Origin: Planctomycetales bacterium
GTDB lineage: Bacteria; Planctomycetota; Planctomycetia; Isosphaerales; Isosphaeraceae
Length of the DNA: 64,000 bases
Assembly (NCBI GenBank): GCA_027452145.1
Contig: DAIDHB010000131.1
Span: 1 to 64,000, forward strand
Reading direction: 5' to 3'
The notes beneath the pieces are model-generated. The model worked only from the letters and a program-made list of their open reading frames with translations. It was not told the origin of the DNA and ran no database searches. Position numbers and translations under genes: made by a program. Positions 1-64,000 of this stretch are shown piece by piece (position 1 is the first letter of the stretch; each line of letters begins with the position of its first letter).

Positions 1-235
1 CCCGTCAGGGGGCGATCGGACGTAGCCGGGGGGCGTCAGCCCCCCGGGCTCGGACCGCGGCGACACACACCAAATCCTCTCGACAGACCCTCCCGGCCGC
101 GACCCCGCCACGCGGGGTCGCGGCCGGGAGGGTAACACGATAGCGGGGAGATCAGGGTTCGCCTGACGGTCCGGGGGGCTGACGCCCCCCGGCTACGTCC
201 TGATGCCCACTTCGTGGGCTTCCGGCACCGACTCG
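1..235. repeat. Nested GC-rich palindromic repeat, copy A
   Basis: The outer arms at 21-47 and 171-197 are perfect 27-bp inverted repeats (CGTAGCCGGGGGGCGTCAG...). A second perfect hairpin of about 20 bp lies inside at 88-107/113-132. A short GCCCACTTCGTGGGC palindrome follows at the right edge. Nearly the same sequence recurs in the same orientation at 5104-5330, and a decayed piece occurs near 23.04-23.13 kb. It has no coding capacity and looks like a small non-autonomous palindromic element. The left end may lie outside the window. Confidence 0.8.
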
Positions 236-260
236 AACCTCCATCTCTCGCCCGTGCGCC

Positions 261-1106
261 ATGCAACCGCAATGCGCTCTAGCGGCCGAAATCGTCGTCG
301 AGCCGGCGTGCGGGAGCAATCTCAGCCCGGTCGCCCTGTTCCTGGAGACTCGACGGGGCGGCCGGGCCGCGTACGTCCATGACCGGGACTACCGGGCGCG
401 GCATGTTGCGGAAGCGTCCTATACCGACGGCAAGCGCGGTTTCTTCTGGCGCCGGCACTGCATCGAGAACTACCTCCTGCCCCCGTCGATCATCGTCCGG
501 GCTTTCCAGGATCTTCGCGTACGCCTCGAGCAGCAGGCCCGCGTGCCCGCCTGGTTTGCCGCTCTCCCGACCACTCGGGAAGAAATCGCCGCGGCCCTCA
601 CCGAGTGTGCCCGGGAGCGTGCGGCCGAGGAAGCCTGCCGCCGGGCCAATCACGAACTCTGGGCGGGACTGCCTCCCGAGGTCGGCCACGTCCAGAAACG
701 TTCCTTCACAGCGCCCGGGGCCAGGGGGCCAGACGACTGGCGTGAGGCGTTGTGCCAGGAGGCCGAGCGGGTCTCTGATGCGGCGGCCCTCACCGCCGGA
801 TGCACTCACTTTCATCGCGAAAACGTCCGCACGCTGTTCGATACGGCATATGCCCAGACCTCCGCGGAGGGCTACCTGGCAGCCCTGGAATTCCTGATCG
901 ATTTTCACGGCAAGGACTTACTGGGCGCCTTTCACCGATGGCTCGGCTCGCGCGGGGCCCCCCTGTCCAGGAATCGGCTCTGCGAAGCCCTTATCCCCGC
1001 AGCCGCCCGCCACTACGCCGACGATCGCACCACCTACGGCACCGACGACTTCCTCGAACTGGCCAACGGCGTCCGTGCCCTCGCCGGCCTGGCGCCGCTC
1101 GCCTGA
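261..1106 (+). CDS. Truncated TOPRIM-like (OLD/DUF4435-type) nuclease fragment
   Basis: A 281-residue protein. It carries an Asp-x-Asp motif (HDRDY, residues 40-44) followed by RRHCIENYLLPP (65-76). This resembles the second half of TOPRIM domains in OLD-family and DUF4435 ATPase/nucleases, where D-x-D binds metal and an (E/H)xIENYLL segment follows. The N-terminal ATPase and the first catalytic glutamate of such proteins are absent. The reading frame is closed upstream by TGA at 201-203 inside the palindromic repeat, and no ribosome binding site precedes the ATG. It therefore looks like the 3' remnant of a longer gene cut off at the repeat, although an independent short protein is possible. 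The family assignment is inferred from motifs only. Confidence 0.5.
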   Translation: MQPQCALAAEIVVEPACGSNLSPVALFLETRRGGRAAYVHDRDYRARHVAEASYTDGKRGFFWRRHCIENYLLPPSIIVRAFQDLRVRLEQQARVPAWFAALPTTREEIAAALTECARERAAEEACRRANHELWAGLPPEVGHVQKRSFTAPGARGPDDWREALCQEAERVSDAAALTAGCTHFHRENVRTLFDTAYAQTSAEGYLAALEFLIDFHGKDLLGAFHRWLGSRGAPLSRNRLCEALIPAAARHYADDRTTYGTDDFLELANGVRALAGLAPLA

Positions 1107-1372
1107 TCCCCGGCCGATCGCTATCCCCCCCGCGCAACTCCCCCTCGCCTCATCTCTCACGCCTCCGTCACACCCAAACCGCATTCCCGTATGTTTGACA
1201 AGCCAGACATCCACGCTACAATGCATCAACTCGGTCGGTTTGCTCGGCGTGGGCGGGTTGGGCGAGGGGGCGTGGGGAAAAGGGGCGAAGTTGAGTGGAC
1301 TGGGTCGGGGTCGTCGGTCGCATTTAATGAGGCAGGGAAAGGTGGCTTCTTCCCAACTGGAGGATCGGGGTC

Positions 1373-4300
1373 ATGGAGTTCAGGGGCGGACGCACCGGAG
1401 GCGGGAAGCTGAGGGTCATCGGGCGGGAGCCGAAGCGGGCGCGGCGAGCGAGGCGGCTCGGGTTGGGGATGGAGCGGCTGGAAGAGCGGGTGGTTCTCTC
1501 GGCGGTGCAGTGGTCGGGCGCGGACGCCATCACGACGGGGAACACGAACTGGTCCGACGCGAAGAACTGGTCCGGCAATGTGGTGCCGGCGGCCGGTGAC
1601 TCGGTCACGTTCCCGACGGGGCTGACGGGTGCGGCGCTGACGAGCGTCGACGACATGTCGGGATTGAGCCTGGCGGGGCTGACGATCGCCGACCTGAACT
1701 ATACGATCTCGGCCGCGGCGAGCGTCACGCTGACGCTGACCGCGCCGCTGGATGCGTCGTTGACCTCGGGCAGCTCGACGTTCAACGTGCCGGTGGCCTT
1801 CGGCGGGGCGGCGGGCACGATCACCGTCGACAACCAGGGGGCGAGCCTGTCGATGGGGGGCGCGATCACGGGCACCGGCGGTGTGTCCAAGGCGGGCAAC
1901 GGCACGCTCGACCTGACGGGGAGCAGCACCTATTCGGGCGGGACGACGGTGGCCGGCGGCACGCTGCTGGTCGACGGCTCGATCGGCGACGTGACGGTCA
2001 ACTCGGGCGCGACGCTCGGCGGCTCGGGGACCGTGACGTCGATCACGTCGAGCACCGGGACCGTGGCCCCGGGCGATGCGCCGACCGTGACCGGGATCCT
2101 CAAGGACACCGGCGCGTACACCACGGGCTCGGGCGGGAGCTTCAACGTCAACATCAACGGGGTCAACGCCGGCTCCAATTACGACCAGCTCTCGGTGGGG
2201 GGCGCGATCAACCTGACGAATGCGACGCTCAACGTGTCGACCGGGTCGTTCACCCCGGTGCCCGGCGAGCAGTTCACCATCCTGAAGAACACGCCCGGCC
2301 AGCCGATCACGGGCAATTTCACCGGCCTGGCCGAGGGCGCGATGGTGGTCACCAGCGGCAATGACTTCACCATCAGCTACGTCGGCGGCGGCGGCCACGA
2401 CGTGGTGCTGACGGCCATCAGCCCGCCGACCTGGACCTGGACGGGCACGGCGGCCAACGGATCTCCGGCGGATCCGAAGTGGTCGACCCCGAATAACTGG
2501 ACGCCCTCGACCGCGGCGCCGTCGGCCGGGTACTCGCTGACGTTCCCCTCGGGCCGGACCGGCGCGGAGCTCACCAGCACCAACGACATCACCAACACGG
2601 TGTTCAACTCGATCGCGATCCAGCAGGGCGGGTACAACATCACGGGGGCGGGCATCGGCCTGGCGGGGACGATCGACGCGTCGCAGGCCACGGGGAACTC
2701 GACCTTCGGCGTGCCGGTGACGTTCAACCCGGGCGCGGGCCAGGTGATCGTGGACAACTCGGGGGCGACGCTGCTGATGACGGGCGCGGTGGCCGCCCCC
2801 AGCGGGCTGACGAAACAGGGGCAGGGGACCCTGGGGCTGGAGGGGACGAACACCGGGCTGGGCGCCACCATCGACGCCGGCCTTCTGTCGATCGACGGCA
2901 CGGCCGGGAATGTCACGGCCAACACCGGGTCGACCCTGGGCGGCACGGGGACCGTCGCGGGGATCACGACGGTCAGCGCCACGCTCAGCCCGGGCAAGTC
3001 GGCCAACTCCTCGACCGCGATGGGGATCCTCACCGACACGGGCGACGTGGTGCTGAGCTCCACCTCGACCTTCGCCGTGACGCTCAACGGCACCGGGACC
3101 ACGCCCGGGACGGATTTCGACCAGCTCGTCGCCGGGGCCAGCGGCAGCACCGGGATCATCAACCTGGCGAACGCCACGCTGAACCTGACGATCGGCACGT
3201 CGTTCACCTCCGCCGGCGGGCAGCAGTACACGATCATCCACAATACCAGCGGGCAGCCGATCACCGGGACGTTCTCGGGGCTGGCCGAGGGGGGTGTCGT
3301 GACGTCCGGCGGCCACTCGTTCTCCATCAGCTACCAGGGGGGCACCGACAAGCAGGACGTCGTGCTCACCAGCCTGATCTCGACCTCGACGGTGCTCAGC
3401 CCGGTGACGGGCTCGCCGGTCACCGGCCAGCCCATCACGCTGACGGCGACCGTCGCGCCGAGCTCGGGCACCGGCACGCCGACAGGCACGGTCACGTTCG
3501 AGAGCGGCTCGACCACGCTGGGCACCGGCACGCTCAACGGCTCGGGCGTCGCCACGCTCTCCACCACCAAGCTCAACGCCGGGACCAACTCGCTGTCGGC
3601 GGTGTACAACGGCAGCACGACGTATGCCGTCAGCACGTCGGCGGCCGTCTCCGTCGCGGTCGCCCAGGCCTCGACGACGACGACGCTGGTCTCCAGCGCC
3701 AACCCGGGCCTGACCGGCTCGGCCGTGACCTTCACCGCGACGGTCACGCCGGTCAGCCCCGGCACCGGCACGCCGATCGGCAGCGTTACCTTCTTCAACG
3801 GCACGAATCAGCTCGGCACCGCCAACCTGGCCGAGGGCGTCGGCAGCTACACCACCACCAGCCTGCCCACCGGGGCCAGCTCCATCACCGCGGTGTATTC
3901 GGGCGACGCCAACTACAAGACCAGCACCTCCGCGGCCCTGAACCAGACGATCGAGGCCGGCGCCTCGCAGATCACGGTCTCGGCGTCCAATTACAACCCG
4001 TTCGCGCTCCAGCCGATCACGCTCACGGCCATCGTGTCGGCCGGCGCGGGACTCGGCACGCCCACCGGGACCGTGACGTTCTCCACCGCCTCGGGCACCA
4101 AGCTGGGCACCGCGACGATCACCAACGGGACGGCGGCGCTGTCCAACGTCCTCATGCCGATCGGGCCGCAGGCGATCACCGCGGCTTACTCGGGGAGCAG
4201 CAGTTTCCTCGCCGTGGACTCGAAGCCGATCCAGGTCCTCGTCGGCGGCCCGACCGACCTGTTCGTCAACCAGGTCTACATGGACGTCCTGGGCGTCCCG

Positions 4301-4858
4301 GCGGGCATCAGCTCGACGTACTGGATCGCCCTGGTCAACGGCGGATATCCCCCCGGGATCGTCGCCGGCCAGATCCTCCAGAGCCAGCAGGCGCGCATCG
4401 CCGCGGTGAACGGCGTGTATGAGTCGATCCTCGGCCGCGCGGCCACGCCCCGGGAGCTCACCGCCGCGCTGGCCAAAGGCGGGCGCACCACCACGCCGCT
4501 GGATATCCAGGTCTTCGGCTCGAAGGAGTTCTACGTCACCCAGGGTAAGGGCACACCCGACGGCTTCCTCAACGCCCTGGCCCAGGACTGGTTCGGCGCG
4601 CCGTTCCCCGCCGCCACCCACGCCAGGCTCGCCCGAGAGCTCCGGCGCGGCGTGTCGCGGACCCAGATCGCCCGCCAGGTCATCACCAGCCCCAGCGGCG
4701 TCCGGGCCCAGGTCAACACCATCTTCGAAGCCATCCTCCAGCGACCCGCCACCGCCCAGGACCAGTCCCTCTATGACCACTACGTCCGCGAGGGGAACCT
4801 GGTGTCCCTCTACCAGGCGCTGTTTGCGTCGCCGGAGTTCAAGAAGAAGTTTACGTGA
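1373..4858 (+). CDS. Giant LEPR-XLL surface protein with autotransporter-type repeats, Ig-like repeats and DUF4214
   Basis: A 1161-residue exported protein. A basic N-terminus leads into MERLEERVVLSA (about 33-44), the LEPR-XLL-type signal of planctomycete exported proteins. Two homologous blocks follow (about 45-350 and 352-663). Each opens with a W-rich strand (WSGADAITTGNTNW; WTWTGTAANGSPADPKW) and carries GGTLLVDGS...GATLGGSGT-like passenger repeats. Residues about 667-950 hold three Ig-like repeats with the TPTGTVTF signature. The C-terminus (about 960-1158) is a DUF4214 domain (LFVNQVYMDVLG, VYESILGRAAT, IFEAILQRPAT). The start is supported by GGAGG at about 1361. It is probably a cell-surface or extracellular matrix/adhesion protein. 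Long antisense open frames across it are composition artefacts. Confidence 0.85.
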   Translation: MEFRGGRTGGGKLRVIGREPKRARRARRLGLGMERLEERVVLSAVQWSGADAITTGNTNWSDAKNWSGNVVPAAGDSVTFPTGLTGAALTSVDDMSGLSLAGLTIADLNYTISAAASVTLTLTAPLDASLTSGSSTFNVPVAFGGAAGTITVDNQGASLSMGGAITGTGGVSKAGNGTLDLTGSSTYSGGTTVAGGTLLVDGSIGDVTVNSGATLGGSGTVTSITSSTGTVAPGDAPTVTGILKDTGAYTTGSGGSFNVNINGVNAGSNYDQLSVGGAINLTNATLNVSTGSFTPVPGEQFTILKNTPGQPITGNFTGLAEGAMVVTSGNDFTISYVGGGGHDVVLTAISPPTWTWTGTAANGSPADPKWSTPNNWTPSTAAPSAGYSLTFPSGRTGAELTSTNDITNTVFNSIAIQQGGYNITGAGIGLAGTIDASQATGNSTFGVPVTFNPGAGQVIVDNSGATLLMTGAVAAPSGLTKQGQGTLGLEGTNTGLGATIDAGLLSIDGTAGNVTANTGSTLGGTGTVAGITTVSATLSPGKSANSSTAMGILTDTGDVVLSSTSTFAVTLNGTGTTPGTDFDQLVAGASGSTGIINLANATLNLTIGTSFTSAGGQQYTIIHNTSGQPITGTFSGLAEGGVVTSGGHSFSISYQGGTDKQDVVLTSLISTSTVLSPVTGSPVTGQPITLTATVAPSSGTGTPTGTVTFESGSTTLGTGTLNGSGVATLSTTKLNAGTNSLSAVYNGSTTYAVSTSAAVSVAVAQASTTTTLVSSANPGLTGSAVTFTATVTPVSPGTGTPIGSVTFFNGTNQLGTANLAEGVGSYTTTSLPTGASSITAVYSGDANYKTSTSAALNQTIEAGASQITVSASNYNPFALQPITLTAIVSAGAGLGTPTGTVTFSTASGTKLGTATITNGTAALSNVLMPIGPQAITAAYSGSSSFLAVDSKPIQVLVGGPTDLFVNQVYMDVLGVPAGISSTYWIALVNGGYPPGIVAGQILQSQQARIAAVNGVYESILGRAATPRELTAALAKGGRTTTPLDIQVFGSKEFYVTQGKGTPDGFLNALAQDWFGAPFPAATHARLARELRRGVSRTQIARQVITSPSGVRAQVNTIFEAILQRPATAQDQSLYDHYVREGNLVSLYQALFASPEFKKKFT

Positions 4859-5103
4859 TCAGTAGTCAGTGGTCCTCGACGTTGAGAGTCCGCCTATCGC
4901 CGTGCGGTCTCCGGTGAAAAACGATGGGCGGAGCTGATCGGTCTGCCAATCGGCAACCGACCAGTCCGCCCGATTCGTGGAGGAAGCTCAGCCGAGTGAG
5001 GACGGGCGCGCTGGGCAAGATCCTCGTCCGGGCCCGTGGTCGAGCCCCTGCACTGACCCCTGAATACTGGACACTGAGAGGTCTGTCCCGGAAGGGCTCG
5101 GAG

Positions 5104-5330
5104 CCCCCGTCAGGGGGCGATCGGACGTAGCCGGGGGGCGTCAGGCCCCCGGGCTCGGACCTCGGCGCCACACACCAGGTCCTCGCGACGGCCTCCCCCG
5201 GCCGCGACCCCGCCACGCGGGGTCGCGGCCGGGGGAGTGATACGATGGCGGGGAGAAGGGGGGCGCATGGCGGCCCGGGGGGCTCACGCCCCCCGGCTAC
5301 GTCCCGACGCCCACTTCGTGGGCTCCCAGG
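5104..5330. repeat. Nested GC-rich palindromic repeat, copy B
   Basis: A direct repeat of the element at the window start. Outer arms are at 5126-5144 and 5283-5301 (one mismatch). The central hairpin is at 5194-5212/5218-5236 and is a 19-bp perfect stem. The right-edge GCCCACTTCGTGGGC palindrome is also conserved. It follows a CTGTCCCGGAAG motif at about 5086. The two copies bracket the 261-4858 gene pair. The rest of the 4859-5364 gap holds no gene. Confidence 0.8.
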
Positions 5331-5364
5331 ACCCACACTGACCACTGAGGTCGCGAAGCGAGCG

Positions 5365-5925
5365 TCAGGGCTTCGACACCCCGATGATCGCGACGGCCAG
5401 GCGGCCACCGGCGTTGCCGGCGGGCTGCGACTTGAGGTCGTCGGCCTTCTCGTGGACGACCAGGCCGCGGCCGAGGATGCAGTTCGGCCCGTCGAAGCTC
5501 AGCTCGTCGTCCTCGATGTCAATGACGGCCTTGCCGTTCTCATCGGCCTTGACGTTGCCCAGGTCGCCGACGTGCCGCTTGGCGCTCTCGTGCGAGGCGT
5601 GCTTGGCATTGCCCGGGTTGAAGTGGCCGCCGGAGGACATGCCGTCCGGGCTCCACACGCCGAACTGATGGACGTGGAAGCCGTGCTCGCCGGGCGTCAG
5701 GCCGGTGATCTCCCCCTTCACGTGCATGCCCTTGCCGGTCTTCATGAACCAGATCGTCCCCTTGACCTTGCCCTCGCCCGCCTTGGTCGGGATCAACTGG
5801 GCCTCGGCCTTGGTCACCGAGCCGTGCCCGCCGCCGGCCTGGCCCGACGTCGTCCGCATCCCCGCCAGCGTGAAGCACACCGCCAGGCCCACGGCCGGGA
5901 CAGCGATCCACTTGTTCTGCGCCAT
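5365..5925 (-). CDS. sodC: Cu/Zn superoxide dismutase, exported, disulfide-less
   Basis: A 186-residue protein that should dismutate superoxide in the periplasm. The N-terminus has a hydrophobic export segment (WIAVPAVGLAVCFTLAG). Metal ligands typical of the family are visible: HGFHVHQFG (H84, H86), GGHFNP (H101), H109/H112, RHVGDLGN (H118, D121) and LVVHE (H158), plus the active-site Arg in GNAGGRLA. The two cysteines that form the conserved intrasubunit disulfide are replaced: SPDGMSSGGHF has Met where Cys is usual, and RLAVAIIG has Val. Only C149 remains in the mature region. The ATG at 5925 is preferred to the one at 5931 because AAGGAG (5939-5934) is then 8 nt upstream. Confidence 0.9.
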   Translation of the reverse strand: MAQNKWIAVPAVGLAVCFTLAGMRTTSGQAGGGHGSVTKAEAQLIPTKAGEGKVKGTIWFMKTGKGMHVKGEITGLTPGEHGFHVHQFGVWSPDGMSSGGHFNPGNAKHASHESAKRHVGDLGNVKADENGKAVIDIEDDELSFDGPNCILGRGLVVHEKADDLKSQPAGNAGGRLAVAIIGVSKP

Positions 5926-6353
5926 TGTCATGTCTCCTTGGTTGCTCGTTGCCTGCCTGGTGAACGTCGCTCTTCTCTTCTCGGGTCCGAACGCCACGCC
6001 GCGCCGCGCCACGCGCGGGCGAGCCGAGCCTCCCTGGGGGAACGCATCGTCCCCGCCGGGGCCAATCGTCGGCGTGCGTCGTCCGCTCGCTCGTGCCGGT
6101 TGCAACTTAGCCGGACGGGATGCCCGTCTCAAGGGGCTTGTCGGCGTCCCGGTCGCAGGGCACGCAAATCCCGCACCGCCGGCCGGATGAGTGGACAGGC
6201 ACACATCCAGGGTTCAGAATAGTGCGCTGGTACGAAGGGCGGTCAGGCTTTCCTGCCCGACGGGGCCTGAGCATCAGGCCAAAAGCCTGACCCAGGTAAG
6301 ATCCTTTCGCTCCGGTGAATATCGGGGTCCGATTTCTGCGGGGGCGGCGATCG
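5926..6353. other. Divergent intergenic region
   Basis: The gap between sodC (minus) and the wHTH gene (plus). No gene is supported. It contains a decayed GGTCAGGCTTT-type palindrome at 6241-6292 and presumably both promoters, but no convincing -35/-10 pair is visible. Confidence 0.5.
6241..6292. repeat. GGTCAGGC-type palindromic repeat (degenerate)
   Basis: The arm GGTCAGGCTTTCCTGCCCGA at 6241-6260 is partly complementary to TCAGGCCAAAAGCCTGACC at 6274-6292. It belongs to the same family as the perfect palindrome at 7407-7469. Confidence 0.6.
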
Positions 6354-7412
6354 ATGCAGGAGCAGGGGACTGTCGAGGTCGAGGCCGAGGTCCGGGTGCG
6401 CGAGCTGGTGCTGGCTCGGTTGTTGCCGGCCGGCGAGAAGGGGGAATCCTCGGCGAAGGTGCGCAAGGATCTCGAGCCGATGCTGGCCCACCGCTGGACG
6501 GGCCCGGTCCTGGCGGGACGGGTCGACGGCGCGCTCGACGCGTTGACCCGGGCCGGCCTGGTCGTGCGGATCGCCGGCAAGACCCGCAAGGCCGCGCCCC
6601 GGTTCGCCACGACAGCCGACGGCCGGCGCCGGGCACTCGAGGCGCTGGGGGTCGCCGAGCTGCGGCCGAAGACGACCTGGGCGGCGATCCGCAAGACCTA
6701 CCTGCCGGCCGCCGCGCTCGGGCTGCCGGCCTCGGGCGAGTCGGCGTTCAAGGCGATGGGCTCCGACCCGATCGTCCGCGCCGTGCTGCTGAGGCGCCAG
6801 TTCGGCCTGCCGACCGCCGAGGTGCCGAAGCTCGACGACGCCATCGACGCCCTCGCCTGGAAACTGATCGGCTTCGAGGGCGTTTCGCGCAAGTTCGACG
6901 CGAAGGCCGTGAAGGCGGCGCTCCTCAACCGGGAGCTGGGCGACGGCCGCGCCGCCGACTTCAAGAAGGCCGCCGCGCGCCTCGTCGCCCGCAATGCCGG
7001 CGCCCGCCGCGACGACGGCAAGGAGCTGCGCGATGCGATCCTCCGGGCCTGGGTCGGCGTCGCGAACGCGGAAGACGAGGCGGATACCAGCATCGAGGCG
7101 CCGCCGACCCTGCCGGCGCTGGCCCCCGGCGTGCTGGCCGAGCGGGTCAAGGCCGCGGCCCGCGACTGTCCGACCGGGCGCTACGGCGATCACAAGGTGT
7201 TCATCGCGCACGTCTGGGACCACCTGCGAGCCCAGCCCGATTTCTCCGCGATGACACTCGACGACTTCAAGCACGCGCTGGCCGAGGCCAACAACCTCCG
7301 TCTGGTCGACCTGGCGCGCGCCGACCTGGTCCAGGCGATGGACCCCGACGAGGTGAGCCGGTCGGAGGTCCGTTACCTGGGTGCGACGTTTCATTTCATA
7401 CGGATCAAGTAG
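6354..7412 (+). CDS. Winged-helix protein of unknown function, partner of the downstream ATPase
   Basis: About 352 residues. The N-terminal 90 residues (VRVRELVLARLLPAGE...GALDALTRAGLVVRIAG...RFATTADGRRRAL) look like a winged-helix DNA-binding domain. The C-terminal stretch (YGDHKVFIAHVWDHL...MTLDDFKHALAEANNLRLVDL...SEVRYLGATFHFIR) looks like a second winged-helix-like module ending in beta strands. The middle is helical and unrecognised. No catalytic motif is visible. It is followed after 90 bp by a P-loop ATPase gene on the same strand. The ATG at 6354 is chosen over an in-frame GTG at 6315, but the start is uncertain. The TAG stop (7410-7412) lies inside the arm of a perfect palindromic repeat. 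Confidence 0.7.
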   Translation: MQEQGTVEVEAEVRVRELVLARLLPAGEKGESSAKVRKDLEPMLAHRWTGPVLAGRVDGALDALTRAGLVVRIAGKTRKAAPRFATTADGRRRALEALGVAELRPKTTWAAIRKTYLPAAALGLPASGESAFKAMGSDPIVRAVLLRRQFGLPTAEVPKLDDAIDALAWKLIGFEGVSRKFDAKAVKAALLNRELGDGRAADFKKAAARLVARNAGARRDDGKELRDAILRAWVGVANAEDEADTSIEAPPTLPALAPGVLAERVKAAARDCPTGRYGDHKVFIAHVWDHLRAQPDFSAMTLDDFKHALAEANNLRLVDLARADLVQAMDPDEVSRSEVRYLGATFHFIRIK

Positions 7413-7469
7413 GTCAGGCTTTCCAGCCTGACGAGGCTGAAGCGTCAGGCTGGAAAGCCTGACCTACTT
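7407..7469. repeat. Perfect GTAGGTCAGGCTTTCC palindrome
   Basis: Arms of 26 bp at 7407-7432 and 7444-7469 are exactly complementary around an 11-nt loop. The stop codon of the upstream gene is part of the left arm. Related copies lie at 6241, 27813, 36993 and 56217. As RNA it would form a strong hairpin between the two genes of this pair, but there is no U-tract. Confidence 0.9.
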
Positions 7470-7502
7470 CAAATCCCCGAGCCCGCCGCGAGAGGTCCCG
7501 AC

Positions 7503-9530
<2,028 letters not shown>

Positions 9531-9545
9531 TGCGGCCAGCCCGGC

Positions 9546-9716
9546 TCAGCGGGTGTCGAGCCGCGCCACATTGAGCGCCAGGATTCCCAGGGCCCCCACC
9601 AGCAGCACGATCAACAGCGCCGGGAGCAGGTACAGCGCCAGGGTCGCCCGGACGAGCCAGCACCCGAGGCCGCGCCCCGAGGGCGGCGTGCAGGGCTCAC
9701 GTCCCGGTGCATCCAT
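9546..9716 (-). CDS. Small single-pass membrane protein
   Basis: About 56 residues from the ATG at 9716: a short Pro/Gly-rich N-terminus and then one long hydrophobic helix (ATLALYLLPALLIVLLVG...). An AGGAGG sequence lies upstream of this ATG; a longer frame begins at 9821. It is convergent with the ATPase gene. No family is recognised. Confidence 0.45.
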   Translation of the reverse strand: MDAPGREPCTPPSGRGLGCWLVRATLALYLLPALLIVLLVGALGILALNVARLDTR

Positions 9717-9821
9717 CGGGAGGCCCCCCTCCTGCCGACGGACCTGGTCCCGGTATCCGGCTCGGAGCGAAGGAGCGAGACGCATCCACCCGTGGGTGAT
9801 GGACAGGCACAATAAGCTCAT

Positions 9822-10338
9822 GGTGTCACTTTCCTGGTGCCGCGCCCGTGGGGCGGGGACCCGAATTGACGAGCGGCGATCGTGACCGCGGGGGTGGGAG
9901 GCGTCGGCCAGGACGAGCCCGTTGTCCGATCATCGGACGGAGATGGGGACTAATGAGCCCCGTCGTTGTCGATATCAACGCCGCAGCGGCGGGGCGCTCA
10001 TGGCATTCGATCTGTCCGTCACGAACAGATACGTCTTGATCCTACTCGCATGTAACCAGCATGTCAACTGTTCAGCGGGGAATTCCAGCAATGCTGTCAG
10101 GCCGGGGGGATGGGAACGGGGATGGGGCCTTCCCGCGACGGATCGCCCGGGGGGGCTCGTGCACCGGCGGGCGTCTCGCCGGAGTCCCGCCCCATCGACC
10201 CGGCGCCGACAGCCTCGAATCGACCGGGCGGCCCGAGCCACCCGGGCCCGCCCGGCCCGATCGCCGGGGACGTCGGGGAGAGTCCCGGTCGCGGACCGCG
10301 GACCGCCCGGGTCGGTCGGGGCTCGCGCGGGTGCCGGA
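9822..10338. other. Intergenic, no gene seen
   Basis: About 500 bp without a supported gene. It includes a small GTCCGATCATCGGAC palindrome at 9922-9936 and is otherwise unremarkable. Confidence 0.5.
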
Positions 10339-11520
10339 TCACCCCCCCTGGAACAGCATCGGCGCGAACTCCGCGAGGTAGTCGCGCCAGTTGAGCCAGG
10401 TGTGGCCCCCGTCGGACTCCTTCGCGGTCACGTCGAACTTGTGCTTCTTCAGCATGTCGACGGTCGCCTGCGAGGTCTTGACGAGGAAGTCGTCCTTGCC
10501 GCATGCGAACCAGACGAGCTTCAGCCCGTCCTTGAGCGAGGCGTCGTCGAGCGCCGCCTTGTGGGCGTCCTCCCACTCGGTGCTCGGGGCCGACCCGCCG
10601 AAGCCCCCGGCGATGCCGAAGACGCCCGAGCTGTACACGCCGATGTAGCCGTAGTCGGACAGCTTGTCGAACGCGACGTTCAACGTCTGGGCGCCGCCCA
10701 TCGACAGCCCGGCAAGCGCGCGATTCGACCGGCCGGCCTTCACGCGGTAGTTCTTCTCGACGTGGGGCCGGACGTCATCGCGGAAGTCCCGCGCGAACTC
10801 GTCCATCTGCCTTTGCAGCGAGTCGGCCCCGCGCCCACCGAAGCTGAACGGGCCCGTGTGGCCGGCGGGCATGACCACGATCATCGGCCTCGCCTTGCCC
10901 GAGGCGATCAGGTTGTCGAGGATCACGCCGGCGCGACCGACCGAGCTCCACGAGTCGTCGGAATCCGACGCCCCGTGCAGCAGGTAGAACACCGGGTACT
11001 CGCCCTGGCCCTTCTCGTAGCCGGGCGGGGTGTAAACGTGCATGCGCCGGAATCGTTTCAGCGTACCCGAGTAATAATGAACCTTCGCGACAGCGCCGTG
11101 GGGCACGTCCTTCAGGTCGAACGCGCTCGAGCCCGGCACGAGCACGAGGCTCCAGGTATGCATGTTCGACTCGCTCGTCGACGGGTTGCGCGGGTCGACG
11201 ACCGTCACGCCGTCGACCTGGAAGCTGTAGCGGTACGCGCCCGCCGGGACGGGGCCGACGGTGGCCTCCCAGACGCCGTTGTCGGCCTTCTTCATCTCGG
11301 CGGACATGCCGACGCCGGGCAGGTCGGGGCTGCCCAGCCGCACGGCCTCTGCCCTGGGCGCATAGATGCGAAACGCGACCTTGCGCTCGGGAGAGACCTC
11401 GGTCGAGTTGAACTCCGGCGGGCGTGGCCCGCCCGGCCCCTGCGCGAGGGCGACGGCGGGGACAGCCAGCCCCGACCACGCGACCATCAACCAGGCGGAA
11501 AACTTCGATGCATGCGTCAT
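10339..11520 (-). CDS. Secreted esterase with N-terminal CBM48-like domain (feruloyl esterase-like)
   Basis: A 393-residue exported alpha/beta hydrolase. A signal peptide (about 1-27, ending ALAQ) precedes an E-set/CBM48-like beta domain (about 40-125, VAFRIYAPRAEAVRLGS). The esterase domain (about 140-393) resembles XynZ/Fae-type and Fes-type enzymes: FYLLHGASDSDDSW, nucleophile GLSMGG (S273), acid ACGKDD (D343/D344) and base GGHTWLNWR (H373). It probably hydrolyses ester substituents on plant polysaccharides, although siderophore-type esters cannot be excluded. The ATG at 11520 is chosen because it starts the signal peptide. A paralogue is encoded next on the same strand. Confidence 0.85.
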   Translation of the reverse strand: MTHASKFSAWLMVAWSGLAVPAVALAQGPGGPRPPEFNSTEVSPERKVAFRIYAPRAEAVRLGSPDLPGVGMSAEMKKADNGVWEATVGPVPAGAYRYSFQVDGVTVVDPRNPSTSESNMHTWSLVLVPGSSAFDLKDVPHGAVAKVHYYSGTLKRFRRMHVYTPPGYEKGQGEYPVFYLLHGASDSDDSWSSVGRAGVILDNLIASGKARPMIVVMPAGHTGPFSFGGRGADSLQRQMDEFARDFRDDVRPHVEKNYRVKAGRSNRALAGLSMGGAQTLNVAFDKLSDYGYIGVYSSGVFGIAGGFGGSAPSTEWEDAHKAALDDASLKDGLKLVWFACGKDDFLVKTSQATVDMLKKHKFDVTAKESDGGHTWLNWRDYLAEFAPMLFQGG

Positions 11521-12069
11521 TCTGGACCTCGGCAAGGAGATAGGGAAAGGGTGGGGGATGCTGCCCCGTGTCGCGACGGCCTGCCTGACGCGGCATGGCC
11601 CCAACCTCCGGCATCGCGACCCGACTTCAAGCGGAGACGGAGAGAATACCGGATTTCACGCAGGGAAGCAGAGAGGGCAGGGACCCGGCGCGGCCGAGCC
11701 GCCAGCAACTTAATCCATCGGGAATCATGAACCACCGAGACACCGAGACACAGAGACCGGAAGAGAAGACAGTTGAGGGACCGGGCATGGGGGATCGGCA
11801 GGGGTGAGCCAGTCTCGAGTCCTCTTTTCTTCCCTTCTCCTCTCCTCTCTTCTCTTCTCTTCGCTTCTCGGTCCGATCTCGGTGTCTCTGTGGTTTCCTG
11901 CTTCGGGCGCGCCGGCTCGACTCGAGGAATCGAAGCGACTCCGCCCGCAGGTCTACCCCTCTGCGTCTCGGGGTTCTGCCGCAGTCGCCCTGGCAGGTTC
12001 TTCAGCTCGCCCGACGGGGCGAGGGCCGCGAGCATCTCGCAGAAGCCGACTCCGCCGGCCGGCGGCGGC
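11521..12069. other. Intergenic between paralogous esterases
   Basis: About 550 bp with no supported gene. It holds a pyrimidine tract (TCTTCTCC..., about 11820-11870) and relic-like text at about 11727-11760 (ACCGAGACACCGAGACACAG). An open plus-strand frame runs through here into the ion-channel gene but has no recognisable protein content. Confidence 0.5.
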
Positions 12070-13566
<1,497 letters not shown>

Positions 13567-14856
13567 ATGATGAACGAGGGCCCGAATGGGCGAGGCGACG
13601 CCCCGCGCGACTTTCGCGACGATGGCGGCGAGGGCGGAGACGGGCGGCGGGCGGCGGACGGCGGGGAGGCCGAGCGGATGTTGAGCGGCGAACCGGTTTC
13701 GGTGGGCCCGCGGCGGTTCGGATGGCTGGCCGCCCTGGCGGGAATTCTGACGATGGCCGGCGCGGCGGGCCCTGCCCTCGCCCTGGCCGCCGACGAGGTG
13801 ACGACCTTCTCGCGGGTCCGGTTCCCGGCCGACGTCAAGCTGCCGCTCGAGATCTCGGTGGGCGCGGTGCTCGTCGACTTCGCGCGGATCAACGCCCGCG
13901 AGGAGACGTTCGACATCCAGGGCTACCTGAACCTGAGCTGGCGGGTGCCCTCGCTGGCCGGCAAGGGGAACCGCCGGATGTTCCGCGAGGACCTCTGGGC
14001 GCCCAACATCGACTTCGTCAATGCCGTCGAGCCGGTGAAGGTGCAGAACGAGGTGACCTTCCACGTCTCGAACGAGGGCGTCGTCGAGGAGCGGGTGCGG
14101 TTCAGCGGCCGGTTCTCGTCGTCGCTGGACCTGAGGCGGTTCCCGCTCGACGAGCAGCACCTGGAGGTCCACGTTGAACCGTTCTCGCGCAACGTGAACG
14201 AGATCATCTTCCGGGTCAACCCGGCGCGGGTGGGCCGGTACGACGACGCGTTCCTGTCGGACTGGGAACTGGGCCAGGTGCGCGCCCGGATCTCGACGAC
14301 CCGGCACGCGGCGATCGAGGAGTCGCGCAGCCGGTTCACCATGGTCATCGACATCCGCCGCCGGAGCACGTTCTACATCTGGCGCGTGCTGGTCCCGCTG
14401 GTCCTGGTGGTCGTCGCGTCGTGGGGCGTGTTCTGGGTCGATCCGACCCAGTTGCAGCCGCAGATCAGCACGGCGGTCGCCGTCCTGATCTCGATCGTGG
14501 TCTTCAACATCACGATCGACTTCGCCCTGCCGAAGGTGGCGTATTTCACCCTGGTCGACTCGCACGCCCTGGCCTCTTATTTGTTCATGCTGACGTCGAT
14601 CGGGGCGATCTTTTTGATCCACCACCGGCTCAACCACCGAGGGCTCGACGCGGCGAAGGCCCTCCAGCGCCGGGCGCGCGGGCTGATTCCGTCGGCGTAC
14701 CTCGTTGTCTTCGCCCTGGAGGTCCTGAACTACTGGGTGATCCGCCCGGACCCCCCGCGTCCCGCCGTGATCACTCCCCCGAGTGCCCCGGCCAGGTCCG
14801 CGCCCGCGCCTTCCTCCGCGCCGGCGCCCGGCCCCGCGACCCCCGAAACCTTGTAG
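13567..14856 (+). CDS. Pentameric ligand-gated ion channel homologue (Cys-loop-receptor-like)
   Basis: A 429-residue protein. An N-terminal variable region and a hydrophobic export segment (about 50-75, WLAALAGILTMAGAAGPALALA) precede an extracellular beta-sandwich (about 80-262). The sandwich has YLNLSWRVPSL, LWAPNIDFVNA and the diagnostic loop FPLDEQHLEVHVEPF. As in other prokaryotic members this loop keeps the Pro and lacks the paired cysteines. Four membrane helices follow: M1 FYIWRVLVPLVLVVVASW, M2 ISTAVAVLISIVVFN, M3 LASYLFMLTSIGAIFLI and M4 LIPSAYLVVFALEVLNYW. A Pro/Ala-rich tail ends the protein. It is homologous to GLIC/ELIC-type channels. The ligand is unknown. ATGATG at 13567 is preceded by AAGG; a start at 13678 is an alternative. 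Confidence 0.85.
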   Translation: MMNEGPNGRGDAPRDFRDDGGEGGDGRRAADGGEAERMLSGEPVSVGPRRFGWLAALAGILTMAGAAGPALALAADEVTTFSRVRFPADVKLPLEISVGAVLVDFARINAREETFDIQGYLNLSWRVPSLAGKGNRRMFREDLWAPNIDFVNAVEPVKVQNEVTFHVSNEGVVEERVRFSGRFSSSLDLRRFPLDEQHLEVHVEPFSRNVNEIIFRVNPARVGRYDDAFLSDWELGQVRARISTTRHAAIEESRSRFTMVIDIRRRSTFYIWRVLVPLVLVVVASWGVFWVDPTQLQPQISTAVAVLISIVVFNITIDFALPKVAYFTLVDSHALASYLFMLTSIGAIFLIHHRLNHRGLDAAKALQRRARGLIPSAYLVVFALEVLNYWVIRPDPPRPAVITPPSAPARSAPAPSSAPAPGPATPETL

Positions 14857-15039
14857 GAGGAGGCTCCGCCCGCCGACTTCTCGGACCCAGGGTCGCTACG
14901 GGCGCACCCAGGGATCGAGGGCACCTGGTCCCGAGCGCTGTCCGCCTCTGGCATCCTGATTGCCCCGGAGCACCGGGCGCGAGACGATGCTGTGAGCGGC
15001 GGCAAATCATCGGAGCTTCCCGAGACGGAGATCCCTGCC

Positions 15040-16089
15040 ATGCACCCAGGGCTCGTCAGGTCGTGTCTGCTGGCGCTCGGGGGACTGGCGGCCCTGGCCT
15101 CGGGATGTCGACCGGCCGCCCGTCCGCCGGACGGCCCGGCCCCTGCCCCTGCGCGGATCATCCGCGGCGAGGGCTGGGCGATCGCCGCGCCCGAGGACTG
15201 GTCGACCTTCGACCACAGCCAGCCGCCGATGGTGCTCTATCTCGTCGGCGACGCGCGCCAGGGGATCCCGCCCGTCGACGGCGTTCTGTCGGCGCTGAAG
15301 GCGGGGCTGACCGTCGAGGTCTTTCCGCGGGATGCCGGAAAGTCCCCTCGGGAGCGGGCGGAGGGCGACCTGGCGGGGCTCAAATCGGCCGCGGGATTCG
15401 AGATCCAGAGCAAGCCGGTGATCGAGGAAACCACGCTGAGCGACGGCACGAAGGCGCATCGGGTGCGCGTGACGATCTTGCGTCCCGAGCGGCGCCGGTT
15501 GTCGCTCTACGAGAAGATTTACTGCTCCGCCCCGGACGGTCGGGTCATCGTGGCCACCGGCTTCCTGACGTGCAGCCCCGGCGGGGGCAAGTTCCTCGAG
15601 CGGACGGGCCTGGCGGCCTTCTTGCGAGCCCATGTCGGCTCGCTCGTGCTCGACGCCGACCGGATCGACCGGCGCAAGCTGGAGGCGGCCCGGGCCGGCC
15701 TGAACCGCGGGGCGAGCGAGGCGCTCCGCCGGGCCCAGGCGGGCAATCGCCTGCTCGGGCCCGGGGACTTCGGCCGGGCGGCGGCGGAGTTCCGCGAGGC
15801 GTTGACGCTGTGCGACGCGATCTCCGCCGCCCACAACGGCCTGGCCTGGGCGCTGCTCCAGGATAAGGGGAGCAAGCCCGCCGACGTGGCCGAGGCGGTG
15901 AAACACGCCGAGGCGGCCGTCGAGCTGACCGACCGTCGCGACCCGGCCGCGCTCGACACCCTGGCCCTGGCCTGCTTCCGCCATGGCGACCGCGACAGGG
16001 CCGTCGCCACGATCCGCGAGGCCCTCGCGCTGAAGCCCGACGACCCGGACATGAAGCGGGCGCTCGAGCGATACCAGAAGGGGCCATAA
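15040..16089 (+). CDS. TPR-containing lipoprotein
   Basis: A 349-residue protein. The signal sequence ends in a lipobox-like ALASGC, so it is probably lipid-anchored. The middle (about 40-210) is an unrecognised alpha/beta domain (GWAIAAPEDWSTFD..., KIYCSAPDGRVIVATGFLTCSPG) resembling proteins that test PsbP/DUF1795-like folds. The C-terminus (about 225-345) holds two or three TPR-like repeats (FGRAAAEFREALTLCDAISAAHNGLAWALLQ; DTLALACFRHGDRDRAVATIREALAL). GGAG lies 9 nt before the ATG. It ends directly against the convergent PIN gene with no gap. Confidence 0.75.
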   Translation: MHPGLVRSCLLALGGLAALASGCRPAARPPDGPAPAPARIIRGEGWAIAAPEDWSTFDHSQPPMVLYLVGDARQGIPPVDGVLSALKAGLTVEVFPRDAGKSPRERAEGDLAGLKSAAGFEIQSKPVIEETTLSDGTKAHRVRVTILRPERRRLSLYEKIYCSAPDGRVIVATGFLTCSPGGGKFLERTGLAAFLRAHVGSLVLDADRIDRRKLEAARAGLNRGASEALRRAQAGNRLLGPGDFGRAAAEFREALTLCDAISAAHNGLAWALLQDKGSKPADVAEAVKHAEAAVELTDRRDPAALDTLALACFRHGDRDRAVATIREALALKPDDPDMKRALERYQKGP

Positions 16090-16539
16090 TCAGGGATGCC
16101 GGTTCGGGTCATCGACGGCCATGCCTTCGGCCTGGGCGGCGGCGTTGAGATTGGCGTCGCTCGAGAGCAGGGTCACCGACGCCAGTTGCAAAGAGGTTTC
16201 GAGGGCCGCCGCGAGTTGCACGGCGTCATAGCCCCTGAGCCCATGCGTTCTGGCCAGGGATGCGGCATGGGCGACCAGCCCTGCGGAGACCTCGACGATG
16301 GCATATTGCCGGTCGAAATCGAGCTGGAAATCCGCCAGGGCGGAGGCGGCATCGAGGGGCGTGATCGAGCCGCCTCGCTCCTTCCTGGTGATGGCGGCCA
16401 CCGTCTCAGCGAGTGTGATCCGCACAACGACCAGCAGATGCCCGGCGGCGGGTGCGGCCAGGGCTTGCACCCACGGAGTGCCGATCTCCTGGGCATACCG
16501 CTGGACGATCATGCTGGAGTCGAGGAAATTAGCGGCCAT
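16090..16539 (-). CDS. PIN-domain toxin (VapC-like)
   Basis: A 149-residue PIN-domain RNase. Acidic residues expected in the active site are present: FLDSS (D7), ITLAETVAA (E45), RGYDAVQLA (D105) and LLSSDANL (D128). It is the downstream partner of the RHH protein at 16542-16856, only 2 nt after that gene's stop, and the two should be cotranscribed and coupled. Family knowledge predicts an endoribonuclease held inactive by the antitoxin. Confidence 0.85.
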   Translation of the reverse strand: MAANFLDSSMIVQRYAQEIGTPWVQALAAPAAGHLLVVVRITLAETVAAITRKERGGSITPLDAASALADFQLDFDRQYAIVEVSAGLVAHAASLARTHGLRGYDAVQLAAALETSLQLASVTLLSSDANLNAAAQAEGMAVDDPNRHP

Positions 16540-16541
16540 CG

Positions 16542-16856
16542 TTACCGACGCTCGCGGATGATGGCCTCGGACAGAGGTTCCCCTCGGACCGGGATGGCCC
16601 GGCGATTCTGATAGGGCGTCAGGTCGGTGATCGGCGGCTTGATCTCGGTGATGAGGCCGGCCTCGAGCAGGCGGCGCTGCATCTCCAGGCTGGTGGGTAC
16701 TTCGCCGTGCGAGGCCGGTGCGGTGGGCGGCTGCTGCTGGGCCAGGCGGTGCTTCTCCAGGGCCTCGAGGATCACCTCCCCCTCGGAGGCGAAGCGCCCG
16801 GCCACAACCTGGTCATGCACATATCGTTCCAGGTGTTCAGGTAAATGGATCGTCAT
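16542..16856 (-). CDS. Ribbon-helix-helix antitoxin (ParD/CopG-like)
   Basis: A 104-residue protein. The N-terminal 45 residues (MTIHLPEHLERYVHDQVVAGRFASEGEVILEALE...) match the ribbon-helix-helix DNA-binding fold of ParD-type antitoxins. The rest is a flexible tail, probably for toxin binding. It lies immediately upstream of the PIN toxin, so it is expected to neutralise the toxin and autorepress the pair. GGAGAAGCG precedes the ATG. Confidence 0.8.
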   Translation of the reverse strand: MTIHLPEHLERYVHDQVVAGRFASEGEVILEALEKHRLAQQQPPTAPASHGEVPTSLEMQRRLLEAGLITEIKPPITDLTPYQNRRAIPVRGEPLSEAIIRERR

Positions 16857-17258
16857 TGCCTCGCTTCTCCTGAGGTTCTCATTCTAGCACGACGTGCCCA
16901 GATCGCCAAGGCGTGGCGTGGTCGCGCGCGTGTTGTGTTGGCGGGGGAGGTATCCTTCACAGCGCGGTCGGGTGAATGGGCGTTCGGCAGGCGAAAGGAC
17001 AGCGGGTGGTGATGCCGTTTCGCGCCTGGCCAGGGTGAGCTGGCCCCGATCCGCTTCAGGAGCCATCCCTGCCGTCGAGCGGGGCCGGCCAGCGCGGGTT
17101 CGGTTCCGGGACCGGTCGCCGGAACGGGCCGGCATCGGACGGACCTCGCGATCGGGCGGGCCGGAAGGGGCCGCGGGATCGCGGTGCCGTCCTCCCGCCA
17201 GGGTGCTCAGGAGCGAAGTCACCGCGTCCTCGTTTCGGCTGTCGGGCGAGAAGAGGAG
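16857..17258. other. Intergenic, no gene seen
   Basis: About 400 bp upstream of the antitoxin gene. The open frames here have arginine/serine-rich, low-complexity translations and are not credible genes. The toxin-antitoxin promoter should be here but is not evident. Confidence 0.45.
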
Positions 17259-18149
17259 TCAAAACATGGACGCGGCCAGTCCCGCCGCGAGCCAGTAGAT
17301 CCCCAGGCATCGCCCGAGCCGATCGATCCAGCTCCGTTCCAGCCGCCATCGTCGATCGAGGATCAGCAGCGCCCAGACCGCCACGACGGCGGCCGCGATC
17401 GGCTGGGGCTCGACCACGCGCAGGGCGGCGACCACGAGGGGGTCTTGCGGGATGGTCGGGATGGTGGCGTGGTTCCAGGCGCAGCAGGCGTTGAACGCGG
17501 ATGCGGCCGACACCGCCAGGCAGACCGCCAATCCCGGCGGAACGAACCGCCGCCGTCGCGACGGCCGCTGGCCGAGGAATCGCAGGGCCACCAGCGTCCA
17601 GGTGATCGGCAGCACCACCACCGAGATCCCGTTCAGGACAGGCCGGGGTACATGCTGCGCCCAGAGGGCGACCGCCCACATGTAACCCAGGGCGGACGCT
17701 GCCGCGAGCGCCATGATATCCAGGATCGTCGAATGGCCCCGCCACGGCTGCCTCCGGGGATGGATCAGGCATCCCAGGAGCGAGTGGCACTTCGGGCAGA
17801 TGATGGTCTGACCCCGGTGCCGTTCGGAGAGCAGGAGCACCCGCCCGCAGTCGGGACACGCCGATTTCTTGACGAGACCTTCCCGGTCCTGCCACGGGTC
17901 GCCGCAGGCCGGGCAGAGGACCCGATCCCCCTCCGGCAACGCGATCATCGGCCCCTCGTATCCGCACGCGACACAGACCATGTCCCGATCCGTCGGAGGC
18001 GGTTCCGGAGGAACCGACGCGACCACCCAGCCGGCAATCAACTCCTCGGCCGGATCGAGAGGTGGGTTGGCGAAGCCACATGCCGGACACGGCACGTCGA
18101 CATCGTCCCGTGTGGCCCCGCAGGTTGGACAGGCGACCTGGGTGAGCAT
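17259..18149 (-). CDS. Multi-zinc-ribbon membrane protein of unknown function
   Basis: A 296-residue protein. The N-terminal 130 residues contain paired Cys-x2-Cys knuckles (CPTC, CPAC, CVAC, CPAC, CPDC, CPKC), forming three or more zinc ribbons. The C-terminal half has four or five hydrophobic helices (LDIMALAAASALGYMWAVALW, GISVVVLPITWTLVALRFL, GLAVCLAVSAASAF, PIAAAVVAVWALLIL, CLGIYWLAAGLAASMF). GAGGAG lies 8 nt before the ATG. Zinc-ribbon heads on small membrane proteins are common in planctomycetes. The function is unknown. Confidence 0.75.
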   Translation of the reverse strand: MLTQVACPTCGATRDDVDVPCPACGFANPPLDPAEELIAGWVVASVPPEPPPTDRDMVCVACGYEGPMIALPEGDRVLCPACGDPWQDREGLVKKSACPDCGRVLLLSERHRGQTIICPKCHSLLGCLIHPRRQPWRGHSTILDIMALAAASALGYMWAVALWAQHVPRPVLNGISVVVLPITWTLVALRFLGQRPSRRRRFVPPGLAVCLAVSAASAFNACCAWNHATIPTIPQDPLVVAALRVVEPQPIAAAVVAVWALLILDRRWRLERSWIDRLGRCLGIYWLAAGLAASMF

Positions 18150-18309
18150 GGCGCGCTCCTCGAGGGGGAGTTCAATCCACGCTCATCCTACATGTGTAGG
18201 ATGCGATCGACAATCCCTGACACTGGCCCGATGGCGGGGCCGACCGTGTTGGGGCCGGAGTCGAGGCCCGTTGATTTGTCCGACTGCGCGGTGGGCCGAG
18301 CTCGGCTGG

Positions 18310-18846
18310 TCAAGGCCAGAGGGTGCCGGAGACGGCGAGCTGGCACACCCTCCGGCGGATCAGCTCGACGAGTTCGTCCGTCGTCGAGAGTGCCTCGATC
18401 TCCGCCCTGGTGATCACCACGAGCCGGATCTTCTTCGGCAGGGCCATGGCGACCTCGTAATGCGCCTGCCCGCGGTCCTGCGCATCGCCCGTCACACCGG
18501 CCATCGCCAGCAGCAGCCCGAAGTCGAGCCCTCGGTTCTCCAGCTTCTTGAGGAACCAGGCAACCTGCTCGCTTCCGACGGGCTTCGACCAGGCCTTGCA
18601 TTCGACCAGGATCACCGCGTTGAACGACTTCAAGCCGGCCGGATCCTGCTCGTTCCAAAGCGCGACATCGATTTCCTCGGTCGCGAACGCGTTGAGCGCG
18701 TTCCGTTCGGTGATCGAGACGCCGGGTATCCGGCCGAAGAGGTAGCAGGCCAGGTCCTCCAGGGCCTTTCCCCTGGCATCGTGGGTGCCGGCCTGATCGG
18801 CGGCCGCGAGCCATCGCTGGATGACATCCCTGTCGTAGTCCGGCAT
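18310..18846 (-). CDS. Mrr-like PD-(D/E)XK restriction endonuclease
   Basis: A 178-residue protein with a complete PD-(D/E)XK nuclease core: GKALEDLACYLF (E30), ATEEIDVALWN (D60) and AVILVECKAWSK (E82-x-K84), then an alternating helix/strand stretch (EQVAWFLKKLENRGLDFGLLLAM). This is the layout of Mrr-type and related restriction or repair nucleases. Its ATG (18846) sits one base after the TGA (18850-18848) of the TIR-like gene, so the two are translationally coupled. The TIR-like gene's product carries a related but degenerate nuclease domain. An inferred role is the nuclease effector of a defence or self-recognition unit. Confidence 0.8.
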   Translation of the reverse strand: MPDYDRDVIQRWLAAADQAGTHDARGKALEDLACYLFGRIPGVSITERNALNAFATEEIDVALWNEQDPAGLKSFNAVILVECKAWSKPVGSEQVAWFLKKLENRGLDFGLLLAMAGVTGDAQDRGQAHYEVAMALPKKIRLVVITRAEIEALSTTDELVELIRRRVCQLAVSGTLWP

Positions 18847-18847
18847 C

Positions 18848-19795
18848 TCAGCGCACCCCGTGGACACGCTCGTTGCGGAGCTTCCGCACGAGTTCGCCGA
18901 AGCTCGAATCCGCGAGGCCGCGGAGGAACGACTCGGCCGAGATCGCCAGGACGTTCGGGACCCCGATGACCCGCTGGGGGGCGGTCGGCGAGTGCCCATA
19001 GATCAGGAGCGACCAGCGGACCCCGGTGCTCCCCATGGCGCGGAAGAGGTCCTGGGCCGTCGCCTGGAGCGCCGCCTCGGAATTGATGGTCGCTCGGATC
19101 TCGATGAGCAGGGGGTTGGTCACCCAGGGCTCCAGGTCCTCGGACCAGACGGCGATGTCGAACCCCTTCTCATCGCCGTTGCCCCCGGATCGCGACGCCG
19201 TGTCGACACCGCTCAGCCGAATGGCCTCGACGACGACGTCTTCCAGGATCGGACCGGCCTCCGCCTGGTCCGCGCCGTGCCACCGGGCGAGCAGCCGATC
19301 GGCCGCGGGACCGATCGGCCGCGTGCGCCTCACGGGTCCCTGGCGCGGGGCGGGGTGGAGCGGCGTCCGGAGGATCTGGGCCACCGCGAAGTCGACCGCC
19401 TGCGGGTTGGTGAGCTCGGCGCGGATGTAGGGAATTCCCGTGGAGGCCCAGGCCGACAAGGGGGCATCGCCGGCCACCAGGACGAGCGTTCGCTTGTTCA
19501 TCGCCTGGGCGAAGCCCAGCTCGAAGAGCACGTTGTCCGACGCGGTGCCCGTGCCGAGCACGCCGAGTACGATATCCGCGCGGGACATCCCTTCCTGGAG
19601 GATCTCCGAGAGCGGACGGCCCGGCAGGTCGAGCTCATCGGCCGTGAACGTGGAAATCCCCCGACGTTCGAGGATCTGGCGGACGCCCCGGACATCGACG
19701 GACACCGGCGCCGTGATAAACGCGCTCGGCCCGCTAGAGCCGCCGTCGTCGGGCGCTGCTCCCGCCCGGCCCTGCAACAGACTCGTTCCGCTCAT
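18848..19795 (-). CDS. TIR-like nucleotide-binding domain fused to a degenerate PD-(D/E)XK domain
   Basis: A 315-residue protein. The N-terminal half (about 24-145) has a TIR-like/nucleoside-deoxyribosyltransferase-like fold signature: SAFITAPVSVDVRGVRQIL, then ADIVLGVLG and NVLFELGFAQAMNKRTLVLVAG, with the conserved Glu at E92. The C-terminal half (about 180-275) parallels the downstream nuclease: GPILEDVVVEAI (E185), GFDIAVWSED (D213) and PLLIEIRATI, where E232-x-R234 replaces the catalytic E-x-K. The domain thus appears to be a related, probably inactive nuclease fold. GAGGGA precedes the ATG. TIR-like domains often sense or cleave nucleotides in antiphage systems; that role is inference here. 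Confidence 0.75.
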   Translation of the reverse strand: MSGTSLLQGRAGAAPDDGGSSGPSAFITAPVSVDVRGVRQILERRGISTFTADELDLPGRPLSEILQEGMSRADIVLGVLGTGTASDNVLFELGFAQAMNKRTLVLVAGDAPLSAWASTGIPYIRAELTNPQAVDFAVAQILRTPLHPAPRQGPVRRTRPIGPAADRLLARWHGADQAEAGPILEDVVVEAIRLSGVDTASRSGGNGDEKGFDIAVWSEDLEPWVTNPLLIEIRATINSEAALQATAQDLFRAMGSTGVRWSLLIYGHSPTAPQRVIGVPNVLAISAESFLRGLADSSFGELVRKLRNERVHGVR

Positions 19796-20355
19796 GATCG
19801 TTCCCTCGGTCGCCTGCCACGGTCCTCGGCCCGACACCGTCCCCAGAGTCTACCATGAAGCGCGTCGTGTCGGGGACCGCGGGACAGGCGGAATGCGTTA
19901 CCGCGTGACGGAGGTCCAGTGTGATCGGCCGGTCCCCGATGAGCTTTGGCGAATCCCCGATGACGCGGGCTGGCAGGTCCTCCGGCATGGGGTGGATAGA
20001 GCGCTGGACCGATGGTTTGTCCGTCTCATCAAGCCCGACCTTGTGCCCTGAGCTGCATCGGAGCCGGGGTCAGTGTCCGCTCTGGGCCTGTCCTGGAAGG
20101 CCGGTTCGACTTTTGTAGTCGCCCATCCGGTCCGACCCGGCCCGCCCGGTCCGCTGTAGGAGGCGGCTCTGCCCGCCGACCGGATCCCATCCCGGCCTGC
20201 CTTCTTGCTCGGACGACGCCGGGAGGACAGCATGGGGAATTGCTGCGGCGCCGAGGTCGCCGTGCCCCGTGTTCGGTTCCGCCGGGAGGACGCTCAGGCT
20301 TGCCCGGCGGGGATGACCCCGGAAGGATCCGCGATCGAGAAGGGTTGCCAACCCG
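19796..20355. other. Intergenic, no gene seen
   Basis: About 560 bp. It contains a CCTGTCCTGGAAGG motif at about 20089, related to CTGTCCCGGAAG seen beside repeats elsewhere, and no convincing coding region. Confidence 0.45.
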
Positions 20356-20853
20356 ATGAAGCCAGGCTCCTCACAATTCCGCGTACGAACTTTGATGCTG
20401 GGCGTGGCCGCCGCAGCGACCAACCTCGCCGCCATCTCCATCTCGCTCACATTCCCCTGGCTGCGAAGGGAACCCATGGCGGACCTGATCGTGATCGGCG
20501 TCTTTGTCATGGGCATCCTCATGCCTGCACTTTGGCTCGGGGCCGCGCGACGCCTGAATCACGAGGCTCTCCTGGCTCACATCGCCATTGTCGGCGCACT
20601 TGCATTCCTGTTCCTCTCCGCCGTATCGACGGAAGCCCTGGCCCCGGTCGCCCTGCTCGCACTGGTCTACTTCGTGGTGGCGGTCCTAACGCCTTCGGTG
20701 GTCTACTATTCCGTCCGGGTCATGGATGCCGGCGAGTCGAGGGACCGTGTCAATCGCCTGGCGGTGAACTACGTCAAGGGCGCCGCCCAGTTCAGCCTCG
20801 GGTTCGGCGTGTGGCTGGCATGCTTCGTGATCGCCTACCGGATCGCCGGGTAG
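20356..20853 (+). CDS. Small four-helix membrane protein
   Basis: A 165-residue protein with a cytoplasmic N-terminal FRVRTLMLGVA motif, typical of many small planctomycete membrane proteins. Four or five hydrophobic helices follow (VAAAATNLAAISISLTF; LIVIGVFVMGILMPALWLG; IAIVGALAFLFLSAV; PVALLALVYFVVAVLTP; FGVWLACFVIAYRIAG). AGAAGGG precedes the ATG by about 12 nt. No function is recognised. Confidence 0.65.
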   Translation: MKPGSSQFRVRTLMLGVAAAATNLAAISISLTFPWLRREPMADLIVIGVFVMGILMPALWLGAARRLNHEALLAHIAIVGALAFLFLSAVSTEALAPVALLALVYFVVAVLTPSVVYYSVRVMDAGESRDRVNRLAVNYVKGAAQFSLGFGVWLACFVIAYRIAG

Positions 20854-21431
20854 GACCACCGCCAGGGCGCCGATGCCCACACCGCCTGATTGGTACGCGG
20901 GCCGGCCAGGTGCAGTGCACTGCACAGGATGCCTCGCAGGACCTCACCCTGGTTCAATCCCTTCGGCATCCGGCCACTCCTCGACCCCTCGGCTCGCCAG
21001 TCGGTGGTCCGCGCCGGCTCGAACGCGCGAACGGGCCGGGATTGGACCGGCCCGGCCCGGTCCGGCGTCACGACCGGCCGGGACGGGAAAGGCGAGCCCC
21101 AGGTCGTATTGGTGCGGGGCGAGGCGTCAGGGATCGCTGGCCGGAGCCCTTCCGATTCCCCCGATGTCGTTCTTGCGCCGAATCCCCGCAGAATCCGGGT
21201 CCCAGGGGCCGCCCCGGGCCCCACGCAGAAAAATCGGTTTGCAGGGGATTGGGCGATTGTGCTGGTCTACCCAGTTTGCCGACAATGGCAGAATGGGAAG
21301 GATGGCACAAAAATAGCAATTGGGGCAATACGGAGGATTCTCCGGTCGGGAGGATCGTTGCCCCTTCAAGGGACGGTCAGCGGGACGAAGGGAGTCGCGA
21401 ATGATCGACGCACATCTCTGAGGATAGGCAC
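20854..21431. other. Intergenic, no gene seen
   Basis: About 580 bp upstream of the Val/Thr-rich repeat protein gene. The open frames on both strands give Pro/Arg/Gly-rich low-complexity translations. The promoter of the downstream gene presumably lies here. Confidence 0.45.
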
Positions 21432-22985
21432 ATGTATCAACGAGGAAGGTTCTGGCTGGCTGCGGCGGCGATGTCCCTGGTGGTTGCCCATGCCTCGGCC
21501 CGGGAGGGCGGGGCGTTCTGGCAGGGGCAGGTTGCCCCTTCTGGTCAGCAGGCGCGGGTCGCGCCGTCCGGCCAGTCGGCGGCGGTTTCGGCGGGCGCGG
21601 CGGGTGCGGCGAACCTGGTCCCGCGCGACGAGGTCACGTACCAGACGGTTTATGACACGGTCTGCGAGCAGGTCCCCGAGACCCGCACGGTGACGCGGTA
21701 TCGGACCGAGTACCGGACGCAGACCGTCCCCGTGACGCGGACCGTTTACGAGCAGGTGCCCGTCACGGGGACGCGGGTCGAGCACCGGACGGAGTACCGC
21801 CCGCAGACCGTCCCGGTCCCCAGCTCGGTCACCGAGCAGGTGCCGGTGACCGAGCTCCAGCAGGAGGTCCGCACCGAGTACCGGACCGAGGTCGTCCCCG
21901 TCACCCGGTGGGTGCAGGAGGTCGTCAACGTCCAGCGCACGGTGATGGACTACACCCAGAAGCAGCAGACGGTCAACCAGACGAGGACCCGCATCGAGAT
22001 GGTCCCGGTGCAGCAGACGCAGACCCAGTACCGCACCGTGACGACGATGAAGACGGTCCAGCAGACGCAGTACCGGCCGAAGACCGTCACGGTGAACGTC
22101 CCGCGAACCGTGACGAAATCGGTCCCGCAGCAGTACACCGAGACCGTCCCGGTGACGACGACGCGGCAGGTGGTCGAGCAGCAGGGAGGTTACGAGTCGT
22201 GCATGGTGCCGGTCGCCACGACCGTCCCGGCGTGCGCCACCATGGCCCGCGGCGGGCATTGCGGCCACCGGTGCGGCCACCGCTGCGGCGGGGGCTGCGG
22301 CTCGTGCGCCGGGTGCGGGCCGATCACGAACGTCGCCGCGACCAACTACGTCTCCCAGCAGGTCTACGTCACCCGGCCCGTCGTGCGCAGCATCCCCGAG
22401 ACGACTTATGTGCAACAGACCCGCACCCGGATGGTCCCCGTCCAGCAGGTGGAGCAGGTCGCCGAGACCCGCACCGAGATGGTCCCCGTGACCGTTGATG
22501 TCCAGGTCCCCGAGACGCGGGTCGAGCCGTACCAGGTGCAGGTGACGGTCCAGCAGCCGAAGCAGATCACCGAGACCGTGCCCGTCACGACCACCGTCAT
22601 GGTCCCGCACGAGCGGGTCGAGACCGTGCCGACGGTGCAGGCCCGGCAGGTGACCGAGAATGTCACGCGGCAGGTCGCGATCAGCCGGACCGTCGAGGTC
22701 CCGGTGACGACCATGATCACCCGCCAGCGCGAGACGAGGGTCGAGGAGCTCCAGAATCTCCCGATCACCGTGGCGGTCCGGGTGCCGTTCAACACCCTGA
22801 CCACGCAGCCGCGTCAGGTGACCGAGAGCATCACGCAGCAGGTCGCGGTGAATGTCCCGGAGGAGGTGCCGGTGACGGTCATGACCACCCGGCTGAAGCA
22901 GGTCCAGCGCCAGGTCCCCGTGACCCGTCGCGTGATGGTCCCGGCCGGCTCCGCGGCCGGGGCCGCGGCATCGCCGCAGCGTTGA
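21432..22985 (+). CDS. Secreted Val/Thr-rich repetitive protein with Cys/His-rich insert (YTV-like)
   Basis: A 517-residue protein. A signal peptide (about 1-24, ending ASA) precedes an almost uniform array of short repeats such as TQTVPVTRTVYEQVPVT, YRTEYRPQTVPVP and TETVPVTTT. The style recalls the planctomycete YTV-type wall-protein repeats. The array is interrupted at about 265-300 by a compact Cys/His/Gly-rich segment (GGHCGHRCGHRCGGGCG). At DNA level the repeats share GTCCCGGTGAC-like text. It is probably an extracellular or cell-envelope structural protein, with the Cys/His block as a possible metal-binding or cross-linking knot. A GAGG sequence lies 8 nt before the ATG. Confidence 0.75.
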   Translation: MYQRGRFWLAAAAMSLVVAHASAREGGAFWQGQVAPSGQQARVAPSGQSAAVSAGAAGAANLVPRDEVTYQTVYDTVCEQVPETRTVTRYRTEYRTQTVPVTRTVYEQVPVTGTRVEHRTEYRPQTVPVPSSVTEQVPVTELQQEVRTEYRTEVVPVTRWVQEVVNVQRTVMDYTQKQQTVNQTRTRIEMVPVQQTQTQYRTVTTMKTVQQTQYRPKTVTVNVPRTVTKSVPQQYTETVPVTTTRQVVEQQGGYESCMVPVATTVPACATMARGGHCGHRCGHRCGGGCGSCAGCGPITNVAATNYVSQQVYVTRPVVRSIPETTYVQQTRTRMVPVQQVEQVAETRTEMVPVTVDVQVPETRVEPYQVQVTVQQPKQITETVPVTTTVMVPHERVETVPTVQARQVTENVTRQVAISRTVEVPVTTMITRQRETRVEELQNLPITVAVRVPFNTLTTQPRQVTESITQQVAVNVPEEVPVTVMTTRLKQVQRQVPVTRRVMVPAGSAAGAAASPQR

Positions 22986-23131
22986 AAGTCTGTCCCGGAA
23001 AAGGTCTCGCAAGATTCGTGGGTCAAGCTCGCAGAGTCTGTCCCGGAAGCCCACGAAGCGGACTCCAGCCCCCCGGACTGTCCTGGAAGCCCACGAAGTG
23101 GGCGCCAGGCCGTGGCCGGGGGGCGTCTTAC

Positions 23132-23258
23132 GTGTTTAGCGTGTCGAAGGGCCGTTTTCCCGGGGATTTCATGTGTCCGACAGACGTCTGATGGACGTCC
23201 TACGCATGTCGGACTCACGCGAATCCCCTGTTTTCTGGCCGCGCGACACGCTAAACAC
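23132..23258. repeat. Nested inverted-repeat element with GTGTTTAGCGTGTCG ends
   Basis: Perfect 15-bp terminal inverted repeats lie at 23132-23146 and 23244-23258. Partly complementary inner arms (GGCC...GGGGATTTC and its counterpart) and a further inner palindrome (GTCCGACAGACGTC against GACGTC...GTCGGAC) lie inside. It is 127 bp long and has no coding capacity. It is probably a small non-autonomous mobile element or a structured RNA. Confidence 0.75.
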
Positions 23259-23263
23259 ATACT

Positions 23264-23365
23264 CACGTCGCCGGTTCGCCTGGTTCTTCTGAGCGACGCC
23301 CTGCCTGGAGAGAAAGCACCCGGCGAATCACGTCGCCGGTTCGCCAGGTCCTTCTGAGCAACGCC
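23264..23365. repeat. Tandem direct repeat CACGTCGCCGGTTCGCC
   Basis: Two units of 37 bp (23264-23300 and 23329-23365) differ at a few positions. The linker AGCACCCGGCGAATCACG also matches text at about 13292-13310, so a third partial copy exists 10 kb away. Confidence 0.7.
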
Positions 23366-23593
23366 GTCCGTCCGGAATTCGTCCCGAGCGGGAATGCAAG
23401 CCGGCGGTTCGTGCGGTAAGATAGTTGCACCCGATCGCGGCACCGCGATGAGGCAGCCAAGAGGGCGGCGACGAAGCCTCGATGGGACGCGGTTTTGCGT
23501 CCGTCGATATGCCCCGATCGATCGATCGATTCGATGCCTTCAACTCGACTCAACTTGATTCGACCCAGCCCGGTCGCACCAGGATTATCCGCC

Positions 23594-24100
23594 ATGTTCG
23601 CCGGTTCCCGGAATGCTTCGACCGCCGAGGTCGCGCCGCGGCGCAACGACGCCAGCCCGGTTATTCAGCTCGTCGGCTTCCGGCTGGATAACGAGGACTA
23701 CGCGATCGCCATCACCAGGATCCAGGAAATCATCCTGATGAAGCCGATCACGCGGCTGCCCCAGGTGCCCGACTTCATCGAGGGCCTGATCAACCTCCGC
23801 GGGTCGGTCATCCCGATCATCAACCTGCGCAAGAGGTTCGGCCTGCCGGCCCGCGAGGTCGACGACGAGACCCGCATCATTGTTGTGAACGTCCAGGATA
23901 AGACGGTGGGCTGCGTCGTCGACGCCGTCACCCAGGTCATGCGGATCAACCGCGACCAGATCCAGCCGCCGCCGCTGTCCGTCCTGGCCGTGGCGCACCA
24001 GTATCTCTCGGGCCTCGCCCGGCTGGACGACCGCCTGCTGATCATCCTCGACATCGACCGGCTCTTCGACGAGCCGTCGCTGGCCGCGGCGACCGGCTGA
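23594..24100 (+). CDS. cheW: Chemotaxis adaptor CheW
   Basis: A 168-residue single-domain CheW. It shows the family pattern [22 protein letters not shown], then [30 protein letters not shown] and DAVTQVMRI, ending with [10 protein letters not shown]. It couples the receptor to CheA. It is the first gene of the chemosensory cluster, 91 bp upstream of the receptor gene. The ATG at 23594 follows AGGA; the frame extends upstream without conserved content. Confidence 0.92.
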
Positions 24101-24191
24101 ACAACCGATACCGTCGCAATATCCCGAATCTTCGCGAATCACCATGCAGCCCACACATTCGACTCGACGCCGACCGCGGGAGCACGCCGCC

Positions 24192-26741
24192 ATGGGAATC
24201 GATCCGGAACGCAACGAGACATCGAACGGGCAGGGCAACGGCGATGCCGAGGCGCCGCGCGGGGCATCGCGGGCCGGCCGCGGACGCTCCGCCGCCAGGG
24301 CCAAGACGGCGACGATGGCCGCTGCGCCGGCGCCCCCAATGGCGCCGGCTGCCGGCCGGGGCTCGCGCGCAGCACGCAGCGCGACCCCCGCCGCGCTGGC
24401 GATCGCCGAGGAGGCCCAGGGCCTGCTGAACGAGGCCAACGCCAACACGCAGGCGCTCATCGACACGATCGCCGCCGTCATTCGCGCCGACACGATCGAC
24501 GAGCTGGTCCGCATCACGCTGGACACGATCCGCAAGGAGTTCGGCCTGGCGTATGCCTCGTACTGGACCGTGGACCCGACGGATCGCACGCTGACCTTCG
24601 CGATGGAATCGGGCCGCGTGGACGACGAGTTCCAGCGGCTGACCCGCACGGCGCGGTTCCGCGAGGGCGAGGGGCTCAATGGCCGGGCCTGGCGGCAGCG
24701 CGATCTGTTCCACGTCGAGGACATCGGCGAGCTGCGCGACTGCTGCCGCGCCCCGCTGGCGCACCGCGCGGGGATCCGCTCGGCGGTGGCATTGCCGCTG
24801 CTGCGCGACGGCGAGGTCGTCGGCACGCTCGACTTCTTCGCCGACCAGGCGGTCGAGATCTCGCCGGTCCGGGCCGAGGCCCTGCGCACCATCGGCCGGC
24901 TGTCGTCCGACAAGCTTTCCAAGCTGGCGCGCCAGGGCGAGCTGAACCGGATCAATCAGATGGTCGAAAACGCGCCGGTGAACATGATGTACGCCGACCC
25001 CGACCTGAATATCCGCTACATGAACCCCCGCGCCGAGCAGACCCTCCGCCGCCTCGAGGCGCACCTGCCGGTGAAGGTGGACCAGATGATCGGCAGCTCG
25101 ATCGACGTCTTTCACAAGGCGCCCGAATACCAGCGCCGGCTGCTGGCCGACCCGAAGAACCTGCCGCGCACGGCGACGATCACCGTCGGGCCCGAGCTGT
25201 TCGAGCTGACCGTCGCCGCGATGCTGGACCTGCACGGCAAATTCATCGGGCCGATGATCACCTGGGAGGTCATCACCGAGAAGGTCGAGACCGCCCGGCG
25301 CGAGGCGGAGACCGCCGCCGATGTCCGCGCCGTCAACCAGCTCCTGCTGGCGATCGGCCGGGCGCGGGCCGCGCGCGACGTGATCGCCGCGGCGCTTTCC
25401 AGCGTGCGCGAGGCCTTCGGCTGGTCGTATGGCTCGTACTGGGAAGTCAACCCCGAGGACCAGGCGCTGCGGTTCTCGCAGGACGCCGGGACCGTGAGCG
25501 ACGAGTTCCGCCGCGTGACGGCCGAGGCGCGGTTCCGCGAGGGCGAGGGGCTCAACGGCCAGGTCTGGCAATCGCGCGACCTGGTCTTTGTCCCCGACCT
25601 GGGCGAGATGAAGACCTGCTCGCGCTCGCCCGCCGCGCGCCGCGGCGGGCTGAAGTCCGGCGTGTGCTTCCCGATCCAGGTCGGCGGCCGCGTCATCGGC
25701 ACCATGGACTTCTTCACCGAGCAGAAGATCACGCCCTCGGAGAGCCGGCTGGATGCCCTGCGCAACGTCGGCCGGCTGGTCTCCTCGGCTCTGGAACGGG
25801 TCGAGCAGCAGACACTTCTCGATCGATCGAAGAAGGACCTGGAGACCAAGGTCAACCAGCTCATGGTCGTGGCGCGGGCCGCGGCGGAAGGAGACCTGTC
25901 CGTCGCCGTCGGGGTCCGCGGCGACGACGACATGGGCCGGCTAGGCGAGGCCCTGGGCGGGATGATCGCCGACCTCAAGAACATCATCAGCCAGGTCGTC
26001 GAGTCCGCCAGCCAGTTCGCCGAGGGCTCGCGCGTGGTCGCCGAGAGCGCCAATTATCTCAGCGAGTCGGCGCAGAACCAGGCGGCCACCGTCGAGGAGA
26101 TGTCGGCGTCGATCCAGCAACTGTCGCACTCGATCGTCGAGATCAACCAGAACGCCTCGGCGGCCAGCACCCAGGCCAGCCGGACGTCGCAACTGGCGAA
26201 GCAGGGGGGCGAGTCGGTCGAGCAGGCCATCGAGGCCATGGTCCTCATCAAGAAATCCAGCGAGCAGGTCAGCGACATCATCCAGGTCATCAGCGAGATC
26301 GCCAGCCAGACGAACCTGCTCGCCCTGAACGCCGCGATCGAGGCCGCCCGCGCCGGCGAGCACGGGCTGGGATTCGCCGTCGTCGCGGACGAGGTCCGCA
26401 AGCTGGCCGAGCGCTCCAGCGCCGCGGCCAAGGAGATCACCGCGCTCATCAAGGAATCGACCAGGCGCGTCGCCGACGGGGCGCAGCTCTCCGAGAAGGC
26501 CGGCGAATCCCTGTCGCGGATCGTTCAGGGCGTCGAGGAGACCGCGGCCAGCATCGCCAAGATCGCCCAGGCCACCCGCGAGCAGACCGAGGCCTCGACC
26601 GAGGTCAACAAGGCTATTCAGAACGTTTCCAGCATCACCGAGACCAATGCCTCCAGCTCCGAGGAACTCTCCGCCAGCGCCGAGGAGCTGGGCGCGCAGG
26701 CCGGGACGCTCAAGCAGGTGATCTCTGGTTTTAAGGTCTGA
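24192..26741 (+). CDS. Soluble methyl-accepting chemoreceptor with GAF-PAS-GAF sensor
   Basis: A 849-residue receptor without transmembrane helices, so cytosolic. After an Ala/Gly-rich leader, GAF1 spans about 85-240 ([26 protein letters not shown]) and a PAS-like domain about 250-375 ([26 protein letters not shown]). GAF2 spans about 380-535 and is clearly a duplicate of GAF1 ([26 protein letters not shown]). A HAMP-like segment is at about 555-615 and an MCP signalling domain follows to the end, with the hairpin tip [27 protein letters not shown] precedes the ATG at 24192. The paired GAF domains imply sensing of an intracellular small molecule. No CheR-tethering pentapeptide is seen at the C-terminus (ISGFKV). 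Confidence 0.92.
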
Positions 26742-26743
26742 TT

Positions 26744-26968
26744 CGTCATTAGTCATTAGTCATTACCTGCGCTGGTGGTTCTGCTTATCGTCAGCGCGGG
26801 TTTCGGACGTTGGGGAGCGCCGTGGTCTGACCGGGGCGGACGGCATGCGGACAGAAAAGGATGCCATAGGACAAAGAGCAAAGGACGGAGCAAGGACTCT
26901 GGACCAATGACCAATGACCCATGACCAATGACCAATGACCAATGACCAATGACCAATGACCAATGACC
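26744..26968. repeat. Heptanucleotide-armed repeat element 1 (mcp-cheR gap)
   Basis: The left arm at 26744-26767 has copies of GTCATTA. The right arm at 26902-26968 is about nine tandem copies of TGACCAA, the complementary sense. A core of about 135 bp includes GACAAAGAGCAAAGGAC, shared with element 2. The last unit supplies the cheR start codon. Confidence 0.85.
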
Positions 26969-27796
26969 ATCACCGAACTAACCGACGACGAGTTTTCGAA
27001 GTTCTGCGGGCTGATCTACCGCGCGGCGGGCATCCGGATCGCCGACAGCAAGCGGATCATGGTCGGCAATCGGCTTCGTCGACGGCTTCGGGCCACCGGG
27101 ATCGGCGGCTTCGCGGAGTATTACGGGTATCTGACATCCGCCGCCGGCGCCGGCGAGATGCCGCAGTTCCTCGACGCGATGACGACCAATGAAACCTATT
27201 TCTTCCGGGATCCGCAGCACTATCAGTGGCTCGGCGGAGAGTTCTTGCCCGAGCTGGCCCGGTCGGCCGCGATGCGCAGACCACCCCGACGGCTGCGGAT
27301 CTGGTCGGCGGCGTGCAGCACCGGCGAGGAGCCCTATTCGATGGCCATCGAGGTGGCCGAGAAGCGGCCGATCCTCGCCGGCTGGGACATCCGCATCCTC
27401 GGCACCGATATCAGCGGCGCCGCGCTGGCCGAGGCCCGAGCCGGCCGGTATGACGCCCGCGCCCTCCGCCTGGTCGAGCCGGCGCGTCGACTCGCGTTCT
27501 TCGACGAGGACGCCGCGGCCGGCCGCTGGGCCGTCAAGGCCGACCTCAAGGCGCTCGTTTCCTGGAAGCTCCACAACCTCCTCATGCCGCTGCGCGAGGA
27601 ACTGTTTGATTGCATCTTTATCAAGAACGTGCTGATTTATTTTGACAGGGATTCCAAGCAGGTCGTGGTGAAGAACCTGCTGGCGGCGCTGGCGCCCGGC
27701 GGATACCTGCTCGTCGGGCCGACCGAGGGCGTTTACAACATGCTCGAGCCGCTGGAGAAGCGGAAGACCTGGCTGTACAGGAAGCCGGGGGGATAA
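26963..27796 (+). CDS. cheR: Chemoreceptor methyltransferase CheR
   Basis: A 277-residue SAM-dependent glutamate methyltransferase. An N-terminal helical domain (1-75) leads to MTTNETYFFRDPQHY, then the SAM-binding motif RIWSAACSTGEEPYSMA, ILGTDISG and FIKNVLIYFD, ending with YLLVGPTEG. It modifies the neighbouring receptor. The start codon and its leader lie inside the last heptamer of the TGACCAA array, so no Shine-Dalgarno sequence is present. Initiation may depend on the repeat or on re-initiation. Confidence 0.93.
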   Translation: MTITELTDDEFSKFCGLIYRAAGIRIADSKRIMVGNRLRRRLRATGIGGFAEYYGYLTSAAGAGEMPQFLDAMTTNETYFFRDPQHYQWLGGEFLPELARSAAMRRPPRRLRIWSAACSTGEEPYSMAIEVAEKRPILAGWDIRILGTDISGAALAEARAGRYDARALRLVEPARRLAFFDEDAAAGRWAVKADLKALVSWKLHNLLMPLREELFDCIFIKNVLIYFDRDSKQVVVKNLLAALAPGGYLLVGPTEGVYNMLEPLEKRKTWLYRKPGG

Positions 27797-27812
27797 TTCG
27801 TACGCCGGCTTT

Positions 27813-27877
27813 CAAGTGGGTCGGGCTCTCCAGCCCGACGGGGATTGAGCGTCGGGCAAGAATGCCCGACCGACTTG
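27813..27877. repeat. GGTCGGGC-type palindrome between cheR and cheA
   Basis: Imperfect arms lie at 27813-27839 and 27851-27877 (CAAGTGGGTCGGGCTCTCC and its counterpart). It is the same family as 7407-7469. An ATG at 27862 inside the right arm opens the cheA frame, but the better start lies downstream. Confidence 0.8.
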
Positions 27878-27909
27878 AGGGCGGGGAGATCAACCGAGGT
27901 GCGATTGTT

Positions 27910-30114
27910 GTGTCGGGATTCAACCTGGCCGAGCTGATGCCGTTCTACCTGGATGAGACCGACGAGCACATCGCCGGGCTCAACGACGCCCTGCTGCGCC
28001 TCGAGCAGGACCCGGCTGATGCCCGGGCGCTCCAGGAGGCGTTCCGGATGTTCCACAGCATCAAGGGCGCCTCGGTCGTCATGGGCTTCGACCCGGTCAA
28101 TCGGCTGACGCACCACCTCGAGAGCCTGTTCGAGCAGTTGCGGAGCAAGAAGCGCCAGCTCGGCCGGCCGGACCTCGAGCTGACCTTCCGGTGCCTGGAT
28201 ACCCTGCGCGACTTTCACCGGGATCTTCGCGCGCACGGCCAGAGCCCGGCGGACCTCTCGGCGCTGACGGCCGAGGTCGAGGCGGCCGTCCGCGGCGCGC
28301 CGGCGGCCGCGGCCGCGGTCGAGGCGGTACCCCCGCCGACCATCCCAGCGCCGGTGTCCATGTCCGTGTCCGTCCCCGCGCCGGCCGCTCCACCACCCGC
28401 CGCGTCCTTCGACGAATCCGGCCGGGTGACCGTCACGGTGGTGTTCGAGCCGAACCTGCCGCTGGCCGACATGAAGGCCCGGCTGGTGCTGAACCGGCTC
28501 TCGTCGCGGGCGCGGGTGATCTCCACGGACCCGCCGGCCGAGAAGCTCGACGAGGTGGATCCGCTGTCGCGGTTCACCGTCGTACTTGCGGCCGACGTCC
28601 CGCCCGACGAGCTGCGCGCCCTGGCCGACGTCGAGGGCGTGACCGAGATCCGCGTGCAATCGGCCGGGCAGGCCGAGGCGCCGGAGTCCCGGGTCGAGGC
28701 GCAGCCCGAGCGGGTCGTCGCCGAACCCGCGACGGCCGAGGCCGCCGCACCGGGCGAGCCGCCGGCCCCGGCCGTCGTACCGGAGGCGCCCGCCGCTGCC
28801 CCGCACCACCAGCGCAAGCCTCGCGTCGCCGAGACGATCCGGGTCGACAGCGACCGCCTGGACCACCTGATGAACCTCGCGGGCGAGCTGGTCATCACCC
28901 GGGCCCGCTTCGTGGCGATCGCGCGGGGGCTCGAGGAGCTATTTCGCGGCTCCGGCGCGCAGGCCGAGCTGCCCCGGGTGCGCGAGGCGCGCGAGCAGGT
29001 CAAGGCGCTCGCCGAGGCGATCCACGGCCTGGGCAGGGTCTCCGACGGACTCCAGAAGGGCGTGCTCGACACGCGGATGGTGCCGATCGGCCCGCTGTTC
29101 GAGCGGTTCCGCCGGGTGATCCGGGACCTGAGCGTTTCCTCGGGCAAGGAGGTGAATCTCAAGATCGGCGGCGAGAAGACCGAGCTGGACAAGCGGATGA
29201 TCGACGAGCTGTCGGACCCGCTGATTCACATGGTCCGCAACGCCGTGGATCACGGCCTCGAGCCGCCGGCGGAGCGCGAGGCCGCCGGCAAGCCCAGGGG
29301 CGGCACCGTCTCCTTGCAGGCCTCGCACCGCGGCAACAGCGTGGTCATCACCGTCAGCGACGACGGCCGCGGCATCGACTGCGAGCGCATCCGCAGGAAG
29401 ATCGTCGATCGGGGGCTGGTCGACGAGCGCTCCGCCCGCGAGCTCTCCGATCGCGAGCTGGTCGCTTATATCTGGCACCCGGGACTCAGCACCGCGGAGA
29501 CGATCACCGAGATCTCCGGGCGCGGCGTCGGCATGGACATCGTCAAGGCGCGCATCGAGAATCTCAGCGGCGCCGTCGATGTCCGCAGCGTGCTCGGCCA
29601 GGGCACGACGTTCACGATCCGACTGCCGCTCACGCTGGCGATCATGTCGAGCCTGCTGGTGCGGATCTACGACGAGACCTACGCGATCCCGCTCGACCAC
29701 ATCGACGAGATCGTCGAGATCCGGCCCGAGCAGGTCTATCGCGTGCAGGGACGGCCCGCGATCGAGATCCGCAAGCGAATCGTGGCGCTGACGGCGCTCG
29801 GCGACGTCTTCCGCTGGGGCGGCCGGCCGCATCCAGCGTCGGCCAATGGCCACGCCGGGCCCACGCCCGAAGCCAACGGAGCCGGGCACCCCGACGACTC
29901 GCACTCGAAGCGCATCGTCGTCGTGGTGCAGAACGGCGAGACCACCATCGGCCTTCTCGTCGACGAGCTGATCGGCATGCAGGAGGTCGTCCTGAAATCC
30001 CTGGAAAAGAACTTCCGCTCGATTTCGGGACTGTCGGGCGCCAGCATCCTGGGCGACGGCCGCGTGTCGCTGATCCTCGACCTGGACGCTGTGATTGACA
30101 TGGTGGGGCGTTAG
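27910..30114 (+). CDS. cheA: Chemotaxis histidine kinase CheA
   Basis: A 734-residue kinase. The Hpt domain (1-110) has phosphoacceptor FHSIKG (H49). A Pro/Ala-rich linker follows, with a region of about 80 residues (VTVVFEPNLPLADMKARLVLNRL) resembling a P2/response-regulator-binding domain. The dimerisation helices start at IRVDSDRLDHLMNLAGELV. The ATPase domain has the N box LIHMVRNAVDHGLEP, VSDDGRGID and ISGRGVGMDIVK. The C-terminal CheW-like domain begins at IMSSLLVRIYDETYAIPLDHI. The GTG at 27910 has GAGG upstream and starts conserved sequence; an in-frame ATG at 27862 lies in a palindromic repeat. Confidence 0.93.
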   Translation: MSGFNLAELMPFYLDETDEHIAGLNDALLRLEQDPADARALQEAFRMFHSIKGASVVMGFDPVNRLTHHLESLFEQLRSKKRQLGRPDLELTFRCLDTLRDFHRDLRAHGQSPADLSALTAEVEAAVRGAPAAAAAVEAVPPPTIPAPVSMSVSVPAPAAPPPAASFDESGRVTVTVVFEPNLPLADMKARLVLNRLSSRARVISTDPPAEKLDEVDPLSRFTVVLAADVPPDELRALADVEGVTEIRVQSAGQAEAPESRVEAQPERVVAEPATAEAAAPGEPPAPAVVPEAPAAAPHHQRKPRVAETIRVDSDRLDHLMNLAGELVITRARFVAIARGLEELFRGSGAQAELPRVREAREQVKALAEAIHGLGRVSDGLQKGVLDTRMVPIGPLFERFRRVIRDLSVSSGKEVNLKIGGEKTELDKRMIDELSDPLIHMVRNAVDHGLEPPAEREAAGKPRGGTVSLQASHRGNSVVITVSDDGRGIDCERIRRKIVDRGLVDERSARELSDRELVAYIWHPGLSTAETITEISGRGVGMDIVKARIENLSGAVDVRSVLGQGTTFTIRLPLTLAIMSSLLVRIYDETYAIPLDHIDEIVEIRPEQVYRVQGRPAIEIRKRIVALTALGDVFRWGGRPHPASANGHAGPTPEANGAGHPDDSHSKRIVVVVQNGETTIGLLVDELIGMQEVVLKSLEKNFRSISGLSGASILGDGRVSLILDLDAVIDMVGR

Positions 30115-30313
30115 TTGTCATTGGTCATTGATCATTAGTCATTGGTTGAGCTGGTGCGATTTGCGCGGACCTCTTCTCGATCGCGGGGTTCGGAAGATGC
30201 GGACGCGCTGGGCTGGTTGCCTGGGGCCGGAGGACGGATCGCAGAGGACAAAGAGCAAAGAACAGAGCGATGAACGCAGGGAACCAATGACCAATGACCA
30301 ATGACCAATGACC
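30115..30313. repeat. Heptanucleotide-armed repeat element 2 (cheA-cheC gap)
   Basis: The left arm (30115-30146, TTGTCATTGGTCATTGATC...) starts right after the cheA stop. The right arm at 30282-30313 has four TGACCAA units. The core contains GGACAAAGAGCAAAGAAC and GATGCGGAC, shared with elements 1 and 3. The downstream gene's ribosome binding site GAGGAG abuts the end of the array. Confidence 0.85.
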
Positions 30314-30324
30314 GAGGAGCGAAG

Positions 30325-30978
30325 ATGGAACCGATCTCGAGCGAGGGTCAGCGCCGGCTGTTGCGGATGATCTTCGACCGGGGTGCCGAGGCCGCGTCGC
30401 TGGCGCTGTCGAAGTGGCTCGGGCGCGACGTCCGCCTCGCGATCAGCGACGTCGAGCTGGTGGACCTCGAGCAGGCGGGCGAGCTTCTCGGTCCGCCCGA
30501 GGAGCTGGTCGCTGCCTGCGCCATGGGGCTCGCCGGGCGGCTCACGGGCTCGCTGCTCCTGGTCTTCGAGGACCGATCGGGCCTGGCGCTGGTGGACCTC
30601 CTGATGCAACAGCCGATCGGCACGACGACCTCGTGGGGCCAGCTCGAGCAATCCGCGGCGCTCGAGACCACCAACATCGTCGGCTGTGCGTATGTGAATG
30701 CTCTGGCGGCGCACCTGCCCTCCGAGCCCGGCGAGCCCGAGCTGGTCCCGACGCCGCCGACGTTCCTCCACGAGTTCGCCGGCAGCCTGCTCGAGTTCGC
30801 CCTGATGGAGCAGGCGATGGAGCTCGACAAGCTGCTGTTGATCCGCAGCGAGTTCCGCGGCGGCCCGGACATGCCGCAGCTCAACTGGACGCTCCTGTTC
30901 GTCCCCAGCCGCGGCTCGCTCGAGGCGCTCGCCGCGTCGATCGCCCGGCTGGAATCGCCGTCTCTCGGCGCGGGCTGA
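30325..30978 (+). CDS. CheC-like chemotaxis phosphatase with one intact active site
   Basis: A 217-residue protein of the CheC/CheX/FliY phosphatase family. The second catalytic signature is intact: LEQSAALETTNIVGCAYVNAL (E114-x2-N117). The equivalent N-terminal position (MIFDRGAEAASLALSKWLG, about 15-33) lacks the E-x2-N pair, so one of the two pseudosymmetric sites is degenerate. It should dephosphorylate CheY-P, and CheC is known to pair with CheD, encoded next. GAGGAG is 7 nt before the ATG. An in-frame upstream ATG in the heptamer array (30301) is less likely. Confidence 0.8.
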   Translation: MEPISSEGQRRLLRMIFDRGAEAASLALSKWLGRDVRLAISDVELVDLEQAGELLGPPEELVAACAMGLAGRLTGSLLLVFEDRSGLALVDLLMQQPIGTTTSWGQLEQSAALETTNIVGCAYVNALAAHLPSEPGEPELVPTPPTFLHEFAGSLLEFALMEQAMELDKLLLIRSEFRGGPDMPQLNWTLLFVPSRGSLEALAASIARLESPSLGAG

Positions 30979-31034
30979 ACCGCGAGGTTCCATTGAAGAG
31001 CTGAACGGCGATGATTCATTGAAGAATTGAGAGT

Positions 31035-31125
31035 TTAACCGCGAAAAACGCGAAAAGGGAGGGACGTTCGAGCCGATGGCATGAGAGAGTCTTCCCGTTC
31101 CCTTTTTCGCGCTTTTCGCGGTTAA
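31035..31125. repeat. TTAACCGCGAAAAACG inverted repeat (cheC-cheD gap)
   Basis: Arms at 31035-31060 and 31099-31125 are nearly complementary (TTAACCGCGAAAAACGCG and its counterpart ending CGCGGTTAA). Related single-arm text occurs at 37832-37875. It would form a hairpin in the cheC-cheD transcript. Confidence 0.75.
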
Positions 31126-31175
31126 GTCCGAGTCCTTTAATCCGGGTCTTTGAGTCCGGGTCAAGAGAGGTGCCG

Positions 31176-31706
31176 ATGCCGACGACGCCCGCGGCGAGTG
31201 CCGGTGCGCAGGAACCTGCCGGGATCGTCTCGGTGGCGATCGGCCAGTGGGCCGTGGTCGCGGCCCCGGCGCGGGTTCGCACGCTCCTCGGCTCGTGCGT
31301 CGGCGTGGTGCTCTACGACCGGATGAACCGGGTTGGCGGAGTGGCGCACGTCGTGCTGCCCGCCTCGGTCGGCCCGGTGGACCACCCGGGCAAGTACGCC
31401 GATACCGCGGTCCCGGCCGTGGTCGACGAGCTCGAGCGACGGCTGGGCCCGCGCACCCGGACGCGCCTGGTCGCCAAGCTCGCTGGCGGGGCCAGCATGT
31501 TCCCGGTGGGCAGCGCGGCCGAGTCCGTCTCCATGCTGAACATCGGCCGGCGCAACCAGGACGCGATCGAGGCGATCCTGGAGACGATGCGGATTCCCGT
31601 GATCGGCCGCGATCTTGGCGGCACCACCGGCCGCCGCTTGACCCTCGACACCGTTTCGGGCATCGTCGCCATCAGGATACCGGGGAGAGCCGAGTATTCG
31701 ATTTAG
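31176..31706 (+). CDS. cheD: Chemoreceptor glutamine deamidase CheD
   Basis: A 176-residue CheD. It shows LLGSCVGVVLYD with the catalytic Cys (C41), GGVAHVVLP with the catalytic His (H58), YADTAVPAVVDEL, KLAGGASM and NIGRRNQDAI. It deamidates receptor glutamines and cooperates with CheC. GAGAGG precedes the ATG at 31176 by 6 nt; an in-frame GTG lies 6 nt earlier. Confidence 0.93.
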   Translation: MPTTPAASAGAQEPAGIVSVAIGQWAVVAAPARVRTLLGSCVGVVLYDRMNRVGGVAHVVLPASVGPVDHPGKYADTAVPAVVDELERRLGPRTRTRLVAKLAGGASMFPVGSAAESVSMLNIGRRNQDAIEAILETMRIPVIGRDLGGTTGRRLTLDTVSGIVAIRIPGRAEYSI

Positions 31707-31945
31707 TTATTGGTCATTAGTTATTTGTCATTCGTTATTGGTTGGGCGGGTGGCCCAGGCGCGGGCTCGGGACGCAGGGGATGCGGACAACCTGGACCGC
31801 CCGCTCGCAGACGAAGGTCGAATCACAGAGGACAAGGAACGAAGGATGAAGCGATCACGAGAGCGAACTGATGACCAATGACCAATGACCAATGACCAAT
31901 GACCAATGACCAATGACCAATGACCAATGACCAATGACCAATGAC
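31704..31945. repeat. Heptanucleotide-armed repeat element 3 (cheD-cheY gap)
   Basis: The left arm (31704-31744, TTAGTTATTGGTCATTAG...) overlaps the cheD stop codon. The right arm at 31870-31945 has about ten TGACCAA units and ends 15 bp before cheY. The core has GGGATGCGGACAACC and CAGAGGACAAGGAACG, related to the cores of elements 1 and 2. Confidence 0.85.
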
Positions 31946-31960
31946 AAGGGACCACCAGAC

Positions 31961-32320
31961 ATGAAGCGCCTACTCATCGTCGACGACGCGCTGTTCATGC
32001 GGAAGATGATCGGCGGGGTCGCGGCGGAGGCCGGCTGGGAGGTCGTGGGCGAGGCCGGCAACGGGCTCGAGGCGATCTTGCTCTACGAGGAGCTCCGGCC
32101 CGACCTGGTGACGATGGACCTGGTCATGCCCGAGATGGGCGGCCTCGAGGCGCTGCGGCGGATCCGTGCCGCCCACCCGAGTGCCCGTGTGGTCGTGGTC
32201 ACGGCGCTCGACCAGAAGCAGGTTTTGATGGACTCGATCCGCGAGGGCGCGATCGACTTCATCGTCAAGCCCTTCGAGCGGCAGCGGGTGTTGAACTTGC
32301 TGGCGAAGCTGGCAGGATAG
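31961..32320 (+). CDS. cheY: Single-domain response regulator CheY
   Basis: A 119-residue receiver domain. The acidic pocket is D8/D9, the phosphoacceptor D53 (LVTMDLVMPEMGG), the switch T81 (VVVVTALD) and the conserved lysine K103 (FIVKPF). It is the diffusible output of CheA. No output domain and no flagellar gene is nearby, so the target is unknown. AAGGGACC upstream can serve as ribosome binding site. Confidence 0.92.
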   Translation: MKRLLIVDDALFMRKMIGGVAAEAGWEVVGEAGNGLEAILLYEELRPDLVTMDLVMPEMGGLEALRRIRAAHPSARVVVVTALDQKQVLMDSIREGAIDFIVKPFERQRVLNLLAKLAG

Positions 32321-32381
32321 AGGGACGGGCAATCGGCCCGCGACCCCGGCGCCCGATCTCCCCAGCCCAGCGAGGCCCGAC

Positions 32382-33587
32382 GTGGCGAACCCCGGCAGCG
32401 AACGAGACAACCCGGCGGCGGAACGGCGGGGCGGCGAGGGCCGTCGCGTGCGGGTCCTGATCGTGGATGACTCGGCGCTGATGCGCCGGCTGCTGTCGGA
32501 CCTGCTCTCTTCGGCCGCCGAGATCGAGGTCGTGGGCTTTGCGCGCGACGGCCGCGAGGCGATCGCGGAGGCCGCCCGGCTGAAGCCCGACGTCGTCACC
32601 CTGGACGTCGAGATGCCCGAGGTCTCCGGGCTCGAGGCGCTGCCGACCTTGCTGGCCGTGCACGAGGTCCCCGTGGTGATGGTCAGTTCGCTCACTCAGG
32701 AGGGCGCCGAGGTCACGCTCCAGGCCCTGGAGCTGGGCGCGGTCGATTACCTGCCCAAGCCCCAGAAGAACCCGCTCGGCGAGATGCGTGCGGCGCGCGA
32801 CGTCCTGGTCGCCAAGGTGCTGGCCGCCGCGCAGAGCCGCGTCCGCCGGCCCCGGCGCGCCGCTCGCCCGCGGCCGGTTGATGCGGGCGCACCCGCGGCC
32901 CCGGCGGCAGGCGCGCCCTCGGCATCAGTGTCGCCCGACCGGCCGCGACGGGGGCCCGCCGCGCCGGCATCGGAGATCGCGCCGATCGGTGGCGGCGGCG
33001 GCGTCGTCGTCATCGGCATCTCCACCGGCGGGCCGCAGGCGCTCAGCCAGGTCCTGCCGATGCTGGCCGCCCCGATCCCGCCGGTGCTGATCGTGCAGCA
33101 CATGCTCGCCGAGTTCACCGGGGTGTTCGCCCAGCGGCTCGACCGCTACACGGACTCGTCCATCCGGGTGAAGCAGGCCGAGGAAGGGGACGCGATCATC
33201 GCCGACCGGATCCTGATCGCCCCCGGCGGCCGGCACCTGGCGATCTCGGCGAAGGCCCCGCGCGCCCGGGTGACGATCAGCGACGAGCCCGAGGTCAGCG
33301 GCCACCGGCCGTCGATTGACGTGCTGTTCCGCTCGGCCGCCGCGGCGTTTGGTCCGGGCGTCACCGCGATCCTGATGACGGGCATGGGCCGCGACGGCGT
33401 CGACGGCTGCAAGGCGGTCCGCCAGGCCGGCGGGCTGACCCTCGGCCAGGACGAGGCGACCTCGGTCGTCTACGGCATGAACAAGGCCGCGCTGATCGAG
33501 GGCGCGCTGGCCGGGCAGTTCCCGCTCGACGAGCTGCCGGCCATCCTCCAGGATCTGGCCGGCTATCGCGCCCGGCTGGGAGGTTGA
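32382..33587 (+). CDS. cheB: Chemoreceptor methylesterase CheB
   Basis: A 401-residue protein. An N-terminal receiver domain (22-145; D29/D30, phosphoacceptor D75) joins through an Ala/Pro/Arg-rich linker (150-200) to the methylesterase domain. The catalytic triad is GISTGG (S214), IVQHM (H240) and MTGMGRDGVDG (D337). It removes receptor methyl groups under CheA control, opposing CheR. The GTG start at 32382 has GAGG about 7 nt upstream. It is the last gene of the cluster. Confidence 0.93.
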   Translation: MANPGSERDNPAAERRGGEGRRVRVLIVDDSALMRRLLSDLLSSAAEIEVVGFARDGREAIAEAARLKPDVVTLDVEMPEVSGLEALPTLLAVHEVPVVMVSSLTQEGAEVTLQALELGAVDYLPKPQKNPLGEMRAARDVLVAKVLAAAQSRVRRPRRAARPRPVDAGAPAAPAAGAPSASVSPDRPRRGPAAPASEIAPIGGGGGVVVIGISTGGPQALSQVLPMLAAPIPPVLIVQHMLAEFTGVFAQRLDRYTDSSIRVKQAEEGDAIIADRILIAPGGRHLAISAKAPRARVTISDEPEVSGHRPSIDVLFRSAAAAFGPGVTAILMTGMGRDGVDGCKAVRQAGGLTLGQDEATSVVYGMNKAALIEGALAGQFPLDELPAILQDLAGYRARLGG

Positions 33588-33762
33588 GACCGACTCTCCT
33601 GGATGAGCGGAGCTTCCCTCGGCGACGACTGGAGGACAGAATCGGGGTATCACGGCGAGACGCGGAACGGGCAGGGGAGCGGAGAGGCAAGCAATCGGCA
33701 TCGCCCCGGACAGCCGCGCGGCTCCGGGGACGACTGGCATCGGCATGTCCGGGGAGGTCTCG

Positions 33763-34530
33763 ATGCGAAGCTCGGTGATCGTGCTGGTACTGTCGCTGGC
33801 CTGGGTCGGCGACGTCAGGGCCCAGAGTATGCGCGACCGCATGCGGGGTGTCGAAGACTACAGTAAGAACAGGCAATACCAGGAAGCCTACCAGAAGGGC
33901 CGGGCCGAGGCCGATCAGCAGCTCAAGGACCAGTGCGCCACGATCTACGCGATTGGGGGCGGATTCGGGCCGGTCGAGGGCCTCGACCGCGGGACGGGCC
34001 TGCGCTACCAATGGTTCGGCTGCGGGGTCAGCGGTGAGATCCTGGGACGGATCGATGGGCACAACGACCGCATCCGAGAATTCATCAAGGAGAATGGATA
34101 TCCAAAATACTCCTACAAGCCCTGGGAGAAGGTGCTCTTCGGGCTGAAGGCGTACACCGAGTCGCGCCGGAAGGCCGTGACGCCCGCGACGCTGACGGTG
34201 AACGGCCCGGCCTGGAAGTCGCCGGGCGGGTCATGCACGGTCCGGGTCGTGGTGAGGGAAGGCAAGGGGCCGAACGGCGAGGTCACGAAGCTCATCTGGC
34301 TGGAGCTCCGCGCCCAGGGTCGGCCGCCCGAGGACCTCTATCTGCCCGCCAAACTCGACGCCACGTTCGAACTGTTCCCGGGGCCGGAAGGATCGGGCCT
34401 CGGCGTCCTCGTCTGGAAGGACTCTCGGGGCAGGTACTTCCAGGCGATCGATCTGAAGAGGGGAAGGGTCGTGAGGGCCGAGCAGGACGTGCCGCGGACT
34501 CAGCCTTCTGAAGCCCCACTCGACTATTGA
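33763..34530 (+). CDS. Secreted protein of unknown function
   Basis: A 255-residue protein with a short signal peptide (SVIVLVLSLAWVGDVRAQ), an alpha-helical charged middle and a beta-rich C-terminal half (CTVRVVVREGKG...LGVLVWKDSRGRYFQAIDL). GGGGAGG precedes the ATG at 33763. It may be the last gene of the chemosensory transcript or a separate unit (175-bp gap). No family is recognised. Confidence 0.65.
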   Translation: MRSSVIVLVLSLAWVGDVRAQSMRDRMRGVEDYSKNRQYQEAYQKGRAEADQQLKDQCATIYAIGGGFGPVEGLDRGTGLRYQWFGCGVSGEILGRIDGHNDRIREFIKENGYPKYSYKPWEKVLFGLKAYTESRRKAVTPATLTVNGPAWKSPGGSCTVRVVVREGKGPNGEVTKLIWLELRAQGRPPEDLYLPAKLDATFELFPGPEGSGLGVLVWKDSRGRYFQAIDLKRGRVVRAEQDVPRTQPSEAPLDY

Positions 34531-34762
34531 CCCGGCGGACGCTGAGGCCCGCGCCCGGGGATTTCCCCGGCCGGGCGGTTGGCTGGCGTGGGGTGGGCAT
34601 CGCCCACCCTGCGCGACGGTCCCGGAACCGTCAGGGACGGACGACCTGACCTGCTCGCCCATCACCGACCGGCCGGGCCGTCGCGCGACCTGCTCCTTGA
34701 CGCCGGTTTTCCTTCCGTTCGACAATGGATCTCTGCCACCCGCCAGACGGAGGAACCTCGAC

Positions 34763-35197
34763 ATGGGCGCCATTGCCGACGCACTCATGGCCTACGCTCG
34801 GCCGCTGCTCGAGGGGACCGACGGGTCCCCGGAGGAGATGCAAAGGGCGTTGAGTCTGAGCACGCTGTGTTACAATCTCGCCCTGGTGCCGGAGGACAAG
34901 AGGGAGGATGCCCTCGCGGAGTTCCGATCCAAAGGCGGCATGAACGAGGAGCAATTCGTCGAGTTCCGGCGCGATGTCATCGATCCCATGATCCGTCGGC
35001 ACGAAGCGATGTTCCCGGGCCTGCACAATCGGGTAATCCCCGGCGCCCTGGCGGCTCGCCCCGCGACGGCTACGCCGGCGCCGGCGCAGCCGCAGCCGCG
35101 CCCCGGCGACCCCTATCCCGGGACCGACCGATATGCCCCATGTCCCTGCGGCAGCGGCGAGAAGTACAAGTTCTGCTGCGGCAAGAAGGGGCGCTGA
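34763..35197 (+). CDS. SEC-C motif protein
   Basis: A 144-residue cytosolic protein with a helical N-terminal domain (1-95), a Pro/Ala/Gln linker and a C-terminal SEC-C zinc motif APCPCGSGEKYKFCCGKK (residues 125-142, C-x-C-x8-C-C). The same metal-binding tail occurs at the end of SecA and in many small proteins of unknown function. GGAGG lies 9 nt before the ATG. Confidence 0.8.
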   Translation: MGAIADALMAYARPLLEGTDGSPEEMQRALSLSTLCYNLALVPEDKREDALAEFRSKGGMNEEQFVEFRRDVIDPMIRRHEAMFPGLHNRVIPGALAARPATATPAPAQPQPRPGDPYPGTDRYAPCPCGSGEKYKFCCGKKGR

Positions 35198-35464
35198 GCG
35201 CCACGCGCGGGACGACGTCAGGGGCCGCTCATCCCGTGCGTCGATCACCGGGAATCCACGCCGGCGCCGCGGGCTGGAATTCTCCACGGGTCCACGCGGT
35301 GAGCCAATCCATCTCATCTCCCGCCGCCGGATGCCGACAGGATGCCAGGTGGACTTGCCAAGATGGGCGATTCCTGATAAGGTCCCGCCCGACTGCCTGA
35401 GTTGTTCCCCACGTGACCCCGCGGCTCGTTTGCAGGCCGCGCCTACCGATCAAGGATGATCACC

Positions 35465-36247
35465 ATGAGGTCCAGGCTCGCCCCGACCATTGCGTTCGTT
35501 GTTGCGCTGGCCATTACCGCCCCGGCCGTCTGCGCCAGTCCGATGGTCCAGTCGATCACGCCCGGCCGTTTGACCGCGTCGCAGTTCAACGCCGATTTTA
35601 CGGCCACGAACAACGCGATGACGAACAGCTTCACGCTGCTGAACACGCCCACGACGGGCACGGTCGTGTCGCAGGTCTTCCGCGGCATCGGGCAGGATTC
35701 CGGCCTGACGGCGTATGCCTACCAGTTCCACGTGAACAACGTGATCGACAACACCGGCCAGCCGGCGAGTCTGTACAGCGCGGCGATTGCCTTCGGTGGT
35801 CTGCCGGTCCCGATCAACCTGGGCACCGGCCAGCCATCGGCAGCCTATGTGGTGACCGGCGGCCAGATCGGCGGGATCGACGCGACGGGGGCTCCTCCGG
35901 GCGCCCCGACGCCGTCATCGATCGCATTCGTGCCGGGCCCCTCTCCCTACGCCCACAACTCGCTGACGCTTCAGTACCTCGACCCGATCGCCAGTGCCGG
36001 GCCGATCGGGCCCGGGTCGACGAGCGCCACGCTCGTGGTGATCACGAATAACGCCAACGTCGCCACGCCGTTCGTGAGCATCCAGAACGCCGATCCGCAG
36101 AACGGCTATCCCCGCGCCTACGCGCCCACCGGCGGAGAGATCCCGCCGGTCCCCGCCCCCGAGCCCGCCGCGGTCCTCGGCTGGCTGGGCGCGATCGGTG
36201 CGGTGCTGGCCTATCGCGGCCGGCTCCGCAGCTCCGGCCGCTCGTGA
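35465..36247 (+). CDS. PEP-CTERM-type exported protein
   Basis: A 260-residue protein. The signal peptide (about 1-24, ending VCAS) leads into a beta-rich body with no catalytic motif. The C-terminus shows the PEP-CTERM layout: APEPAAVLGWLGAIGAVLAYR followed by basic residues (GRLRSSGRS). Such tails are processed by exosortase in bacteria that make extracellular polysaccharide. AAGG precedes the ATG at 35465; another ATG lies 9 nt upstream. Confidence 0.8.
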   Translation: MRSRLAPTIAFVVALAITAPAVCASPMVQSITPGRLTASQFNADFTATNNAMTNSFTLLNTPTTGTVVSQVFRGIGQDSGLTAYAYQFHVNNVIDNTGQPASLYSAAIAFGGLPVPINLGTGQPSAAYVVTGGQIGGIDATGAPPGAPTPSSIAFVPGPSPYAHNSLTLQYLDPIASAGPIGPGSTSATLVVITNNANVATPFVSIQNADPQNGYPRAYAPTGGEIPPVPAPEPAAVLGWLGAIGAVLAYRGRLRSSGRS

Positions 36248-36327
36248 CGCGACGGCGCGAGGGCGATAGAATGGGTCCAGGCGAGGCCCATTGGCTCCGC
36301 GCCCCGGATCGACAGGACCCGACGCGC

Positions 36328-36963
36328 ATGGCGACCGTCTCAACACCCCTCCTCATCGGGCCGGCCGACCACGGCCGGAGGATGACCCTCGAGGAATTCC
36401 TCGAGGCCGATGTCGTCGAAGGGTATCGCTACGAGCTGGGTCGGGGAGTGCTCGAGGTGAACGAGGTCGCCGATGATCCGCACTTCCAGGTCGTTTCCAA
36501 TCTGTATGATGCCGCCGCTCGGTATCGGCGAGAACACCCGGGCGTCATCCTCCGCTACGGCGGCGGCAACGAGCTCCAGTTCCTCATCCCGGGGCTGGCC
36601 TCGGGCCGGAACCCGGATCTCGGCGTCGTCCTGTGCGGCGCACCGAAGGACTGGCGCGGCCGCCGGAAACCGGCCCTGGCCGCCGAGGTCGTCTCCCGCG
36701 GCAGCGTTGAGCGCGATTATGTGACCAAGCGCGAGGAGTACCTGGCCTACGGGCTCGACGAATACTGGATCGTCGACCCCTTGGAGCGGAAGGTCACGGT
36801 GCTCACCCGCCGCGGCGACGTCTGGTCTGAGGCGGTGTATCGCGGCGATCAGGCGATCGTCAGCCTGGTGCTTCCCAGGTTCGCCACGACGGTGGCCGAG
36901 CTCTGGGTGGGCGTCGAGGATGACGGCGAGAACGACGCGGCCGACACCGACGGCGGGGTGTGA
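36328..36963 (+). CDS. Uma2 family (DUF820) PD-(D/E)XK nuclease-like protein
   Basis: A 211-residue protein of the Uma2/DUF820 family, which is expanded in planctomycetes and cyanobacteria. It has MTLEEFLEADVVEGYRYELGRGVLEV, then RNPDLGVVLCG (family Asp), ALAAEVVSRGSVERDYVTKREEYLAYGLDEYWIVDP (Glu and Lys of the nuclease-like core) and VLPRFATTVAELW. The family has a restriction-endonuclease fold of uncertain role. The ATG at 36328 is chosen, with AGGA upstream; the frame stays open to 36244. Confidence 0.85.
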   Translation: MATVSTPLLIGPADHGRRMTLEEFLEADVVEGYRYELGRGVLEVNEVADDPHFQVVSNLYDAAARYRREHPGVILRYGGGNELQFLIPGLASGRNPDLGVVLCGAPKDWRGRRKPALAAEVVSRGSVERDYVTKREEYLAYGLDEYWIVDPLERKVTVLTRRGDVWSEAVYRGDQAIVSLVLPRFATTVAELWVGVEDDGENDAADTDGGV

Positions 36964-36992
36964 GAGCCTGTCCCGAAAGCCGCGGACGCCTT

Positions 36993-37068
36993 CGTAGGTC
37001 AGGCTTTCCAGCCCGACGCCGTCGGACGGACGGGACGGGCGGTGTCAGGCTGGAAAGCCTGACCTACG
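36993..37068. repeat. CGTAGGTCAGGCTTTCC palindrome
   Basis: Arms of 25 bp at 36993-37017 and 37044-37068 differ at one position. They enclose a 26-nt GC-rich loop. The family is that of 7407-7469. A CTGTCCCGAAAG motif lies immediately upstream at about 36968. Confidence 0.85.
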
Positions 37069-37236
37069 ACGGACGGATCGGCCGGGTCGGGCGGTCCGCC
37101 GATGCCGGGCCCGAACCAGGTGTTCCGCGAGGAGTGTCGGTTTCACCGCGAAGAGAATTCCGGATTTCCACGCGAAATACGTTCTGATGGGACTGCTGAC
37201 AGTCACAAGGCTGTCTCATCGGAGTTGAGTCACGCC

Positions 37237-37815
37237 GTGAGAAGAATCGAACTGGTGTCACCCCTGCCGGCCGACGAATGCGTGGCACGCCTGCTCGCGG
37301 TCACGGGATCCAAGGAGGGCTTTCTTCCCTATGTCGGGCCGCATCCGGTAGTCGGCCACATCTCCGGCCGATCGGTGCGGCTTCGCAAGCGCCTGGGCTG
37401 GGAGCCATTGTACATGACCAGGCTCGTGGGCCGATTCGAGCAGCACGAGGCCGGTTCGGTGTTCAGGGGAAGGGTCCGAATACACGGATTCTGGATCGTC
37501 TTCTACCTGGCGTGGTGTGGCGTCCCGGTAGGCGCGCTCAGCGCCGCCTCCTGGATCGCCAGCCGTCAGATCGTCGGGCTCGGCCTATGGCGATCCCGGG
37601 AGGGTCTGATTCTACTGCTGTTCCCCCTGTTCCTCGTGGTCTTGCCGACCCTGGGCTACCAACTCTTCAAGAGAATGTTGCGACCGAACCACCAGGAGGG
37701 GCAGTTCCTGGTCGATTACGTCGCTCGCATCATTGGCTCGCCCTCGCCGGACGATTCGAAGCCAAAAACCGGGCCGAAGGGCGCGAAGGCCGATCTCTGG
37801 TCCGAGCTGGCATGA
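37237..37815 (+). CDS. Small membrane protein of unknown function
   Basis: About 192 residues from a GTG start. The N-terminal 90 residues form a soluble domain (IELVSPLPADECVARLLAVTG...VRLRKRLGWEPLYMTRLVGRFEQHEAGSVFRGRVRIHG). Two hydrophobic hairpins follow (FWIVFYLAWCGVPVGALSAASW; GLILLLFPLFLVVLPTLGYQL). Similar small proteins are common in planctomycetes. The frame is open to an ATG at 37102 through repeat-derived sequence, so the GTG is favoured. Confidence 0.6.
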   Translation: MRRIELVSPLPADECVARLLAVTGSKEGFLPYVGPHPVVGHISGRSVRLRKRLGWEPLYMTRLVGRFEQHEAGSVFRGRVRIHGFWIVFYLAWCGVPVGALSAASWIASRQIVGLGLWRSREGLILLLFPLFLVVLPTLGYQLFKRMLRPNHQEGQFLVDYVARIIGSPSPDDSKPKTGPKGAKADLWSELA

Positions 37816-37831
37816 AATCTGAGAACCACGA

Positions 37832-37875
37832 AAAAGAATCTCCTTTTCGTGCTTTTCGCGTTTTTCGCGGTTAAT
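37832..37875. repeat. Remnant of the TTAACCGCGAAAAACG repeat
   Basis: The stretch TTTTCGCGTTTTTCGCGGTTAA ends at about 37873 and matches one arm of the hairpin at 31035-31125; the other arm is decayed (CCACGAAAAAGAATC). Confidence 0.55.
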
Positions 37876-37892
37876 TCCGATCCCATAGCAAG

Positions 37893-37931
37893 AAGCCCGG
37901 CGGCGTGGGGTCGAACTCACGCGCCGGGCTT
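37893..37931. terminator. Bidirectional hairpin terminator
   Basis: A perfect 10-bp stem AAGCCCGGCG/CGCCGGGCTT (37893-37902 and 37922-37931) is followed by TTTTCG on the plus strand. It lies between convergent genes, so it can end both transcripts. Confidence 0.7.
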
Positions 37932-37940
37932 TTCGATACG

Positions 37941-40900
37941 TCAATCCCAGATGTAATCACCTCCACCGCCGTTGTTGGCCGAGTAGTTGCCGTAATACTG
38001 GTTGCCCGAGCCGGTGCCGAAGGTCGCGATCCCGCCGGCGCCGTTGTCCTGGACGTTGTTGCTGACGATCAGGTTATTCGCGGCGCCGTCGACCAGGATG
38101 ATCCCGTATTCGCCGTTGCCGAAGGCCACGCCGTTGCTGGTGATCCCGACCCAGTTGGTGCTGAGGTCGTTGCCCTGCGTCTGCTCGAGGAAGATCCCGT
38201 CGGAAGAGTTGCCGGCGACGACGTTCTGATACAGATAGCTATCGGACGAGCCGCCCACGAGCTGCACGCCGTTCCAGTTCGGCACGCCGATGCCGTCGGC
38301 GGAATTCACGCCGATGCTGTTGTAAAACAACTCGTTCCCACTGGTCCCCGAGCCGGTGATCTCGACGCCGTCCCACGAGCTGCCGCCGATGACGTTGTTG
38401 TTCAGCAGGTTGTTGCTGGCGCCGCCCTCGATCAGCACGCCCGTGAAGTTGGGCACGGCGTAGATGCCGCCGAGCTGGGTGCCGATGTCGTCCCACGCGA
38501 CGACGTTGCCCATCGTCCCGGGGCTGGTGATCACGACGCCCTCGTTGGTGTTGCCCGAGATCACGTTGCCGGCCGCCGGGCTGTTTCCGCCGATGGTGTT
38601 GTCCGACGCCCCGTAGGCGATGTCGACGCCGTTGCCGTTCGCCAGCGCGCCGGTCCCGTCGGCGTTGGTGCCGATGAGGTCGCCCTCGACCACGTTGCCC
38701 GTGGTCCCGCCGTTGATGATCCAGACTCCGTACTGCGTGTTGCCGGAGATGACGTCGCGATCCGCGACGAGCTGGCCGCCGATGGTGTTCCCGGTCGCGC
38801 CGGCCTGGATGGTCACGCCGGCGCGGGCGTTGGGAACCGCCGCGGTCCCGTTGCTGTTGGTGCCGAGGAAATCGCCCTCGACGAGGTTGCCCGTGGTCCC
38901 GGGGTCGGAGATCTGGACGCCGTCGAGACTGTTGCCCGAGATGACATTCGCGGCAGCCGCGGTCGTGCCGCCGATCGTGTTGTCGGTAGCTCCGCCGCCG
39001 ATGGCGACGCCGTCGACATTGCCCACGGCGCTCGTACCGTTGGTGTTCGTCCCGATGAAGCTACCCTCGACGACGTTGCCGGACGATCCCTGGTCGGTGA
39101 TGAGCACGCCGTAGACCCCGTTGCCCGAGATGACGTCCTGTTGCAGGTGGTTGCCGGCCGCCCCGTTCTGGATGATCACCCCCGCCCGGCCGTTGGAGAA
39201 GGCGGATTGGCCGTCGGAGTTGGTGCCGATGTCGGCGTTGATGACGGTGTTTCCGTCCGTCCCGGAATCGTGGATGTCGACGCCGTAGATCCCGTTCCCG
39301 GAGATGACGGTGCTGGAGCCGGGCGCCGGGGATCCCACGGTGTTGTCGGCGGCCCCGTTGCCGATCACCACGCCGGCGAAGTTACTGTAGCCGATCCAGG
39401 AGTCGGCGACGACGTTCTGGCTCGTGCCCGGGTCGGTGATCTCGACGCCCGCGTCGAGGTTGTTCAGGATGTAATTGACGGGGGCCCCGGCCGGCCCGCC
39501 GATCGTGTTGCCCGACGCCCCGGCGGCGATCTCGACGCCCGTGCCGTTGGGCACCGAGGTGCCCGGGTCCGGGCCCGTGCCGATGAGGTCGTCCTCGACG
39601 ACGTTGCCCGTCGTCCCGCCGTTGATGATCCAGACGCCGAACTGGGTGTTGCCGGAGATGAGGTCGGACGAGTCCGAGGTCGTGCCGCCCACGGTGTTGC
39701 CGCTCGCGCCGGCCTGGATGGTCACGCCGGCGCGGGCGTTGGGAACCGCCGTGAACCCGCTGCTGTCGGTGCCGATCAAATTGTGCTCGACGACGTTGCC
39801 CGTGGTCCCCGAGTCGGAGATCTGGACGCCGTCGAGGCTGTTGCCCGAGAGGACATTCGCGGCGGCCGCGGTCGTGCCGCCGATCGTGTTGTCGGCCGAC
39901 GCATCGACGATCGCGACGCCGTCGACGTTGCCCTGGGCGAGCGTGCCGGTCGCGTCGGTGCCGATGAAGTCGCCCTCGACGACGTTGTCTTTCGAGCCGA
40001 GGACGAGCACGCCATAGGTCCCGTTGCCGGAGATGACGTCGCGGGCGCCGGCGGCCGTGCCGCCCACGGTGTTGCCGGAAGACCCGAAATCGAGATCGAT
40101 GCCGGCGTAGGTGTTGGACGTGACGCTGGTCCCCTCGACGACGTTTCCGCTCGTTCCGTACCCGAAGATATCGATACCGACGTAGGAGTTACCCGTGATG
40201 ACGTTGGCATCGGCCGCCGACGTGCCGCCGATGGTGTTGTTGGGCGTCTCGACGTCGACGCCGACGCGGTTGGGCGCGATGCCTCCCGGCAGGCCGATCT
40301 CATCCCCCGCGATCACGTTGTATTCCGTGCCGGTACCGAACAGGCCCACGCCGTCATACCTGTTGCCGGCGATGACGTCGCCGCTGAGCGTGTCATGGGT
40401 GGCGCCGCCTTCCAGTATGACGCCGACGTTATTGCCTTCCGCCAGGGTGCCCGTGCCGAGTTTCAGCACGCCGATGTCGTCGTTCGAGATCGTCACGTTG
40501 GAGGCGCCGTCGACGAGCACGCCGCCGGAAGAAAGCGCATTGGGGGACGTGAAGTCGGTGATCGTCAGCCCCTTGATCGTGCTGCCGGATGCCCCTGAGT
40601 TGACCTGCAACCCGCTGGCCTGCGAGCCCGCGAGCTTGCCGTCGACCTGGATGACGGGCTGGCCGGCCGAGTTGGGCTGGGTCGTGCCGTTGATGACGAC
40701 CGGATGCGCCAGCGCCGGCAGGGCCGAGTTCAGCGCGATCGTGTACTCGCCGTTCGTCTGCTCGGAGGCGGGCAGGTTGAACGCGATCTGGTTGGGGGCG
40801 GAGGCGGTGGACGCCGTGGCGTTGGACTCGGTGATCGCCCAGCGCAGGGTGCCGGCGGCCGTGGAGTCGGCATTGCTGGTGACCGTGAAGGTCGAGAGCA

Positions 40901-41021
40901 TCTGCCGGCCCTCGAGCGGCTCGACGGAGAAGCGGCGGCGCCGGGCGGCCTGCCGCCGCGAAGCCTGGCCGCGCATCGCGGCGGATCGGGCAGTCTTCCA
41001 GAGGCGGATCATGTCTTTCAT
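37941..41021 (-). CDS. LEPR-XLL parallel beta-helix surface protein
   Basis: A 1026-residue exported protein. A basic leader with RRRRFSVEPLEGRQMLS (about 28-44) is the LEPR-XLL-type signal. FTVTSNADSTAAGTLRWAITESNA (about 46-70) resembles the CSLREA-type entry to a beta-helix. The rest is a long right-handed beta-helix built from repeats such as GNTIGGTTAAAANVISGNS, LDGVQISDPGTTGNLVEGD and FIGTNTNGTSAVGN. These are nearly identical at DNA level (GACGACGTTGCCCGTGGT and variants). It is probably a secreted or surface adhesin or carbohydrate-active scaffold. The start at 41021 is at the basic leader; upstream in-frame sequence is not conserved-looking. Confidence 0.85.
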   Translation of the reverse strand: MKDMIRLWKTARSAAMRGQASRRQAARRRRFSVEPLEGRQMLSTFTVTSNADSTAAGTLRWAITESNATASTASAPNQIAFNLPASEQTNGEYTIALNSALPALAHPVVINGTTQPNSAGQPVIQVDGKLAGSQASGLQVNSGASGSTIKGLTITDFTSPNALSSGGVLVDGASNVTISNDDIGVLKLGTGTLAEGNNVGVILEGGATHDTLSGDVIAGNRYDGVGLFGTGTEYNVIAGDEIGLPGGIAPNRVGVDVETPNNTIGGTSAADANVITGNSYVGIDIFGYGTSGNVVEGTSVTSNTYAGIDLDFGSSGNTVGGTAAGARDVISGNGTYGVLVLGSKDNVVEGDFIGTDATGTLAQGNVDGVAIVDASADNTIGGTTAAAANVLSGNSLDGVQISDSGTTGNVVEHNLIGTDSSGFTAVPNARAGVTIQAGASGNTVGGTTSDSSDLISGNTQFGVWIINGGTTGNVVEDDLIGTGPDPGTSVPNGTGVEIAAGASGNTIGGPAGAPVNYILNNLDAGVEITDPGTSQNVVADSWIGYSNFAGVVIGNGAADNTVGSPAPGSSTVISGNGIYGVDIHDSGTDGNTVINADIGTNSDGQSAFSNGRAGVIIQNGAAGNHLQQDVISGNGVYGVLITDQGSSGNVVEGSFIGTNTNGTSAVGNVDGVAIGGGATDNTIGGTTAAAANVISGNSLDGVQISDPGTTGNLVEGDFLGTNSNGTAAVPNARAGVTIQAGATGNTIGGQLVADRDVISGNTQYGVWIINGGTTGNVVEGDLIGTNADGTGALANGNGVDIAYGASDNTIGGNSPAAGNVISGNTNEGVVITSPGTMGNVVAWDDIGTQLGGIYAVPNFTGVLIEGGASNNLLNNNVIGGSSWDGVEITGSGTSGNELFYNSIGVNSADGIGVPNWNGVQLVGGSSDSYLYQNVVAGNSSDGIFLEQTQGNDLSTNWVGITSNGVAFGNGEYGIILVDGAANNLIVSNNVQDNGAGGIATFGTGSGNQYYGNYSANNGGGGDYIWD

Positions 41022-41751
41022 CGGTGTACCCCTGTTTTGTTGGTGGGCGGTTTGAGCGCGGACGGCGAACGTCGCCGGGTCGCGCCGAGGGAAGGGCGGC
41101 GGCATCACGTCGCGGGCGTGTCTGTTGCCGTGCGATAGGGCTCGCCATCGGGCGAGCGGACTTCGCAGTGGGTGACCGAGCGGGCGGCCGTTTGATTGGG
41201 CCGGGTCCGAATCCGCGGGTCGTCTCCTACCCGGTCCATTGCTCTTGATGAACGCAAGCGGACAGGCGAGTCCAGGAAGTGATGTGGTGGGAGCGTTCAC
41301 GAGACAGGCGCGCGAGGAGAGATCCCTTCGCCTCGCTCCATTCCAACTGAGTTGGCCTTACCTTCTCCGGGCGAGCCGGCTCCCGACGGGTCCGCGGCGA
41401 ATGGCGGCGCGGGATGCGAACGGCCGGGGGATGCTCGAAGAGGCCGTCGCCGCCCATGGCGAGGCGATCCACGCCGCGCCCGGGTCCGCGCATGCCAGCT
41501 ACGGCCTCGGCAGCGCCCTGAACGATCTGGATCGGTGGGGGACCCGAAACGGGGACGCCATTCGCTGTTCCGGCCCACATCTGGAGGGTGGTGGAGCGGT
41601 CGAACGCCTGGATGGCGCGGTTCGGCCGGCTGGCCCGCGATTCCTTCCCCTGGCCGAGCCTGCGCGACGATCGGACGGTCGATGGGCGGCGACGGCGCCC
41701 GATCGCCGGGCGCCGCGCCCCCTCCGAGAACCGGACACTCTCCGCGGCTCA
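41022..41751. other. Intergenic region with a TPR remnant
   Basis: About 730 bp between two minus-strand surface-protein genes. The only protein-like signal is a single TPR-like repeat on the plus strand at about 41429-41530. Confidence 0.45.
41429..41530 (+). pseudogene. Single TPR repeat remnant
   Basis: In frame from ATG 41431 the sequence reads MLEEAVAAHGEAIHAAPGSA then HASYGLGSALNDLDRW, which fits a TPR consensus (paired helices, A-x3-Y-x-LG). The frame before and after it is low-complexity. It is likely a decayed fragment of a larger TPR gene. Confidence 0.35.
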
Positions 41752-44520
41752 TCATGCCAGACCGAGGCCACTCCACCGTCGCCGGGCGAACGGGCTCTGG
41801 GATGGCTCGTCGAGGATCGCCTGGTTCGGGGCGGTCGGGAGGATGCCGATGGACGTCGAGACCTGGTCCGCGCCCGCGGCGGAACCGATCGTCGAGCCGC
41901 CCGCCGACGCGAGGCCCGGCGGCAGCTCGGTGGTGATCCCCAGCAGGCCCGGGGCGCCGCCGGAGCCGGATGTCGCGGCCAGGCCCGCGGCCGGGACCGG
42001 GACGGCCGTCGAGCCGCTCGCCGACGCGACGGCCGGCGGCAACTGAACCACGACGGCCGCCGCCGGCTGCGATGAGCCATCGCCGGAGCCCCAGAGGGAC
42101 TTCAGGCCGTAGATGGTCAGCACGCCATTGCCCCCCACGAAGACCATGCCGTCGACAACGATCGGGACGGTGAACTTGACGGCCGGGCCCGCCGCGTCGG
42201 AGGGCAGGTTGGCGCTGCTGTAGAGCAGATTGCCCAGGTTGCTCGCATCGTAGGCGCGCAGGATCGCCGGGCCACCCCTGCCGGATTTGTCGGTCTCGAG
42301 GTCCCAGACGATCCCATTTTTACCGTTCTTGGCCGAGACGGTGAGTGAGTCGCTCGGGTAAATCACGACCGTGTTGCCCACGCTGATCGGGTTCGGGTTG
42401 AACGTCTGGGTCGTGGGGTCGAACTGGTAGGCCTTGATGACGTTGAAGGCACCGTGGATATAGAGGGTGTTGTTGTAAAAGGCCATCGCGCTCCATGCGC
42501 CGAGTTGGAGCGGGGCGCCGGGCGCGTTGATCGAGAACTGCTGGATCGGCTGGCCGAAGTGGCCCATGTTATCGACGTTGACGACGAAGAGCTCGCCGGT
42601 CTTGGCCAGCTCGACGGCGGTCTGCGGCTTGTTCGCGCCATTCTGCGAGGGAATGACGATGGTCCCGGCCGTGCCGAAGTCGAGGTCCTTGATCTCCAGG
42701 CCCTGCTGGCCCGCGGACGTGAAGAAGTCGGCCACGGTCGAGGTCCCCGGCGTGGGGGAGAGCTGCAACATGGTGTCGCCGTAGTCGACGCCGGGTTGCT
42801 GCTGGCCCTGGCTCTTCTGGATGATGAACGAGATCCCGTCGCCGATGATGTTCGTTCCGTGCGGGATCATCTGGAAGGTGAAGGTCGTCTGGAAGCTGCC
42901 GACCGGCACCAGGTTGTTGAAGAAGACGGAACCCGCGGCGTCGATGGTCGGCCCAGTCAGTTGGGCGGCCTGGCCGGTGAACTGGGCCGTGCCGTTCGCC
43001 GTGAATTCGCTGGTATCGGCGAAGCCGTTGACGAGGGTCGAGCCGCCGCTGCTGTAGGTCCAGCCGGTGACCTCGTTCGTGGACAGACGGGCGTCGGTGC
43101 TGGCGCTGAACCCGACGTACGCGGAGCCGCCGCCGACCTGGGCCGGGAGGTCGACGTTCTGATAGGTATGAGTGAAGGTCGCGTTGGTCGTGGTGTCCAG
43201 GATCGTCTCCGTGAGCGTCGAGCCGTCGTAGCTCAGGGTGGCCTGCATCGTGTGGGCGGAGGAGAAGGCGACGCCCGAGCCGCTCATGTCCACGTAGGTC
43301 CCGTTCTGGGGGAGTGGCTGATCGGTCGGGACGACCCCGTTGTAGAACAGGCCGGTGGCGTCGGCGACCGGATTGGGGATCACCGTCGAGAAGGTGACCG
43401 CCGCGCTGTGGTCGATGCCGGCGTAGCCGAGGCCGAAGTCGGCGAAGCCCAGGGCGCTCGGGCCGGGCGGGCCGGACGTCGCGGCATCGAAGGCGCCGTT
43501 GCCGGTGGTCATGACGATGTTGCCGTTGGGCAGGACGACCGGCGCCACGCCCGCCTGCCAGAGCGACCCGCCGTAGCCGTTGGGGGTGGTGTTATACAGC
43601 GAGTAGAGCTGGAGTGTTTGCGTATCCCAGCCGACGAGCCAGCCGTGGTACGGCTCGGCGTCGTGCGAGGAGCCGAAGGCGGCGAAGACGATCGGTGCCT
43701 TGTGCCCCGGGACGTTGGTGTCGAGCACCAGTCCGGGCCTCTGGAGCATCGTCGAGGAGGTGAACGGGACCTCCCCGTACTCCGAGGCCGAACCCGTGCC
43801 GGCGACCACCAGCGGCGTCGAGTACGTCTGCTTGCCGCTGGTGTCGATGGTCGTCTGCCCGATCATCGCCGGGGGCAGCACGTCCTGGCCCGTCGTGATG
43901 TCGACGGCATGGAGCTGCATCGTGTAGATGCCCGCCGCGTAGCCGCCCGCGTCGGGGCCGGCCGACCCGATCGGTTGCTCCAGGCTGGTCACGAAGTACA
44001 TCGTGTTGGTCGAGGGGTCGATCACAGGCGTGCCGGTGATCCCGACGCTGGGCGAGATCGTCGAGATGCCCAGGTCGGCGCTGCGGATCGGGATGATCCC
44101 GGCGGCCGGATCGGCGTAATCCCGCATCCAGAGGATGCTGCCGTTGTCGGCGTTGATGGCGTAGACCTTGTCGGTCTCGGTCGCCACGAAGGCGACGTCG
44201 GCCCGGTCGCCGGGGGCCAGCTTCAGGTTCTGGACGAAGAGCGGCTGGGCATAGATCTGGCCGTCGACCGCGACGCTGGCCACCTTGCCGAAGTCCGACG
44301 AGGCGACGTCCTGGGGCGTCAGGATGTTCTCCTGCGTGTTGGCGCCGTTCTGCAACGGGTCGTAGTGGTAGCTGAGCACGTCCACCGGCGGGCCGCCGTT
44401 CCCGGTCAGGACCACACGATCCTCCAGGTACTCCAGGGTGACGGCGCGCCGCCGCGCCCGCCGCCCGGCCCTCGCCGACCTCGTCCAGAGACCCCTCGCC
44501 GTCTTGTGAAGAGCGAACAT
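41752..44520 (-). CDS. LEPR-XLL quinoprotein-type beta-propeller with inserted, permuted lectin domain
   Basis: A 922-residue exported protein. The leader contains RRRAVTLEYLEDRVVLT. A PQQ/BamB-like propeller begins with SYHYDPLQNGANTQE, DKVYAINADNGSILWMRDY and GITGTPVIDPSTNTMYFVTS. At about residue 345 (GNGAFDAATSG) the propeller is interrupted and resumes at about 577 (DYGDTMLQLSPTPGTSTVADFFT). The insert is an L-type lectin-like domain whose halves are in reversed order. The C-terminal half (GYAGIDHSAAVTFS...AYVGFSASTDA...VTGWTYSSGG) comes before the N-terminal half (FADTSEFTANGTAQ...GDGISFIIQK). The C-terminus is Ala/Gly/Pro-rich. GGAG precedes the ATG. It is probably a surface carbohydrate-binding protein. 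Confidence 0.8.
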   Translation of the reverse strand: MFALHKTARGLWTRSARAGRRARRRAVTLEYLEDRVVLTGNGGPPVDVLSYHYDPLQNGANTQENILTPQDVASSDFGKVASVAVDGQIYAQPLFVQNLKLAPGDRADVAFVATETDKVYAINADNGSILWMRDYADPAAGIIPIRSADLGISTISPSVGITGTPVIDPSTNTMYFVTSLEQPIGSAGPDAGGYAAGIYTMQLHAVDITTGQDVLPPAMIGQTTIDTSGKQTYSTPLVVAGTGSASEYGEVPFTSSTMLQRPGLVLDTNVPGHKAPIVFAAFGSSHDAEPYHGWLVGWDTQTLQLYSLYNTTPNGYGGSLWQAGVAPVVLPNGNIVMTTGNGAFDAATSGPPGPSALGFADFGLGYAGIDHSAAVTFSTVIPNPVADATGLFYNGVVPTDQPLPQNGTYVDMSGSGVAFSSAHTMQATLSYDGSTLTETILDTTTNATFTHTYQNVDLPAQVGGGSAYVGFSASTDARLSTNEVTGWTYSSGGSTLVNGFADTSEFTANGTAQFTGQAAQLTGPTIDAAGSVFFNNLVPVGSFQTTFTFQMIPHGTNIIGDGISFIIQKSQGQQQPGVDYGDTMLQLSPTPGTSTVADFFTSAGQQGLEIKDLDFGTAGTIVIPSQNGANKPQTAVELAKTGELFVVNVDNMGHFGQPIQQFSINAPGAPLQLGAWSAMAFYNNTLYIHGAFNVIKAYQFDPTTQTFNPNPISVGNTVVIYPSDSLTVSAKNGKNGIVWDLETDKSGRGGPAILRAYDASNLGNLLYSSANLPSDAAGPAVKFTVPIVVDGMVFVGGNGVLTIYGLKSLWGSGDGSSQPAAAVVVQLPPAVASASGSTAVPVPAAGLAATSGSGGAPGLLGITTELPPGLASAGGSTIGSAAGADQVSTSIGILPTAPNQAILDEPSQSPFARRRWSGLGLA

Positions 44521-45614
44521 CACGTTGTCTCCTTTCCTTGGCTGCCGGATGAACCGGTCCCCAACGGACCGTGGCCGAACATCGATCGGTCGTCGCCGCC
44601 CCCCGCCCCGGCCGGACGAGCGAGGGCGATCGGCGGAGGGGCGGCCGAGATGGCCGCCATGCCAGGGCCTCGCCGATTCGCGATCGCGACACTCCTCCCA
44701 TCGAGGAATGAGAATTGAGCACAACAAGAGGACACCGGGACGGGCCCGGTGGATGATGTCGGAGTGGCCGAGCAATGGACCGACCGGCTCGGGGCGCGCG
44801 GACCCCACCCGACCCGGCGCGAATTGATCGCGCGGCTCTACTCGTTCGAGCTGTTCGGCACTGTGCGCGGACTTCGAGCGCTTCCGGTGTCAGACGCCGC
44901 CGGCTTCAGGCTTCACGAATGGTGCGGGTCGTGCAGGCGGCAAACTGGGAGCAAATCCTGCAATGACTGGTCCTGGAGAAGCTCCTTCAGGAGAACGTGG
45001 ATCGGTCGCACGATCAGCGGACGGCGAACTGGGCTCACACTCCGAACCCCAGCCCGGAAAGGCGTCGACCAGCCTGGGCGCTCAGTGCCGCAACTGGTCT
45101 CGTCATCAATATCGGATTCAATGCTGCAACATCTCACGGCAATCCGACGTGATGAATACCGTTTATCAAAGCGCCAGTCAAGCATCTGGATAGAAAAAGC
45201 TCGGGCGAGCAGGACCGGGCCGGCCGACGCGGCCCGGGATACCTCGGCGCGCCGCCTCGGGCGGGATCCGCCGGCTGGCGCCCGGATCCGCCGGGAGTCG
45301 GGACCTCGGCGACAGCCCGCGACCGGCCTCTCGCCACATCAATCCCGGAAAAGTGCGCCGCCACCGGTACCGGCCGGATCAGGCGCCGCCCCGGTGGCAA
45401 CACCCATCTCGCGTGGGAGGCCCGCGTTCGGGTTCCCCAACGAGGTCGGGGAGCCAGGCCGAACCGGACCATCCTCGATCGTACTCATATCTTTCACTTC
45501 GATGATCTACTAGTCCGCATCTGCCCGGCGATGGTAGCATCGGCGACGACCGCGCGGCGGATTCGGGCGAGAGCGGCGTTCCAGGCCACGGCGTCAAAGA
45601 GGAGGGGACTCACC
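44521..45614. other. Long intergenic region, no gene supported
   Basis: About 1.1 kb of upstream region shared by two divergent genes. Open frames exist (44749-45513 plus, for example), but their translations are Arg/Gly-rich and resemble nothing recognisable. The part at 44930-45200 is less GC-rich than its surroundings. Promoters of both flanking genes should lie here. Confidence 0.45.
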
Positions 45615-46973
45615 ATGACGTTCCACCGCTCGAGAGACCTCGGGTTCGTGGTCGTGGTCATCGCCGCGGGCTTTTTCAACGGCGGGCCGGGCCTCGTGTG
45701 CTGCTGGAGCCAGGAGCCGGGTGCGACCCGCCCGGCCGCCGGCAAGGCGGGTGACATCGCTGCCTCGCCCGACGACCAGGTCGCGGCGCTCATCCGCCAG
45801 TACGACGATGCGAGGATTGCCGAGATCACGAGCTGGCCCAATCCTGGCGGCTCCCTTCCGCTGACGGCCAATTACGCGAAGCTCCGTCAGAGGATGGAAC
45901 CGTTCCGGAGGGCGCGCGCGGCGCGCGCGGAGGCTGCCCGCGGCCTGCTGGCGCTGGCCGAGCGCCACCCGCGGACCAACGCGGCCGAGCAGGCGCTCAC
46001 CTGGCTCGCCTGCAACGAGGACAATTTCCTCGGCCTGGGCGCCGAGGCCGAGCGGGCCCGGGAGATCCTCGCTCGCGACCACGCTCGGAGCGACCGGATC
46101 AAGGTGATTCTCAGCCAGGCGCCTCGAGGCCCGCTGTGGACCAGCCCGACGATGGAAGCCCTGCTGCGCCGGGCGCTGGAGCTCAGCCCGTATTACGAGA
46201 TCCGCGGCCTGGCATGCTATCGGCTGGCGCAGATCCTGACCCAGCGGGCGTACCAGGTACGGCTCTGGCAATTGCTGGGCCGCCCCGCGAAGGGCGATTT
46301 TCGCGTGCTCGCCGCCGGCGCGGAGGTCGTGCCGATGCTGCGCGCGAGCGACCCCGAACGCCTGGAACAGGAGGCGGCGCGGCTGCTCGAGCGGACAATC
46401 GCGGAGTATCCCGGGTTGGTCGAGGGCGAGGCCCTGCGGGACTGGCTCGGCATCCGATCCGGGCTGCCGGCCCGGACGGACCTCGATCGGCTCCGGCGGC
46501 TATCCGTCGGCAAGCCCGCGCCCGAGATCGCGGGCGTCGACCTCGAGGGCAAGCCGATGAAGCTCAGCGGGTTTCGCGGCCAGGTCGTTGTCCTGCATTT
46601 TCGCCCGAACATCCTGTTCCTCGGCGCCCATACGCCCTCCACGGCGGGCGGCCCGTTGCGTGGGCTGACGACGGCGTTTTCCGGCAAGCCGACCGCGTTC
46701 GTCGGCGTGGTGAACCGACAGATCGACGATTACCGCAAGGAGTTCCGGCGGAACGGCGGGCCCGCCCGCTTCTGGGCCGATCCGGCCACGCCCGAGCACG
46801 CCGACGGCCCGATCCACGCCGCGTGGGGGGCCGGGGCGAATTCGGTGGTCGCCTGCTACGTGCTCGACCCGCGCGGCACGATCCGATCCGCGCTGCCGGA
46901 CGACGCGGGCCTCATCCAGAAGGCCGTCGCCGATCTGCTGGAAGAGGAGGCGCGGGGCCGGGCGCCGAGGTGA
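45615..46973 (+). CDS. Exported thioredoxin-fold protein lacking CXXC
   Basis: A 452-residue protein. A hydrophobic signal (FVVVVIAAGFFNGGPGLVC) precedes a helical, TPR-like region (about 55-300: LLALAERHPRTNAAEQALTWLA, RRALELSPYYEIRGLACYRLAQIL). The C-terminal 140 residues have an AhpC/TlpA-like thioredoxin fold: SVGKPAPEIAGVDLEGKPMKLSGFRGQVVVLHFRP. The usual WCxxC is replaced by FRPNILFLGAHTP, so no redox cysteines are present. It may act as a binding rather than redox domain. GGAGG lies 9 nt before the ATG at 45615. Confidence 0.75.
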   Translation: MTFHRSRDLGFVVVVIAAGFFNGGPGLVCCWSQEPGATRPAAGKAGDIAASPDDQVAALIRQYDDARIAEITSWPNPGGSLPLTANYAKLRQRMEPFRRARAARAEAARGLLALAERHPRTNAAEQALTWLACNEDNFLGLGAEAERAREILARDHARSDRIKVILSQAPRGPLWTSPTMEALLRRALELSPYYEIRGLACYRLAQILTQRAYQVRLWQLLGRPAKGDFRVLAAGAEVVPMLRASDPERLEQEAARLLERTIAEYPGLVEGEALRDWLGIRSGLPARTDLDRLRRLSVGKPAPEIAGVDLEGKPMKLSGFRGQVVVLHFRPNILFLGAHTPSTAGGPLRGLTTAFSGKPTAFVGVVNRQIDDYRKEFRRNGGPARFWADPATPEHADGPIHAAWGAGANSVVACYVLDPRGTIRSALPDDAGLIQKAVADLLEEEARGRAPR

Positions 46974-46992
46974 GGCCGATGGTGGCGGTCGC

Positions 46993-47754
46993 CTACTCCT
47001 CGATCTTGTCGGTCGCGGCGATCTCCTCGGGCGACAGGGGACGGACCTCGACGGCGCGGATGGCGCCGCCGCTCTTCCAGGCGGCGAAGCCCAGGGGCTG
47101 GCTGGCGCGGGTCTCGACCCGGGTTCCGACGTGCCGCTCGGCGTACTTGATGGCCGCGACCTCCCGGTCGCCCACCCAGCAGCGGATCATCTCGCGGGTG
47201 ACGCGGACGCGGAAGCGATACCAGGTATTGTTCTCATATTTGATTGTGCGGGTGGTCTCGTTCTCCGAGGCGTCCATGCCGTCGAGGCTGGAGAGTCCCG
47301 TGACGTGGCCGCCCCAGCCGCCGTTGACCAGGGTGATGTACGAGTCGCCCACGGGGAACGTGGCCGCGGCGAAGAAGTCCTCGCCGGCGGTGCGCATCGC
47401 CTCGTAGGTCAGCTCGTAGTCGACTTTGGGCAGGTCGGTGCGCGTGGTGGTGACGCCGGTCATCGGCGTGCCTGTGGTCAGGACGATCCGGCCGCCCTGG
47501 ACCAGGACCTCGCCCGTGCCGTGGAAGTCGGCCTTCTTCCAGCCGTCGAGCGTCTTGCCGTCGAACAGGACGCGCTTGCCCTTCGCGGCCTTTGCCTCAC
47601 CCTTCGCCTCCTTGCCGGCCGGTGCGGCCGACTGGCCGGCTGCGGTGCCGGCCGCGATCAGCCCGGCGCAGGCCGCCAGGATCGGCAGCAGGGAGGAAAC
47701 GGCCGGGTACGCACGCCGCCCGGGGCGGCACTCGGATCGTCGCGACGCGTTCAT
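46993..47754 (-). CDS. DUF1080 (3-keto-disaccharide hydrolase-like) exported protein
   Basis: A 253-residue protein with a signal sequence (LLPILAACAGLIAAGTAAGQ) and then a DUF1080 domain. The domain starts with the typical VLFDGKTLDGWKKADFHGTGEVLVQGG and continues through YELTYEAMRTAGEDFFAAATFPVGDSYITLVNGGWGGHVTGLS, ending in IRAVEVRPLSPEE. This concanavalin-like jelly-roll family is greatly expanded in planctomycetes and is linked to glycan breakdown. The ATG at 47754 is chosen because it starts the basic signal-peptide leader. Confidence 0.85.
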   Translation of the reverse strand: MNASRRSECRPGRRAYPAVSSLLPILAACAGLIAAGTAAGQSAAPAGKEAKGEAKAAKGKRVLFDGKTLDGWKKADFHGTGEVLVQGGRIVLTTGTPMTGVTTTRTDLPKVDYELTYEAMRTAGEDFFAAATFPVGDSYITLVNGGWGGHVTGLSSLDGMDASENETTRTIKYENNTWYRFRVRVTREMIRCWVGDREVAAIKYAERHVGTRVETRASQPLGFAAWKSGGAIRAVEVRPLSPEEIAATDKIEE

Positions 47755-47901
47755 GGCTTGGCTGGCCCTCGAATTGTCTGCCTTGCGCTGGTGCGGGATG
47801 CCTCCGACGAGCATAGCAGGCGGCGGCCCGCGACTCCACTCGCCGCCGGCCGGCGCCGATGCGAGGGCCCGGTCGAATCGCGACCACCGTCCGGGTCGCG
47901 A

Positions 47902-50900
47902 TCACCGGGCGAACGGAGCGGCCGGGAAGGTCATGTCCTGCTCCAGGCCGTCGACCTCGCGTAGAAACGCGCGCGTCGCGTCATACATCGGCCCGGCCGG
48001 TCGCTTTTGAAGGATCGGCCGCAACGGCTCGAGCGTGGCGCGGGCCAGGTCGCTCCGGCCGAGGCGATGCTGGGCCAGCGCAAGGACGGCCCGGTTCGGC
48101 GGATAGGTGCCATCCAGCCGATAGGCGTTGAGCGGCTCAGCCCGGGCCAGGATATCCACCGCCTCATCATACTTCCCGAGGCGATAGAGCGCCGCGCCGC
48201 GGGCACCCTGGCCCAGGCCGTCGTGCGGGACAAGCCGGATGGCCGCCTCCGCCATCCGGAGCGCACGTTGATATGAGGCAGGGTCGGCCTTCGGGGACTG
48301 GACGAGGCTCCAGCTCGACCTGGCCAGACCGGCCGCATTCTCGGCGACGAGCTGGGCCAGCGCCAGGGCGTCGCGCCGGGCGGCCTCGCTCAGCGCGGGG
48401 TCGTCGCGCAGGCTGGCGAGCACCTCGTCCCGCAGCATCGGCTGGTCGTAGAGCGCATACACCCGGCGCTCGAGCTCGCGGGCGGCGCGGGTCGTGGCGT
48501 GCGACCCGGCCAGGCTCAGTGCCTCCTCCTTCACCTGGGCGTCGACGGTGGGATCCCGCCGGATGCGGGCCAGGACCTCGTCGTCGGACCTGGTCTGTTC
48601 GAGCAGGAAGGCGACCAGACTCCGAGCCTCGCGGAGAACCCGGCCCCGCGGGTCGAGCGGCGTCGCGTCCCAGAGGGCGACGGACGACTCGTCCCACCCC
48701 GACGCGAGGATGCGGCCGTCCGGGCTGAAGGCCAGGCCGGGGGAACCCAGACCGTGATGCTGGAGCGTGTGCAGCTCCTGCCCCGAGGACGCGTCCCAGA
48801 GCTTGATCATGCGGTCGGCGCCGGCGGAGGCCAGCGTCCTGCCATCGGGGCTGAAGACCAGGTGCTCGAGCGTGTTCGTGTGGCCGAGCAGCGCCTTGAG
48901 CTCCCGTCCGCCGGCAGGATCCCAGAGCCGCACGACCTGGTCGGAGCCGGCGGAGGCGAGGACCTTGCCATCCGGGCTGAAGGCGACCGCGTAAACGGAG
49001 CCGTCCTCCGGGCGCAGGACGCGGACCTCGCGGCCCGTGGCGAGGTCCCAGAGCCGGATCGCATGCTCGTCGTGGCCGGTGGCGAGGATCTTGCCGTCCG
49101 GGCTGAAGGCCAGGGAATAAGCCTGGTCGTCGCCGGCTCTCAGGCGCCTGGTCTCGCGGCCGGTCGCGGCGTCCCAGAGCCGGATCGTCCGGTCGGAGCT
49201 CGAGGAGGCGAGCACCGCTCCGTCGGGGCTCCAGGCCACGGCCGAGACCGGGTTCTCATGTCCGACGAACACCCGGAGCCCCTCGCCGGTCGCCGCATCC
49301 CAGAGCCGCACCGCATGGTCGTCGCCCGCAGCGGCGAGGACCTTGCCGTCGGGGCGGAAAGCCACCAGGTAGATCTTCCCCGCGGCGCCGTGGAACGCCC
49401 GCAGCGCGCGGCCGGTGGCCGGGTCGAAGGTCCTCACCACGCGGTCGTCGCCGACGACGGCGAGGGCCTTGCCGTCCGCGCGGAACGCCAGGCCGGCGAC
49501 GGAACCGGCGGACCCGCGCACGACCTGTGCGTCGGGCTCCGCCGCGGCATCCCAGACCTTCACGCGCGAGTCCTCCCCGGCGGTGGCCAGCGTGCGGCCG
49601 TCGGGGCTGTACGCCAGGTCCAGGACGGCGGCCTCGTGCCCGCGGAGGGTCCGCAGCTCCTCGCCGGTGGCGGCGTCCCAGACCTTCACCACGCGGTCGT
49701 CTCCCACCGACGCGAGGGCCTTCCCATCGGGGCTGTACTTCACGGCGTTGACGCATTCCGCGTGGCCGCGCAGGGTCCGGACCTCGCGGCCGCTCGACGC
49801 CTCCCACACCTTCACCGCGCGGTCCTCGCCCGCCGAGGCCAGGAACTGGCCGTCCGGGCTGAAAGCGACGCCGCGCACCCAGTCGGCGTGGCCGTGGAGG
49901 GTCCGGACCTCGCGGCCCGTCGCCGCCTCCCAGAGCCTCACCGTGCGGTCGTTGCCGGCGGAGGCGAGGGTGCGGCCGTCGGGGCTGAACGCCACGGCGA
50001 TGACGGTGTCCTCATGCCCGCGCAAGGTGCGGATCTCACGGCCGGTCGACGCGTCCCACAGTTTCACCGTGTCGTCGGCGGCGCAGGAGGCGAGCAGCTT
50101 GCCGTCGCGGCTACAGGCCAGGCCGTAGATCGTATCCCCGTGACCGCGAAGGGTCCGGATCTCGCGGCCCGTCGCCGCCTCCCAGACCTTGATCGTACGC
50201 CCCTCGCCGGCGGAGGCGACAGTCTTCCTGTCCGGGCTGAACGCCACGCAATAGACCCGGCTCGCATGGCCGCGGAAGGCCCGGATCTCGCGGCCGCTCG
50301 ACGCCTCCCAGAGCCTCACCGTACCGTCGTCGCCGCAGGAGGCAAGGATCGCGCCGTCGGGGCTGTACGCCACCTCCTGGACCATGTCCTCATGGCCTGC
50401 CAGGGTCCGCAGATCCGACTCGCAGAGGCGGCGGAAGTAGTACCACGCGAAGCCGCGCCGATCCGCGTCGCCGGGCTGCTTCGGCACCTGACCGTCGAGG
50501 TAGTGGCGGACGATCCCGATCCGGCCCTCCTGCCACGCCTGGCGCGCCAGCCCCATCTCGGCCAGGTAGAGGCGATGGTCGCCGATCGCCTTCTCGTCCC
50601 GAGCCTTCTGGGCCTCCAGGTTGGCGCGACCGGTCTCCTGGCGGGCGAGCCCCAGGTTGGCCAGGGCCTCGTCGGCACTGCGCATGGCGCGCGCCGCAAA
50701 GAAGGCCGACACCGCCGTGCCCAGCACCAGCAGCAGCGCCACGGCCGCCAGCAGCGACGCCACCAGCTTGTTGCGCCGGCACCAGCTCCAGGCTCGCTCG
50801 AGCCCGCCGATCGGCCGGGCGAGGATCGGCTCGCCCGCGACGAACCGCCGCAGGTCCTCGGCCAGCGCGGCGGCGCCCTCATACCGCCGGGCGGGGTCCT

Positions 50901-51918
50901 TCTGGAGGCACTTCAGGCAGATGGTTTCCACGTCGTGCGGCAGGCCGGGCACCAGCCGCGACGGGGGCACCGGCTCGGCGTTCTTGACCTGTTCGAGCGT
51001 CTCGAGGATCGTCGTGCCGCGGAACGGCGGCCGGCCGACGAGCAGCTCGTAGAGGATCGCGCCCAGCGAATACTCGTCGGAGGCCGGCCCGACCTCGCGG
51101 ATCTTCCCCCCGGCCTGCTCGGGCGACATGTAGCTCGGCGTGCCCAGGATCGACTCGCTGCGCGTCAGGTCCGAGTCGCTGCCCAGCAGCTTCGCCAGAC
51201 CGAAGTCGCTGATCTTCGGCGCGCCCGACCCGGTCATGAGCACGTTCGCCGGCTTGAGGTCGCGGTGCACGATGTCCTGCGAGTGGGCCTCGGCGATGCC
51301 GAGGGCCAGTTGCTCCACCAGGCGTGCCGCCCGTTTCGCCGGCCAGGGCGTGCCGTCGAGCTGGCGGTCCAGCCCGCCGCCCTCGACGTACTCGAGCTCA
51401 ACGTACGGCAGGCCGTCCACCTCGCCGATCGAGTAAATCTGCACGATGTGCGGATGGTGCAGCCGCGCGATCGCCTGGGCCTCGGTCAGGAACCGGGCGT
51501 TGGCCTGGGGGTTGGCATGGGCGCCGGCCAGGACCATCTTCAGCGCGCACGGGCGATTCAGCCGGACCTGCCGCGCCCGGTAGACCACACCCATGCCGCC
51601 GCGGCCCAGCTCGCCGAGCACCTCGTAGCCCGGGATCACGACGGACGGCGGACGCACCGGCCTCGGCGTCCCGCGGTCGTCGGCCGTCGTCCCCTCGCCG
51701 GACCCGATGGCACAGGCCGTGGCGTCCGGCGCGGCGCCTCGGTCGACCGTGACGTCCGGCTCGACGACGACAGGATCGCCCGGTGCGACCTCGGTCGTCG
51801 CGTCGCCGAACGCCGGCGGCGACGGCCGGGCGGCAACGGCTTCCTCGCCCTCGCGGCCCGCCCCGGACATCGCGACTCGCCCGCGTGTCTCATCATCGTG
51901 GATGTCACGCTCGCGCAT
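47902..51918 (-). CDS. Membrane Ser/Thr protein kinase with 14 WD40 repeats and TPR tail
   Basis: A 1338-residue protein. After an acidic leader (1-95) the kinase domain (about 98-365) has GELGRGGMGVVY, K127, VHRDLKPANVL (D220), SDFGLAKL (D238) and GTPSYMSPEQ. One transmembrane helix follows (about 385-411, VASLLAAVALLLVLGTAV). Residues about 505-1095 hold fourteen WD40 repeats (VAFSPDGKxLASxGxDxxVKLWDAATG), enough for two seven-bladed propellers. The rest is TPR-like. It is a typical planctomycete receptor-like Hanks kinase. It starts 4 bp after the stop of the glycosyltransferase gene. ATG 51918 lacks a clear ribosome binding site; ATG 51870 is an alternative. Confidence 0.9.
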   Translation of the reverse strand: MRERDIHDDETRGRVAMSGAGREGEEAVAARPSPPAFGDATTEVAPGDPVVVEPDVTVDRGAAPDATACAIGSGEGTTADDRGTPRPVRPPSVVIPGYEVLGELGRGGMGVVYRARQVRLNRPCALKMVLAGAHANPQANARFLTEAQAIARLHHPHIVQIYSIGEVDGLPYVELEYVEGGGLDRQLDGTPWPAKRAARLVEQLALGIAEAHSQDIVHRDLKPANVLMTGSGAPKISDFGLAKLLGSDSDLTRSESILGTPSYMSPEQAGGKIREVGPASDEYSLGAILYELLVGRPPFRGTTILETLEQVKNAEPVPPSRLVPGLPHDVETICLKCLQKDPARRYEGAAALAEDLRRFVAGEPILARPIGGLERAWSWCRRNKLVASLLAAVALLLVLGTAVSAFFAARAMRSADEALANLGLARQETGRANLEAQKARDEKAIGDHRLYLAEMGLARQAWQEGRIGIVRHYLDGQVPKQPGDADRRGFAWYYFRRLCESDLRTLAGHEDMVQEVAYSPDGAILASCGDDGTVRLWEASSGREIRAFRGHASRVYCVAFSPDRKTVASAGEGRTIKVWEAATGREIRTLRGHGDTIYGLACSRDGKLLASCAADDTVKLWDASTGREIRTLRGHEDTVIAVAFSPDGRTLASAGNDRTVRLWEAATGREVRTLHGHADWVRGVAFSPDGQFLASAGEDRAVKVWEASSGREVRTLRGHAECVNAVKYSPDGKALASVGDDRVVKVWDAATGEELRTLRGHEAAVLDLAYSPDGRTLATAGEDSRVKVWDAAAEPDAQVVRGSAGSVAGLAFRADGKALAVVGDDRVVRTFDPATGRALRAFHGAAGKIYLVAFRPDGKVLAAAGDDHAVRLWDAATGEGLRVFVGHENPVSAVAWSPDGAVLASSSSDRTIRLWDAATGRETRRLRAGDDQAYSLAFSPDGKILATGHDEHAIRLWDLATGREVRVLRPEDGSVYAVAFSPDGKVLASAGSDQVVRLWDPAGGRELKALLGHTNTLEHLVFSPDGRTLASAGADRMIKLWDASSGQELHTLQHHGLGSPGLAFSPDGRILASGWDESSVALWDATPLDPRGRVLREARSLVAFLLEQTRSDDEVLARIRRDPTVDAQVKEEALSLAGSHATTRAARELERRVYALYDQPMLRDEVLASLRDDPALSEAARRDALALAQLVAENAAGLARSSWSLVQSPKADPASYQRALRMAEAAIRLVPHDGLGQGARGAALYRLGKYDEAVDILARAEPLNAYRLDGTYPPNRAVLALAQHRLGRSDLARATLEPLRPILQKRPAGPMYDATRAFLREVDGLEQDMTFPAAPFAR

Positions 51919-51922
51919 ACAA

Positions 51923-53626
51923 TCAATGTAGCGTGCGCGCCCCAGACCCGCCAGCAGAGCCGAGCGCGACGGTGTCCGAGGTCAGGCGGAACATCACGTA
52001 GGTCCGGTCGAACCGCAGGGCCGGGCCGCGGGCCAGGACCTCGACGCGCCCCAGCCGTTCGAGCCCCGGGCGGTCGCGGTCGCGGCCGATGACGTGGAGC
52101 GGGGCAAGCCAGGAGGGGCGGGCGGCAAGGGAATCGAGGGGTGCCAGGCCGGTCGGGGCCTCCTCGACCCGCCACTCCGCCAGGGACGCCGGCCGCCGCA
52201 GGTAGAAGAGGCGCACGGCCAGGTCGTGGGGGAAGGCGCCGAAGGGGCTCTCATAGGGCTTGCGGTCCCAGTCATCATAGAGGAGCACCACGGGCGCCCC
52301 GGGGGGGATGCGGCGGGCGGCGGACTCGTAGAACGCCCACTCGGCGCCGCGCCGGTCGATCCGGGGGCCGAGCGCCCAGGCGCCCAGGCCGCAGGCCAGG
52401 CCGATCACGGCGAAGCCGGCGACCGCCAGGCGACGGAGCCGGACCGGCGACCGGCCGCGGCGGACCAGTCGGCCGGCCAGCCTCGAAACCCCGAGCGCTG
52501 CCCAGATTGACCAGGGGACCTGCGCGGCGATCGCGTAGTGCGCGTTCTTCACGGTCGCCAGCGAGAGCAGGAGCAAGGGCGCCGCCGACCACGCCCAGAG
52601 CAGGCGGTCGCCCGCGACCACCGCCGCCGGGATGGAGTCGGGACGCATCCCATCGCCTTCGCGCCGGACTCCTCGCCGGGCCGTCGCGCGGCGGAGCGAG
52701 TGCCACGCCCCAATCATCGCCAGCGGCGTCCAGGGCATCGCCTGGAGCAGGATGCCCAGCGCGTACTGCCACGACGGCTCGCCGGCGAACTCGGTCGGCC
52801 GCGCCGCCAGGCGGTCGGTCACGTGCGTCGTCCAGAGGGCCAGCGCGCCGGGGCCGTGCCGCAGGATCATCGCCGCCGGCCAGGCCAGCGACAAAACCAT
52901 CGCCGCGATCGCGCCGGCCGGGAAGATCAGGCGGCGGGCCGACGTCCAGTCGCGGCCCCACAAGATCGCGACGCCCGCGATGGCCGCGAGCAGCACGGCG
53001 CCGAACGCGATCCCCTTGACCAGCGAGGCCGATCCCAGCAGGACGAAGAACGCCCAGCGCCAGCGTCGCCATGTCGTCGATGTCGCCGCGCCCCGGCCGT
53101 CGCCGATCATCCGATCGAGGGCGGCGACCGTCCAGGTGAGGAGGCAGGCGAGCAGGATGTCGGCGTCGGCCAGCCGCCCGCGGAGGGCGGTCCACACCGT
53201 GGTCGCCTGGATGGCGCCGGTGAGCAGGCCGATGCCGGGCCCGTAGTGCCGCGTCGCGACGGTGGAGACGCCCAGCACCAGGAGGGCCGCCGCGAGCGCC
53301 GAGGGGAACCGCGCGACCCACTCGTCGACCCCTCCGGCGATCCGGCCGAGCCCGGCGACGAGCCACCAGGGCAGGGGGGGCTTCTCGAGCCAGGGCCGGC
53401 CGCCGATCGTCGGATAGGCCCAGGTGCCCGAGTCGAGCATCTCGCGCGCGCCCTGCGCCACGAACGCCTCGTGGTAGCTCAGCCGGCCCGACGAGCCGAG
53501 GCCCGGCAACAGCACCACAGCCGACAGAATCAGCAGGGCCATCAGCCGGACGGCCGCCGATCGCCACGGCGGCGCGGCGTTGGGGCAGGGATTGGGTCCA
53601 TCCTTCTGCGTCATGAGCGGGTCCAT
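51923..53626 (-). CDS. GT39/ArnT-like membrane glycosyltransferase
   Basis: A 567-residue integral membrane protein with about ten hydrophobic helices. The first extracellular loop shows the GT39/ArnT pattern: YHEAFVAQGAREML with an acidic residue, then GRPWLEKPPLPWWLVAGLGRI. The C-terminal part is a soluble domain (VVLLYDDWDRKPYESPF). Such enzymes transfer sugars from polyprenyl-phosphate donors to lipids or proteins. The gene lies directly upstream of the WD40 kinase with a 4-bp gap, so they are cotranscribed. GAGG precedes the ATG at 53626. Confidence 0.85.
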   Translation of the reverse strand: MDPLMTQKDGPNPCPNAAPPWRSAAVRLMALLILSAVVLLPGLGSSGRLSYHEAFVAQGAREMLDSGTWAYPTIGGRPWLEKPPLPWWLVAGLGRIAGGVDEWVARFPSALAAALLVLGVSTVATRHYGPGIGLLTGAIQATTVWTALRGRLADADILLACLLTWTVAALDRMIGDGRGAATSTTWRRWRWAFFVLLGSASLVKGIAFGAVLLAAIAGVAILWGRDWTSARRLIFPAGAIAAMVLSLAWPAAMILRHGPGALALWTTHVTDRLAARPTEFAGEPSWQYALGILLQAMPWTPLAMIGAWHSLRRATARRGVRREGDGMRPDSIPAAVVAGDRLLWAWSAAPLLLLSLATVKNAHYAIAAQVPWSIWAALGVSRLAGRLVRRGRSPVRLRRLAVAGFAVIGLACGLGAWALGPRIDRRGAEWAFYESAARRIPPGAPVVLLYDDWDRKPYESPFGAFPHDLAVRLFYLRRPASLAEWRVEEAPTGLAPLDSLAARPSWLAPLHVIGRDRDRPGLERLGRVEVLARGPALRFDRTYVMFRLTSDTVALGSAGGSGARTLH

Positions 53627-53674
53627 CCGTGGGCCTCGCCAGGTCTGGGGGGTGAAATGGTCCGGGTCGCGGCT

Positions 53675-54550
53675 TCAGCTCCTCCGCCTGCGCCGCCGCG
53701 GGGCCACCTGTTCGCGAAAGGAGTCGAGGTCCGGGCAGGTGGCGGCGAGCGTGACGAGCTCCTCGAGGGCAGGGTCGCCAACGGCCTTCAAGTCCTTCCT
53801 CAACGCCCTGGCCTCCGGCCCGAAGCGGGCCGCGAGAAAAGCGACGATACTGTCGCGCCGGCCCTTCTCCAGGGCCTCATCGATGATCCCCTGAATCAGC
53901 GGCGATCCTGATTTCAACATGGCCCTGGTCCCCCCCAGCCGCTTGAACAGCCTCGGGTCATTATACTCCAGCCCGGCGAAGACATGCGTGACCGCGAGCA
54001 GGTTCAGGACCTCATCGGCGGGCGCGTCGCGATGGATCCGCTCGCGGCACTCGTCCAGGATCGCATCCAGCGGGCGGTCGAGCAAGGAGAGCGGCACCAG
54101 CGGGATCAGCCCGACGTCGCCGGCGGCCAGCAACTCCTCCGCGGGGACCTTCCACAGCTCGATCACCTTCCACTCGACGCGGATGCTCGTCGTCCCTTCC
54201 TCGCTCCGGATGACCAGCTCGCATGGGGTCGGCTTGCGGCCCCGGGGAAGCAGGATCAGCGTGATGACCTCGGGCACCACGCCGCGCACCAGGTAGATGA
54301 GCTGCGCGACGTCCGCCGCCTGCTTCGCCAGGCGCGTGTAGGCGTAGGTCGAAATCTCCAGCGCGACCAGGATCGGGTGCGGCCGGTCTCGGCGATACAC
54401 CTCGATCAAACCGTCGGGGAGGCGTCGCGGCTCGACCGGCTCGGCCTGGACCGCCTTCCACGACGCGATCCGCCGGATGCCGGCCAGTCGGACCAGCGCA
54501 TCGGCATGGAAGCCGATCAACCATTTGCCCCCACGATCGCGCTCCTGCAT
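53675..54550 (-). CDS. Rpn/DUF4351-like PD-(D/E)XK nuclease family protein
   Basis: A 291-residue protein. The N-terminal half resembles the Rpn-type family of putative transposase-like nucleases: GLIEVYRRDRPHPILVALEISTYAYTRLAKQAADVAQLIYLV carries the acidic residues and the helix expected of the nuclease core, although the catalytic lysine is not obvious. The C-terminus contains EALEKGRRDSIVAFLAARFG and a terminal coiled stretch typical of DUF4351-like tails. Its role is unknown. It is the last minus-strand gene before the replication region. Confidence 0.65.
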   Translation of the reverse strand: MQERDRGGKWLIGFHADALVRLAGIRRIASWKAVQAEPVEPRRLPDGLIEVYRRDRPHPILVALEISTYAYTRLAKQAADVAQLIYLVRGVVPEVITLILLPRGRKPTPCELVIRSEEGTTSIRVEWKVIELWKVPAEELLAAGDVGLIPLVPLSLLDRPLDAILDECRERIHRDAPADEVLNLLAVTHVFAGLEYNDPRLFKRLGGTRAMLKSGSPLIQGIIDEALEKGRRDSIVAFLAARFGPEARALRKDLKAVGDPALEELVTLAATCPDLDSFREQVAPRRRRRRS

Positions 54551-55007
54551 CAGCGGGGCCCTCGGCCTGCCTGGAGGATCCCGGCCTCTCCGACGACGAC
54601 CGGGCCGCCCCTTGTGCCATCATCGGCCCGCGTCGTCAAGCGAAACGACCGTCGCAACCCTCGCGACCGGACCACCGGGCCATCCACAGAGACCGGGGGA
54701 AAACCTGTCGATAACTCGTCGATGGGCCGAGCACGAGCGGGGCGCCGTCGACAGGCCCCCCAGCACCCCCAGACGAGCCCACACACGCCCGTGCCGCCGC
54801 TGCCGGGGCCGTGAACCGGGTTATCCACAACTTTTCCCCCGCCGGTCCAAGGGACGTTGTGCTCGGCTAAGGGCTTTGGTATCATTGCGTTGTTCGATCG
54901 CCGACCTGCGGTTGTCCACGGCCGTATCCCCGCTCTACGATTGATACGGCGATATTCTCCCCTTCTCTGAATACCGGGGAGCGGCTAGATATCGAGGAGC
55001 GAATTGA
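54551..55007. other. Probable replication origin region (oriC)
   Basis: A 457-bp gap between divergent genes, upstream of dnaN. It contains a perfect DnaA box TTATCCACA at 54822-54830. It also has a one-mismatch box on the minus strand (TTATCGACA, 54714-54706) and weaker matches CCATCCACA (54680-54688) and TTGTCCACG (54912-54920). The dnaN-proximal part is less GC-rich (GATATTCTCC, ATTGATACGG). dnaA itself is not in the window. The origin assignment is inference from boxes, the dnaN/DciA-like/gyrB context and divergent transcription. Confidence 0.55.
54857..54885 (+). promoter_or_regulatory. Candidate sigma70-type promoter of dnaN
   Basis: TTGTGC (54857-54862), a 17-bp spacer and TATCAT (54880-54885) match the -35/-10 pattern at 4/6 and 5/6, about 120 bp upstream of the dnaN start. 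Confidence 0.35.
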
Positions 55008-56129
55008 GTGAGGGCCTTGTGCAACCGTGAGGGTCTGCTCACGGCGTTCGGGCTGGTCAGCGGCGTGGTCCCGGCGCGGAGCCCCAAGCCGATCCTCCAG
55101 AACGTCAAGCTGATCGCCGACGCCGATGACGGCTCGGTCCTCATGGGGACGGACCTGGAAGTCGGGATTCGCCACCGGGTGCTCGGCGTGAAGGTCGATC
55201 GCCCCGGCGCGGTGATTCTGCCGACCTCGCATGTCGGTTCCATTCTGAGGACCAGCAGCGACCCCGAGCTCGCCATCGAGGCCGAGGACGATCGGCTGGT
55301 GATCCGGGGCCTGCACTCCGAGTTCACCCTGCCGGTGGAGGACGCGAGCCTCTTCCCCGAGGTGCCCGACTTCAACGCGGGCGGCTATCACGTGGTGTCG
55401 GCCGCCGATTTGAAGCGGCTGATCCGCCGCACGATCTTCGCCACCGACGTGGAGAGCACGCGGTACGCGCTGGGGGGCGTGCTGGTCGAGCTGACGGCCG
55501 ATTCGATCGCCATGGTGGGCACCGACGGGCGCCGGCTGGCGCGGATGAAGGCCGCGGCCGACGTCGAGAACGACCCGCCGCCGCCCTCGGGCTCGCCGGT
55601 GATCCCGGTCAAGGCGCTCAAGCTGATGGAGCGCCACCTGGCCGACGACGATCCGCCGGTGCACCTGACGATCCAGTCGGGCGCCTCCGTGCTGATGCGC
55701 ACGGAGACCGCCGTGATCTACAGCCGCCTGGTCGAGGGGCGATTCCCCCGGTATCAGGACGTCTTCCCGGCCAACGTCGAGGTCAAGATCCCGCTCGAGG
55801 CCGGGTCATTGCGGACGGCCGTCGAGCAGGCGGCGATCGTCACCAGCGACGACAGCCGCGGCGTGGATTTCCGCTTCGGCGGCGGGATGCTCCGGCTGAC
55901 CAGCCAGTCGGCCGACGTGGGCAGCTCGAACGTCGAGCTGCCGATCCCCTACGACGGCAAGGCGGTCGAGATCACCTTCGACCCCCGCTACCTGATCGAC
56001 GCCCTCAAGACGCTCGACGATGCCACGCCGATCACGGCCGAGCTGATCGACGCGAAGAACGCCGCCGTGTTCAAGACCGACGACCAGTATACCTACGTCG
56101 TCATGCCCCTGACCCGCGAGCGCTCGTGA
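55008..56129 (+). CDS. dnaN: DNA polymerase III sliding clamp DnaN
   Basis: A 373-residue beta clamp. It shows three pseudo-repeat domains with ILQNVKLIADADDGSVLMGTDLEVGI, FTLPVEDASLFPEVPDF, LIRRTIFATDVESTRYALGGVLVE, VGTDGRRLA, VEGRFPRYQDVFP and the C-terminal YVVMPLT. It encircles DNA and tethers polymerase III. The GTG start has GAGGAG 8 nt upstream. It is first of a plus-strand run with a DciA-like gene and gyrB beside the DnaA-box region. Confidence 0.95.
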   Translation: MRALCNREGLLTAFGLVSGVVPARSPKPILQNVKLIADADDGSVLMGTDLEVGIRHRVLGVKVDRPGAVILPTSHVGSILRTSSDPELAIEAEDDRLVIRGLHSEFTLPVEDASLFPEVPDFNAGGYHVVSAADLKRLIRRTIFATDVESTRYALGGVLVELTADSIAMVGTDGRRLARMKAAADVENDPPPPSGSPVIPVKALKLMERHLADDDPPVHLTIQSGASVLMRTETAVIYSRLVEGRFPRYQDVFPANVEVKIPLEAGSLRTAVEQAAIVTSDDSRGVDFRFGGGMLRLTSQSADVGSSNVELPIPYDGKAVEITFDPRYLIDALKTLDDATPITAELIDAKNAAVFKTDDQYTYVVMPLTRERS

Positions 56130-56882
56130 ATCGTGGATCTCGCCCCGGCCCGGAGTGGATCGGCCGGGCCCGGGCCGGACTGCCTGCGTAAGACCTTGGC
56201 GAGGGATCCCCGGTGAGTCGGGTTCTCGCCCGACCAAGATAGGTCGGGTATTCTTGCCCGACGCAAAACCAGGTCGGGAAGGCCCGACCGGCCTTCATGC
56301 CCGCGTGATATCGTAGGGATCACCCCGCGGCCGCGCCCGGCCGCCGCCGCGGAAGGCAGGGCAGGGGCAAGGGAATGGAACGGGACAGACAGGCCCCGCC
56401 GGGCATCGGCCGGGAGCCTCGCCACACCAGCCAGCCATCGAGGATCCGATGATTCCTGACTCCTAGCGACAACCCTGGACGAGGCCGGTACAATGATAAG
56501 GGCGGCACGAGAGTAGGTCGCGCATTCCAGCCGGACCTAGTTGAAGATCCCGTTGCCGAAGTCATAGAAGATCGGCCCGCGCCGGGAAATCAAGGATAGG
56601 TAAGGCCTCCACCCTGGGGCCGCGGTGTACCGGGGTTGGGACGGCCGCCTGGCCGGCAATCCGGGTCCGATGATCGGCCGAGCGACCGGGCCGGGCCGCT
56701 CCGTCCGGAAGGCGGGGCGAGTTTAACAGATTGACAGACGGGCCGGCCGGGTCCCATCCCGCGGACCCCCTTCTTCTCCGTTCCGTTCCGTGTGGCCGCC
56801 ATCGAGGCCGGGAGACCCGGATTCCCGGTTTGGCACGGCCCCTGGGGCGGTGGAATCCCCTGGTTCGATTGATCGAGGGAGC
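56130..56882. other. Repeat-containing intergenic region (dnaN to DUF721)
   Basis: About 750 bp. It holds a cluster of three short GTCGGG/CCCGAC hairpins at 56217-56289 and an isolated GTAGGTCGCGCATTCCAGCC arm at about 56515. No gene is credible here. Confidence 0.5.
56217..56289. repeat. Cluster of GTCGGG hairpins
   Basis: Three adjacent small palindromes (56217-56234, 56241-56262, 56271-56289) share AGGTCGGG...CCCGAC. They are a divergent branch of the AGGTCAGGC repeat family. Confidence 0.7.
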
Positions 56883-57329
56883 ATGGCGATCCCGAATCGT
56901 CGAGGCCCCAGGGCCCTGGCGGACATCCTGGGCGAGCTATTCACCGCGCGAGGCTACGGCCGGTCCCTGGCCCGGCAGGAGCTGGAGGGCGCCTGGAGCG
57001 CCGCGGTGGGCGAGCCGCTGTGCCGCCAGACGCACCTGGGCGAGGTGCGGCGAGGCGTGTTGAACGTGTCGGTCTCCCACTCGGCCCTGCTCGAGGAGCT
57101 GGCGGCCTTTCGCAAGGCGGATCTCCTGGCGGCCCTGCGCCAGGGCGCGCCGGGCACGACGATCCACGATATCCGGTTCAAGGTCGGCCTGCCGGCCGCG
57201 AGCCCGAGCCCGGAGGACCCGAAACCGGACGACCTCGGGGCGAAGCCGGCTCGTGCCTCCTCGGCGGGCCGGCGCGGGGCCGGGGCCGGCGCGCCGCCGG
57301 GCCGTCGGCGGGGGCCGGCGCGGGGTTGA
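56883..57329 (+). CDS. DUF721/DciA-like replication protein
   Basis: A 148-residue protein. The N-terminal 95 residues fit the DUF721 (DciA) fold: LADILGELFTARGYGRSLARQELEGAWSAAVGE, HTHLGEVRRGVLNVSVSHSALLEELAAFRKADLLAALRQ and IHDIRFKVG. The C-terminal tail is Ala/Arg/Pro-rich and disordered. DciA proteins act with the replicative helicase in bacteria lacking DnaC. The position between dnaN and gyrB supports a replication role. GAGGGAG is adjacent to the ATG. Confidence 0.8.
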   Translation: MAIPNRRGPRALADILGELFTARGYGRSLARQELEGAWSAAVGEPLCRQTHLGEVRRGVLNVSVSHSALLEELAAFRKADLLAALRQGAPGTTIHDIRFKVGLPAASPSPEDPKPDDLGAKPARASSAGRRGAGAGAPPGRRRGPARG

Positions 57330-60526
<3,197 letters not shown>

Positions 60527-60944
60527 GGCCGGATCGGAGCGTGTCGAGTCGAGTCGAGACGAGACGAGACGAGTAGAGACGAGTAGAGACGAGGCGAAGA
60601 GAAACGGATCGAGTCGAATCGAGTTCAGCGAAGGAATCGAGCGGAGTTGTGTGCTCGTCCGAAGGGCGATCCCGCGCGGCGGGCGCCGGGCGCGGCCCGC
60701 ATCGGGCCCGGCGAGTGAGAGCCTTGCTTGCGTTCGAGTGAGTGAGTCGAGCCGAGTCGAGGCGGCGGCGGAGGCCGTGGGCCGGCGTGCCCCCTCCGGA
60801 CGCGGCCGCGCGGCCCCGTCCTGCCCTGTCCGTCCCGTCGTGCCCCGCGCCGCCTCGCGGCGAGGGTGGGGATCCGGCCGGGGCCCGGACGCCCGCGTCA
60901 CCGAAGAGGTCGACGGCCGCCAGGCCTGCCGGCCAGGTTAAAGA
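60527..60944. other. Intergenic, gyrB to SNF2 gene
   Basis: About 420 bp. The first third is pentanucleotide low-complexity DNA. Another GAGTGAGTGAGTCGAGCC patch lies at about 60735. No gene is seen. Confidence 0.5.
60541..60640. repeat. Degenerate GAGTC/GAGAC pentanucleotide tract
   Basis: About 100 bp of GTCGAGTCGAGTCGAGACGA-type sequence with GAGAC, GAGTC and GAGTA units. Similar patches occur at about 23516-23560, 57450-57510 and 60735-60765. Confidence 0.75.
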
Positions 60945-63900
60945 ATGGCCCGTCCCGGGTGGGAACAGATGATGGGGATAGCCCAGAAAGTCTCGCGGAG
61001 TTTCAGCGACGCGGTCCGAGCGCGGGGCCAGTCGTATTTCGTCAAGGGCCGCGTCAGCCTGATGGCGTCCCGACCCGGCGAGGTCGTGGCGCGGGTGCGC
61101 GGGACGGCGAAATACCGGGTGCGTGTGCGGCTGCGCGGGTCGAAGCTCCTGACCTCCTGCACCTGCCCGTATTTCAACCCCCAGGGCGAGCCCTGCAAGC
61201 ACATCTGGGCGACGCTGTTATTGATCGATTCGCGGAACCTGCTCCAGGCGCCGCCGGTCTTCCCGCTGCGGCTGGTGGTCGAGGGTCCGCGGCGGCCGGC
61301 GAATCCGGGGCTCTCGGAGATCATCGGCGAGTCGGCGTCGGCCACGGGCACGGGGCATCCGCCGTACCCGTTCGACGCCGAGCTCGGCATCATCGGGCTG
61401 GGCCCGCAGCGGCCGTCGCCGTCGCAGTCAGCCCGCGGCACCCGGCCGCGGACGAAGGATCGGAACGCGCGCGGCGAGTCGACGGGCGAGCCCGGCGCGT
61501 GGGGCCCGCGCGGCGCCCCGCCGCGCGACCGCCGCGCCAAGCTCGCTGGCTCCGTGCCCGCGGCGGGCGCCGGCGCGAACGCCGGGCGGGCCAAGGCCGT
61601 CAATCGCAACGGCAAGCGGCTCCTGGTCTATGTGCTCGACGTCGCCGCCACGCTTTCGCAGAACCAGATCGTCATCGACCTGGCCCGCCGCCAGCGCAAG
61701 ACCACCGGCGAATGGGGCCCGCTGCGGCCGTGGTACTACGCGCCCCACGCGGCGCACGTGAAGTATGACCCCGAGGACCGGCTGATCCTGGCGCTGCTCG
61801 ACGAGGCCCAGGGGAATCCCTTGTCGGCCCACGCCGCGGTCGGTGCCGGTGCCGGTGCCGTCGGCGGCGCGTCGCACGGCCACGGCCACGGTCACGGGCC
61901 CGGCGCGATGGCCGGTCCCGGGCCGGGCGGCCCGGGCTTCGCCGCGGCGTTGCCGGGCGCCGAGCCAGTCAACGGCACCGGAGGCCGGCACGACCGCAAT
62001 CGCGATCGCGAGCGGCCCTACCACGCGGTCTCGCGGGCGGCCGCCGACCGGGCCCTGCGCGGCACCCGCCGGTTTGTCCTGCGCAAGGACCAGGCGGGGC
62101 TGGTCGAGCGGCTGGCGCGGACCGGCCGGCTCCGGCTGCGCCGCACCGACGGCGAGGACGATCCGCCGACGGTTCGCTGGGACGACGGCCAGCCCTGGCG
62201 GTTTGCACTGGACGTCCGCGCCGAGGCCGGCGGCAAGCGCTGGAGCTGGCGCGGCTCGCTCCGACGCGGCGAGAACCGCATGGACCTCTCCGAGCCCCTG
62301 GTCCTGCTGCCGGGCCTCCTGATCCTGGGCGTCGGCAAGGCCGCGCGGTTCGACGACCTCGGGGTGATGCCGTGGATCCTCCGCCTGCGCTACGAGAAGG
62401 AGATCACCTTCGTCGAGCCGCAGCAGGACCTGATGCTCGGCCGGATCCTGGCCGAGACCCGCGTGCCGCCGACGGAGCTGGTCGAGACGCTCAACCTCTT
62501 CGAGATCGACGTCAAGCCGCGCCCCTGCCTGACGCTCCGCACGCCCCGGCAGAACTGGGGCCTGGGCTCCGACAAGCTGATCGGCGAGCTCGAGTTCGAC
62601 TACGACGGCGCCGTGATCCCGGCCGGGCGGACCACGCCCCTGGCCGTCTCGAGCGAGCACAGCCTGGTGATCCGCCGGGACCCGCGGACCGAGAGCGCCG
62701 CCGACGTCAAGCTGTTCGAGCTGGGCTTCCGCGAGGCGAAGGACCCGCGGCTGGACCCCGGCACGCTCGAGCTGCCCGCCAAGCGGATGGCCCAGGTCAG
62801 CAAGGACCTGGTCGCCGCCGGCTGGCGGGTCGAGGCCGAGGGGAAGCTGATCCGCCCGGCCGGCGAGTTCAAGCTGGCGCTGTCGACCGGCATCGACTGG
62901 TTCGAGCTGGACGGCGGCCTGGATTTCGAGGGCCATCGCGTCAGCCTGCCCGACCTGCTGGCCGCCGCCAAGCGCGGCGAGCCGATGATCGAGCTGGGCG
63001 ACGGCTCGATGGGCATGCTGCCCGAGGAGTGGCTGAAGAAGTACGGCATGTTCGCCGACCTGGCCACTGACAGCGAGAACGGCAGCCTGCGGTTCAGCCA
63101 GTCGCAGGCCGGGCTGCTCGACGCGCTGCTCGCCTCGCAGCCGGAGATCTCGGTCGACGCGGCCTTCGAGAAGGTCCGGCAGAACCTCCGCCAGTTCGAG
63201 GGGATCGTGGAGCTGGATTCGCCGCCCGGCTTCCACGGCGAGCTCCGGCCGTACCAGCGCGAGGGCCTGGGGTGGCTCGACTATCTCCAGCGGTTCGGCT
63301 TCGGCGGTATCCTGGCCGACGACATGGGCCTGGGCAAGACGATCCAGGTGCTGGCCTTGCTCCAGCGCCGCCGGGCGCACCGTCAGGCCAAGGGCCCGTC
63401 GCTGGCCGTCGTTCCCCGCTCGCTGGTCTTCAACTGGATCGCGGAGGCCGAGAAGTTCACCCCGAGGCTGCGGGTGCTCGACTACACCGGCCCCGGCCGC
63501 CACCCGCTCCGCGAGTCGTTCCCGGACTATGACCTGATCGTCACCACGTACGGCACGCTCCGCACCGACATCGCCGAGCTCGCGCCGTTCGACTTCGACT
63601 ACGCCATCCTCGACGAGGCGCAGGCGATCAAGAACGCCGAGAGCCAGTCGGCCAAGGCCGCCCGGCTGCTCAAGAGCCGGTTCCGCCTGGCGATCAGCGG
63701 CACGCCGATCGAGAACCACATCGGCGAGCTCTGGTCGATCTTCGAGTTCCTCAACCCGGGGATGCTCGGCAGCGACACGGTCTTCAAGAAGTACGCCAGC
63801 GCCGGCACCGGCGCGCTCGATGAAGGCGATCGCGCCGCGCTGGCCAAGGCGCTGCGGCCCTTCATCCTGCGGCGGACCAAGCAGCAGGTCGTCAAGGACC

Positions 63901-64000
63901 TGCCCGACAAGACCGAGCAGACCCTCTACTGCGACATGGAAACCGAGCAGCGGCGGATCTACGACGAGCTGCGGCTGCACTACCGCGACGCGCTCTTGCG
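60945..64000 (+). CDS. SWIM zinc finger/SNF2-family helicase (3' end outside window)
   Basis: At least 1018 residues, open to the window end. The N-terminus has a SWIM zinc finger (SCTCPYFNPQGEPCKHIWATLL, about 66-87). A Gly/Ala/His-rich disordered stretch and a long accessory region follow (EITFVEPQQDLMLGRILAET, GIDWFELDGGLDFEG). The SNF2 ATPase core begins near 765: LRPYQREGLGWLDYL, Walker A DDMGLGKTIQ, motif II LDEAQAIKN, motif III ISGTPIENHIGELWSI, then ALRPFILRRTKQQV. Similar Snf2 proteins remodel or translocate on DNA. The start is uncertain: ATG 60945 or the ATGATG at 60969. Confidence 0.9.
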   Translation, partial: MARPGWEQMMGIAQKVSRSFSDAVRARGQSYFVKGRVSLMASRPGEVVARVRGTAKYRVRVRLRGSKLLTSCTCPYFNPQGEPCKHIWATLLLIDSRNLLQAPPVFPLRLVVEGPRRPANPGLSEIIGESASATGTGHPPYPFDAELGIIGLGPQRPSPSQSARGTRPRTKDRNARGESTGEPGAWGPRGAPPRDRRAKLAGSVPAAGAGANAGRAKAVNRNGKRLLVYVLDVAATLSQNQIVIDLARRQRKTTGEWGPLRPWYYAPHAAHVKYDPEDRLILALLDEAQGNPLSAHAAVGAGAGAVGGASHGHGHGHGPGAMAGPGPGGPGFAAALPGAEPVNGTGGRHDRNRDRERPYHAVSRAAADRALRGTRRFVLRKDQAGLVERLARTGRLRLRRTDGEDDPPTVRWDDGQPWRFALDVRAEAGGKRWSWRGSLRRGENRMDLSEPLVLLPGLLILGVGKAARFDDLGVMPWILRLRYEKEITFVEPQQDLMLGRILAETRVPPTELVETLNLFEIDVKPRPCLTLRTPRQNWGLGSDKLIGELEFDYDGAVIPAGRTTPLAVSSEHSLVIRRDPRTESAADVKLFELGFREAKDPRLDPGTLELPAKRMAQVSKDLVAAGWRVEAEGKLIRPAGEFKLALSTGIDWFELDGGLDFEGHRVSLPDLLAAAKRGEPMIELGDGSMGMLPEEWLKKYGMFADLATDSENGSLRFSQSQAGLLDALLASQPEISVDAAFEKVRQNLRQFEGIVELDSPPGFHGELRPYQREGLGWLDYLQRFGFGGILADDMGLGKTIQVLALLQRRRAHRQAKGPSLAVVPRSLVFNWIAEAEKFTPRLRVLDYTGPGRHPLRESFPDYDLIVTTYGTLRTDIAELAPFDFDYAILDEAQAIKNAESQSAKAARLLKSRFRLAISGTPIENHIGELWSIFEFLNPGMLGSDTVFKKYASAGTGALDEGDRAALAKALRPFILRRTKQQVVKDLPDKTEQTLYCDMETEQRRIYDELRLHYRDALL

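Follow-up and report, generated by a model that had tools for sequence, protein, structure and literature searches.

Facing heptamer arrays in a chemotaxis cluster belong to a dispersed class of intergenic inverted repeats with changing units and cores

Three gaps of a chemotaxis gene cluster each contain two facing arrays of a 7-nt unit, which raises the question of whether these elements are dedicated regulators of the cluster or local representatives of a wider intergenic class. The window—the whole 64-kb stretch of DNA analyzed here—belongs to a 10.9-Mb genome in 556 contigs (G000). Its chemotaxis genes, identified by Pfam, are ordered mcp–cheR–cheA–cheC–cheD–cheY–cheB. The forward strand carries mcp (24144–26741; GAF domains and MCPsignal, PF00015), cheR (26963–27796; PF01739 and PF03705), cheA (27862–30114; Hpt, P2, HATPase_c, and CheW domains), cheD (31170–31706; PF03975), and cheY, a single response-regulator receiver (31961–32320; PF00072). 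A further forward-strand gene, in the cheC position (30325–30978), has no Pfam match at E 1e-6 and is conserved in four related genomes (G003, G004, G001, and G008).

The elements E1 (26742–26970), E2 (30114–30315), and E3 (31703–31955) occupy the mcp–cheR, cheA–cheC, and cheD–cheY gaps, as originally predicted, and follow one plan: (ATTGGTC)n units at the stop codon form one arm, a core of ~128–135 nt with partly shared sequence comes next, and (TGACCAA)n units form the other arm, which extends to the next start. In the window, the doubled heptamer unit matches 30 times (≤2 mismatches), always within these three gaps, against 0.1 expected from shuffles, which argues against random simple repeats. 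Tandem Repeats Finder (TRF) reports right arrays of 9.7, 4.4, and 10.7 copies for E1, E2, and E3, at 96–100% identity.

Each element abuts its genes closely. The E1 left arm, (GTCATTA)n on the reverse strand at 26742–26765, lies directly 3′ of the mcp stop codon (TGA, 26739–26741); its core (26766–26900, forward) contains ATGCGGACAG and GGACAAAGAGCAAAGGAC, and its right arm of ~10 TGACCAA units (26901–26970, forward) supplies the cheR start codon, the ATG at 26963. The E2 left arm, of ATTGGTC type (30114–30148, reverse), overlaps the final base of the cheA stop codon (TAG). The right half of the E2 core (30149–30280, forward) is orthologous in the sister genome G003, where the left half is absent; the 4–5 TGACCAA units of the right arm (30281–30315, forward) precede GAGGAG and the likely cheC start at 30325. 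The E3 left arm, of TTATTGGTCATTAG type (31703–31742, reverse), starts at the cheD stop codon (TAG, 31704–31706), and the E3 core (31743–31870, forward) contains GATGCGGACAA and GAGGACAAGGAACGAAGG. The E3 right arm (31871–31955, forward) keeps perfect units up to 31945 and then degenerates ahead of the likely cheY start at 31961. For cheC and cheY, starts at 30325 and 31961, both 3′ of their arrays, are the more likely choice. The predicted seating of left arms at or next to upstream stops and of right arms near the next starts thus holds for all three elements.

Shared words in the cores had also been predicted, and this holds for two of the three pairs: alignment scores are 50 for E1–E2 and 33 for E2–E3, above the 99th percentile of shuffles (24), whereas the E1–E3 score of 24 is only marginal. 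No second significant match to the E2 core occurs in the window's genome, which suggests that E1–E3 probably derive from one another by local copying.

The arms are complementary, as predicted: over 31–40 nt, complementarity reaches 94% in E2 and 83–84% in E3, and although the E1 left arm is short and degenerate, the predicted E1 RNA still folds arm to arm. Predicted RNA folding of E1, E2, and E3 beats all shuffles (z of −3.5, −4.3, and −4.8), but such strength follows from the arms themselves and is not evidence of function. Neither an intrinsic terminator nor a known RNA family accounts for the elements: E1–E3 contain no terminator-like site (GC-rich stem, short loop, T run), and a search of 26000–32600 with Rfam 15 covariance models returned no match up to E=1. 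Neither strand of TGACCAA-like units has three consecutive G, as a G-quadruplex would need.

Confinement to the chemotaxis cluster, which the original prediction stated for the window, holds there but does not extend to the genome. Pattern and BLAST searches of G000 found 127 forward and 109 reverse matches to three units (≤2 mismatches), corresponding to dozens of elements. Sampled neighbors include groES–groEL (one element sits between the two genes), zwf–gnd (glucose-6-phosphate and 6-phosphogluconate dehydrogenase), a transporter, and a glycosyltransferase. Because similar elements flank such unrelated housekeeping genes, we reject chemotaxis-specific regulation, and with it the special link to chemotaxis that the prediction implied.

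Position relative to genes is far from random across the genome. By approximate gene calls, from a caller trained on G000 itself and with approximate start positions, no called gene contains any of the 25 two-armed elements, and in 19 of them each outer end falls within 25 nt of a gene end (0.6% expected for a random intergenic point). Where an arm end faces a stop codon, it touches or overlaps that stop in 22 of 32 cases. Twenty of the 25 elements lie between a stop and a start (on either strand), four between two stops, and one between two starts.

The constant part of these elements is the arms. Cores are mostly unrelated: many stand alone and the others form a few small groups, so the conserved core that had been taken as the defining part does not define the class; a genome-wide core search, proposed as a check, recovered no E2 core elsewhere and mostly unrelated cores in other elements. 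The largest core group has 21 members from G000, G003, and G008, joined mainly by a 20–26-nt inner motif (TTCGCTGACGCGGA), and seven G008 elements at different loci have cores of 80–100 nt that are ~86–93% identical.

Even the arm units vary across related genomes. Among 59 genomes including G000, TGACCAA arrays are common only in G000 and its congener G003; G001 and G008 have one match each. When ACCA is fixed and three bases per unit are left free, related units emerge: ACCACTG in G003, ACCAATT in G001, and ACCACGG in G008; this search found none in most other genera. The chemotaxis gaps follow the same pattern. The cheD–cheY gap has period-7 TTACCAA arms in G004 and G001 and GGACCAA-like arms in G008, and the mcp–cheR gap has CAGTGGT arms in G003 and CACGAAGGA-type arms in G001, G002, and G004. 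The cheA–cheC gap retains just the right half of E2 in G003, holds no element in G004 or G001, and has inserted ORFs in G008; two small ORFs there (L093, ~6030–6800) resemble, by eye, a MazE/MazF-type toxin–antitoxin pair. Differing arm sequences in corresponding gaps indicate that identical slots are used repeatedly. At the mcp–cheR slot, the E1 core has no similarity to the G003 interior in either orientation, which indicates that both arms and core were replaced.

Comparison with the sister genome G003 resolves these changes at individual slots. Seventeen usable orthologous slots were located by chimeric query of downstream flanks, and 16 were core-tested by masking arrays and aligning interiors in both orientations, with 480 non-orthologous comparisons as the null. 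Flanks were 81–97% identical for most slots (75% for one left flank) and usually unbroken to an identical outer boundary; at most slots the outer boundaries coincide in the two genomes and the contents have changed. Cores are homologous at 10 of the 16 slots (each p ≤ 0.0063): six in parallel orientation (L075 2542, L070, L075 1963, L009, L014, and L019) and four inverted (L015, L029, L031, and L032). Units are replaced in both arms while the core is kept at L032/L228 (TGACCAA in G000, GGACCAC in both G003 arms) and at L075 (1963)/L222 (TGACCAA arms in G000, GTCCGTG and CCACTGA arms in G003). TGACCAA arms at L026 likewise correspond to TGACCAC arms at L215, and at the L029 slot the G003 right arm consists of 27 TGACCAC units.

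Because the compared genomes are draft assemblies, flips and swaps might be assembly artefacts, or the arrays chance simple repeats. Long inverted arms can mislead assemblers in fragmented drafts, as with the 27-unit arm in L224, and the L029 flip, with its very long array, could be such an error. An artefact is unlikely at L031 and L032, where ordinary reads could cross the short arms and where point mutations separate the flipped cores. Chance must contend with the 30 matches against 0.1 in shuffles and with a pairing and placement far from random. Taken together, we find chance or artefact hardly credible as a general account.

The four inverted cores could instead mark invertible expression switches, in which a core flip would switch a promoter or terminator acting on the neighboring gene, as in inverton-like phase variation. 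As in invertons, cores do occur in both orientations, here between species (four inverted, six not). However, no sigma-70-like consensus promoter lies within E1–E3, which also lack the terminator-like sites sought above; the sampled neighbors include housekeeping pairs; and the cores are too variable for one shared signal. Switching of this kind is very improbable. Core flips combined with matched unit changes in both arms point to copying between arms rather than to a chemotaxis switch.

Mobility was also weighed. REP/BIME sequences are a familiar case of small intergenic inverted repeats that are scattered through genomes, often close to stop codons; these and MITEs have fixed arm sequences, and REPs are tied to Y1 (RAYT) transposases. 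The present elements resemble MITEs in being short and noncoding, with terminal inverted repeats and dispersed related copies. A MITE-like account would have a trans-acting transposase recognize the heptamer arms and insert elements at gene ends, after which cores decay, with inverted cores reflecting reinsertion in the opposite orientation. The closely similar G008 cores, the TTCGCTGACGCGGA motif common to G000, G003, and G008, and one empty and one nearly empty G003 slot (L073/L218, where two convergent genes have overlapping stops, and L021/L221) fit this account. Yet most slots are occupied in both sister genomes with identical outer boundaries, which would demand reinsertion at the exact same base, and units differ while cores remain homologous. 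The one clean empty site, L073/L218, bears no clear target-site duplication, and no arms flank an ORF within the ~2 kb inspected around them. REP/RAYT mobility was rejected: all eight Y1 transposase matches genome-wide lie on contigs without TGACCAA arrays, so that no Y1 link of the REP kind is seen in G000. Dispersal is evident for some cores, with no transposase linked to the arms in either search. We regard MITE-like mobility as an unlikely explanation of the class as a whole.

Selection on RNA poses a different challenge, since unit changes preserve complementarity. Hairpins between operon genes might be selected to stabilize, process, or insulate mRNA, with any sequence that keeps the stem being accepted. 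The strong predicted folds of E1–E3, the stop-to-start placement, and the transcription of most Xanthomonas heptamer repeats (PMC4692102) are in keeping with such a role. Elements also lie between divergent and between convergent genes, however, and some corresponding chemotaxis gaps in related species have no hairpin. Template switching, moreover, predicts arm matching equally well and can give apparent compensatory change without selection (PMC8794818). A selected RNA role for the class seems doubtful to us, though worth keeping in view.

The breadth of the architecture was surveyed by scanning 84,980 genomes for facing heptamer arms of ACCA(A/C)NN units separated by 70–100 nt, with period 7 forced. 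At least 116 loci in about a dozen phyla carry such arms; the scan was limited to one unit form and core range, with no matched control pattern, so this number describes breadth and not frequency. By record titles, the matches listed include Cyanobacteria, Planctomycetota, Bacteroidota, Acidobacteriota, Myxococcota, Gemmatimonadota, Chloroflexota, Pseudomonadota, Desulfobacterota, Bacillota, Armatimonadota, Chlorobiota, and Victivallales. The pattern left agreement between the two arms free, and left and right units were identical in 51 of the 116 matches listed (8 expected by permutation). Among the matches listed, only 1 of 113 analyzable loci lies inside a called gene, and the median distance from an outer end to a facing stop codon is 5 nt, with 76% within 25 nt against 9.6% expected. 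When the period was not forced, the other periodic-armed inverted repeats in the matches listed had period 7 in 15 of 18 cases and period 14 in two; a similarly unforced sample from G008 gave period 7 in 17 of 17 inverted repeats, with varied units. Other periods occur: 8 in G004, and 9 at 31035–31125 of the window. The latter site, in the cheC–cheD gap, forms a fourth hairpin within the cluster, its arms built of 9-nt GCGAAAAAC-type units; the same gap has CACGGAAAA-type arms in G003 and is short, without a hairpin, in G004, G001, and G008.

We consider it probable that E1–E3 belong to a class of intergenic inverted repeats that is renewed by slippage and by template switching (or recombination) between arms, and that is largely neutral rather than made up of dedicated regulators. 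The class layout would be two facing tandem 7-mer arrays, typically 70–130 nt apart, between a stop and the next start (or stop), in which the period of 7, the facing arms, and the place at gene ends persist and the 7-mer and core sequences change freely. Slippage would lengthen or shorten arrays in 7-nt steps. The replication machinery may occasionally copy one complementary arm from the other, or the arms may recombine; either event would re-match the arms, carry new 7-mers into both, and invert the core. Purifying selection would exclude elements from genes, but an arm could abut a gene where its units provide, or are compatible with, stop codons, ATGs, or purine-rich stretches for ribosome binding. 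Transcribed elements would form hairpins that transcription must pass, at least between groES and groEL. Related cores at different loci imply some spread of elements to new sites as well.

This scheme has precedents. Template switching between inverted-repeat arms is reported to homogenize arms and invert spacers, a combination taken as its signature (PMC8604942), and can create and maintain hairpins (PMC8794818), and 7-nt units have been linked to polymerase slippage in a proposal cited by PMC4692102. The spacer inversions reported in PMC8604942 are much shorter than the cores inverted here; arm homogenization and spacer inversion are common to both settings, but the published cases concern short arms with few-base spacers in yeast, and RNA genes, rather than tandem-heptamer arms or ~70–130-nt cores. 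By these traces, template switching and homologous recombination between arms would look alike. Arms of the same element in G000 agree better than arms across elements (longest perfect match 20.0 vs. 14.4 nt), whereas in G003 and G008 agreement within elements is not significantly above that between elements. Recent whole-arm copying predicts that variant units occur in mirrored order in the two arms; mirroring was not clear in 62 elements (p 0.09), which counts against recent copying of this kind, and mirroring was rejected as a template-switch footprint. TGACCAA is also shared at dozens of loci with unrelated cores, so local correction alone is not sufficient.

Parts of this architecture have been published. 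The GGGAATC heptamer repeats of Xanthomonas and Nostoc (Rehm et al. 2015, PMC4692102) are likewise tandem, dispersed, mostly intergenic, and near stop codons, and Xanthomonas has 70–75 cases per genome of two facing heptamer arrays close together; in sister species the arrays accompany the same genes but vary in length and sequence, and their function was left open. The elements described here share the multicopy tandem 7-nt units and the close facing pairs. That work focused on a G-rich unit and on G-quadruplexes, whereas here units are not G-rich, facing pairs are usual, and the elements show core flips and both-arm unit replacement. The TAACTGA direct repeats of Beggiatoaceae, cyanobacteria, and Bacteroidetes (MacGregor 2015, PMC4679880) similarly form arrays just 5′ of start codons, with 7-nt indels and a patchy distribution across phyla, but they run in a single direction (with one inverted case) and were proposed as binding sites for a translational regulator. 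Multicopy tandem heptanucleotides are also known from the cyanobacterium Calothrix; as cited in PMC4692102, they are not described with paired arms around an invertible core. In the open-access literature, which our search covered and to which novelty is provisionally confined, we found no description of core inversion, both-arm unit replacement, or such breadth for heptamer elements, and no match to the literal element sequences.

It is conceivable, and we advance it tentatively, that heptamer-armed inverted repeats constitute a widespread, unnamed bacterial intergenic class that is inherited by architecture—period 7, facing arms, and a seat at the stop codon—and not by sequence, renewing itself through arm exchange while cores flip to near-random orientation between sister species. 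If so, template switching in bacteria would have left a natural record in these repeats, and the excess of 7-nt tandem repeats, which has been known since 2007 but has no settled explanation (PMC4692102), would become easier to explain. Orthologous slots make that excess a testable question about replication: whether one arm is copied from the other, how fast cores flip, and why the period is 7. Apparent compensatory changes in intergenic hairpins need not imply selected RNA structure, and short inverted arms between operon genes would be sites of recurrent inversion.

The window contains repeats of other kinds. GTCGGGC/GTCAGG palindromes (AGGTCAGGCTTTCCAGCCTGACG type) lie at 7407–7469, 27815–27885, and 36989–37072, one of them filling the cheR–cheA gap, and a G003 slot orthologous to a heptamer element (L219) contains a related GTCGGGCATTCCTGCCCGAC copy. 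The window also has two copies (7–211 and 5112–5315) of an imperfect long hairpin whose arms, of ~41–43 nt, start AGGGGGCGATCGGACGTAGCCGGGGGGCG. At 48920–50409, 126-bp tandem repeats, by eye probably WD40-like, lie in a long reverse-strand ORF.
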